Origin: Acidimicrobiales bacterium
Lineage (GTDB): Bacteria > Actinomycetota > Acidimicrobiia > Acidimicrobiales > SHLQ01
Direction: 5' to 3'
NCBI GenBank assembly: GCA_020628865.1
Contig: JAHDEJ010000040.1
Location: 1-41,917, forward strand
DNA: 41,917 bases
The translations under genes and the position numbers were made by a program. Each line of letters starts with the position of its first letter. Within the stretch, counting starts at the first letter, position 1. The notes beneath the pieces are model-generated. The model was given only the letters and a program-made list of their open reading frames with translations. It searched no databases and was not told the DNA's origin. This document shows, one piece after another, positions 1 through 41,917 of the stretch.

Positions 1-776
1 CCCGGAGCGCAGTCGAAGACGAGGCCACGATCGCGCCCGGCGATCGCCTCCGGCCGAACGGTTCCGTCGGCCGACACGATCGCCCCGGCGGCGCTCGTGA
101 AACAGTGGGTGACGATGTCGCCGCCCTGGAGATGGTCGATCACGTCCCCGGTGATCGGATCGGCGTCCGGTGCAGCGAGCTCGCCGATGTGCACCATGAG
201 GGGGCGTGCCACCAACTCGCTGAGGGTCGCTGCGTGGCCGATCCACTGCACTCCGGCGGCCGCCGTGCCCCACACCTTCAGACCGGCGATACGCGTCTCG
301 TGGCGTTGGAACGCACCGAGGAAGTCGTCGAGGGACGCCGTTTGCATCTCGGGAATCGTCCGGCGAGTGTTGTGCGCCGCCTCGGGCTCCGTGATGCCAC
401 CCGCCTCGACCGCCATGAAGATGCGAATTCGGGTGTGGGCTTCGGCGATCTTGGTGGCGGCGAAGTCGTCGATCGTGGCGGCGCCGGAACCGCCGGCGTC
501 GACGATGGTCGGCACGGCGGCGTGCACGCCGATGGAGTCCGGGTCCGCCACGCCGGCCGCGCCAAACGTGTGGCAGTGGAGGTCGACGAGACCCGGGCTG
601 AGAATGCACCCGGTGCCGTCGATCGTGTGCATCGTGTCGGGAAGTTCCCAGCCGGCCGAGGATCCGGGCGGTCCGACGCGCGCCACGATTCCGTCGTCGA
701 TCAGGACATCGACGACGTCATCGAGATGGTCGGTCGGATCGATCCGCCGCACGTTGCGCAGGAGTGCACCAGGCAT
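1..776 (-). CDS. Amidohydrolase-family metallohydrolase, C-terminus cut by window edge
   Basis: Partial gene read leftward from an ATG at 776; about 258 codons are present with no stop before the window ends. The N-terminus is a short beta-rich segment followed by LVDLHCHT at residues 63-70, the metal-binding HxH (H67, H69) of cyclic amidohydrolases (dihydroorotase, adenine deaminase and deacetylase types). Further on, a conserved-looking Lys (GLKVWG) and His residues in MVHIGE and IVTHCF fit the remaining metal ligands of the TIM-barrel. The substrate cannot be told from sequence; the pattern resembles the amidohydrolase/deacetylase subgroup. It lies 86 bp downstream of a TetR gene on the same strand, so the two may be linked in regulation. 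Family confidence is high; function is open. Confidence 0.85.
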   Translation of the reverse strand, partial: MPGALLRNVRRIDPTDHLDDVVDVLIDDGIVARVGPPGSSAGWELPDTMHTIDGTGCILSPGLVDLHCHTFGAAGVADPDSIGVHAAVPTIVDAGGSGAATIDDFAATKIAEAHTRIRIFMAVEAGGITEPEAAHNTRRTIPEMQTASLDDFLGAFQRHETRIAGLKVWGTAAAGVQWIGHAATLSELVARPLMVHIGELAAPDADPITGDVIDHLQGGDIVTHCFTSAAGAIVSADGTVRPEAIAGRDRGLVFDCAP

Positions 777-862
777 CGAACGCGAAGGTACCGAACACTT
801 TCCGTATCGGTGTGACCGAATGAGTCAGCGATTGTCGCGTTCGGTGATGCGTGTGCGGAGGT

Positions 863-1468
863 TCAGCGATTCGAGCCGAGGCCGCGTAGGCCACGCCAGG
901 CCAGCTCGGCCATCATGGCGGCCGCATCGTCGGGGTTGCGACGCTCGCCCTCTTGAATCCAACGACGGACCGATGATTCGAGCATGCCGGCAATTGCGCG
1001 GGCGTACAGCAGACGATCGGCCCGATCCAGCCCCGGAATGTCGATGAAGTCGGCGGTGAATGCGGCGAAGGCGTCCTCCACCCGGAGGAGCTCCGCCGTG
1101 AATGAGGGATCGGAACGAACGCCCTCGCCGAACAGCACCGTGAAGTGGCCGGGCTCGTCGGCAAAGAAGCGGAAGAAGGTCGAGAAGGAGCGTTCGACCT
1201 GCTCCCGACCGTTGGCCGCGCTCGTGACGACGTCGGAGAGGCGCTCGACGAGCTCTTCGCCGGTGGCCGCAAGCAGCTCGAGGTAGAGGTGGTGCTTGGA
1301 GTCGAAGTGCTGGTACAGCACCGGCTTCGTGACCCCGGCCTCCAACGCCACGTCGTTCATCGACGTGGCCACGAACCCGTTGCGTCCGAACGTGGCGAGC
1401 GCCGCTTGCAGCAGCTGCTCCCGGCGCTCCTCCGCTCCGAGACGGGTGGTCTGTCGATTCGAACTCAC
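863..1468 (-). CDS. TetR/AcrR-family transcriptional regulator
   Basis: A 201-aa one-component repressor-like protein. Residues about 10-60 form the TetR N-terminal helix-turn-helix (RREQLLQAALATFGRNGF, then SMNDVALEAGV and KPVLYQHFDSK, the recognition-helix signature). The rest is an alpha-helical ligand/dimer domain ending in a basic segment. The length is typical. The GTG start at 1468 is supported by a TACGGT -10 hexamer 7 nt upstream, suggesting a leaderless transcript. The next gene on the strand is the amidohydrolase at 776, a candidate target along with the regulator itself. I see no strong palindromic operator; a weak ACCGA(12)TCGGT pair lies at 790-811. The ligand is unknown. Confidence 0.93.
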   Translation of the reverse strand: MSSNRQTTRLGAEERREQLLQAALATFGRNGFVATSMNDVALEAGVTKPVLYQHFDSKHHLYLELLAATGEELVERLSDVVTSAANGREQVERSFSTFFRFFADEPGHFTVLFGEGVRSDPSFTAELLRVEDAFAAFTADFIDIPGLDRADRLLYARAIAGMLESSVRRWIQEGERRNPDDAAAMMAELAWRGLRGLGSNR

Positions 1469-1475
1469 GACACTG

Positions 1476-1481
1476 ACCGTA
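1476..1481 (-). promoter_or_regulatory. -10 element TACGGT of the TetR gene
   Basis: TACGGT on the minus strand, 7 nt before the GTG at 1468. It matches the actinobacterial TAnnnT -10 consensus at leaderless spacing. No clear -35 is visible. Confidence 0.55.
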
Positions 1482-1512
1482 GCGCGCCGGGCCCCGAGAC
1501 AAGCAGGCGGCG

Positions 1513-1809
1513 TCAGCGTCGCCGTCGTTGCGCCGCCCCGTCTTCCTCCCAGCGTTCCGCACCCCGGATGGCGTACGTGACCTGGATGGCGATCGCCAGG
1601 ATGATGCTGCCGACGATCAACAAGCCGACGATGACCGAGATCAGGCCGGTGGAGAAGCTGGTGAACAGGCCCACGAAGAAGCCGATGGTTGCGCCCAGGT
1701 AGCAGAGATAGCCGACCCGGCTGGCCGAATTGGCGCGGCGGCGGATCAGGGCCCGCTGCTGCAGGATCGGATCGTCATCGGAGGCGGGAGCGTCTGCGTG
1801 GTCGGCCAC
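1513..1809 (-). CDS. Small two-helix membrane protein, unknown
   Basis: A 98-aa protein with a GTG start at 1809. It has an acidic N-terminus (ADHADAPASDDD), a basic RRRANS stretch, two adjacent hydrophobic segments (about residues 33-52 and 55-80) and a basic C-terminus ending in RRRR. I do not recognise a family. It lies 17 bp downstream of the DUF5317-like membrane protein on the same strand and may be cotranscribed with it. The start is uncertain: the only purine-rich stretch, GGAGG, is almost touching the GTG. Confidence 0.7.
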   Translation of the reverse strand: MADHADAPASDDDPILQQRALIRRRANSASRVGYLCYLGATIGFFVGLFTSFSTGLISVIVGLLIVGSIILAIAIQVTYAIRGAERWEEDGAAQRRRR

Positions 1810-1826
1810 GCCTCCAGCCTGCCCGA

Positions 1827-2828
1827 TCAGCCGTCAGATTGCGCCAATTGGCGGTGTTGCGACCGGCGGCCGCGAATCCGGTTCCGACGGTGGCCCGGCG
1901 AGGGCGGTGCCAGGGTGGTCAAGCGACGGTCGGCTTCCGCCCGGCGACGGAGGAACTCGGCGAGCTGATCGTCGGTGGGCGACACGGTGAGGTCGATGAT
2001 CGGCCGACGGTCGGTCAGATCGATCACCTCGCCGCTCTCCACCGCGGCCTCGGTCTGACGGGGCGCCGGGTTGGCGGGGGAGTGTTCCGATGCTGGGATG
2101 GGCGGTGGCCGAAGGTCCGGTTCTTCGCCGTGCGGGGTCTTTGCGTGGGCCGGTGTGCGGCGGCGGGTGGCATGGCGAACCTTGCCGCCCGGTGCGGCGT
2201 GCGCAGGTCCGGAGCTGGTTCCCTCGTCGGTCAGGTCGATGACGTCATCGTCGTCGTCGCTCACCGTGTAGTAGCCGGCGTTGTCGTCTTCGCGCCGGCG
2301 GGCGCGGAGGAACAGGTTCATCGTGAGGTCGGCGAGTGCCACGAGGATGATGAGGTCGCCGATCGAGACGACCCGGTTGACGACCGGCACTGGAATGACG
2401 TCACCGAGGAAGGCGAGTCGAGTGGCGGATGCCGTGGACTCCCGTGGCCCGTCGATCACGGCCGAGCCGGCGGCATCGACAACGCCGACGGACTGGAGCG
2501 CCAGTTCCGACACCGGCACGGCGCCATTGGCGAGAACGGGGAAGAGGTTGAGCACCATGCCGATGCTCAGGACGATCATCCCGGTGAGTGTCAGGTTGGC
2601 GGCGGCGAACCCGAGGAACGAGAGCATCGCGATGGTCAACCAGAACATCGGAATGCTGGGTTCGAGCACGTTCAGGATGAGTGTCGCGCCGATACCGGCG
2701 ACGAGCAGACCCTTGGCCTTGATGCGGGCGTCGACGATTCCAGCGAGGCGACCACCGCGGATGCGGCCGATCGCGGCACCGGTCAGGAGAGAGAGGATCG
2801 CAAGCAGCACGACGGACAACTTACTCAA
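1827..2828 (-). CDS. Membrane protein, probable DUF5317 family
   Basis: A 333-aa protein. The N-terminal ~190 residues hold five or six hydrophobic helices with short loops, including the pattern GMVLNLFPVLANGAVPVS, which resembles the NG.MPV-type loop of actinobacterial DUF5317 membrane proteins. The remaining ~140 residues are hydrophilic, low-complexity and probably cytoplasmic, with three repeated 'IDLTD/T'-type motifs (VIDLTDEG, VIDLTDRR, IIDLTVSP). The biochemical role is unknown. The annotated start is TTG at 2828; a TTG three codons in is equally possible. The repeated IDLT motifs in an otherwise disordered tail could be short interaction motifs. Family assignment is from memory of the loop pattern, so moderately sure. 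Confidence 0.75.
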   Translation of the reverse strand: MSKLSVVLLAILSLLTGAAIGRIRGGRLAGIVDARIKAKGLLVAGIGATLILNVLEPSIPMFWLTIAMLSFLGFAAANLTLTGMIVLSIGMVLNLFPVLANGAVPVSELALQSVGVVDAAGSAVIDGPRESTASATRLAFLGDVIPVPVVNRVVSIGDLIILVALADLTMNLFLRARRREDDNAGYYTVSDDDDDVIDLTDEGTSSGPAHAAPGGKVRHATRRRTPAHAKTPHGEEPDLRPPPIPASEHSPANPAPRQTEAAVESGEVIDLTDRRPIIDLTVSPTDDQLAEFLRRRAEADRRLTTLAPPSPGHRRNRIRGRRSQHRQLAQSDG

Positions 2829-2851
2829 CCTTCGCGCGGAGTGTGGGGAAC

Positions 2852-2872
2852 GTTCGCGCGAAGCGCGCGAAC
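2852..2872. other. GC-rich hairpin between two minus-strand genes
   Basis: Perfect 8-bp arms GTTCGCGC and GCGCGAAC with a 5-nt loop, in the 62-bp gap between the lipoprotein gene's stop and the next gene's start. There is no T-run on either strand, so a classic intrinsic terminator is not supported. It may still slow transcription or be a small repeat. Confidence 0.5.
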
Positions 2873-2890
2873 CGGTCGCTCAGATCGTGC

Positions 2891-3463
2891 TCAGATCGCC
2901 GAGCCGCGAGCGGTCTGCGTGAGCGGTTCGCCACTCGTGTCGTACAAGAAACACGTGACGCGGCGGTGCCGACCAACCGGATGTTCGAACGTCTCCTGGG
3001 TCGGCTGCAGGAAGTCGATTCCGTACACCGAGAGTTCGTATTCCTCGCCGACGAAATCGAAGAACGCCTCGTAACAGAGCTCGGTGCTCCACTCCGACAT
3101 CTTCAACTCGCCGGGATAGGGGGCGCCGTTCGGGGCCGGGAACTCGGCCTCGTGGTACACCTCCTTGTCGTGCGGCTGGTTGCAGTCGATCGCCGCCGTG
3201 ATGTTGATGCGCCGTTCTTCGGTCTCGTCGATCCAGCTCACCTCGTTGAAGCACTGGCCCGACCGCAGATCGAACGGGTTCAGCGGCGCGCCCGTCCACT
3301 CCGGAATGCCGTCGTCGTCCTCGTCCTGCTCTTCGACGGTGCTCTCCTCGCCGGTGGCATCGTTCGAATCGTCGTCTTCGGTGGCAGCATCAGAACTGCA
3401 GGCGCTCACCGAAGCGAGCGCAAGGACGAGAACGAGCAGTCGCCGCAGGGCCGGGCTGATCAT
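2891..3463 (-). CDS. Lipoprotein, septum-formation-like family
   Basis: A 190-aa exported lipoprotein. The N-terminus is a lipoprotein signal peptide (RRLLVLVLALASVSAC) with a good lipobox VSAC at about residues 19-22, then an acidic linker rich in D and E (residues about 25-55). The folded part contains GQCFNEV, IDCNQPHDKEVYH, and later paired Cys (ELCYEAF, RVTCFLYD). The 'G.C....V.C..PH..EV' pattern is the hallmark of the actinobacterial septum-formation/DUF4190-tail domain, although a direct role in division is not established for most members. It follows the sortase gene by 58 bp on the same strand. The start at 3463 is supported by TACCGT 8 nt upstream. Confidence 0.85.
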   Translation of the reverse strand: MISPALRRLLVLVLALASVSACSSDAATEDDDSNDATGEESTVEEQDEDDDGIPEWTGAPLNPFDLRSGQCFNEVSWIDETEERRINITAAIDCNQPHDKEVYHEAEFPAPNGAPYPGELKMSEWSTELCYEAFFDFVGEEYELSVYGIDFLQPTQETFEHPVGRHRRVTCFLYDTSGEPLTQTARGSAI

Positions 3464-3471
3464 GGGAACAG

Positions 3472-3477
3472 ACGGTA
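3472..3477 (-). promoter_or_regulatory. -10 element TACCGT of the lipoprotein gene
   Basis: TACCGT on the minus strand ends 8 nt before the ATG at 3463, giving a leaderless or near-leaderless transcript. Confidence 0.5.
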
Positions 3478-3521
3478 GCGAGTTGCCGTCGGCAACTGAA
3501 GTCGACCCGGGGGATTCCCGG

Positions 3522-4718
3522 TCAGCCGGCCGGGAGGAACCGGTCGATCTTCTCGAAACTCAGGCCCATCAGCACGACGACCGGCACGAGTCCGATCGCA
3601 ATCGCCGGCCAGCGTCTCCACCGTCGGGAGAGCTCCTTGAACCCGACATAGGTCGCAATTGCGGCCAAGCCCCACAGGATCGCCGGGACCAACGCATCCG
3701 AATCGCCGTTCAACCCTTCGTCGAGCGACACCTCGTCGATGAAGGCCGATCGGTCGACCTCGGCCGCGGCGTCCTCGGTCTCGGCGGCAACGTCGTCCGT
3801 CAGCGAGTCCGCAACCGTTCCGTCCTCGTTGAGCCCGGTCGCTTCCTCCGAGCCGACCACGTTCTCGGACGCGAGGTTGATGTCGTCAGCCGACAGGTAC
3901 TCGGCCGGGGGAGGGGGAGCGTCGACCGGCTCACCCACCAGTTCGGCGGCCACGATGATGCGCTGCCGGGCCGAGTACTTCGGGTGACAGGCGGTGAGCG
4001 TCAGCCGGTTGTCGCCGAACTCGCCCAGGACCCAGACCGCTTCCGGGCCGACGATGATGTGGCCGAGGTCCTCGTCACCCTCGGGAACGCGGAAGTCCAC
4101 GTTGGCCGGCAGCTTGTCCGGAGCGAACGCCTCGCCCGCCGGCAGGACCCGGTACGTGAAGAAGCCCTGCACGGTTCGGACGTTGATCTCGTCTCCGGGC
4201 TGCAGCTCGTCGATCCGGTTGAACGGCGCGCCATAGGTGGTGCGGTGTCCGGCGATTCCCGAATTGCCAGCCTGCCCCGGAAGGACCGTCGCCCGGTAGT
4301 GCCCGGGGCCGTTTCGCAGATCCTCGACCTTCACCCCTTCGACGACGACCTTCCGAATGTCGATCGACGGGGCGATGATGCGAGCGATCGCGTCGCCGCC
4401 GTCGCGGTACAAGGCTTCGGCAAGATCCTCTTCGAAGACCGGGATGGTGTTGTCGGTCGTGGTGGTCGTCGACGGCGGCACCGTCGTCGTGCTGGTGGCA
4501 GGAGCCTCGGTCGTGGCCGGAGCCGTCGTCGTGGTCGTCGTCGTTGTCGGAACGGCGTCGAGATCGTCCAGCAACTCGTCGAATTCGGAGTCCAGGGCTC
4601 CCTGCGCCGACGCCTCCTGGATTCCCGTACCCCAGAGCTGATAGGCGACGAACAACAAGACGACGACACCCGAGGTGATGAGAAACCGGCCGACGGAGCC
4701 GAGAATGCGGGAAGCCAT
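3522..4718 (-). CDS. Sortase, class E-like, with Thr-rich stalk and C-terminal TM helices
   Basis: A cysteine transpeptidase that would join sorting-signal proteins to the envelope. From the ATG at 4718 the product is 398 aa: an N-terminal TM helix (about residues 10-30), a stalk made almost only of T, A, P and S (58-90), the sortase barrel (about 110-260), an acidic linker, and two C-terminal hydrophobic helices (about 345-390). The catalytic set is visible: His158 in AGHRTT, Cys244 in TLTACHPKYSA, and Arg251 or Arg253 just after. I chose this start because TACGTT lies 7 nt upstream; an in-frame ATG at 4820 would add 34 residues before the TM. No LPXTG-like substrate occurs in this window. 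It diverges from ccmA. Confidence 0.9.
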   Translation of the reverse strand: MASRILGSVGRFLITSGVVVLLFVAYQLWGTGIQEASAQGALDSEFDELLDDLDAVPTTTTTTTTAPATTEAPATSTTTVPPSTTTTTDNTIPVFEEDLAEALYRDGGDAIARIIAPSIDIRKVVVEGVKVEDLRNGPGHYRATVLPGQAGNSGIAGHRTTYGAPFNRIDELQPGDEINVRTVQGFFTYRVLPAGEAFAPDKLPANVDFRVPEGDEDLGHIIVGPEAVWVLGEFGDNRLTLTACHPKYSARQRIIVAAELVGEPVDAPPPPAEYLSADDINLASENVVGSEEATGLNEDGTVADSLTDDVAAETEDAAAEVDRSAFIDEVSLDEGLNGDSDALVPAILWGLAAIATYVGFKELSRRWRRWPAIAIGLVPVVVLMGLSFEKIDRFLPAG

Positions 4719-4725
4719 GATGCTG

Positions 4726-4731
4726 AACGTA
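4726..4731 (-). promoter_or_regulatory. -10 element TACGTT of the sortase gene
   Basis: TACGTT on the minus strand, 7 nt before the ATG at 4718. It lies within the 157-bp divergent region shared with the ccm operon. Confidence 0.5.
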
Positions 4732-4862
4732 TCGGCCCCGTCGGCGACGGAGCGAGAGCCGGTGTCGAAGAATCGGGTAAGCCGATGTGAGAACGGTCTA
4801 AGAAACTGCCGGTCGGCCATTGGGATCGCCGGTTTCCGCGGGGCGTGATGGCGGGGTCCCGC

Positions 4863-4868
4863 TAGCGT
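4863..4868 (+). promoter_or_regulatory. -10 element TAGCGT of the ccm operon
   Basis: TAGCGT ends 7 nt before the GTG of ccmA, a leaderless configuration. This is probably the main promoter for the whole ccmA-I run, because the later genes are closely packed. No convincing -35. Confidence 0.55.
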
Positions 4869-4875
4869 CCAACAC

Positions 4876-5526
4876 GTGTCGGTGGTCTCGCTCCGCAACA
4901 TCGTCGTGCTGCTCGGGCAGTTCCCCGCGCTCTCGGGAGCGACCCTCGAGGTGCAGGCCGGCGAATCCGTGTTGCTGCAAGGCCCGAATGGCGCCGGAAA
5001 ATCGACGCTCCTGCGGCTCTGCGCCGGGCTGCAGCGGGTCGAACGGGGCGACGGATCGATCCTCGGGCACGACCTCCACCGGGAACGGCGGATCATCCGC
5101 CGTCGGGTGGGCCTGGTCGGACACCGCACCATGCTCTACGACGACCTCACCACCGGCGAGAACCTCCGTTTCTGGGCGCGAGCCGTGCGGGCGACGCCGG
5201 AAGAACTGGACCAGGCGATCGAGCGCATGCAGATCGATCGTCGGCTCATGGACGTGCCCACACGCCAACTCTCTGCCGGGCAGCGTCGCCGCACCGCTCT
5301 CGCCGTGGCCGCCGCGCGCCGGCCCGAACTCTGGCTGCTCGACGAACCCCATGCCGGCCTCGACCAGGCCGGGCGGGACATCGTCGATTCGCTCATCACC
5401 GACGCAACCGCCGCCGGGGCGACCGTCCTCGTCGCGTCCCACGAACTGGACAGGGTCCGCCCGGTCGTCGACCGGCAGGTCACCGTGGCCGGCGGCCTCA
5501 TCCTGGAGGGCGCAGATGCTGTCTGA
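4876..5526 (+). CDS. ccmA: Haem exporter ATP-binding subunit CcmA
   Basis: A 216-aa ABC ATPase powering the CcmABCD haem export/release complex of cytochrome c maturation System I; it is peripheral on the cytoplasmic face. Walker A is GPNGAGKST (about residues 36-44), the signature is LSAGQRRR (about 132-139), Walker B is LWLLDEP (about 152-158) followed by HAGLD, and the switch His is in ASHELD. Length is standard for CcmA. The start is GTG at 4876, preceded by a TAGCGT -10. Its 3' end overlaps ccmB by 11 bp. Assignment is firm because the whole ccm set follows. Confidence 0.96.
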   Translation: MSVVSLRNIVVLLGQFPALSGATLEVQAGESVLLQGPNGAGKSTLLRLCAGLQRVERGDGSILGHDLHRERRIIRRRVGLVGHRTMLYDDLTTGENLRFWARAVRATPEELDQAIERMQIDRRLMDVPTRQLSAGQRRRTALAVAAARRPELWLLDEPHAGLDQAGRDIVDSLITDATAAGATVLVASHELDRVRPVVDRQVTVAGGLILEGADAV

Positions 5527-6184
5527 TGTGCTCCTCATCGCCGGCAAGGACCTCCGGGTCGAACTGCGCTCGCGCATCGCCCTGAACCAGGTCGTGCCGT
5601 TCGCGCTGCTCGTGCTCGTGCTGTTCGGCTTTGCACTCGACGCCGACAGCTCCACGCTCGCCACGTTCACCCCCGGCCTCTACTGGGTCGCCGTCGTGCT
5701 CGCCGCGCTCCTCGCCGTGCACCGGTCCGTCTCGCTCGAAGACGGTGACGGCGCCGACGAAGGACTCCTCATGTCCGGGCTGCACCCGGCATCGGTCTTT
5801 CTCGGCAAGGCGGTCGCCCTCATCGCCGAGCTGCTGCTCCTCGCCCTCGTGCTGCTGGGCGGCGTCCTCATCCTCTACGGCGCACCTGTGGATGACGTCA
5901 CACTGCTGCTGCTCACGACCGTTGCGGCGGTCATCGGTGTCGGCGCCGCCGGTACGCTCTATGGCGCCCTGCTGTCCGGCCAACGTGCCCGGGAGACCAT
6001 CTTGCCGATCCTGCTGCTGCCCGTCCTCGCCCCGGTCGTGATCGGCGCGTCACGGGCCTTCGGCGACGCCATGGGATCGGTCGCCACCGACGGCTGGTCG
6101 TGGCTGCTATCGCTCACCGGATTCGCGATGTTGTACCTGGCGGTCGGCTCCGTTGCGCACGGCGCCCTCATGGAGGAGGCATAG
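5516..6184 (+). CDS. ccmB: Haem exporter permease CcmB
   Basis: A 222-aa integral membrane protein with about six TM helices, the permease partner of CcmA. The N-terminus (KDLRVELRSR) is the typical cytoplasmic lead-in of CcmB, and the middle contains the EDGDGADEGLLMSG segment between TM2 and TM3, a CcmB hallmark (usually LF..D..DG.L). The ATG at 5516 lies inside the end of ccmA in another frame (11-bp overlap), implying translational coupling. The open frame continues much further upstream, but there it lies inside ccmA and lacks membrane character. Confidence 0.94.
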   Translation: MLSDVLLIAGKDLRVELRSRIALNQVVPFALLVLVLFGFALDADSSTLATFTPGLYWVAVVLAALLAVHRSVSLEDGDGADEGLLMSGLHPASVFLGKAVALIAELLLLALVLLGGVLILYGAPVDDVTLLLLTTVAAVIGVGAAGTLYGALLSGQRARETILPILLLPVLAPVVIGASRAFGDAMGSVATDGWSWLLSLTGFAMLYLAVGSVAHGALMEEA

Positions 6185-6220
6185 GAATGGGAGCGGGACA
6201 CCGATGAACGGGGAACCACA

Positions 6221-7054
6221 ATGACGACGACACAGGAAGTGGTCGAGACCGGTCGATTCGACACGGCCACCGGCTCACGGACGACCCGAATGTTGGGTTG
6301 GGCCCTCATCGTCGGCCTGATCGTTCTGCTCTGGCTTGCGTTCGTCGCCACCGATCCCGACATTCGCATCGACGCCGCGTCCGGCGACGAGATCGGCCAG
6401 TTCGACGCCGTCCGCCTCATCTACGTCCACGTGCCGATGGCGATCGTGGCCTACACGGCCTTCACCGTCACGGCCATCGGCTCCGTGATGGTGCTCCTGC
6501 GCCGGTCCGTCTGGTGGGACCTCGTGGCCGGTGCGTCCGCCGAGATCGGCGCCGTCGCCTCCGCCCTCACCCTCATCACCGGTTCGATCTGGGGCCGACC
6601 CATCTGGAACACCTACTGGCGATGGGACGACGTCCGTCTCATGACGACGCTCGTTCTGTTCATGCTGGCGCTCGGCTACCTCGCCGTTCGTCGACTCGAG
6701 GGCAGTGCCGAGTCCCGGGCCCGGCGGGCCGCCATCGTCGGCATCCTCCTCGTCATCAACTCGATCATCGTGAACCGATCGGTCGAGTGGTGGGCCAGCC
6801 AAACCCTCCACCAACAGTCGACCATCACCGACGCCGCCATCGAGGACCTCACCCTCTTCACGTTCATGTACGCCATCGTGTTCGGCCTTGCCGGCTACGT
6901 CTGGCTGCTGATCAAGGGCTTCCGTGTGGCCTGGCTCGAACGACAGAACGAACGCTTCGGCCTGGTCGAAGCACTCGAACAACGACGGGCTGAAGCCGAA
7001 CGCACCGACGCCGTCAACGCCGCAGTGGACACCGGAACAGGAGACCAGTCATGA
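6221..7054 (+). CDS. ccmC: Haem-handling membrane protein CcmC
   Basis: A 277-aa protein with six TM helices that presents haem to CcmE. The tryptophan-rich WWD-type haem-binding segment is WGRPIWNTYWRWDD at about residues 125-138, close to the family's WG.P.W...W.WD. Candidate axial His residues are in IYVHVPMA before it, and in a later loop (LHQQS). The last ~45 residues are charged and helical, longer than in proteobacterial CcmC. The ATG at 6221 follows a weak GGGGA. Its TGA overlaps the ccmD ATG (ATGA). Confidence 0.95.
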   Translation: MTTTQEVVETGRFDTATGSRTTRMLGWALIVGLIVLLWLAFVATDPDIRIDAASGDEIGQFDAVRLIYVHVPMAIVAYTAFTVTAIGSVMVLLRRSVWWDLVAGASAEIGAVASALTLITGSIWGRPIWNTYWRWDDVRLMTTLVLFMLALGYLAVRRLEGSAESRARRAAIVGILLVINSIIVNRSVEWWASQTLHQQSTITDAAIEDLTLFTFMYAIVFGLAGYVWLLIKGFRVAWLERQNERFGLVEALEQRRAEAERTDAVNAAVDTGTGDQS

Positions 7055-7221
7055 CCCATGTCGGATATCTCGTCGCCGGGTGGGGGAGCGCCTTCCTCAT
7101 CATCGGCATTTACACCTGGGTGCTCATTCAGCGGGGCAACCGGCTGGCCAAGCGCGTGCCGGTCGAGAAGCAGCGCTGGATGTCTGCGCGTGACGAAGCC
7201 GAACGGATCGGAGACGCCTGA
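7051..7221 (+). CDS. ccmD: Small haem-export protein CcmD
   Basis: A 56-aa protein easily missed because of its size. It begins MTHVGYLVAGWGSAF, runs through one TM helix (about residues 7-25: LVAGWGSAFLIIGIYTWVL), and has a basic cytoplasmic tail (RGNRLAKRVPVEKQRW). The Tyr/Gly-containing TM and following basic arm match CcmD, which holds CcmC with CcmE and helps release holo-CcmE. It overlaps ccmC by 4 bp (ATGA) and shares the A of its TGA with the ATG of ccmE (TGATG), exactly where ccmD is found in System I operons. Confidence 0.9.
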   Translation: MTHVGYLVAGWGSAFLIIGIYTWVLIQRGNRLAKRVPVEKQRWMSARDEAERIGDA

Positions 7222-7804
7222 TGGTGCAGCTCGACCCCGAATCCGTCGACGCGGGCCCGGACGACCTCGACCTCACACCCCGCAACATCGATTCGATCCG
7301 CACCGGCCGCCGGCTCGGTCCGTCGCTGGTGCTCCTCGTGGTCGTCGGGGTCATCGGCTTCGTCCTCTTCCAGGGACTCAGCGGGGCCACGCTCTCGCTC
7401 AACGAGGCCAACGACGCCGTCGCAGATCGTGACGAACTCGGCGAACGGCGCTTCCGACTCCTCGGCTCGCCGATCGCCATCACCGAAGGTGAAGCCGAGA
7501 TCGACGGCACCCGAGTCACGCTCTTCACCGTTGCGTGCGATGGCGTCGCCGTCGACGTGGCCCACCGGGGCGACGCCGCCGAGTCCTTCCAGATGGGTGT
7601 GCCGGTCGTGCTCGAAGGCCGCTGGCACAGCCCCGACGACGCCGTCGGCGGACTGCCGTTCGTCGAGTGGACCGATGGCGCCAACGACGGCTGGTTCTTC
7701 GACAGCGACGAAATGCTCGTGAAGCACGACAACGACTACCGGACCGATCGCATCGAACAGGCCGCCTCCTGCGGCACCGATGCCATCGACGCACCGGCCG
7801 CCTG

Positions 7805-7805
<1 letters not shown>
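7221..7805 (+). CDS. ccmE: Periplasmic haem chaperone CcmE
   Basis: A 194-aa haem chaperone that binds haem covalently outside the membrane and passes it to CcmF. It has an N-terminal cytoplasmic stretch, one TM anchor (about residues 34-51) and an OB-fold domain. The haem-binding motif HxxxY is present as H169-DND-Y173 in MLVKHDNDY, matching the classical LAKHDENY and not the CxxxY variant of some archaea and Gram-positives. The protein is longer than proteobacterial CcmE (about 160 aa), with extra residues at the N-terminus and before the motif. Start and stop overlap ccmD and ccmF by one base each. Confidence 0.95.
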
Positions 7806-9756
<1,951 letters not shown>

Positions 9757-9760
<4 letters not shown>

Positions 9761-10341
9761 CCGACGTGGACGACGCCGCAGACGTTCTGGAACTCCCGAG
9801 CGGTCCGAACCGCCTCGCCTTCTGGATCTCGATCCCCGTGGCCCTCGTGCTCGGGTTGTTCATCGTCGTGCTGGCGACGAGTGAAGGCGACACCGGCCAG
9901 CCGATCTCGTCCCTCGTCGGCAAGGCGGCGCCCGAAATCTCCGGCCAGACACTCGACGGCGACACGTTCTCGCTCGAGGAACAGCGCGGCAAGTGGGTCG
10001 TCGTGAACTTCTTCCAGACCACCTGCATCCCGTGCATCGAGGAACATCCCGAACTCGTGCAGTTCAGCGAGACCCACGAAGCGATCGGCGACGCCGTCGT
10101 CGTCAGCCTCGCCTTCAGCGACACCGAGGCGAACGTGCGGGAGTTCTTCGCCGAATACGGCGGCACGTGGCCCGTGCTTGCGGCCGACACCGGCCGCTAC
10201 GCGATCGGCTACGGCGTGGCCGCCGTCCCCGAGACCTTCATCGTGAGCCCGCAGGGCGTCGTCGTCGCCAAGTTCATCGGCGGCGTGGACGCCGCCGGCC
10301 TCGACAACGAACTCCTTCGATTGGCGTCGACGACGTCATGA
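9757..10341 (+). CDS. ccmG: Thioredoxin-like apocytochrome reductase CcmG/DsbE type
   Basis: A 194-aa membrane-tethered thioredoxin-fold protein that keeps apocytochrome CXXCH thiols reduced before haem attachment. It has an N-terminal TM anchor (about residues 20-41), then a TlpA/ResA-like domain. The active site is C90-IP-C93 within NFFQTTCIPC, and the cis-Pro loop is AAVPETFIV. Length matches CcmG (180-195 aa). It overlaps ccmF by 4 bp and ccmH by 4 bp. CcmG and not a generic TlpA because of its place in the operon. Confidence 0.92.
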
Positions 10342-10823
10342 CCGGAAATCGTCGACTCGCCTGGTTGGTGCTCGTGGCCGCCGCGCTCTCCGCCCTGGTG
10401 ATCTCCACCCAGGTCGAGGGGCCGCCCCGCACCAACGAAGACCGGGTGCGTGCGCTCAGCGAGGACTTTGCCTGCCCGACCTGCGACGGTCAGTCCGTGG
10501 CCGAGTCGAACGCCGTGGTCGCCCAGGAGATCCGGCTCGAAATCCGCCGCCAGGTCGACGCCGGCGAGAGCGACGAAGCGATCACGGACTTCCTCATTCA
10601 GAGCTTCGACGAATCGATCGACCTGCGGCCCCGCGCCAGCGGAATCGTCGGTCTTGTCTGGGCGCTCCCGGTGTTCGCAATGGTCTTCGGCTTCGCCGGG
10701 CTCGCGGCCGTCTTCACGAAGTGGCGCAACGCCGCCGTGCGCGAGGCTTCGGACGAAGACACCGAACTCGTCGAGCGCCTCCGAGCCCAACGATCCGATG
10801 CCACCGGAGGCGACGGTGGCTGA
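10338..10823 (+). CDS. ccmH: Cytochrome c biogenesis protein CcmH (CcmL-type)
   Basis: A 161-aa protein with an N-terminal signal/TM segment (about residues 6-23), the redox motif C46-PT-C49 in DFACPTCDGQSVAESNA (family: RCP.CQGQS..DSNA), a three-helix domain, and a C-terminal TM helix (about 108-130) with a short charged tail. It works with CcmG and CcmF in thiol reduction and haem ligation. The first motif residue is Ala where Arg or Lys is usual; the rest of the motif is intact. ATGA overlap with ccmG. Confidence 0.94.
   Translation: MTGNRRLAWLVLVAAALSALVISTQVEGPPRTNEDRVRALSEDFACPTCDGQSVAESNAVVAQEIRLEIRRQVDAGESDEAITDFLIQSFDESIDLRPRASGIVGLVWALPVFAMVFGFAGLAAVFTKWRNAAVREASDEDTELVERLRAQRSDATGGDGG
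10806..10810 (+). promoter_or_regulatory. Shine-Dalgarno GGAGG deciding the ccmI start
   Basis: GGAGG inside the end of ccmH, 5 nt before the GTG at 10816. It supports that GTG over the in-frame ATG at 10798. Confidence 0.6.
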
Positions 10824-11961
10824 CCGGCTCACCGCCGCGGAACGCAGCCGGATCGAGGAGGAACTGGAACACCTGCTCGTGTCGCTCGACGACCTCGACG
10901 CCGAACGGGACGCCGGCGACCTCGACGATGCCGACTATGCGACGCTCCGAGACGACCACACCGCCCGGGCCGCCCAGCTGAGCCGAACCCTCGAGAAGGG
11001 TGCGGTTCGTCGGACTGATGGTGACAAGACGACCGGACGCACGGTCGCCTGGGTCGTCGGCGTCGTGGCCCTCGCCGTCGTGGCCGGCTTCGCGATGATC
11101 CAATTCTCCGGCGCACGAGGCACGAGCGACGTGGCCAGTGGCGAGATCCGGCTGAGCACCACCTCGCTCATTGCGGAGGCCAGCGCCGCCTTCACCTCGG
11201 GCGACCCCGATCGGGCCATCGAGCTCTACACCGAAGCACTCGAGATCCAGCCGACCAACGTCGAAGCGCTCACCTATCGCGGCTGGATGCGCTACCAGAT
11301 GGGTGACCGGGAGGCCGCGGCCGTGGACTTCGACGCCGCCGTCGAGTTCGACCCGGGGTTCTCCGACGTCCGAGTGTTCCGTGCGGTGGCTGCCCTCGAC
11401 CGGGAGGACACCGCGGCCGCAGCCGAAGAGCTCGCCGCATTCGACGCCTCCGACCCGTCGCCCGTGGCGCAGCAGCTCGTCGCACAGCGCCAGCTGCGGG
11501 AGCGGATCGCACTCGCCGCCGTGCTCCCCCTCGTCGAAGCCGAGGGGGCGATCGACCTGGAGGCGGCCGGGGTCGACGTCAATCAGGCACAGCTCGCGGC
11601 CGAGACCTTCGTGCAGCTGGCCGATCCGGGCACGGCACTCCGGCTCTTCGACGCAATCCTCGCCGTCGACCCGGAGTTCGCTCCGGCCCTCGCATGGCGC
11701 GGTTGGACCCTGGCCCTGACCGCCCAGTCAGGGGCCGAGGAGCTGTTCGTCGATGCTGAACGATGGCTCGACGAATCCGTCGCCGCCGACCCCGAGTTCC
11801 CGGATGCGCGTGTATTTCGGGCGTTCATCTTCCGGCGCCTCGACCGGCTCGACGAAGCGGCCGCCGAGTTGGCGATCTACGAATCGCTGGGCGTTCGCCC
11901 GGCCGACATGGAAGCGCTCATCGCAGAGTTCGGTCTCCGGGAACTTCTGGGCGATCAGTAG
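10816..11961 (+). CDS. ccmI: TPR-containing cytochrome c biogenesis protein, CcmI-like
   Basis: A 381-aa protein. The N-terminal ~60 residues are a charged cytoplasmic helical hairpin (LTAAERSRIEEELEHLL, then LDAERDAGDLDDADYATLRDD), the usual CcmI lead. One TM helix follows (about residues 72-95), then an extracytoplasmic domain of TPR-like helix pairs such as RAIELYTEALEIQPTNVEALTYRGWMRY. CcmI holds apocytochrome c for CcmFH. A GTG start at 10816 is preferred because of the GGAGG at 10806-10810. Its final codons overlap the last 7 bp of the convergent giant gene. The exact subfamily name is less certain than the role. Confidence 0.85.
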   Translation: MADRLTAAERSRIEEELEHLLVSLDDLDAERDAGDLDDADYATLRDDHTARAAQLSRTLEKGAVRRTDGDKTTGRTVAWVVGVVALAVVAGFAMIQFSGARGTSDVASGEIRLSTTSLIAEASAAFTSGDPDRAIELYTEALEIQPTNVEALTYRGWMRYQMGDREAAAVDFDAAVEFDPGFSDVRVFRAVAALDREDTAAAAEELAAFDASDPSPVAQQLVAQRQLRERIALAAVLPLVEAEGAIDLEAAGVDVNQAQLAAETFVQLADPGTALRLFDAILAVDPEFAPALAWRGWTLALTAQSGAEELFVDAERWLDESVAADPEFPDARVFRAFIFRRLDRLDEAAAELAIYESLGVRPADMEALIAEFGLRELLGDQ

Positions 11962-14900
11962 CCGGTGTCGGTGATGGCCTCGGCCTCCACCCACGCCTGC
12001 CCGTGCTTCGTTTCCACCCGGATCTCCCGACCGTTGGCACTCTTGCGTCCGGTTCGGCCCCGCACCCACAGCGTCGCGTCATGACGGAGGCCAATTGGCG
12101 CGCCGTCGGTTCCCATCACCTCGAGGGCTTCGTCTCGGGAAACACCGGTGACTTCCACCAGCGTCTCCCGGCGTCGCAGTGCGAACACCCGAAGCACGAG
12201 GAACACGATGAGGGCAAAGCCGACCATCGTTCCCTGCAGTCGGGACAGCCGGATCGAGACGACGTCGCCGACGAGTGAGCCGACCGAGTCGACGATCGTC
12301 GCCACCGCGTCGGTCGTTTCCTCGACGACCTCCTCGGTTGCCGCCGAGCCGACGGTCTGGTCGAGGGCGACGGCAAGCACGAGGCTGACGACTGCGGTCG
12401 AGATCTGTCCGTCCTGGGCTTCGATCGTGTACTCGAAGGTCAACTCACCGGCGAAGCCCGGAGGCGGCACGAATCCGAGGCTTCCATCCTCGAGCAGGCG
12501 TACCTCGCCGGCGCTCGGCTGCTCGATGGCCACGATGCGGACCGGACCGTTGAGCACGTCGTTCTCGAGCACGGAGAGTGCCGTGAGCGAATTGCCACGG
12601 ATCACGATCGTGTCGTCGTTCGCCTCGAGCAGGCCGAACGCCAGCTGATCCGGTGGGTCTTCCTCCGGGATCGTGGTCGTGGTGGTGGTCGACGTTGTCG
12701 GCGCGACCGTGCTCGGCGCGACCGGTGGGACAGTGACGGGGGTCGTCGTCGTGGTCGGCGCGACTGTCGTCGTGGTCGCCGGAGGCAGGGTGCTGGTGAC
12801 CGGCGGTGGTGGTGGCGGAGCGACCGGCGGTGGCGTGACGGTCCACGTGAACGTGGCGACGGCGTCGTTGGCGCCGTCGGTCACCATCGCAACCACCGTG
12901 TACTCACCGGCCGCGGTCGGGGTTCCCGAGATCTCTCCGCGGACCGGGTCGATCGTGACGCCGGGCGGAAGACCGCTCGCCGAGTACGTGATCGGGTCGC
13001 CGTCCGGATCCACTGCGGCGAGGAAGAACGATGTTGCATCGTCCTCGATCGTCGACAGGTCGGCCGGCTGGGTGATCACGGGAGCCTGGTTCACATCGGT
13101 GATCGTCCAGGTGAATGCCGCGTCCCCACTGAGGCCATTCGGCTCGGTGGCGGTGACCTCGACCGACCAGGCACCGGCAGCGTCGCCGTCGACCGTTCCG
13201 CTGATCTCGCCCGTGGTTTCATCGATCGACAAGCCGTCGGGGAGGCCGACCGCCGTCCAGGTCAGCGGGTCGTTGTCCCCATCGGAGCCGTTGATGAACA
13301 CGCTGATGGTCTCCAGCTCGGCGTTGGTCTGGTCACCGGGGCTGTTCACGATCACACCGAGGTTGGTGTTCGAGATCGTCCATTGGAACGTGAGGGCATC
13401 GACGCCGAACTCCGGATCCACGACCGAGACCGTCGGCGTCCAGGTTCCTGCAGCCGTGAACGGAACGGTTCCCGTGATGACGCCCGTCGCCGTGTCGATG
13501 CTGAGACCGGTCGGGAGACCGCTTGCCGACCAGGTCAGCGTGTCGCCGTCCGGGTCGCTGGCCGCCACGCTCAGGTTGATGATGTTGCCCTCAGCGTTGG
13601 TCTGATCGGGGAGCGTCGTGAGCGCCGGCGGCCGATTGGTGTTGGCCACGTCCCACTGGAACGTCGTGGAGTCGTCGGCGCCCTCAGGGTCGGTTGCCGT
13701 GATCGTGACCGTGGAGATGCCGGCTGCGTCGAACGAGAGCGTGCCGGAGATCTCGCCGTCGACCGGATCGATGGTGAGTCCATCGGGCAGGCCGAACGCC
13801 GTCCAGGTCAACGTCTGGCCGTCCGGATCGGTCGCCGAGTTCGAAACCAGAATCACGTCACCTTCCATCGAGACCTGGTCAGGCTGCGCACCAGTCACCG
13901 GTGCGCGGTTGGTGTTCGTGACCGTCCAGTCGAATTGGACCGCCGTGGAGGTTTCACCGTCGAACGCGCTGATCTGCGTGAAGAAGGTGCCGGCGGCGTC
14001 GAAGCCGACGATGCCGGTGATCTGACCCGTGTTCGTGTCGATGGTCAGGCCGTCAGGCAGACCCGTAGCACTCCAGACGAGGGCATCCCCGTCGGGATCG
14101 CTGCCGCCGATGGTCAACACAACGGCGTCGTTCTCGGCGTCCGTCTGATCACCGGGGTCGACAAGAACCGGGGGTCGGTTGGTGTTCGTCACGGTCCAGG
14201 TGAACGTCGTGTCGTCGTCGGCGCCGCCGGGGTCGGTGGCCGTGACGGTGACCGTGCTGACACCGGCGGAGTCGAAGCTCAGCGTGCCGGAGATCTCACC
14301 GGTCGCGCTGTTGATGGACAGTCCGTCGGGAAGTCCACCGGCCGTCCACGTCAAGGGGTCGTTGTCGCCGTCCGAGCCGTTGATGAACACGCTCACGGTC
14401 TCGTTCTCGGCGTTCGCCTGATCGCCGGGGTTGTTGACGGTCACGCCCAGGTTGGTGTTGTTCACCTGCCAGGTGAAGATCGTCTGGTCGTCGGCGCCCT
14501 CGGGGTCCGTGACCGTGACGGTGACGGCGTAGGTGCCCGCGGACGCGAAGGTCAGCGTGCCGCCGATTTCACCTGAGCCCGAGTTGATGCTGAGGCCCGG
14601 GGGGAGGTTTGCGGCGCCCCACACGAGCGTCTGGCCGTCGGGGTCGCTGGCGCCGACCGTGAAGCTGACCGTGTTTCCCTCGGCGTTGGTCTGGGTCGGC
14701 GGGTCGCTGACGACCGGGTCGCGGTTGGTGTTCACCACGGTCCAGTCGAAGGTGACGTCGGTGGCCAACGTGCCATCGGATGCGGTGACGGTCACGGTGG
14801 TCGTTCCGGCAGCGTCGAAGCTGAGTGTGCCGCTGATCTCGCCGGAGCCCGAATCGATCGTGAGGCCGTCGGGAAGGGAGGAAGCGCTCCAGAAGAGGGC

Positions 14901-17900
14901 GTCGCCGTCAGCGTCCGAGCCTGCGACGGTCAGGCTGATCACGTCAGCCTCGGCGGAGGACTGATCGCCGGGGTCGGTGACCGACGGGGCTCGGTTCGTG
15001 TTGGTGACGGTCCAGGTGAAGGAGGACTCGTCGTATCGGCCGGTCGGATCGGTGGCCCGGATCGTGGGGTTCCACACGCCGGCGGCGTCGAAGGCGACGG
15101 TGCCGGAGATCGTTCCCGTCGACGACATGGTGAGACCGTTGGGCAGGTCGGTGGCCGACCAGGTGAGTGGGTCGCCGTCCGGATCCGAACCCGAGGCGAC
15201 GACGAGCACGCTGTCGCCCTCCGCGTCGGAGCGATCGGATGCCGGTGTCACGACCGGAGCACCGTTGGCCGGGATCGTGCTCGAGAACTCCGATGTGGCA
15301 CCGAACGAACCGCCACCGAGATCCGTCGTCGCCGTCGCCGAAATGACGTCGGTGATCGTCCCCGGGAACGTGGTGCTCAGCCCCGTCAATGCTGTTCCGG
15401 TACTCGTCACATCCATCGAGTGCACCAAGAAGCCGCCCTCGCCGGAGGGGACGGGGTTTGCGTAGAACTCGATCCGGTAGTCCCCGGCCGGGACATCGAG
15501 CTCGAAGGTGATGTCGATGTTTGCGCCGGTGACCTCTGCCGACGTGAGTTCCGGGTGGTTCAACAGATCGTTCGGGCCAGGGTCGGCGTCGCCGAGGTCG
15601 TTGGCTGTGGGACCATCGCCGCCCAGGTCGATCTCGAGGCCGGCGTTGGCGAACACCGCGTTGCCGAGCAGCGAGGCGACCGCCGTGTCGGACACCACGA
15701 TGCCGGTGGCCGAGGCACCGACGATCAGGTTCGTGTCGGCGAAGGCCGTACCGCCCACGGTCGCCGTGGAGGTGCCGGTGACCGCGAGGTGGATGGCCGT
15801 GCCCGGGACGGTTCCGGCAGCGGTGTCGACACCGAACACGTTGCCGCTGATGGTCGTGGCAGTTGCGTCGCTCGCAAGGACGCCCCACACGTTGTTGCCG
15901 GCGATCAGGTTGCGGTCTGCGGGGGTGGCGCCGCCGATGAGGGTTCCGTCTGCGCCGCCCTCGAGCACGATCGCGCCCTGGTTGGCGCCGGTCGTCGTGC
16001 CGTCGGGACGCATGCCCAGGTGGTTGCCGGCGATGTGGACGTTGTCGGCGCCGTTGACGCGGATGCCGTACTCCGCGCCGCCGTCGAACCCGACGATCGA
16101 GAGCCCGCGAATCTCCGAACCGTCGGAACCGGCCTGCAGTTCGATGCCCTGGGTGGCGGTGCCCGTGGTTCCATCCAGTTCGATGGTCATTCGGCTGTTG
16201 AGGCCGGTCGGCGCGTCCGCAGTGTTCACGGTTGCGCCGGCCGAGGTGCCGTCGATGACGATCGGCGTCGTGAGCGCCGGAAGGTTCGTGGGTGTCGCAA
16301 TCGACCACCAGCCGTTGACGCCGTCGTAGCCGATGTCGAGCACCGGGATCGCGAACTCGATGGTTGTGGCGATCGAGGTGCCGTTGGCCTCCTCGATGGC
16401 CGCGCGCAGCGTGCACTCCGGGTTCGCCTCGGCGTTGAGGGCGCCGGTGTCGCATCGGCCGTCGCCGGGGGTGCTGTCGGCGGCATCGCCGGTCGAGTTG
16501 ACGGTGAGCGTGTCCGAGACGACCACGACGCTGTCCGAGAGCTCGGAGGTCACGCCGTAGGTGCCCGCTCCGAGGTCCTCGGTGACGGACAAGGTGACGA
16601 TGGCACCGGGGGAGACCGACTGGATCACGTCGAAGGTCTGCGACCCGGCACCGACGTGAAGAATCGACGATGTCGCGACGAGCTGTTCTGCCTGTGGGAA
16701 CGGCATCGGATGCGTGCCGCTCGGGTTGACGAAGGTCTCGACCCGATACGACCCGGCGGGAACATCGAGGGCGAAGCGGATCGTCGTGGAACCAGCCGAC
16801 TCGATGGCGCTCACCGGTTCTGGCCGGTTCAACAGGTCGTTGGGGCCGGGATCGGCATCGCCGGTGTCGTTGGTGCTGGCGCCATCGCCCAGGAGGTCGA
16901 TGCCGGGGCCGGTCGTTGCGACGATTTCGTTGCCGAGCACGGTGAATCGAGCCGTGTCGAACAACTCGATGCCGGTTGCGCCGGCGATCCGGTTGGCGTG
17001 ATTCACCGCAACGCCGCCGATGGTTCCGGAGGAATCGCTCGATGCCGTGACTGTCGCACCCGTGCTGGCAACGGTCGCGCCGGTGTTGTCGAGCCCGATG
17101 TCGTTGCCGCGCACCCGCAGGCCCGGGGTGTCCTCGGGCAGGAGGATGCCATGGGTCGTGTTTCCGGCGATGAGGTTGCGATCGGCCGCGTTGCCGCCGC
17201 CGATGGTCACATCTGTCGACCGGAGGACGGTGATGCCCTCGGCGTTGGCTCCGGCCGTCTGGCCGTCCGGGTCGAGCCCGATGTGGTTGCCGGCGATCGT
17301 GATGGTGTCGGTGTCCACGACCTCCACCGCGGTTGCGTTGGTGCCGGTGAAGCCGACGATGCTGAAGCCGCGGAGTTCCGACCCCGACGATCCGCTGACG
17401 AACCGCAAGCCGTCTGCGGCCAGCAGCGCAGATCCGTCGAGCCGGATGGCCGGTCGACCGTTCTGGTTTGCCGGTGCCGCCGCAGTGTTCACAACCGTTC
17501 CGGTCTGCGAGGTCGCATCGATGTCGATCGTCGTCTCCACCTCGGGAAGGCTGGTCGCAGGGGCGATCGTCCACCAACCGTTGACGGCGTCGTAGCCACC
17601 GTCGGTCGTGGGGATGGCGAAGTCGAACCGGTCCATCAGCAAGGACACGCTGGCCTCTTCAAGGGCGGCGCGAAGCGTGCACTCCGGGTCGCCCTCGGCG
17701 TTCAGGGCGCCGGTGTCGCAACGGCCGTCGCCGGTGTTGTTGTCGCCCGTGTCGGCGGTGGAGTTGATGACCGCCTCAGTACCCGCGGTCGCGATCGAAT
17801 CGGACGGTTCACTCGTGACGCCGTAGGTGCCGCCGCCGAGGTCCTCAGTGGCGGTCATGGTGATCACGTCGCCGGCGGCTCCGGTGAAGGTCATGGAATC

Positions 17901-20900
17901 GGCGATCGAACCGCCGCCGGGATGGACCAGCGTTGCCGTGTGGAGGAGTTCTCCGAGGAACGGGGATGCCATCGGATCGCTTGCGCCCGGGTTCGAATAC
18001 ACCTCGATCCGGTACGTTCCGGCCGGAACGTCGAGGGTGTAACCGAGGGTTGTCGTCCCGAGCGTGTTCACCGAGCTGGAGGGCTCTGGAGTGTTCAACA
18101 GGTCGTTCGGGCCGCTGTCGGCGTCGAGGGGGTCGTTGGACGTCTGGTCGTCGCGGTTCAGGTCGATGGCCGGCCGGTTCACCGAGGTGATTCGGTTGCC
18201 GAGCACGGTGACCACCGCGTTCGCCTCGATGGTCACACCGCCGGTGCTTCCGGCGATGCGGTTGCCCTGATCCGCGGCGGGACCACCGATTCGTGCCGTG
18301 GCGTCACCACCGATCCGGATGCCGGCGTCGTTGGCAAACGTGTTGACGATCGTGCCCGAGGCGTCGTAGCCGATGTCGTTGCCCTCGACGATGATCCCGG
18401 TTGCCGTGTCACGAATGGCGACGTCGATTTCGTTGGTGGCGATGAGGTTCCGGTCGGCAGGAGTGGTGCCGCCCAGCACACCGCCCGACGAAGAAAGCAC
18501 GAAGGCAACGCCCTGTTCGTTCGGCATCGAGGTGAGGCCATCTGGCGCCAGACCGATGTGGTTGCCGACGACCGAGACACCGACGGCGTCGGCGATACGA
18601 ATCGCCGTGTCGCCGGGAACGCCGGCGATCCCGACGACCGAGAGTCCGCGTACGACCGAACCGTCCGAACCGCTGACGAAGTCGAGGAGCGCTCCGGTGT
18701 GGGCGGAACCATCGAGCATGATCTGCAGTCCATGCGTCACCGGATTGGGCGCAGCCTGGGCGTTGAGGGTCGTGCCGGGTTGGGTGGAGCCGTCGATCAC
18801 GAGGGGCGTGGTGATGGCCGGCGGCTGGTCGGCGATGACCCACCAGGCGTTGACGTCGTCGTAGCCGGGCTCGGAGCTCGGAATGTCGAATGAAACGGTG
18901 TCGACGATCCCTGCTGCGTTCGCTTCTTCGATCGCCGCCCGCAACGTGCATTCCATGAGACCAGCGCTGTTGACCGAGCCGGTCGAGCAGATGCCGTCAC
19001 CGGGGCTCGCGTCTGCAGTGGATCCGGTCGAGTTCACGACTGCAGTCGTCGATGCGGCGACCGCCCATGTGCTGAACTCCGAGGTGTGCTCGGTCGTGTC
19101 CACACGAGTGGCGGTCATCGTGATCACGTCGCCGGCCTCACCAGAGACCGTGTGCGAGAACGACTCCGGCCCCAGCGATGCCTTGGCTGCGGTGAGCCGT
19201 CCGAGCCACTGCTGACCCTCGCCGAATCCCGTTCCGTCGGGTCCGCTCGGATTCACGTAGACGTCGTAGGCGAACGCGCCGATGACGGAGTCATGGTCGA
19301 AGTCGACCGTGAGGGTGCCGGGTGTGTCTTCCGAGACCGCGGTGATGACCGGGAAGTTGAGCGTCGCGTTTGCCCCGCCGTCGACATCGTCGGCGTCGTT
19401 GACCGAGACGGCGTTGCTCTCGCCCAGGTCGATGCCGAGACCGTCGTTTCGGGCGATCGTGTTGCCTCGCATGGACACCAGGCCGGTGACGGAGTCCCGG
19501 ACGTTGATACCCGAGTAGGGGGTGCCGCCGCCGTTGAACATGATGAGGTTGCCCTCGGCGGTGTCGGTGCCGTTGGCGGCCATGCCGACCGTGCTGTTGA
19601 CCGAGGTGAGCTGGAACAGCACACCGGACTGGCCGTGGCCGAGGTCCAGGGTTCCCGATGCATCCGTGCCGATGGCGTTGGACTGGATTGTCGCCGAGGT
19701 CGGATCGCCGTCGAGTTCGATGCCGACGATGCCGTTGGCGGCGATGACGTTGCCCTCGCCCGGGCGGCCGATGACTGCATCGACACCGCCGCTGAAGAAT
19801 CGGATCCCATCGTCCGTGTTGCCGCGTGGCGTGACGCCGTCCGGGGCGACACCGATGAGGTTGGACACGACGATGGCGTCGGCCGCGCCAAGGATGATTC
19901 CGGACTCGAAGTTCCCGGAGATGACGGAGTTCTGAATCGTTGCTCGGGCTGCGGTGAAGGCATCCACACCGTCGTCCGTGTTGCCCGCTGCAGTGCCGTC
20001 GGGGAGGATGCCGCTGTGCACCCGATCGATCACGACGTCGTCCGCGTCGATGTCGAACCCGTCGTCGGGGCCGTTCACGGCGCTCAGACCGCGTATGGTC
20101 ATCGCGACTTTGGCGTTGACCACGTCGGAGACTCCGGTCTGGTTGGTTCCATCGATGACCACGACCGGCACATCGACCCAACCCGGCTGGGTTGTTCCGT
20201 CAATCTCGGTTGCGCCGGTGATGTCCGGCAGCCCGCCGCTACCGACCGTCGGCGTGATTGTCCACCACGACCCGGCGTTACCCGGATCGGTCGCCGGAAT
20301 GTTGAAGTGAATGGTGTCGGCAAGTCCCGCGTTGGCTTCCTGGATTGCGGCATGAAGCGTGCACTCAGGATCACCGTCGACGTTCGTGGCGCCAGTGTCG
20401 CAATTGCCGTCACCGGGCAGTGCATCGCCGAGGACGCCCGTCGAGTTGACGATGAGCGGGAGGACGTCGTCGTACAGGTCGGCGATGTCCGCCGGACTGA
20501 GGAGGCCCGGGTACACACGGACCTCGTCAAGCAAACCCTCGTAGTCGAACTGCGTCTGGTTGCCCTGGTCGTGTGTGCCCAGTACGAACGGCTCGGTAGA
20601 GCTGCTCGTGTGGGCGGTCTTCGTCGTGGTGCCGCGCTGCACCCCGTCGACCCAGAGCTCCATCGTCGTGTTGTCGATGAGTCCGACGACGTGATGCCAT
20701 TCGCCATCGAGCAGACCGGCGGCCGTCGTCGATACACCATCTGCCGAACCGCTGTAGTTGAGATCGAAGGTGAGGACCGGGGTCGGGCCGCTCAGGTAGA
20801 ACGCATAGCCCTCCGGCTGGCCGTTCGTGTTGCGCCGCCGCACGAGGCTGTGAAAGTCGGAGCCGCCGGGGACGGTCGACGAGTTCATCCAGAAGCTCAC

Positions 20901-21227
20901 GCTGATGGCACCGTCGGCGCCCAGATCGAGACTTGGGTCGACGACCCGCACAGCCTCGTGGTTGTCGCCCGTCAGATCGATCGCTCCGCCGAGCACCCCA
21001 TTGGTCCAGCTCGCCCCGTCGACGACGCCGTCCAAAGCGTTGCCGGAGCCGTCGGTCGCTGTGGTGCCGGCGCCGTCGTCAAGGCCCCAGCTGAGGGTCT
21101 CACCGCCGGGGGCGGCGAAGACCGACGTGGCCAGCGCAACCGACACCAGGACCGCGACGAGGAAGGCCAGCACGAAGCTGCGCCGATGTTCCCAGAAGGG
21201 GTCGCGTGTGGGGAGCACGGCCTTCAC
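11955..21227 (-). CDS. Giant secreted, membrane-anchored surface protein (LamG, CSLREA/beta-helix, Ig-like repeats)
   Basis: About 3,090 aa from a GTG at 21227. Visible order: signal peptide (1-38, cut near VFAA), LamG/concanavalin-like domain (about 43-255), four CSLREA-type units each with a parallel beta-helix (about 257-1985), nine Ig/He_PIG-like modules of 90-94 aa (about 1986-2796), a Pro/Thr stalk (2796-2855), a cadherin-like module with VLENDVLNG (2860-2955), a TM helix (about 3000-3016) and a basic 74-residue cytoplasmic tail. CSLREA elements read like ECTLRAAIEEANA. No LPXTG signal. The family suggests adhesion or polysaccharide binding; the ligand is unknown. I rejected the upstream TTG at 21293 because it adds a Cys-rich stretch before the signal peptide. 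It lies 113 bp downstream of the HATPase gene. Confidence 0.9.
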   Translation of the reverse strand: MKAVLPTRDPFWEHRRSFVLAFLVAVLVSVALATSVFAAPGGETLSWGLDDGAGTTATDGSGNALDGVVDGASWTNGVLGGAIDLTGDNHEAVRVVDPSLDLGADGAISVSFWMNSSTVPGGSDFHSLVRRRNTNGQPEGYAFYLSGPTPVLTFDLNYSGSADGVSTTAAGLLDGEWHHVVGLIDNTTMELWVDGVQRGTTTKTAHTSSSTEPFVLGTHDQGNQTQFDYEGLLDEVRVYPGLLSPADIADLYDDVLPLIVNSTGVLGDALPGDGNCDTGATNVDGDPECTLHAAIQEANAGLADTIHFNIPATDPGNAGSWWTITPTVGSGGLPDITGATEIDGTTQPGWVDVPVVVIDGTNQTGVSDVVNAKVAMTIRGLSAVNGPDDGFDIDADDVVIDRVHSGILPDGTAAGNTDDGVDAFTAARATIQNSVISGNFESGIILGAADAIVVSNLIGVAPDGVTPRGNTDDGIRFFSGGVDAVIGRPGEGNVIAANGIVGIELDGDPTSATIQSNAIGTDASGTLDLGHGQSGVLFQLTSVNSTVGMAANGTDTAEGNLIMFNGGGTPYSGINVRDSVTGLVSMRGNTIARNDGLGIDLGESNAVSVNDADDVDGGANATLNFPVITAVSEDTPGTLTVDFDHDSVIGAFAYDVYVNPSGPDGTGFGEGQQWLGRLTAAKASLGPESFSHTVSGEAGDVITMTATRVDTTEHTSEFSTWAVAASTTAVVNSTGSTADASPGDGICSTGSVNSAGLMECTLRAAIEEANAAGIVDTVSFDIPSSEPGYDDVNAWWVIADQPPAITTPLVIDGSTQPGTTLNAQAAPNPVTHGLQIMLDGSAHTGALLDFVSGSDGSVVRGLSVVGIAGVPGDTAIRIADAVGVSVVGNHIGLAPDGLTSMPNEQGVAFVLSSSGGVLGGTTPADRNLIATNEIDVAIRDTATGIIVEGNDIGYDASGTIVNTFANDAGIRIGGDATARIGGPAADQGNRIAGSTGGVTIEANAVVTVLGNRITSVNRPAIDLNRDDQTSNDPLDADSGPNDLLNTPEPSSSVNTLGTTTLGYTLDVPAGTYRIEVYSNPGASDPMASPFLGELLHTATLVHPGGGSIADSMTFTGAAGDVITMTATEDLGGGTYGVTSEPSDSIATAGTEAVINSTADTGDNNTGDGRCDTGALNAEGDPECTLRAALEEASVSLLMDRFDFAIPTTDGGYDAVNGWWTIAPATSLPEVETTIDIDATSQTGTVVNTAAAPANQNGRPAIRLDGSALLAADGLRFVSGSSGSELRGFSIVGFTGTNATAVEVVDTDTITIAGNHIGLDPDGQTAGANAEGITVLRSTDVTIGGGNAADRNLIAGNTTHGILLPEDTPGLRVRGNDIGLDNTGATVASTGATVTASSDSSGTIGGVAVNHANRIAGATGIELFDTARFTVLGNEIVATTGPGIDLLGDGASTNDTGDADPGPNDLLNRPEPVSAIESAGSTTIRFALDVPAGSYRVETFVNPSGTHPMPFPQAEQLVATSSILHVGAGSQTFDVIQSVSPGAIVTLSVTEDLGAGTYGVTSELSDSVVVVSDTLTVNSTGDAADSTPGDGRCDTGALNAEANPECTLRAAIEEANGTSIATTIEFAIPVLDIGYDGVNGWWSIATPTNLPALTTPIVIDGTSAGATVNTADAPTGLNSRMTIELDGTTGTATQGIELQAGSDGSEIRGLSIVGFDGGAEYGIRVNGADNVHIAGNHLGMRPDGTTTGANQGAIVLEGGADGTLIGGATPADRNLIAGNNVWGVLASDATATTISGNVFGVDTAAGTVPGTAIHLAVTGTSTATVGGTAFADTNLIVGASATGIVVSDTAVASLLGNAVFANAGLEIDLGGDGPTANDLGDADPGPNDLLNHPELTSAEVTGANIDITFELDVPAGDYRIEFYANPVPSGEGGFLVHSMDVTSTGTALTGLSTTFPGTITDVISATATTDLGGGSFGATSEFSSTIPANGAPVVTPASDRSDAEGDSVLVVASGSDPDGDPLTWSATDLPNGLTMSSTGTISGTVAFDAAGVWNPTIRATDPTGRYDESSFTWTVTNTNRAPSVTDPGDQSSAEADVISLTVAGSDADGDALFWSASSLPDGLTIDSGSGEISGTLSFDAAGTTTVTVTASDGTLATDVTFDWTVVNTNRDPVVSDPPTQTNAEGNTVSFTVGASDPDGQTLVWGAANLPPGLSINSGSGEIGGTLTFASAGTYAVTVTVTDPEGADDQTIFTWQVNNTNLGVTVNNPGDQANAENETVSVFINGSDGDNDPLTWTAGGLPDGLSINSATGEISGTLSFDSAGVSTVTVTATDPGGADDDTTFTWTVTNTNRPPVLVDPGDQTDAENDAVVLTIGGSDPDGDALVWSATGLPDGLTIDTNTGQITGIVGFDAAGTFFTQISAFDGETSTAVQFDWTVTNTNRAPVTGAQPDQVSMEGDVILVSNSATDPDGQTLTWTAFGLPDGLTIDPVDGEISGTLSFDAAGISTVTITATDPEGADDSTTFQWDVANTNRPPALTTLPDQTNAEGNIINLSVAASDPDGDTLTWSASGLPTGLSIDTATGVITGTVPFTAAGTWTPTVSVVDPEFGVDALTFQWTISNTNLGVIVNSPGDQTNAELETISVFINGSDGDNDPLTWTAVGLPDGLSIDETTGEISGTVDGDAAGAWSVEVTATEPNGLSGDAAFTWTITDVNQAPVITQPADLSTIEDDATSFFLAAVDPDGDPITYSASGLPPGVTIDPVRGEISGTPTAAGEYTVVAMVTDGANDAVATFTWTVTPPPVAPPPPPPVTSTLPPATTTTVAPTTTTTPVTVPPVAPSTVAPTTSTTTTTTIPEEDPPDQLAFGLLEANDDTIVIRGNSLTALSVLENDVLNGPVRIVAIEQPSAGEVRLLEDGSLGFVPPPGFAGELTFEYTIEAQDGQISTAVVSLVLAVALDQTVGSAATEEVVEETTDAVATIVDSVGSLVGDVVSIRLSRLQGTMVGFALIVFLVLRVFALRRRETLVEVTGVSRDEALEVMGTDGAPIGLRHDATLWVRGRTGRKSANGREIRVETKHGQAWVEAEAITDTGY
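12840..15270 (-). repeat. Nine tandem Ig-like coding modules (~275 bp each)
   Basis: Each module carries the pattern 'DQ..AE.D....V.GSDPDGD.LTWSA.GLPDGLSID..TGEISGT..FDAAG...VTVTATDP.G' and ends in TxTNTNR.P. Modules 4 (about 14170-14440) and 8 (about 13105-13365) are closest to each other: both contain SVFINGSDGDNDPLTW and both follow a module ending NTNLG. This hints at a past duplication of a four-module block. Confidence 0.85.
15270..20455 (-). repeat. Four tandem CSLREA plus beta-helix coding units (~1.25-1.4 kb)
   Basis: Units begin near 20455, 19040, 17770 and 16510. Each starts with a (V/I)NST...GDG.C.TG...C(S/T)L(R/H)AAI(E/Q)EA element, continues with beta-helix rungs (IAGNHIG.., NRIAG..), and closes with a 'DADPGPNDLLN.PE' segment followed by a beta-sandwich part containing YR.E...NP (units 2-4 clearest). 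Similarity between units is visible at protein level. Confidence 0.8.
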
Positions 21228-21254
21228 CGTGTCGTGCCCGTTGCGACTGGGGGA

Positions 21255-21271
21255 GCGGCAGTGTGGGCCGC
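21255..21271. other. Small hairpin in the leader of the giant gene
   Basis: Arms GCGGC and GCCGC around a 7-nt loop, between the HATPase stop and the giant gene start. A six-base A-run follows on the plus strand, i.e. T's precede the hairpin in the mRNA sense, so it is not an intrinsic terminator for minus-strand transcription. The rest of the 113-bp gap shows no riboswitch I recognise. Confidence 0.35.
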
Positions 21272-21340
21272 AAAAAACCTCATCCCCTCCCAATCGGTGC
21301 GGAAGCCCCAGTTCTATGTGGGTCGAAACGCCTGATTCGC

Positions 21341-22621
21341 TCAGGCAGCCCGGCTGCCCTCAGACACCACCGAGCCCTCCGTCGACGACGCCAGCGGGAG
21401 GAGGAGGGAGATGTGGGTGTTGTGATCGACCCGGTCGTAGCGGAGCTCGGCATGCATGCTCTCTGCCGCCAGGCGGGCTGCGTACAGGCCGTAGCCGAAC
21501 CGACCGGACACGAGATTGTTGCGAAGCGCGAAGTCTCGTTCTTCGAAGATCGCCGTTCGGACGACTTCGGGCAGTCCCTCACCGGCATCGATCACGCTTG
21601 CGACGACTCGATCGTCGACCGTGCCGATGCGAATCGAGATCGGGTGTGAGCCGTGCTGGAGCGAGTTCCGGGTCAGTTCGTTCAACACGAGCGCGACCTC
21701 GACCGAGTCACCCTGGGCCAGCGGCGGTTTGCGATCCGACTCGACCACGATCAGACGCTCACCGACCGAGGCTCGAACCTCGTGCGCAACGGCGAGCACG
21801 TCGACCGGCTCACTCCTCCAACGGTGCGTCGCTCCGTTGGCCGTTGCCAGGTGTTCGAGGCGAAGCAGCGATCGACGTAGCGCCTCATCGCGTTCCTCGG
21901 AGCCATCGTCGCGAAACAGCTGGCTACGGATGGTCTGGGTCTCGGCCTGGATCGCCATGGCGCCTGCGGTCACCCGGTTGCGAACCCGGTTCGCGTCGAA
22001 TTCCAGCTCTCGGGTGTAGCGCGGAATGTTGCGCAACGATTCGAAGACATAGAGCGCCGCGGACGGCACGACGAAAGCGACGACGAAGGTCGCAAGCGAA
22101 CCGATGAGGTTCATCAGGTCGTTGCTGGATTCCAGCGCCGTGATTGCGGTCTCCTGTCGCTCGCGCAGGATCCCGGCAAGCGCTTCGAACGTCTCTCCGG
22201 TGCGAATTTCTGCGGAGACGTTCGCCTCGGGCTGCGGCGTCTCGAGGCTCAGAAGCCTCGCCTGGTCGCCGGCGGCGTCGTTGAACGACTCGTAGGCTTC
22301 GAGGAGTTCCGCGTCGGCGTCGGCCGCATCGAGCGATTCTCCAAGCAGCGCCAGCGTGTCCAGCGCGTTTGCGATCGAGGCGTCGATCACGTCCGGTTGC
22401 GCCAACTCGCCGGAGACGAGCCGCGACGCAATGGAGAGCTCGGCTCGGGAAATGCTCGTGATACGGAGATTCTCGGTGGTCTGGATCGACGCCTCGGCGT
22501 TGATCGACACCGAACGTGCCTGCACGGCCACAGCGAACACGGCGAGCGAAAGCAGAACGAGCGTGATTCCGCCGACGAGCGACACGCGGAACGCGCGGGA
22601 GGAGCCGGTTGTTCGCCTCAT
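21341..22621 (-). CDS. Membrane sensor protein with HATPase domain, no obvious phospho-acceptor His
   Basis: A 426-aa protein: TM1 (about residues 12-34), a helical extracytoplasmic sensor of ~130 residues, TM2 (about 170-195), a linker helix, then a GHKL ATPase domain with N-box LNELTRNSLQHG, G1-like DAGEGLP and G2-like GRFGYGLYAAR. Where a HisKA H-box would sit, the sequence reads NRVRNRVTAGAMAIQAE, with no His. It may be an atypical kinase or an ATP-binding signalling partner. The ATG at 22621 overlaps the TGA of the diguanylate cyclase (ATGA), so the two are translationally coupled. No response regulator gene is nearby. Confidence 0.85.
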   Translation of the reverse strand: MRRTTGSSRAFRVSLVGGITLVLLSLAVFAVAVQARSVSINAEASIQTTENLRITSISRAELSIASRLVSGELAQPDVIDASIANALDTLALLGESLDAADADAELLEAYESFNDAAGDQARLLSLETPQPEANVSAEIRTGETFEALAGILRERQETAITALESSNDLMNLIGSLATFVVAFVVPSAALYVFESLRNIPRYTRELEFDANRVRNRVTAGAMAIQAETQTIRSQLFRDDGSEERDEALRRSLLRLEHLATANGATHRWRSEPVDVLAVAHEVRASVGERLIVVESDRKPPLAQGDSVEVALVLNELTRNSLQHGSHPISIRIGTVDDRVVASVIDAGEGLPEVVRTAIFEERDFALRNNLVSGRFGYGLYAARLAAESMHAELRYDRVDHNTHISLLLPLASSTEGSVVSEGSRAA

Positions 22622-24204
22622 GCGGCCCTCGTCGCCTCTTCGGCCGATGCGAGGCGGACGCCGCCGCCCTCCCGCTTTGCCTCATACATGGCGGTGTCGG
22701 CCGCAGTGATGAGCTGATCCGTGTCGCCGCCAGCCGAGGTTTGCACCGCAAGGCCGATGCTGGCCCCGAGACGTGCCGGCTTTCCATCGGCGATCAGCGG
22801 TTCTCGGATTGCGTCCTCGAAGGCTTCGCCCATGGCGATCAGCGCGGCGAGGTCGCCGGCACGATCCGCGTCGGCGAGGATGATGAACTCGTCGCCACCC
22901 ATGCGGCCGACGAGCTGGTGGTCATCGGCCAGGGACCGGAGTCGGTCGCCGACGGATCGGAGCGCGTCGTCGCCCGCCCGGTGACCGAGCGTGTCGTTGA
23001 TCTCCTTGAAGCCGTCCAGGTCGATGAAGAAGACCGCTGAGCGTTCTCCGGACGTCAGGCGCAAGTGCAGGGACTCCCGCACCCAGTTTCGGTTGGCGAG
23101 GCCGGTGAGGCCGTCGTGTCGGGTCTCATGCTCGAGCTGGGCTGCGTGTCGACGCGCGTCGCCGAGCAGAAGTGCAATGCGGTGGAGTTCGCGCATCTGC
23201 TCCGCCAGGAGCTCGAGGGCGCGGACCTCGGCTTCGGTACGGGCCGCGCGGCTCCACACCCGGAGGACCTCCTGGACTTCGCGGTCCGGGCTGGTCACCT
23301 GCACCGCCCAGCCGGCGGACAGCCCGAGGATCTCGATCTCCCGTTGCGTCTGGGCGTCGTCGGGCGGGACCGGGGTCAGTCGGTCGAGCGCGTCGTTCGC
23401 GAGCAGTTCGGGATGCGGGCTCTCGAGTGCACCGATCGACTTCGCATGGACGACCGTCCACGCTTCTGGACCGGAGCGGCGAACAACATCCGCCTGGTCG
23501 AAGCCCATGGAGAGGGCAGAGGTGAGGGCAACGTCGAGAACGGCGTCGGGATCCTTCGCCTGCGACATCTCGCTTGCCGCCCAACTCACCCGTCGGAGCT
23601 GATCCGAGATCTCGTCGGCGTCCTGTTTCGCCTGGTCGAGCTGCTCCACCCGGCGCTGGCTGGAATCCGACAGGAGCGAGGCCGGGCCACTCAGAAGGAA
23701 CACGGCCATCAGCTGCTGGAAGGCGAGGGCAAACGCATCCGAGCTGCTGTCGGCCTTGACGAGGAGCTGCATGGCGAGAAACGCCAGCGAGACACCGAAC
23801 CAGACCACGGCGGCAGGTACCAGCGAGAAGAGCACGGCGGTCTCGACCACGGGGAACATCAACGCAAGCCAGGCGAGCGGCGTCGACGACGTGTCGATCG
23901 CGCCGAGCACCGACACGGCAAGCGCCGAGTCCATCACGACGACGGCTGCCGTGGTGTCATGCGGCGAGTCCGGGCGGGCCCGAACCGTTCGGAAGGTGCG
24001 CACACCGTGGACGAACGGGACGAAGGCGAGCGCAATGGCGACCATCAGGAGACGATTCGCCTCGTCATCGAACAACGAAACGCCGAAGCCGCCGATGGCG
24101 ACCATCGCCAGCAGGATGCGTGCGAGCGCGAGGGCACCCAACACCGTTGCCGTCGAGGTCGACCGGGCCAACCCCGACACCCCTGCAGTACGTTCCGACA
24201 CCAC
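22618..24204 (-). CDS. Membrane diguanylate cyclase (GGDEF)
   Basis: A 528-aa protein expected to make c-di-GMP from two GTP. The N-terminal ~190 residues hold about six TM helices (MASE-like), followed by a helical linker, a GAF-like region (about 205-330), a coiled segment, and the GGDEF domain starting near HDGLTGLANR. The active-site motif is intact, GGDEF at about 436-440 (GRMGGDEFIIL), with the metal-binding FIDLDGFKEIND. The usual inhibitory I-site RxxD is replaced by DDHQ, so product feedback through that site is unlikely. Start is GTG at 24204 or the adjacent GTG at 24201. No EAL domain. First gene of a probable three-gene minus-strand run. Confidence 0.93.
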   Translation of the reverse strand: MVSERTAGVSGLARSTSTATVLGALALARILLAMVAIGGFGVSLFDDEANRLLMVAIALAFVPFVHGVRTFRTVRARPDSPHDTTAAVVVMDSALAVSVLGAIDTSSTPLAWLALMFPVVETAVLFSLVPAAVVWFGVSLAFLAMQLLVKADSSSDAFALAFQQLMAVFLLSGPASLLSDSSQRRVEQLDQAKQDADEISDQLRRVSWAASEMSQAKDPDAVLDVALTSALSMGFDQADVVRRSGPEAWTVVHAKSIGALESPHPELLANDALDRLTPVPPDDAQTQREIEILGLSAGWAVQVTSPDREVQEVLRVWSRAARTEAEVRALELLAEQMRELHRIALLLGDARRHAAQLEHETRHDGLTGLANRNWVRESLHLRLTSGERSAVFFIDLDGFKEINDTLGHRAGDDALRSVGDRLRSLADDHQLVGRMGGDEFIILADADRAGDLAALIAMGEAFEDAIREPLIADGKPARLGASIGLAVQTSAGGDTDQLITAADTAMYEAKREGGGVRLASAEEATRAA

Positions 24205-24263
24205 ATCTTCCAGTCGGAGTCTGAAAGGCGGGCTTTAGAGACTTGTTCGAGGAACCTCTGCGC

Positions 24264-24269
24264 GAGAAT
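24264..24269 (+). promoter_or_regulatory. Possible -10 element GAGAAT of the DNA ligase gene
   Basis: GAGAAT ends 6 nt before the GTG at 24276, the same spacing as the clearer TAnnnT elements in this window; a weaker match. Confidence 0.3.
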
Positions 24270-24275
24270 CGTCCT

Positions 24276-25787
24276 GTGGACCCGCTGTTTCTGTCCGATC
24301 TCGTGCTGACCGCAGCGTCCGTCGCCGAAACCGGCTCGCGCAAGGAGAAGTCCGAGCATCTGGCGGCGCTGTTGCAATCCGCGTCGCCCGAGGAGCTTCC
24401 GATCGTCGTCGGGTTCTTCGTGGGCGAGCTCCGTCAGGGACGGATCGGCGTCGGCTGGTCCACGATGGCCGGTATCGAGGGCGATGCTGCGGCCACCTCG
24501 TTGGTCACGGTCGGCGAGGTCGACGAACGGCTGACAGAGGTCGCGGCGATGGTCGGGGAGGGGTCACGGGGTGACCGCGAACGCGCCCTCACCGAGTTGT
24601 TCTCCCGGCTCCGGCCGGAGGAGGCCGAGTTCCTCCGCGCCGTGCTCACCGGCGGGCTCCGGCTCGGTTCGCTCGAGGGCGTGATGGTGGATGGCATCGC
24701 GAAAGCGAACGGGGTTCCGGCCGCCGTGGTTCGCCGGGCCGCCATGCTCTCCGGTGATCTCGGCGCCATGGCGGTGGTTGCCGCCGAGGACGGGCGAGCC
24801 GGCTTGGAAGCCGTGGGTCTTCGGGTCGGTCGGGGCGTGCAGCCGATGCTCGCGTCGACGGCGGCGTCGGTCGAAGCGGCCATGGAGGAGCTCGACGGCC
24901 CGGTCAGCATTCAGGCGAAACTCGACGGGATCCGCATCCAGGCGCACAAGTCGGGAGACGACGTCCGGCTCTTCACCCGCAACCTCAACGACGTGACGGA
25001 ACGGTTGCCCGGAGTTGCGGATCTGGTGCGTCGCCTCGATGCGACAACCGCGGTGCTCGATGGCGAGGTCGTCGGCCTGGCCGAGGACTCGCCCGAGCTG
25101 TTCCAGGACACCGCCTCGACCTTCAGCTCCGGAGGGTCCTCCGGTCGGGTCGAACTCGTCGTCCGCTTCTTCGACCTTCTCCACATCGATGGCGTCGACC
25201 GGATCGACGCGCCATTGTCGGACCGACTCGACGAGTTGGCGCGTCTCGTCGGCGACGACATGGTCGAAGGGATCGTGACCGCAGATCCGGTCGAGGGTGC
25301 GGCGTTCAACGAGCGCGTGTTGGCCGCAGGACAGGAAGGCGTGATGGTGAAGGACCTGACGTCGACCTACGCAGCCGGGCGCCGCGGCAAGACGTGGCGC
25401 AAGGTCAAACCCGTGCACACGTACGACCTCGTCGTGCTCGGCGCAGAGTGGGGGCACGGCCGCCGGACCGGATGGCTGTCGAACCTACACCTGGGGGCTC
25501 GAGACGGCGATGGGTTCGTGATGGTCGGCAAGACCTTCAAGGGGCTGACCGACGCACTGCTGGAGTGGCAGACGGCGGCGCTGCTCCAACGCGAGGTCCG
25601 CCGCGAGGGCATCACCGTCTTCGTCGAGCCCACGCTCGTCGTCGAGATCGCCATCGATGGGGTGCAACGGTCCACGACGTATCCCGGCGGTCTGGCGCTG
25701 CGGTTCGCCCGGGTGAAGGGCTACCGAGAGGACAAGACGCCGGCAGCGTCGGACACGTTGGATGCGCTCCGACGGAGGCTCGACTGA
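24276..25787 (+). CDS. ligB: ATP-dependent DNA ligase, LigB type
   Basis: A 503-aa enzyme that seals nicks in duplex DNA using ATP. It has an N-terminal DNA-binding domain (about residues 1-190), the adenylation domain with the lysine motif K215 in AKLDGIRIQ, then DGEVVGL (motif III), FFDLLHIDG (IIIa), EGVMVKD (IV), KTWRKVKPVHTYDLVV (V), and the OB domain with HLGARD and YPGGLALRFARV. Length and motifs match mycobacterial/actinobacterial LigB, a repair ligase that supplements LigA. I prefer the GTG at 24276 over a TTG at 24243, because family members begin with a LxDV/LSDL-like segment right at the start. Its stop abuts the convergent sixA stop with no gap. Confidence 0.95.
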   Translation: MDPLFLSDLVLTAASVAETGSRKEKSEHLAALLQSASPEELPIVVGFFVGELRQGRIGVGWSTMAGIEGDAAATSLVTVGEVDERLTEVAAMVGEGSRGDRERALTELFSRLRPEEAEFLRAVLTGGLRLGSLEGVMVDGIAKANGVPAAVVRRAAMLSGDLGAMAVVAAEDGRAGLEAVGLRVGRGVQPMLASTAASVEAAMEELDGPVSIQAKLDGIRIQAHKSGDDVRLFTRNLNDVTERLPGVADLVRRLDATTAVLDGEVVGLAEDSPELFQDTASTFSSGGSSGRVELVVRFFDLLHIDGVDRIDAPLSDRLDELARLVGDDMVEGIVTADPVEGAAFNERVLAAGQEGVMVKDLTSTYAAGRRGKTWRKVKPVHTYDLVVLGAEWGHGRRTGWLSNLHLGARDGDGFVMVGKTFKGLTDALLEWQTAALLQREVRREGITVFVEPTLVVEIAIDGVQRSTTYPGGLALRFARVKGYREDKTPAASDTLDALRRRLD

Positions 25788-26249
25788 CTAGAAGGGTCCG
25801 AGGAACTCGGCGAGGACCGGGTCGCCGCCCTTCACTTCGATCTTCCAGGTGCTGCCTTTCGCCCATCCGCGCTGGCCGGAGATGACCATGCCTTCTCGGG
25901 CGAGCGTCTGAATGGCGTCGGGAATGATGTCGCCGTGGCTGCAGAGCGCAGCGGTGACCCCATCGCGTGCGAGGTCGCGGCACAGGTCGACGGCTGCCCG
26001 GGCGCTCTGGCCTTCGAGCAGTGCGGGATGGTCTTCGACCGGGAGCGACAGGCGGGCGGCGAGGGGGCCGACCGTTTGGCTGCACCGTGTGGCTCGACTG
26101 GTGAGCACCCGCGTGATGCCGGCGTCGGCGAAGCGGTCGGCGATGTCGTTCGCCTGGGTCTGGCCCGTGGGATCGAGCGGACGTTCGAGGTCGTTGGGGT
26201 CCGATCCGCGGACTCCGGCGTTGGCGTGGCGGATCAGGTAGATCGTCAT
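25788..26249 (-). CDS. sixA: SixA-type histidine phosphatase
   Basis: A 153-aa single-domain member of the histidine phosphatase superfamily. The catalytic RHG-type motif is R7-H8 in LIRHANAG, the second arginine is in TSRATRCSQT, and the second catalytic His is in CSHGD. Short RHANAG proteins are typically SixA-like phosphohistidine phosphatases, but several have other phosphoester substrates, so the specific activity is inferred. ATG 26249 is preceded by TACACT 8 nt upstream. Convergent with ligB, and upstream of it on the same strand is the unknown gene at 26289. Confidence 0.88.
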   Translation of the reverse strand: MTIYLIRHANAGVRGSDPNDLERPLDPTGQTQANDIADRFADAGITRVLTSRATRCSQTVGPLAARLSLPVEDHPALLEGQSARAAVDLCRDLARDGVTAALCSHGDIIPDAIQTLAREGMVISGQRGWAKGSTWKIEVKGGDPVLAEFLGPF

Positions 26250-26257
26250 CGCTCAGC

Positions 26258-26263
26258 AGTGTA
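26258..26263 (-). promoter_or_regulatory. -10 element TACACT of the sixA gene
   Basis: TACACT on the minus strand ends 8 nt before the ATG at 26249, within the 39-bp gap to the neighbouring gene. Confidence 0.55.
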
Positions 26264-26288
26264 GGTCGACGCCGCGTGGCTCACGGAA

Positions 26289-26612
26289 TCACGCAGCGAT
26301 GGCGAGTTCGGTGTCGTCGTCGGCCGTGTCGGCATCGTCGCGTTCGAACAGATGCGACAGGTCCGGCATGGAGGAGAGCGGGCCGCGGTGCTGCCAGATC
26401 ACCTTCTTGGAACCGATGGGTTTGAACCAGATTCGCACCACGTCGTTGCGGCCGATGATGGTCTTCAGCCAGCGTTCCACGGTGCGCTGCGAACCTCCGG
26501 GGAAGTCTTCGGACAGGTACTGGCGGGCGGTCTCGACGCCGGCGCCGAGCCCATCGACGGCGCTCCCACGCATCCGCTCCGGATCAAGTTCAAGAATCGT
26601 TGCATCACTCAC
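26289..26612 (-). CDS. Small protein, unknown function
   Basis: A 107-aa soluble protein from a GTG at 26612. The frame is open far upstream, but that stretch lies opposite the lhr gene and is not plausible. Visible features: an acidic N-terminal half, a basic/aromatic core (SQRTVERWLKTIIGRNDVVRIWFKPIGSKKVIWQHRG) that could be a compact beta-rich or DNA-binding fold, and an acidic C-terminus (ERDDADTADDDTE). I do not recognise a family. It is divergent from lhr. The start is supported by a promoter-like segment almost identical to that in front of lhr (26610-26629). Confidence 0.65.
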   Translation of the reverse strand: MSDATILELDPERMRGSAVDGLGAGVETARQYLSEDFPGGSQRTVERWLKTIIGRNDVVRIWFKPIGSKKVIWQHRGPLSSMPDLSHLFERDDADTADDDTELAIAA

Positions 26613-26629
26613 GAAAGGCACAGTCGGAC
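26610..26629 (-). promoter_or_regulatory. Promoter/start segment of the unknown gene, mirror copy of the lhr one
   Basis: Minus-strand sequence GTCCGACTGTGCCTTTCGTG, ending in the start codon GTG. It equals the plus-strand segment at 26746-26765 except for two single-base indels. Confidence 0.5.
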
Positions 26630-26745
26630 CCCAACATCCGAAGTTGAGGAGGATCCAAGAATCGCAACAAGCACTTCTCAAGCCAGGCCCCGAAACGCCG
26701 TAAGTGACGAGGCCGCCAGGCCGAGGAACGGCGATGTCACACCCC

Positions 26746-26765
26746 GTCCGTACTGTGCTTTCGTG
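26746..26765 (+). promoter_or_regulatory. Promoter/start segment of lhr with TACTGT -10
   Basis: GTCCGTACTGTGCTTTCGTG, in which TACTGT (26751-26756) is the -10, 6 nt before the GTG at 26763. It is the inverted twin of 26610-26629, 116 bp away across the divergent intergenic region. Confidence 0.55.
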
Positions 26766-29700
26766 GCCCTTCTTGACGCTCATTCCGAGGTTGGCGCAGC
26801 GCCGAGCCTCTTCGACCATCCGTCGTTGCATTCGTTTCATCCGGCGGTGCGTACCTGGTTCACGCGTCGGTTCCCGGATGGTCCGACCGCTCCGCAGCAG
26901 GCGGCCTGGCCGCACATCGCGAACCGTGAGGACACGCTCGTGGCGGCGCCCACGGGCAGCGGCAAGACGTTGTCGGCGTTCCTGGTGCCGATCGATCGTC
27001 TCTACCGGGCGCACGAGCGCGGTGAGTCGGTGGACGGCACCGCTCGGGTGCTCTACGTCTCGCCGTTGAAGGCGCTGGCGGTGGACATCGCCGAGAACCT
27101 CGAACGTCCGCTGCAGGAGATTGCGGCAACGGCGAAGGAGCTCGGCCTGAGCGCGCCGACGATCCGGGTCGGGGTCCGTTCGGGCGACACGACCACGTCG
27201 GAACGGGCGGCCATGGTTCGCAAGCCACCGGCGATCATCGTCACGACGCCGGAGTCGTTGTATCTGCTGTGCACGTCCGACAAGGGGCGGGCGGCACTGT
27301 CCACCCTGGAGACGGTCATCGTCGACGAGATTCATGCGCTGGCCCGAGACAAGCGCGGTTCGCATCTGGCGCTCACGTTGGAGCGACTGACGCAGTTGTG
27401 CGAGTCGGCCACGGTCGTGCGGCCGGACACGCTGCGCACGCGCGAACAGCTGGCGTTCGAGCCGGAGCCAGCGCCACCGCGGCCGCTGGTGCGCATCGGC
27501 CTGTCGGCCACCCAGAAGCCGATCAGCACGGTGGCGAACCTGCTGGTCGGCAATCGAACGGACGAGCAGGGCGATGCGGCGTGCCGAATCGTCGACGTGG
27601 GCCACGTTCGCAAACTCGACCTGGCCCTCGAGCTACCGCCGTCGGAGATGGAGGCGATCGCTCCGGCGGAGCAGATGGGCGAGATCCTGGACCGCATTGC
27701 CGACCAGGTCCGTGAGCACACGACGACGCTGGTGTTCGTCAACACCCGGCGGATGGCCGAGCGCATTGCCCACGAGCTGGGGGAGCGGCTGGCCGAGACG
27801 GACGAGGACGCCGAGGCCAACGTCGTTGCGCACCACGGAAGCCTGTCGAAGGACCGGCGGCTGATGGTCGAGCGGCGTCTGCGAGCCGGCGACCTCAAGG
27901 CGTTGGTGGCAACGGCGTCGCTGGAGCTCGGTATCGATGTCGGTCCGGTCGATCTGGTCTGCCAGCTCGGGTCGCCTCGCAACATCGCCACGTTTCTCCA
28001 GCGGGTCGGTCGAGCCAACCACAATCGCTACGGCGTGCCGAAGGGGCGGCTCTACCCGCAGACGCGCGACGACCTGGTCGAGTGCTGCGGTCTGCTCACG
28101 GCAGTACACGGCGGGCGGCTCGATGCGCTGCTCCCACCGGAGGCGCCGCTCGACATCCTCATCCAGCAGCTGGTGGCCGAGGTCGCTGCGCAGGAATGGG
28201 ACGTCGACGAGCTGTTTGCGCTCGTCCGCCGGGCCGCTCCCTATCGCCGGCTTCCCCGGGAGGATTTCGACCAGTGCCTCGAGCTTGCGGCCGAAGGGGT
28301 TCGCACCGGCCGGGGCGTGCGCAGTCACTGGATCCACCACGACGACGTGAACGGCCTCGTTCGGGGGCGCAAGGGTGCCCGGATGGCGGCGGCCACGAGC
28401 GGTGGGGCGATTCCGGAACTCGGCGACTATCGGGTCCTTCTGGACCCCGACGAGACCCTCATCGGCACCGTGAACGAGGACTGGGCCACGGAGTCGATGC
28501 CCGGCGACATCTTCACGCTCGGCACACACAGCTGGCGCATCCGGCGCATCGAGCCCGGTGTGGTTCGTGTGGTCGATGCCGAGGGGCTGCCTCCGACCAT
28601 TCCTGTCTGGTTCGGCGAGGCACCGGGCCGGACGGTCGAGCTGTCCGAGGAGGTCTGCGTGATCCGCCGCGAGGTCGAGCAGCGGTTGCGGGCCGGCGAC
28701 CCCGACGCTGCCCGGCGCTGGTTGATGGGGGCCGCTCAGGTCGACGCCGATGCGGCCGAGCAGGTCATCCGCTACCTGGCGGCATCGCTCGCGATCCTCG
28801 GCACGTTGCCCACGCGGGACAAGCTCGTCATCGAACGCTTCTTCGACGAGAGCGGCGGCATGCAGCTGGTCGTGCACAGCCCCAACGGTGCGCGGCTCAA
28901 CCGGGCCTTCGGTCTTTCCTTGCGAAAGAAGTTCTGCAAGAACTTCGACTTCGAACTCCAGGCCGCCGCGTCCGACGATGCGGTCGTGCTGTCCCTCGGC
29001 CCGCAGCACAGCTTCCCGCTGGGGGACGTCCGCCACTTCCTGAAGTCCACCACGGTCGAACAGACGCTCACCAATGCCGTGCTGGTCCCGCCGTCGCCGA
29101 TGTTCCTGAGCCGGTGGCGGTGGAACCTGAACCGGTCGTTGCTCGTCCTGCGCTGGAAGGGCGGGCGCAAGAATCCGCCGCCGATCCAGCGAATGGAAGC
29201 CGACGACGTGATGGCGGCGTTGTTCCCGCTCGCCGCCGCCTGCCAGGAGAACGTGTCCGGCCCGGTCGAACTTCCGGACCACGTCATCGTCCGGCAGACG
29301 ATGAACGACACGCTGCGCGAGGCCATGGACATCGACGGGCTTCGGGCGATGGTCGAGCGGCTCGAGAACGACGAGCTGGACGTGGTGTGCGTCGACTCCA
29401 CCGAACCATCGCCGCTCTGCCACGAACTGCTGGTCGGCAAGGCGTTCACGTTCCTCGACGACGCCGAGGCCATCGACCGCCGAACCCGCGCGGTTCCGCT
29501 GCGACGGGGCCTGCCGGTCGACCTCACCGAGATCGGGAAGGTGTCGGCCGAAGCCATCGCCGAGGTGGCCGCCCAGGTGATCCCCGACCCGAGAACGCCC
29601 GACGAGCTGTTCGAGTTGCTCGACTCGCTCGTGGTGACGCGGCCGGTCGATGCCTGGCGAACGCCGTTCGATGCGCTTCGGGCTGCCGGCCGGGTCGAGG

Positions 29701-31031
29701 AACGTGACGGTTGGTGGGGTCGGCTGCCGTGGCGCGAGATCGGCGACGATCTGGAGTCCGCCGTACGTGGGCGCCTCGAACTGTGCGCCGTCACGACGGC
29801 CGAGCAGCTGGCCCGCCAGCTCAACCAGCCGCGGTCGAGCATCGAGTTCGTGCTCGTCGGGTTGGAGAACGAGGGGAGCGCCATCCGCGGCACCTGGCGG
29901 CCGGTCGAAGACGGAGAAGACCCGGAGCAATGGTGCTCCAAACGGCTTCTGGCCCGTATGCACGTCTACAGCCAGAAGTCGAAGCGGGCCCGGGTCGACC
30001 CCGCCACCGCCCAGGACTTCATGCGCTTTCTCTTCGAGTGGCAACACCTTGCCCCGGGCAGCCAGTTGCACGGGGTCGACGGCCTCACCAACGTCGTCGC
30101 CCAGCTCCAGGGCTGGCATGCGGCGGCCGCCGCATGGGAGCCGCATCTGCTCGGCGGACGGCTGCGCTCACACTCGCCGGATCTTCTGGACCGTCGGAGC
30201 CTCGCCGGCGATCTCACCTGGGGTCGCATGGCCAATTGCGCCAATGGTGAAGACCGCTCCACGGCCACGAAAGCGACACCGATCACCCTTGCCTTGCGCA
30301 ACGACCTGGATTGGCTCGTGGCGGCAGTCCGAGGGCCCGAACGGGCCGAGCCCCCAGCGGCAGGTGCAGCCGCCGAACTGTACGAGGAGCTCCAGGAGCG
30401 GGGTGCCCGCTTCCACCACGAGCTCGGTGCGGCGACCGGCCGCATCGCCACCGACGTGGAACAGGGCCTGTGGGACCTCGTCGCCCGTGGGCTCATCCAT
30501 GCCGACAGCTTTCACGCCGTCCGTTCGCTGTTCGACGCCCGGGACCGCAAGACGGCCGAGCAACGGGGCCGCCGCGGTCTGCGGCGAGGAACGGCCGCTC
30601 GGGCTGGGGGAGAGGGCCGCTGGACCGTGTTCGCCGATCACGCACTCGAAGCCGATCCCGACGAACTTGCCGAGGCCGTCGCCGAGCAACTGTTGGCCCG
30701 GTGGGGCGTCGTCTTCCACGGGCTGGTGGCCCGCGAGCAGCTGGCGATTCCCTGGCGCGAAGTCCTCTGGGCGCTTCGCCGGCTGGAAGCTCGGGGTCTG
30801 ATCCGCGGTGGACGGTTCGTGTCCGGCTTCGGCGGCGAGCAGTACGCACTGCCCGAAGCCGCCGACCATCTCGGCCGGGTCAAGCGAACCGAGCGCGCCC
30901 AGGTGGTCGTCGAGGTCAACGGCTGCGACCCGTGCAACCTCACCGGCGTCATCACGCCCGGCCACCGGGTCCCCGCGCGCCGGGCCAACACGATCCGCTA
31001 CGTCGACGGCCTGCCGGCGGCCACCGACTGA
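26763..31031 (+). CDS. lhr: Large ATP-dependent helicase Lhr
   Basis: A 1,422-aa superfamily 2 helicase of the Lhr family, a 3'-to-5' ssDNA-dependent ATPase linked to DNA repair. Motifs: Q-like TAPQQAAWP, Walker A AAPTGSGKT (about residues 60-68), VTTPESLYLL, DEIH (about 189-192), GLSATQ, VFVNTRRMAE, ATASLELGIDVG, and motif VI QRVGRANHN (about 412), where most Lhr read QRVGRAGH. A winged-helix region and the long Lhr C-terminal domain follow, complete to 'GHRVPARRANTIRYVDGLP'. GTG 26763 is chosen because TACTGT lies 6 nt upstream and the folded homology begins right after; the frame stays open 411 bp upstream. Confidence 0.94.
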   Translation: MALLDAHSEVGAAPSLFDHPSLHSFHPAVRTWFTRRFPDGPTAPQQAAWPHIANREDTLVAAPTGSGKTLSAFLVPIDRLYRAHERGESVDGTARVLYVSPLKALAVDIAENLERPLQEIAATAKELGLSAPTIRVGVRSGDTTTSERAAMVRKPPAIIVTTPESLYLLCTSDKGRAALSTLETVIVDEIHALARDKRGSHLALTLERLTQLCESATVVRPDTLRTREQLAFEPEPAPPRPLVRIGLSATQKPISTVANLLVGNRTDEQGDAACRIVDVGHVRKLDLALELPPSEMEAIAPAEQMGEILDRIADQVREHTTTLVFVNTRRMAERIAHELGERLAETDEDAEANVVAHHGSLSKDRRLMVERRLRAGDLKALVATASLELGIDVGPVDLVCQLGSPRNIATFLQRVGRANHNRYGVPKGRLYPQTRDDLVECCGLLTAVHGGRLDALLPPEAPLDILIQQLVAEVAAQEWDVDELFALVRRAAPYRRLPREDFDQCLELAAEGVRTGRGVRSHWIHHDDVNGLVRGRKGARMAAATSGGAIPELGDYRVLLDPDETLIGTVNEDWATESMPGDIFTLGTHSWRIRRIEPGVVRVVDAEGLPPTIPVWFGEAPGRTVELSEEVCVIRREVEQRLRAGDPDAARRWLMGAAQVDADAAEQVIRYLAASLAILGTLPTRDKLVIERFFDESGGMQLVVHSPNGARLNRAFGLSLRKKFCKNFDFELQAAASDDAVVLSLGPQHSFPLGDVRHFLKSTTVEQTLTNAVLVPPSPMFLSRWRWNLNRSLLVLRWKGGRKNPPPIQRMEADDVMAALFPLAAACQENVSGPVELPDHVIVRQTMNDTLREAMDIDGLRAMVERLENDELDVVCVDSTEPSPLCHELLVGKAFTFLDDAEAIDRRTRAVPLRRGLPVDLTEIGKVSAEAIAEVAAQVIPDPRTPDELFELLDSLVVTRPVDAWRTPFDALRAAGRVEERDGWWGRLPWREIGDDLESAVRGRLELCAVTTAEQLARQLNQPRSSIEFVLVGLENEGSAIRGTWRPVEDGEDPEQWCSKRLLARMHVYSQKSKRARVDPATAQDFMRFLFEWQHLAPGSQLHGVDGLTNVVAQLQGWHAAAAAWEPHLLGGRLRSHSPDLLDRRSLAGDLTWGRMANCANGEDRSTATKATPITLALRNDLDWLVAAVRGPERAEPPAAGAAAELYEELQERGARFHHELGAATGRIATDVEQGLWDLVARGLIHADSFHAVRSLFDARDRKTAEQRGRRGLRRGTAARAGGEGRWTVFADHALEADPDELAEAVAEQLLARWGVVFHGLVAREQLAIPWREVLWALRRLEARGLIRGGRFVSGFGGEQYALPEAADHLGRVKRTERAQVVVEVNGCDPCNLTGVITPGHRVPARRANTIRYVDGLPAATD

Positions 31032-31054
31032 GCCGGCCCCCGTCGACGCCGTCC

Positions 31055-31525
31055 TCAGAGCTTGCTGATGATCTCTTCCGCGTGTTCGGCCACCTTCGGG
31101 CGTTTGAACACGTGCTGGATGACCCCGTCCTCGTCGATGAGGAACGTGGCTCGCTGCAAGCCCATGAACGTCTTGCCGTAGAGCTTCTTCTCGCCCCACA
31201 CGCCGTAGGCATCGATGATGGTGCGGTCCGGATCGGCGATCAGCGGGAAGTTCAGGTCCTGCTTGCCGCTGAACTTCTCGTGGCTCTCGTCGTCGTCGGG
31301 CGACACGCCGATCACGGCGATCCCGTGTTCGGCGAGAAGCGCATGGTTGTCCCGCAGGTTGCAGGCCTGTTTCGTGCAGCCGGGGGTGGCGTCCTTCGGG
31401 TAGAAGTACAGCGCAACCTTCTGGCCCCGCATCGCAGAGAGGGACACCCCGACGCCGTCGAACGTGGTCGACGTGAAGTCGGGCGCCTCGGTGCCGGCAG
31501 CCAACGGATTCGGTTTCTCAGCCAT
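31055..31525 (-). CDS. bcp: Thioredoxin-dependent peroxiredoxin, Bcp/PrxQ type
   Basis: A 156-aa thiol peroxidase that reduces H2O2 and organic hydroperoxides with thioredoxin. The peroxidatic Cys50 is in DATPGCTKQAC and the resolving Cys55 lies five residues later, the PrxQ/Bcp alpha2 arrangement; the catalytic Arg is in the later NFPLIADPDRTI region or nearby. The ATG at 31525 is chosen over an upstream in-frame start at 31552 because TATGGT is 7 nt upstream and family members begin near here (PLAAGTEAPDF). Its stop lies 23 bp from the convergent lhr stop. Confidence 0.95.
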   Translation of the reverse strand: MAEKPNPLAAGTEAPDFTSTTFDGVGVSLSAMRGQKVALYFYPKDATPGCTKQACNLRDNHALLAEHGIAVIGVSPDDDESHEKFSGKQDLNFPLIADPDRTIIDAYGVWGEKKLYGKTFMGLQRATFLIDEDGVIQHVFKRPKVAEHAEEIISKL

Positions 31526-31532
31526 GAAGGCG

Positions 31533-31538
31533 ACCATA
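31533..31538 (-). promoter_or_regulatory. -10 element TATGGT of the bcp gene
   Basis: TATGGT on the minus strand ends 7 nt before the ATG at 31525. Confidence 0.55.
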
Positions 31539-31616
31539 TCCACCAACGCCACACGGTGTCACACCCCGACGACTGCCGATCCGGGAACCTGTCACACCCT
31601 GCGAGGACAATGAGGC

Positions 31617-32012
31617 ATGGGATTCTGGAAGCCACTCGGCGGCGGTCGTTCGAACGACGACATCTTCATCTGCGCAGCCGATGAGCCGATTGGCGGCCGC
31701 CCCCTGCGTTGTCTGCTGATCGACCTTCTCGCGGCAGCCGGCGTGCCGATGTCGATCTCCCAGTTGGTCGGCGAGCTGGAACGGTTGAACACCCCGCTGG
31801 CCGGTCGGCCGTCCAAGGCTGTGTCGGACGCGCTCCGCTGGGAGATTCGCAATGGCCGGGTCGAACGGGTGGGTCGTGGTCGCTACCGCTTCCTCGGCGC
31901 CCCGCCCACCACGCTCGCCCGGATCACCCGGCGCGCTCGGTCGGTGCGCCGCCACCTCGCCGAACGAAGCGCCCAACCATCCAGCGGGGACAGCATTCCC
32001 ACCGCGTCATAG
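31617..32012 (+). CDS. Small winged-helix-like protein, unknown
   Basis: A 131-aa protein. The middle (about residues 30-95) reads as a winged helix: LLIDLLAAAGVPMSISQLVGELERL, then SKAVSDALRWEIRNGRVERVGRGRYRFLG, resembling helix-turn-helix plus wing, as in chromatin- or promoter-binding proteins. The C-terminus is basic (RITRRARSVRRH). I do not recognise a family. A GACAAT hexamer lies 5 nt before the ATG. The last three codons and the TAG fall inside copy 1 of the 20-bp repeat (32001-32019), so the natural 3' end may have been replaced or extended when the repeat arrived. Confidence 0.7.
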   Translation: MGFWKPLGGGRSNDDIFICAADEPIGGRPLRCLLIDLLAAAGVPMSISQLVGELERLNTPLAGRPSKAVSDALRWEIRNGRVERVGRGRYRFLGAPPTTLARITRRARSVRRHLAERSAQPSSGDSIPTAS

Positions 32013-32075
32013 CGACAACGCTCTCGGACAGCACGCTCAGCCGAGGGCGAGGCGCCGGGGGCGATCGGCGAACGT

Positions 32076-32125
32076 CGACCGGCATTGAGGTGCAGACAGC
32101 CGACCTGCGTTGAGGTGCAGGCAAA
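32076..32125 (+). repeat. 25-bp tandem repeat, two copies
   Basis: Copies 32076-32100 and 32101-32125 match at 20 of 25 positions and share TTGAGGTGCAG. A degenerate third piece, GTCGATGTGCAAAC at 32151-32164, directly touches repeat copy 2 of the 20-bp family. Confidence 0.7.
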
Positions 32126-32203
32126 CGGGGCACGAGAACTCGGAGCGGGAGTCGATGTGCAAACCGCGTCATAGCGACAACTGGGATGGACCCGAGTGGG
32201 CGG

Positions 32204-32221
32204 GCTCCCGCAGGCGGGAGC
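32204..32221. other. Hairpin nested in the repeat cluster
   Basis: Arms GCTCCCGC and GCGGGAGC with an AG loop, or 7 bp with a four-base loop, in the loop of the larger inverted repeat. No T-run follows, so a terminator is not supported. Confidence 0.6.
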
Positions 32222-32387
32222 TTGCCTCGGCAACTGTCGCTATGACGCGGTTGGAGGAGTGCGACGCCGGCGCCATGTCGGAGGGCTCGGGTGGTTCGGG
32301 TTCCGCCGTTGTCGCTATGACGCGGTTTCGAGATTGTCCCGGCACGGCGGCGGGCAACCAGTCGGTTCACGACTCGGCGAATCGACA

Positions 32388-32393
32388 TACGCT
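32388..32393 (+). promoter_or_regulatory. -10 element TACGCT of the PGPGW gene
   Basis: TACGCT ends 7 nt before the ATG at 32401. It lies just downstream of the repeat cluster. Confidence 0.55.
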
Positions 32394-32400
32394 TGCTGGC

Positions 32401-32889
32401 ATGTCCGACGATCCGTCTGCTGCCACCACACCCGCCGACTCGGCCGCCCCCGCCCCAACCCGCGCCGACACATTCGCGGTCGGCGACATCGATCAGGATG
32501 GCGACACCGATTTCCGGGATGCGGCGATTCGGGCCGAGCTCGAGGTCGGCCACACCGAGGACACGCCGAAGCAGGCGTGGCAACACGTGCTCATCCGGCT
32601 CGGGCGTATGGCGCTCGGCTTCGTGCTCGTGCTCGCCGGGCTTGCGATGATGGTTCTGCCCGGCCCCGGGCTGGTGGCCATCGCCGGTGGCCTGGTCATC
32701 CTGAGCCGGGACTTCGTGTGGGCGGACCGGGCGCTGCGCTACGTCCGGAGCAAGGCCCCGGGCATGGACGCTGAAGGGCCGATACCCCGGAGCACGATCA
32801 TCGTGTCGGTCATGTTGATGGTGGCTGCCGGCTTGGTCGCCTGGTGGTGGTTCAGCGGTGGCGATGCCACGGTTCAGGGCTGGTTCTGA
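32401..32889 (+). CDS. PGPGW-type membrane protein with N-terminal EF-hand-like loop
   Basis: A 162-aa protein. Residues about 60-115 contain the conserved helix pair around MMVLPGPGLVAIAGGLVILSRDFVWA, the pattern of the putative transmembrane PGPGW family (TIGR02611-like); a further TM helix lies near 133-150 (STIIVSVMLMVAAGLVAWWWF). The function of this family is unknown. Unusually, the N-terminal soluble part carries a full 12-residue EF-hand-type loop, D29-I-D31-Q-D33-G34-D35-T-D37-F-R-D40, like a dockerin half. The ATG at 32401 is supported by its -10. The frame extends upstream through the repeats, which I rejected. Confidence 0.85.
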   Translation: MSDDPSAATTPADSAAPAPTRADTFAVGDIDQDGDTDFRDAAIRAELEVGHTEDTPKQAWQHVLIRLGRMALGFVLVLAGLAMMVLPGPGLVAIAGGLVILSRDFVWADRALRYVRSKAPGMDAEGPIPRSTIIVSVMLMVAAGLVAWWWFSGGDATVQGWF

Positions 32890-32914
32890 TCATCCCGTTT
32901 GCACCCCCGGTCGA

Positions 32915-32920
32915 TAGCCT
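32915..32920 (+). promoter_or_regulatory. -10 element TAGCCT of the mrp gene
   Basis: TAGCCT ends 6 nt before the ATG at 32927, in a 37-bp gap. Confidence 0.5.
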
Positions 32921-32926
32921 GAGTCC

Positions 32927-34069
32927 ATGAGCGTCACCGAAGAACAGGTCATCGAGGCACTGCGCCCCGTCGAGGATCCCGAACTCCACCGGAGCATCGT
33001 CGATCTGGGCATGGTCAAGACCATCAGCATCAACGGCGACGCGGTCGAGGTCCAGATCGCACTGACCATCGCCGGTTGCCCCCTTCGCAGCGAGATCACG
33101 AACCGCGTCACCGGTGCACTCTCCGACATGGGCGTGGCCCATCCGTCGATCGACTTCACGGTGATGACCGACGAGGAGCGGGCCAACGTGCGGCACATGC
33201 TGCAGGGCAACCCGGCCGCGACCGCCGGCAACAACCCGGCCCACGGTCACGCCGAGGGCCGCGACATCCCCTTCGCCGATCCCGACAGCCGCACCCGGGT
33301 GCTGCTGATCGCATCGGGCAAGGGCGGCGTGGGCAAGTCCTCCGTCACCACCAACCTCGCCATCGCACTCGCCAACCGGGGCAAGTCCGTGGCCCTCGTC
33401 GACGCCGATGTCTGGGGCTTCTCGATCCCCCGCATGCTCGGCATCCAGAACCCGCCCACCGTCATCGACGACATGCTGATCCCGCCGGAAACCCACGGCG
33501 TGCATGCGATTTCCATGGGTTTCTTCGCCGAGGAGGACCAGCCGGTCATCTGGCGCGGTCCCATGCTCCACAAGGCACTCGAGCAGTTCCTCACCGACGT
33601 GTACTGGAACGACCCCGACTACCTGCTCATCGACCTCCCGCCGGGTACGGGCGACATTTCCCTGTCGCTCGCCCAGTTCCTGCCGCGCAGCGAGATGTAC
33701 GTCGTCACCACGCCGCAGCCGGCCGCCCAGCGCGTGGCGCAGCGGGCTGCGTTCATGGGCGAGAAGGTGAACCTCTCTGTCCATGGCGTGATCGAGAACA
33801 TGAGCTGGTTCACCGGCGACGACGGCAAGCAGTACTACCTGTTCGGCGCCGGCGGCGGCCAGGAACTGGCCGATCGTCTCGAGGTGCCGCTCGTCGGCCA
33901 GGTGCCACTGGTGCCTGAGCTTCGCGAAGGATCCGACTCGGGCAAGCCCATCGTGGCGATGGCCCCCGAGAGCGAGGCCGGCCAGGTCTTCGCATCGATG
34001 GCCGAACGCATCGATGTCGAGATGGCACCGAAGCGTCGCTACACCTCGAAGCTCAATCTGCTCAACTAG
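32927..34069 (+). CDS. mrp: Mrp/ApbC-family iron-sulfur carrier ATPase
   Basis: A 380-aa cytoplasmic P-loop protein that assembles or carries Fe-S clusters. An N-terminal MIP18/DUF59 domain (about residues 3-80: VEDPELHRSIVDLGMV) with Cys in IAGCPL is followed by the deviant Walker A GKGGVGKSS (about 131-139), the DVDVWG-like switch, RGPMLHKALEQFL and LLIDLPPGTGD. The C-terminal CXXC that bridges the cluster in many Mrp/NBP35 proteins is absent: the segment reads ENMSWFTGDDGKQYYLFGAGGG, as in actinobacterial homologues. First gene of a plus-strand run to 37943. Confidence 0.93.
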   Translation: MSVTEEQVIEALRPVEDPELHRSIVDLGMVKTISINGDAVEVQIALTIAGCPLRSEITNRVTGALSDMGVAHPSIDFTVMTDEERANVRHMLQGNPAATAGNNPAHGHAEGRDIPFADPDSRTRVLLIASGKGGVGKSSVTTNLAIALANRGKSVALVDADVWGFSIPRMLGIQNPPTVIDDMLIPPETHGVHAISMGFFAEEDQPVIWRGPMLHKALEQFLTDVYWNDPDYLLIDLPPGTGDISLSLAQFLPRSEMYVVTTPQPAAQRVAQRAAFMGEKVNLSVHGVIENMSWFTGDDGKQYYLFGAGGGQELADRLEVPLVGQVPLVPELREGSDSGKPIVAMAPESEAGQVFASMAERIDVEMAPKRRYTSKLNLLN

Positions 34070-34108
34070 CTCACCGGGCGAACCGAACGCCCTACCACCC
34101 GCCCAACC

Positions 34109-34114
34109 GGAGGA
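34109..34114 (+). promoter_or_regulatory. Shine-Dalgarno GGAGGA for the DUF3107 gene
   Basis: GGAGGA with GGAGG ending 4 nt before the GTG at 34118. It fixes the start and indicates a leadered, cotranscribed gene. Confidence 0.6.
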
Positions 34115-34117
34115 ACC

Positions 34118-34348
34118 GTGGACATTCGAATTGGTGTCACCTACACCGCCAAGGAAATCGCACTCGAACTCGCCGACGATGTCGACGCTGCCGCCATCAA
34201 GGCGAAGATCGACGGCGCGGTGTCCGGCACTGACGCCGTGCTCTGGCTCGAAGACAAGAAGGGCAACCACGTCGCCATCCCGGCCGACAAGATCGCCTAC
34301 GTCGAGATCGGCAGCGGAGAGAACGCCCGTCCCATCGGCTTCGGCTGA
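34118..34348 (+). CDS. DUF3107 small protein
   Basis: A 76-aa protein beginning MDIRIGVTYTAKEIALEL and ending in the family's conserved KIAYVEIG...RPIGFG. DUF3107 is a short ATP-binding-like or regulatory-looking actinobacterial family of unknown function (the mycobacterial TB9.4 type). It sits between mrp and the ArsA-like pair, 48 bp and 15 bp away, on one strand. It starts with GTG behind a good GGAGGA. The function is not established; context suggests a link to the adjacent ATPases. Confidence 0.9.
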   Translation: MDIRIGVTYTAKEIALELADDVDAAAIKAKIDGAVSGTDAVLWLEDKKGNHVAIPADKIAYVEIGSGENARPIGFG

Positions 34349-34363
34349 TCGGCGGGTCAGCGG

Positions 34364-35278
34364 ATGGGGTTGTTCGATCGCCGTCTGCTGATCGTCGGCG
34401 GCAAGGGCGGCACCGGAAAGTCCTCGGTTGCTGCGGCGATTGCCGCGCTTTCCGCCTTCCGCAACGCCCGCACGCTGCTCGTCGCTGCCGACGGCAGCCC
34501 GGGCGCGGCCGGAATGTTCGGCCCCACTCCCACGTCGGACGCGCTCGAAGTTCGCCCGAACCTCCATGTCCTGCAGATCGACTCGCAGGCCGCGCTCAGC
34601 GAGTTCGTGAAGCTGCAGTTGGGCCCGTTGGGTTCGGTGGCCGGGCCGGTCGCCGGTGCGTTCTCGTTCGTCGCCGATGCAGCGCCGGGCGTCTCTGAGC
34701 TCCTACTTGTCGGCAAGTACGCCCACGAGGCTCGATCGGGCGACTGGGACATGGTGGTCGTCGATGCTGCGGCCAGCGGCCATCTCCTCGGCGAGCTCGC
34801 CGCTCCCGGCAACGTGGCCGAGATCGCCCCGATCGGACGCATCGCGAACGAGACCGGCTGGATGATCGAGCTTCTCGGCGATCCGGCGATCACCGGCGTG
34901 GTCAACGTGACCCTGGCCGAGGAAGTACCGGTTGCGGAGACGCTCGAGTTCGTCGATCGTCTGCACGGCTCCACGCCGGCCCGCCTTGCCGCCGTCGTCG
35001 TCAACCGCACCCGGCCCCAGCTGTATGCCCGGGCGCGCCGAAGCGAACTGGATGCGCTGCTGGCCGACCGGCCGAAGCGACTCACGAAGGGGGCGAACGG
35101 GCTGCTCGACGCCGTGCAGATCGGACTCGACCGGGCCGACGTCGCTTCCGAGGTCGACCGTCGATTGCGAACCGATCTGCCGCCCGGCACCGAGGTGCTC
35201 CACCTTCCGGAGTTCGGGGCCGGCGTCGACCTGCAGGGCGAGATCCGCGAAGCGATCGCCGACGAGCTGTCGCTGTGA
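34364..35278 (+). CDS. ArsA/Get3-like ATPase, first subunit
   Basis: A 304-aa P-loop ATPase with a deviant Walker A, GGKGGTGKSS (about residues 12-21), and a switch-II-like DAAASGHLLGEL (the DTAPTGHT position of ArsA). Other motifs are VVVNRTRPQ and a C-terminal EVLHLPEF. Actinobacteria carry a paired set of such ATPases (Rv3679/Rv3680 in M. tuberculosis) that resemble Get3/ArsA and are thought to form a heteromeric ATPase, not an arsenite pump; no arsenite-efflux gene is nearby. It overlaps the second subunit by 4 bp (GTGA), so both are coupled. Confidence 0.88.
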   Translation: MGLFDRRLLIVGGKGGTGKSSVAAAIAALSAFRNARTLLVAADGSPGAAGMFGPTPTSDALEVRPNLHVLQIDSQAALSEFVKLQLGPLGSVAGPVAGAFSFVADAAPGVSELLLVGKYAHEARSGDWDMVVVDAAASGHLLGELAAPGNVAEIAPIGRIANETGWMIELLGDPAITGVVNVTLAEEVPVAETLEFVDRLHGSTPARLAAVVVNRTRPQLYARARRSELDALLADRPKRLTKGANGLLDAVQIGLDRADVASEVDRRLRTDLPPGTEVLHLPEFGAGVDLQGEIREAIADELSL

Positions 35279-36390
35279 ACGCCCGAAACGCCGGCGCATC
35301 CCGCCTCGGATTGGGGCCGATCGCCGAGGGCCGGTCCCTCCTGGTCGTCGCAGGCGCTGGCGGCGTGGGCAAAACCACCGTGTCTGCAGCGCTCGGAATG
35401 GTGGCCGCCGACCGGCTCGACGGCGAGGTGCTCGTCCTCACGATTGATCCGGCCCGCCGCCTCGCGTCGGCGCTCGGCATGGAGATCGACGGCAACGACG
35501 CCGTTCGCGTTCCGCACCCGACGGGCGGTCTGCTGAGCGCCGCCATGCTCGACCCCGGCCGGGCATGGGACGCGCTGGTACGCCAGGAAGCTCCCGACGC
35601 CGCCACCGCAGACCGGATCATCGCCAACCCCGTCTACCGCCGAATCGCCGACACGTTCGTGCACGGCAACGACTACGCCGCCCTCAGCTGGTTGGAAGAC
35701 GCCATCGCCAGCGATCGCTACCGGTTGATCATCGTGGACACGCCGCCGTCCCAGAACGCGCTCGACTTCTTCGATGCGCCGCAACGGGTCGAAGAGTTCT
35801 TCTCCAGCTCGCTTCTGAATTGGTTGACCGGAGGCCAGTCCGGGTCGATCGTCGGCGCGGCCGCCACCCGCACGTTCGGGTCGCTCGCCGATCGCCTGCT
35901 CGGCAGCCAGTTCTTCTCCGACATCGTCGAGTTCTTCACGCTGATGCAGACCGTGGTTCCCGGCATGGTCGAGCGGACCTCGGCGGTGGCCGCAGACCTT
36001 GCCGGCGACGATGCGGCCCTGCTCGCAGTGAGCGCACCGGCGGCCGCATCGATCGACCGGGTCGGCGCACTCGTCGCCGAACTCGATGAACGGGGACTCA
36101 CCCTCGATGGGGTCGTCGTCAACGGCGTCGAACCGCCCGAGTTCTGGGACCCGAACGTCGCCGACGCGGCGGAGCGCGTGACCAGCGGGGAACGAAGCCA
36201 CTTCTCCCAGTCCAACACTGCGCTGCTCACCCCCGGGGCCGAGTACGTCCTTGAACGATGTGCGGTGGCGGCGGCCCAGGCCGAAGCCATCGCCCAGCTG
36301 GACGGCTTCGCCACGCTGACCATTCCGCGGACCGTGCACTCGCCGAGCAACGTGGCCGGCCTGGCTGCGCTCGGCGAAGGTCTCTGGTGA
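35275..36390 (+). CDS. ArsA/Get3-like ATPase, second subunit
   Basis: A 371-aa partner of the previous ATPase. Walker A is GAGGVGKTT (about residues 26-34), switch I LTIDPARRLASALG, and switch II VDTPPSQNALDFFDAP, where ArsA has DTAPTGHT. The downstream segment has VVVNGVEPPEFW. A GTG start at 35275 overlaps the previous TGA. The pair would work as a cytoplasmic ATPase complex for client proteins or envelope stress; client and membrane receptor are unknown from this window. Distinct from ParA: no ParB or parS is seen. Confidence 0.9.
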   Translation: MNARNAGASRLGLGPIAEGRSLLVVAGAGGVGKTTVSAALGMVAADRLDGEVLVLTIDPARRLASALGMEIDGNDAVRVPHPTGGLLSAAMLDPGRAWDALVRQEAPDAATADRIIANPVYRRIADTFVHGNDYAALSWLEDAIASDRYRLIIVDTPPSQNALDFFDAPQRVEEFFSSSLLNWLTGGQSGSIVGAAATRTFGSLADRLLGSQFFSDIVEFFTLMQTVVPGMVERTSAVAADLAGDDAALLAVSAPAAASIDRVGALVAELDERGLTLDGVVVNGVEPPEFWDPNVADAAERVTSGERSHFSQSNTALLTPGAEYVLERCAVAAAQAEAIAQLDGFATLTIPRTVHSPSNVAGLAALGEGLW

Positions 36391-36404
36391 GCGTCGCCCC
36401 GGCG

Positions 36405-36410
36405 TAGGAT
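36405..36410 (+). promoter_or_regulatory. -10 element TAGGAT of the PdtaS-like kinase gene
   Basis: TAGGAT ends 6 nt before the ATG at 36417, in a 26-bp gap after the ArsA-like gene. Confidence 0.5.
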
Positions 36411-36416
36411 CGCCCC

Positions 36417-37943
36417 ATGGCATCGCCGATAGATCTGGCCCGGAACGTCGCCGGTTTCGACCCCGACGCCATTCAGCACATGAAACGGCTGTTCCGCACC
36501 TGGAACCTGCTGGCCGATCTTGCGCTGGCCGACGTGCTCCTGCTCGCTCCCGTGGCGGCAGAGGGCGATGAGTCGTTCGTCGTGTTGGCCAACGTGCGTC
36601 CGTCCACGGCGCCGACCCTCTATGGCCACGACCCGCTGGGCGACCGGCACCGCCCGGAGAACCGGCACCTGGTGGCCGAGGCGTGGGAGAGCGGCACGAT
36701 CTGCAGCGGCAACGTCGAGCTCGGTCCGCACTTCCCTGAAGGTCAGGCCGAGATCTCCGCGTCGCCGTTTCAGCTCGATGGTCGCCGTCTCGGCGTGGTG
36801 CTGCTCGAGCGTCGCACCCGCAACCGAGATCTGCTGCAACTCGAGCGCACCTACATTTCGCTGGCCCAACGCCTCACCCAGATGATCTGCGACGGTCGGT
36901 TCCCGTTCATCGGCGCAGACGAACCCCAGTACGGCGCCCCACGAGTCGGCGACGGCGTGCTCGTCCTCGACGACGACCGCCGGGTCACCTTTCAGTCGCC
37001 GAATGGTGTGTCGGCCCTGCACCGGCTGGGGATTCATCGCAACGCCGTCGGCCGACGCCTCAGCGAGATCGGTCTGGATGATTCGTTCATCCGCACCTCC
37101 TATGCGCTGGAGAAGGCGGTCACCCAGGAGCTCGAGCGGGGCGAAGGCGTCACGGTCACATCGCGCTGTGTGCCGCTGATCAGCGACGGGAAGATCGATG
37201 GCAGCTTCATTCTCGTGCGCGATGTCTCCGAGCTGAAGCGACGAGATCGACTGCTGCTCAGCAAGGACGCAACCATCCGGGAGATCCACCACCGGGTGAA
37301 GAACAACCTCCAGACCATTTCGAGTCTGCTGCGGCTCCAGGCCCGCCGGGTGACCTCGCAGGACGGCAAGGACGCGCTGGAGGAATCGGTCCGGCGAGTG
37401 GCGGCCATCGCCATCGTGCACGAGACGCTCGCCAACGATGCGAGCGACGACGCATCGGGAGACGACGCGCCGTTCCTCGACGTCGCCAAGCCGCTGATCC
37501 GGCTGATCGAAGAAGGGCTCCAGTCGCCGGAGAAGCCGATCCAGTTCCGGCTCGTCGGCGATGCCGGACGGCTGCCGCTGATCCGGTCGATGCCCCTCGC
37601 CGTCATCCTCACCGAGCTGCTGCAGAACGTCGTCGACCACGCGTTTCCGCCACACATCAGCCCGGACGAGGGCCGAATCGTGACGGTCGGATTCGAGCGC
37701 GACGGGAGCGAACTCGCCGTGACCGTGTCCGACAACGGCGTCGGGCCACCCGAAGACTTCGACTTCGCCGAAGCCCGCGGTCTCGGCCTCACGCTCGTCC
37801 ACACCTTCGTGACGACCGAGCTCGGCGGTTCGATCACCATGCGCCGCGGCGACGGGCCCGACGCGAACCCCGGAACCAGCACCCAACTCCAGTTCTCCCG
37901 CAATTGGGAGGACCGGGTCTCCGGTCCGGTGATCGACGGCTGA
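36417..37943 (+). CDS. pdtaS: Cytosolic sensor histidine kinase, PdtaS-like
   Basis: A 508-aa soluble kinase. Order: GAF-like domain (about residues 20-160), PAS-like domain (about 175-270), HisKA_2 dimerisation domain with the phospho-acceptor motif EIHHRVKNNLQTISSLLRLQARR-like (acceptor His near 290), and HATPase with LTELLQNVVDHAF, VSDNGVGPP and RGLGLTLVHTFV. This matches PdtaS (Rv3220c), whose partner PdtaR is an ANTAR antiterminator; no pdtaR is present here. ATG 36417 is supported by its -10. No TM helix. Not linked to the HATPase gene at 21341. Confidence 0.92.
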   Translation: MASPIDLARNVAGFDPDAIQHMKRLFRTWNLLADLALADVLLLAPVAAEGDESFVVLANVRPSTAPTLYGHDPLGDRHRPENRHLVAEAWESGTICSGNVELGPHFPEGQAEISASPFQLDGRRLGVVLLERRTRNRDLLQLERTYISLAQRLTQMICDGRFPFIGADEPQYGAPRVGDGVLVLDDDRRVTFQSPNGVSALHRLGIHRNAVGRRLSEIGLDDSFIRTSYALEKAVTQELERGEGVTVTSRCVPLISDGKIDGSFILVRDVSELKRRDRLLLSKDATIREIHHRVKNNLQTISSLLRLQARRVTSQDGKDALEESVRRVAAIAIVHETLANDASDDASGDDAPFLDVAKPLIRLIEEGLQSPEKPIQFRLVGDAGRLPLIRSMPLAVILTELLQNVVDHAFPPHISPDEGRIVTVGFERDGSELAVTVSDNGVGPPEDFDFAEARGLGLTLVHTFVTTELGGSITMRRGDGPDANPGTSTQLQFSRNWEDRVSGPVIDG

Positions 37944-38055
37944 ACGCCCGATGCCTGCCATCCGCACCGGTTGGCTACCATCGGGTTCCGCGTGGGCCCG
38001 ATCCGGTCGCATCCGTCGGTAAAGATCCGAACGGAATGCGCCGTTGGAATCGCTG

Positions 38056-39726
38056 ATGAAAACCCGACTTTCCGTTCTCACGATCCTCGCCCTGCTGGCG
38101 ACCCTCGTCTCGATCGCGCCGGCTTCGGCGCAACAGGTGACCAAGCCCCGGCTGAGCGCACGGAAGATCAACGAAGCCCCCGACTTCGCCACGGAGGCCT
38201 TCACCGGCGCCTGGGACTTCTCCGAAGCCAGCGACCTCCCCAACATTCCCGGATTGAACACGATCGGGTTCTCGAACGTGCGGGTCGAAGGCGGCAAGTG
38301 GAAGGCCACCGGTGCCGCCCAGGCCAACCTGCGGCTGCTCCAGAGCTGGGAGAGCATCCCCATCGGCCGTGACGGTGCCCTGTTCCCGATCGACGCAGAT
38401 CGGTTCACCCATCTGACCTTCCGCATGCGGTTGACCGGCGAGACGCGAGCAGCCGCCGAAGTCACCTGGTACGACTGCGGCCGCACCGTGCTCGAATGCA
38501 AGGGCGGCGTCGGATTCCAGGTCGCCGAAGGGTGGAACACGTACACGATCCCGCTCGTCAACGACCCGGCCAAGGGCGACGTCGAGTGGGCGGGGGAGAT
38601 CCGCGGCCTCATCCTGACCCCATCCGCCAAGGCGGCGAACATCGAGATCGACTGGATCCGCCTGTACGAGCCCACGACAAGTGGCATCCGGGTGAAGAGC
38701 CGGGACACGAACGCCGACGCCCAGCTGATCTGGGATCGGGACAAGGATCCGACCAACAACACCGCCGACAACGGCAACTGGGGTGTCGTGGGAACGATCG
38801 GTCGAGGAGCCCTGTACTTCCGCACCGACGGCTTCCCGCCCGGAACCTACTTCGTCTACACCGAGTCGGCCGACGGCCGGTCGACACCACGCAAGATCAA
38901 GATCAACGATCGGCCGGTGCCCGTGGTGATCCAACCGGACGCCATCGGAGGCGCCTCGTACGACACCGACGTGCGCGGCGACGCCTGGGACTATTCCGAA
39001 GCCTCCGACGTTGCGCTCACCCGCAACATGACCTGGTCGATTCAGGACGGCCAGCTGGTGGGAATCAACGCGGCTCCGGAGCTGAGCGACAGCGGCTTCC
39101 GCCTGCCGATCGTGGACGGCCAGCCGATCGATGCAGACAAGTACCACCGCTTCTCGGCCCGGGTCTTCTTCGAGGGCGGGTTCTCGCTCTCGCATGATCC
39201 GGGCGGCGGTATGAACGCCCGCCTCGTCTGGCGCACGACCAACGGCGACGTCCGAGTCACCGAAGACATCGTCGTGTCGCCCGGGTGGAACACCATCTCG
39301 ATCGACCTGAACGACTACACGGCCGCCGAACTGCTCGAAGAGGACGATCCGATCGCCTGGGCCGGTCAGGACATCGAGCTGTTCCGATTCGATCCGCACG
39401 AGGACAGCGGAACCCGCCGATTCTTCGTGGACTGGATCAAGCTCGCCGAAGACGACAAGCCGACCAACGGCCGGTTCACCGTCGAGTTCCGGGACCGGAC
39501 CTGGGACGCCGGCTCGACCGCCGAGATCCTCATCTCCCGCAACTCCGACGGTTCGAACCCGCAGTCGATCGGGACCATGAACTCGACGACCGGCAAGAAG
39601 AACCGCTTCGGTTGGACCGTGCCGGCGAACCTCGTCGGTTCCGGCGAGTGGTACGTCGTCGTTCGGGTGACCGACCCGAGGGGCAACGTCGGCACGAACG
39701 TGAGCCGTGGCTCGCTGACGCTCTAG
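38056..39726 (+). CDS. Secreted protein with duplicated jelly-roll-like modules, unknown
   Basis: A 556-aa protein with a Sec signal peptide (MKTRLSVLTILALLATLVSIAPASA, cut after residue 25). It contains two related ~155-residue modules, 52-206 (GAWDFSEASDLPN ... IDWIRLYEP) and about 309-464 (DAWDYSEASDVAL ... VDWIKLAED), with shared landmarks: W-D-[FY]-S-E-A-S-D, EGWNTYTIPL versus PGWNTISIDL, and the closing DWI[RK]L. They look like beta-sandwich carbohydrate-binding-type modules. Short Ig-like segments follow each (about 210-295 and 470-556). No catalytic motif seen. ATG 38056 is preferred over TTG 38044 because it gives a clean signal peptide. Confidence 0.8.
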   Translation: MKTRLSVLTILALLATLVSIAPASAQQVTKPRLSARKINEAPDFATEAFTGAWDFSEASDLPNIPGLNTIGFSNVRVEGGKWKATGAAQANLRLLQSWESIPIGRDGALFPIDADRFTHLTFRMRLTGETRAAAEVTWYDCGRTVLECKGGVGFQVAEGWNTYTIPLVNDPAKGDVEWAGEIRGLILTPSAKAANIEIDWIRLYEPTTSGIRVKSRDTNADAQLIWDRDKDPTNNTADNGNWGVVGTIGRGALYFRTDGFPPGTYFVYTESADGRSTPRKIKINDRPVPVVIQPDAIGGASYDTDVRGDAWDYSEASDVALTRNMTWSIQDGQLVGINAAPELSDSGFRLPIVDGQPIDADKYHRFSARVFFEGGFSLSHDPGGGMNARLVWRTTNGDVRVTEDIVVSPGWNTISIDLNDYTAAELLEEDDPIAWAGQDIELFRFDPHEDSGTRRFFVDWIKLAEDDKPTNGRFTVEFRDRTWDAGSTAEILISRNSDGSNPQSIGTMNSTTGKKNRFGWTVPANLVGSGEWYVVVRVTDPRGNVGTNVSRGSLTL

Positions 39727-39738
39727 GCCGGCCGGCCG

Positions 39739-41160
39739 TTACTGCTTGAGCTGCTCGGCGGGAGCGAAATCGTCCGTCAGGACCTGCGCATCGCCGACGT
39801 AGGCAAGCGCCGCAGCGTCGGCGACGAGCGCTCCTGCGCCTTCAGGAATCGTGACGCTCGGGAGCGGCGCGTCCGATGCCACGATGATCTGGTTGTAGGG
39901 AACGGACGGCAGCTCGACCGGCAACATGACCGCCACGTGATCGAAGTGTTCGTACAGCGTGGCCATCTGCGCCCGGGCGAACCGGCTCTGGTCGCCGTCG
40001 ATGAGGTTCATCACGTAGATGCCGTCGTCGCGGAGCAGCCGGTCGTACTCGGCGACGGCTTCGGTGGTCGTCAGGTGCCACGGCACGACATCGCCACCGA
40101 ACGCATCGCCGACGATCACGTCGAATCCGTCGGTGGGGAGCGGTTCGAATTCGAGCCGGGCGTCGCCGATCCGGATGTCCAGGTTCTGTGCATCGGCGAG
40201 CCCGAGCTCGTTGCGGGCGATGTCGACCAGCCCTTCGTCGATCTCGAGCACGACGTTGGTGCTGTCCGGTCGGGTGGTCGAGAGATAGCGGGGGATCGAG
40301 AAGCCGCCGCCGCCGACGTGCAGGGCATCGAGGGGGCCGGCCGGCATGCCGTCGATCACGGCGCCGAGCAGCTTGGCATACCGGATCTCGAGGTGGGTCG
40401 GATCGTCGAGGTCGACATGGGCGTGGCGGACCGAATCGAGGATCAGGCTGCGGCCACCGGCCCGGTCCTCGTCGGGGATCACTCGGGCGCAGGCATAGTC
40501 GGTTTCGACGTCGCACTGGTTGCCGATGCCGAGGCAGAGGAAGGCGGCGATGGCGACCAGGCTCGACTGAAAGCCGTCGGGCTTCTCCTTCGCCACCTTG
40601 ATGAGGACGAGGATGCCGGCGACGGAGAGCAACCCACCGATCACGAAGATGATCGCCCGGATGGGGAAGAGGCCGAGGAGGATGAATCCCGTGCCGAAGG
40701 TGCCGACCAGCGCCCCGACGGTGCCGGCGGCGGAGAGGCGACCGACGACGGCGCCGGTCTCCTCGAGCGACTCCAGCTTCAGCTTCGCCACCATGGGGCT
40801 GATGCTGCTGAGGACCGAGGTGGGGAGCAGGAACGCCGAGGCGGTGAGCACCACGATGTTGATCGGTGTCGAGCTCATGCCCGGGCCGATGGACATCACG
40901 ATCGGCACGGAGAGGAAGGTGAGGCCGCCACCGATCAACAGCGCCAGCCCGATGAGCCGACGTGGGTCCTGCCGGTCGGCCAGCATGCCGCCCACGGCCG
41001 ACCCGACGGCGATGCCGGCGAGCACGGTGCCGATGATGCCGGTGAACGCTTCGAGCGAGACGCCCACGTAGGGGGCCATCAGGCGGCCGGCCACGATCTC
41101 GACGACGAGGATGAGTGCCGACGTGAAGAAGACCAGTCCGGTGGCGAGACGCGAATCCAT
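39739..41160 (-). CDS. Membrane-fused spermidine-synthase-like protein
   Basis: A 473-aa protein. The N-terminal ~200 residues form about six or seven TM helices of MFS type (LVFFTSALILVVEIVAGRLMAPYVG, then GSAVGGMLADRQDPRR). The C-terminal half is a SAM-binding-like fold with HVGGGGFSIPRYL (about 279-291), VLEIDEGLVDIARNELGL, IRIGDARLEF and DVIVGDAFGGDVVPWHLTT, matching spermidine synthase-like proteins fused to a transporter-like domain. The decarboxy-SAM/polyamine role is not proven for this fused group. ATG 41160 is chosen; the frame is open further up to 41712, but there it overlaps the GrpB gene. Its stop is 12 bp from the convergent stop. Confidence 0.88.
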   Translation of the reverse strand: MDSRLATGLVFFTSALILVVEIVAGRLMAPYVGVSLEAFTGIIGTVLAGIAVGSAVGGMLADRQDPRRLIGLALLIGGGLTFLSVPIVMSIGPGMSSTPINIVVLTASAFLLPTSVLSSISPMVAKLKLESLEETGAVVGRLSAAGTVGALVGTFGTGFILLGLFPIRAIIFVIGGLLSVAGILVLIKVAKEKPDGFQSSLVAIAAFLCLGIGNQCDVETDYACARVIPDEDRAGGRSLILDSVRHAHVDLDDPTHLEIRYAKLLGAVIDGMPAGPLDALHVGGGGFSIPRYLSTTRPDSTNVVLEIDEGLVDIARNELGLADAQNLDIRIGDARLEFEPLPTDGFDVIVGDAFGGDVVPWHLTTTEAVAEYDRLLRDDGIYVMNLIDGDQSRFARAQMATLYEHFDHVAVMLPVELPSVPYNQIIVASDAPLPSVTIPEGAGALVADAAALAYVGDAQVLTDDFAPAEQLKQ

Positions 41161-41219
41161 GGGGGAGAGTCTTGCGGCCCGACGACCGTGTGCGGCATCG
41201 GAACGGATGAAATCTTGCG

Positions 41220-41804
41220 TCAGGGTGAAGGGGACGGTCCTCGGTGGTCGACCCGGTCGATGGTGTGCTCGACCCACGCCGACTTTCCGGCGAGATAGCT
41301 GGGGCGATCCGTCGGATGTGCGTCTGCCAACGTTCGTTTCACCGTGCTGTAGTCGTCGGCCAGCTGCCGTTGCTCGCGGAGTGCGTCCCGGAAGAGCAGG
41401 TAGCGCCGCCATTGGATGTTGGTGATGGCCACGACGTGGACGTGAAGGACGACGACGTCGGGGGCAGACGAGGCGGCGAACAGCAGGCCGCCGTAGTCGC
41501 CGAGGTCTTCGACGAAGTGCAAGCCGAACGATTCGAGGCGCCGGGTGATGTCGGTGACGTCGAAGTCGGCGGGGAGCGCAATGCCGACGTCGAGGATCGG
41601 TTTGGCCCAGAGCCCGTGGACGGCCGTCGAGCCGATGTGTTCGATGCGCACGTCGAGGCCGTCGAGCACTTCGTGGAGGTCCTCGGCGAGTTCGGCATAC
41701 AGGTCGGGCCATCGGTCATTGTGCGCGGTGACCCGGGCATCACCGCGTCGGAGTCCGAGCCCGTTCCGCCTGGATTTGAGTGCCAAAAGGCTCCCGCTGC
41801 CCAC
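41220..41804 (-). CDS. GrpB/UPF0157-family nucleotidyltransferase-like protein
   Basis: About 194 aa. The conserved core reads RIEHIGSTAVHGLWAKPILDVGIAL, the HIGST[SA]V.GL.AKP[IV]DI motif of the GrpB (UPF0157) family, a nucleotidyltransferase-fold group of unknown substrate. Later landmarks (HVHVVAIT.....WRRYLLFRDALRE and DYSTVKRTLA) fit the family's Y..LK..L region. The start is uncertain: GTG 41804 has CATACT 6 nt upstream; TTG 41786 has GGGAG just before it. The frame runs on to 41897, but the homology begins near LGLRRGDARV. Confidence 0.85.
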   Translation of the reverse strand: MGSGSLLALKSRRNGLGLRRGDARVTAHNDRWPDLYAELAEDLHEVLDGLDVRIEHIGSTAVHGLWAKPILDVGIALPADFDVTDITRRLESFGLHFVEDLGDYGGLLFAASSAPDVVVLHVHVVAITNIQWRRYLLFRDALREQRQLADDYSTVKRTLADAHPTDRPSYLAGKSAWVEHTIDRVDHRGPSPSP

Positions 41805-41810
41805 AACCCA

Positions 41811-41816
41811 AGTATG
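41811..41816 (-). promoter_or_regulatory. Possible -10 element CATACT of the GrpB-family gene
   Basis: CATACT on the minus strand ends 6 nt before the GTG at 41804, a weak match to TAnnnT. Confidence 0.3.
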
Positions 41817-41870
41817 ACGGCCCAATCCAACCAGCAAAAGCGGAACGCAAGAGCGCTCAAAGGACAGCCG

Positions 41871-41889
41871 GCTTCGGCAAGGCCGAGGC
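41871..41889. repeat. Hairpin 1 of a pair at the right edge
   Basis: Arms GCTTCGGC and GCCGAGGC pair over 8 positions, with one G-T wobble and an AAG loop; it sits 5 bp before hairpin 2, upstream of the GrpB-family gene. Confidence 0.5.
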
Positions 41890-41894
41890 AGCCC

Positions 41895-41917
41895 CAAGTT
41901 CGGCGCAGCCGAACTTG
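41895..41917. repeat. Hairpin 2, perfect palindrome ending at the window edge
   Basis: Arms CAAGTTCGGC and GCCGAACTTG are perfect 10-bp complements around a GCA loop, and the second arm ends at the last base of the window. It may continue beyond it, as part of a longer repeat element. Confidence 0.65.

Follow-up and report, generated by a model that had tools for sequence, protein, structure and literature searches.

A dispersed inverted-repeat family linked to a small AbiEi-type winged-helix gene in the Acidimicrobiales

Four near-identical copies of a 20-bp sequence, two in each orientation, lie within about 330 bp at the 3' end of a small gene in an Acidimicrobiales bacterium, and the locus raises the question of what kind of element this cluster is and which protein it belongs with. 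A sequence-only reading of the window (the whole stretch of DNA analysed here, 41,917 nucleotides) had offered three possibilities: a REP/BIME-like dispersed element mobilised by a RAYT-type transposase, binding sites for a DNA-organising protein, or a structured RNA. The source genome, G000, is a 5.36-Mb draft, and the genomes with which it was compared are likewise drafts.

The repeat cluster of the window and its unit

As had been described from the sequence, the cluster comprises four copies, two forward and two reversed, of an asymmetric unit of about 20 bp, arranged in the order ++--, an arrangement for which the expectation from 100 shuffles is 0. The copies form two nested convergent pairs, copies 1 and 4 being the outer and copies 2 and 3 the inner pair, and the upstream gene does take its stop codon, a TAG at 32010-32012, from copy 1. 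The features of the locus are:

31617..32012, + strand: stand-alone winged-helix gene, 131 aa; AbiEi-type wHTH without catalytic domain; proposed repeat binder
32000-32019, + strand: unit copy 1; 1 mismatch; includes the TAG codon that ends the 31617 gene; unchanged in G008
32162-32181, + strand: unit copy 2; exact; left-hand arm of the inner pair; unchanged in G008
32204-32221, no strand: small hairpin within the inner pair, GCTCCCG-CAGG-CGGGAGC; broken in G008
32233-32252, - strand: unit copy 3; differs at 2 bases, both at the 3' end; right-hand arm of the inner pair; unchanged in G008
32308-32327, - strand: unit copy 4; exact; outer-pair partner of copy 1; unchanged in G008

The sister genome G008, from an uncultured Acidimicrobiales bacterium, retains the cluster at the corresponding place, in a stretch of 6.8 kb with 91% identity. 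Across the cluster units 76 of 76 bases agree, whereas the spacers are ~92% identical (P = 0.002). The hairpin at 32204-32221 exists as claimed but is not conserved; since it is disrupted in G008 although all four units are intact there, it is probably incidental. A shufflon-like inversion was rejected, G008 being colinear across the cluster. Between copies 1 and 2, at 32076-32123, the window also contains two 23-bp direct repeats, CGACCGGCATTGAGGTGCAGACA, which are 87% alike and spaced by 25 bp.

The unit is 17-20 bp long and takes the order-wide form CCRYGTCnnAGCGACA, which in the window type of G000 reads AACCGCGTC[AG][TC]AGCGACAA; its most variable positions are the central two bases (AT, GT or AC). 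It is commonly paired, with 4-80 nt between two convergent copies, and stems form only between two units: within one unit there is no internal stem of at least 5 bp, just GTC-N5-GAC. A search of G000 with the 17-base core, in which up to 2 mismatched bases were tolerated, returned 16 copies, eight on each strand, against 0 for the reversed-pattern control. The 20-mer thus recurs in the genome, and the cluster is conserved in a relative. The edge of the family is sharp, as 15 copies have at most 1 mismatch outside the central two bases and one has 2, beyond which matches fall to chance level (12 extra matches at 3 mismatches, versus 18 in the control). The 16 copies occupy 11 places, namely the window cluster, convergent pairs at C35 and C44, and eight single copies; no obvious sequence is common to these places beyond the unit, and the dispersed copies are of the window type, not that of the other two G000 paralogs of the 31617 gene. 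One copy, at G000:C85:10315-10333 (L081 3816-3834), lies inside a gene resembling FAD-dependent oxidoreductases and is read in frame. In a pattern scan of named genomes, matches were at about the number expected by chance, apart from G008, which also carries the C44 pair and the copy at C76:113733. The C97 copy is absent from G008, where the corresponding gap has diverged and offers no clean empty site.

A winged-helix gene family that accompanies the repeat

The 31617 gene is under selection, as indicated by a dN/dS of 0.12 against its G008 orthologue. In the AlphaFold2 model of its 131-aa product, which has a core pLDDT of ~90-96, a winged-helix fold leads into a long helix, and the best structural matches are wHTH proteins, with Z up to 10.5 (Pex). 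Matches to AbiEi profiles are weak but recur in several family members (PF13338, best E 0.003; NF047376, best E 0.005), and the PADLOC AbiEi models match the family with a best E of 1e-5. A Pfam scan of the window protein itself gave nothing over the cut-off, a PDB search by sequence gave no credible match, and no homologs were found in viral contigs, phages or plasmids. The neighbouring genes in the window resemble BCP, PGPGW and Mrp-type ATPases, and no toxin gene, such as that for the DUF1814/AbiEii nucleotidyltransferase which adjoins AbiEi type IV antitoxin genes, was seen among them.

A search with the 131-aa product gave matches in four of 11 members of the genus (G000, G008, G006 and G009), and these are the members that carry the repeats. 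Each of the seven intact homologs found in G000, G006 and G009 is followed by a convergent unit pair, whose first arm lies ~150 to 225 nt downstream of the stop codon, and the orthologue in G008 is accompanied by the same cluster as in the window. Two nested pairs are present at the window locus, and a third unit copy at G009:C48. The AGCGACA half of the motif is invariant at these loci, and the variants of the remainder track the clade of the adjacent protein:

Window locus: AACCGCGTC
C44 and C112 paralogs: GCCCACGTC
G006:C22 and G009:C13: GCCCGYGT
G006:C48 and G009:C48: GCCCGCGTC

Across the order, a profile built from the seven proteins (alignment A2) detected homologs in 54 of the 397 genomes and 37 of the 203 genera. 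An inverted-repeat scan that made no use of the motif recovered pairs of the same unit directly downstream of homologs in G122, G146, G096, G142 and G226, which belong to families other than that of the window, and a motif-guided scan placed the unit upstream of the homolog in G278 and on both sides of it in G137. With these diverged loci included, the consensus of the unit is CCRYGTCNNAGCGACA. Beside 88 background genes, comparable repeats were found only next to RAYTs and in one G142 element of the wHTH-linked family. Six of the 397 genomes contain exact CCRYGTCNNAGCGACA three times or more (G000, 18; G142, 8; G146, 6; G009, 4; G006, 3; G096, 3). A homolog is encoded in every one of them (P = 5e-6), and the association also holds for the three outside the genus taken alone (P = 0.002). 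No recognisable pair accompanies the homolog at approximately three quarters of the 40 more distant loci, and the link between gene and repeat is thus firm in only part of the family. In G142, the wHTH gene at C2 ~143600-144400 (L270 3126-3872) adjoins a ParA-like ATPase gene; no such conserved partner was noticed at other loci.

Spread of the elements and competing explanations

Both duplication and loss of these elements were observed. G142 contains four scattered pairs with similar loops and flanks, the closest two being alike over ~60 bp on one side, and these look like REPIN-type copies. REPIN-like copying was seen in this genome alone, since eight of the 11 places in G000 hold single units and share nothing beyond the unit. 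In G361 a 612-bp stretch is 100% identical at two sites whose flanks are unrelated on both sides:

G361, C5 and C34 (L210 ~2308-2919; L211 ~2291-2902), gene-oriented: 612-bp unit

This stretch starts exactly at the hairpin GAATTCGGGTCGTAGCGACAA...TTGTCGCTGTGACCCGAATTC, contains the wHTH frame with no room for a second full gene alongside, and ends inside the wHTH stop codon, which is completed by the flank. For comparison, IS200/IS605 elements carry a Y1 transposase within the mobile unit. G361 also encodes further wHTH paralogs, several of which are followed by TGTCCGCTCACAGCGGACA palindromes. At the orthologue of the C44 locus in G008, 265 bp including the 5' half of the gene are gone and, ~400 bp further, exactly the 84-bp pair has been lost separately, which may be an ordinary hairpin deletion. 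Placement was classified with a simple home-made gene finder and reading by eye: among 13 classifiable dispersed places in five genomes, seven are in convergent gaps, six in tandem gaps and none in divergent gaps, with one more place intragenic. Against an assumed background of 25%, P is ~0.02 for either measure, the numbers being small. This is the placement pattern of REPs (Di Nocera 2013, PMC3733652) and is unlike that of promoter operators.

The explanation that we favour, with a probability of roughly 0.6, is that the repeats form a family much like REPINs but have a dedicated partner of another kind, a small winged-helix protein of AbiEi type, which would bind every unit. On this view the short dispersed elements make up a small family and the window cluster is its home array, each unit being occupied by one molecule of the 131-aa protein. 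We infer binding by the 31617 protein from the genetic linkage, from the motif variants that track the protein clades and from the habit of AbiEi-type winged helices of recognising asymmetric 23-bp repeats in inverted pairs. Pairs from the home array, and sometimes the gene with its pair, would be copied elsewhere and settle in convergent gaps and next to the 3' ends of genes. Since the protein has no nuclease that we could recognise, we assume that movement depends on an enzyme supplied in trans or, alternatively, on the replication of DNA across the hairpins. At gene ends the bound protein might conceivably act as a road-block or insulator. A further-reaching version is tentative, and we would sooner doubt it than rely on it: the non-catalytic AbiEi-type wHTH gene and its own inverted-pair sites may constitute a minimal mobile element, spreading both as gene plus hairpin (G361) and as gene-less REPIN-like pairs (G142 and G000), with the wHTH protein in the place of the RAYT.

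The suggestion of a REP/BIME-like dispersed element thus stands in its anatomy and position (inverted pairs, gene 3' ends and convergent gaps), features that speak for a classical REP or REPIN mobilised in trans by a RAYT, but its mobilisation by a RAYT finds no support. The search for a REP-associated transposase found four Y1_Tnp (RAYT-like) genes in G000, at C101:72374, C81:60890, C96:704 and C108:15214, yet each has its own distinct flanking palindromes (AGGTGCCTGGCACCT, GGGGTCAGACCCC, GGGGGCTGCCCCC and GGGGTCGCGTCTCAC) and the unit is absent near all four within the stretches read of this draft assembly, which leaves mobilisation by them unsupported; a fifth RAYT might lie in a gap of the assembly. 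RAYT-like genes are moreover present in all 11 genus members searched, at least one in each, but the unit occurs only in those with a wHTH homolog, and it lacks the internal stem. A classical RAYT-driven element is therefore improbable. The unit pairs might instead be RNA elements, acting as 3'-UTR hairpins or two-way terminators after the stop codons that they follow, with the wHTH protein coincidental or RNA-binding. Folding is very stable, with z of -6 to -8 in four of five pairs tested. However, most dispersed G000 copies are single, terminators have no need of a conserved 17-base sequence, and most of the 25 differences found between arms are at the central positions, which are free to vary, while a G-U pair survives in only 14 of the 25 on one strand and six on the other, numbers too small to suggest that pairing is selected for; each arm conforms to the motif more than to the arm opposite. 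An Rfam search found no family near threshold and one spurious miRNA match to the hairpin. A structured RNA could thus still apply to the paired copies, but as an account of the family we give it little credence.

Binding sites for a protein are the better half of the earlier guess, the likely binder being the product of the adjacent 31617 gene. Such sites could be ordinary transcription-factor operators of a small regulon, read by this protein or another, as would suit the wHTH fold, the autorepression practised by AbiEi relatives and the strict conservation of the units between the sister species. Against this, the sites are found at gene 3' ends or in convergent gaps, with none of 13 in a divergent promoter gap, lie mostly downstream of the wHTH gene instead of in its promoter and adjoin genes with no common function that we could see, and G142 duplicates whole pairs together with loop and flanks; we regard operators as unlikely. 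Sites for a chromosome-organising or partition protein of the MatP or ParB kind, encoded beside the main cluster, would likewise be near-identical, asymmetric and dispersed, and would fit a protein without a catalytic domain. Such a role is very hard to reconcile with the sporadic occurrence of the family across the order, with several paralogs that have separate site variants in one genome and with the duplication of gene and pairs, and it is the reading to which we attach the least weight. Likeness to attC, CRISPR or dif sites was rejected, as spacing and sequence do not fit the features of these elements as generally known.

Comparison with known systems

The pairing of a gene of this kind with its own inverted repeats, here seen in one order of actinobacteria, is apparently undescribed; no report of dispersed repeats partnered by a wHTH or AbiEi-like protein emerged from our literature search, which covered the subscription literature in part. 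The closest parallel is the REPIN-RAYT system (Bertels and Rainey 2011, PMC3116915), which shares inverted pairs of a short unit, a home cluster by the partner gene, a separate repeat variant for each partner gene, intergenic dispersed copies and occasional clean loss. It differs in that the partner here is an AbiEi-type winged helix of ~130 aa and not a Y1 tyrosine transposase, the unit is non-palindromic, the copy number is low relative to REPINs, and in G361 the gene has been duplicated along with the hairpin. Among partners of REP-like repeats it is the RAYTs that are well described; a nuclease-less DNA-binding partner, if true, would be another route to the upkeep and spread of repeats, might account for other orphan repeat families and would provide a directly testable pair of protein and site.

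The GTAG- and CGTC-tagged REPs (Di Nocera 2013, PMC3733652) resemble the present family in occupying tandem and convergent gene gaps and in overlapping stop codons, and the CGTC-REPs were reported to be without a transposase or any other dedicated partner. These repeats have an internal stem of 8-9 bp (CGTC) or 5-13 bp (GTAG) with the tag at one end. Membership was rejected, as the CGTC of our unit is internal, is followed by NNAGCGACA and forms no such stem.

The AbiEi type IV antitoxins, AbiEi and Rv2827c (PMC7319586), share the wHTH fold, a weak profile similarity and asymmetric sites of ~20 bp in inverted pairs, in one case two pairs: AbiEi monomers bind two 23-bp inverted repeats, and Rv2827c binds two pairs. 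This provides a precedent for the arrangement that we infer here, in which each monomer would occupy one asymmetric unit of a convergent pair. The window protein differs in having no C-terminal antitoxin domain and no toxin gene seen beside its own, and its sites are mostly 3' of the gene and dispersed, whereas those of the antitoxins are in the promoter. If our reading is right, it would represent an AbiEi-type winged helix acting outside toxin-antitoxin operons.
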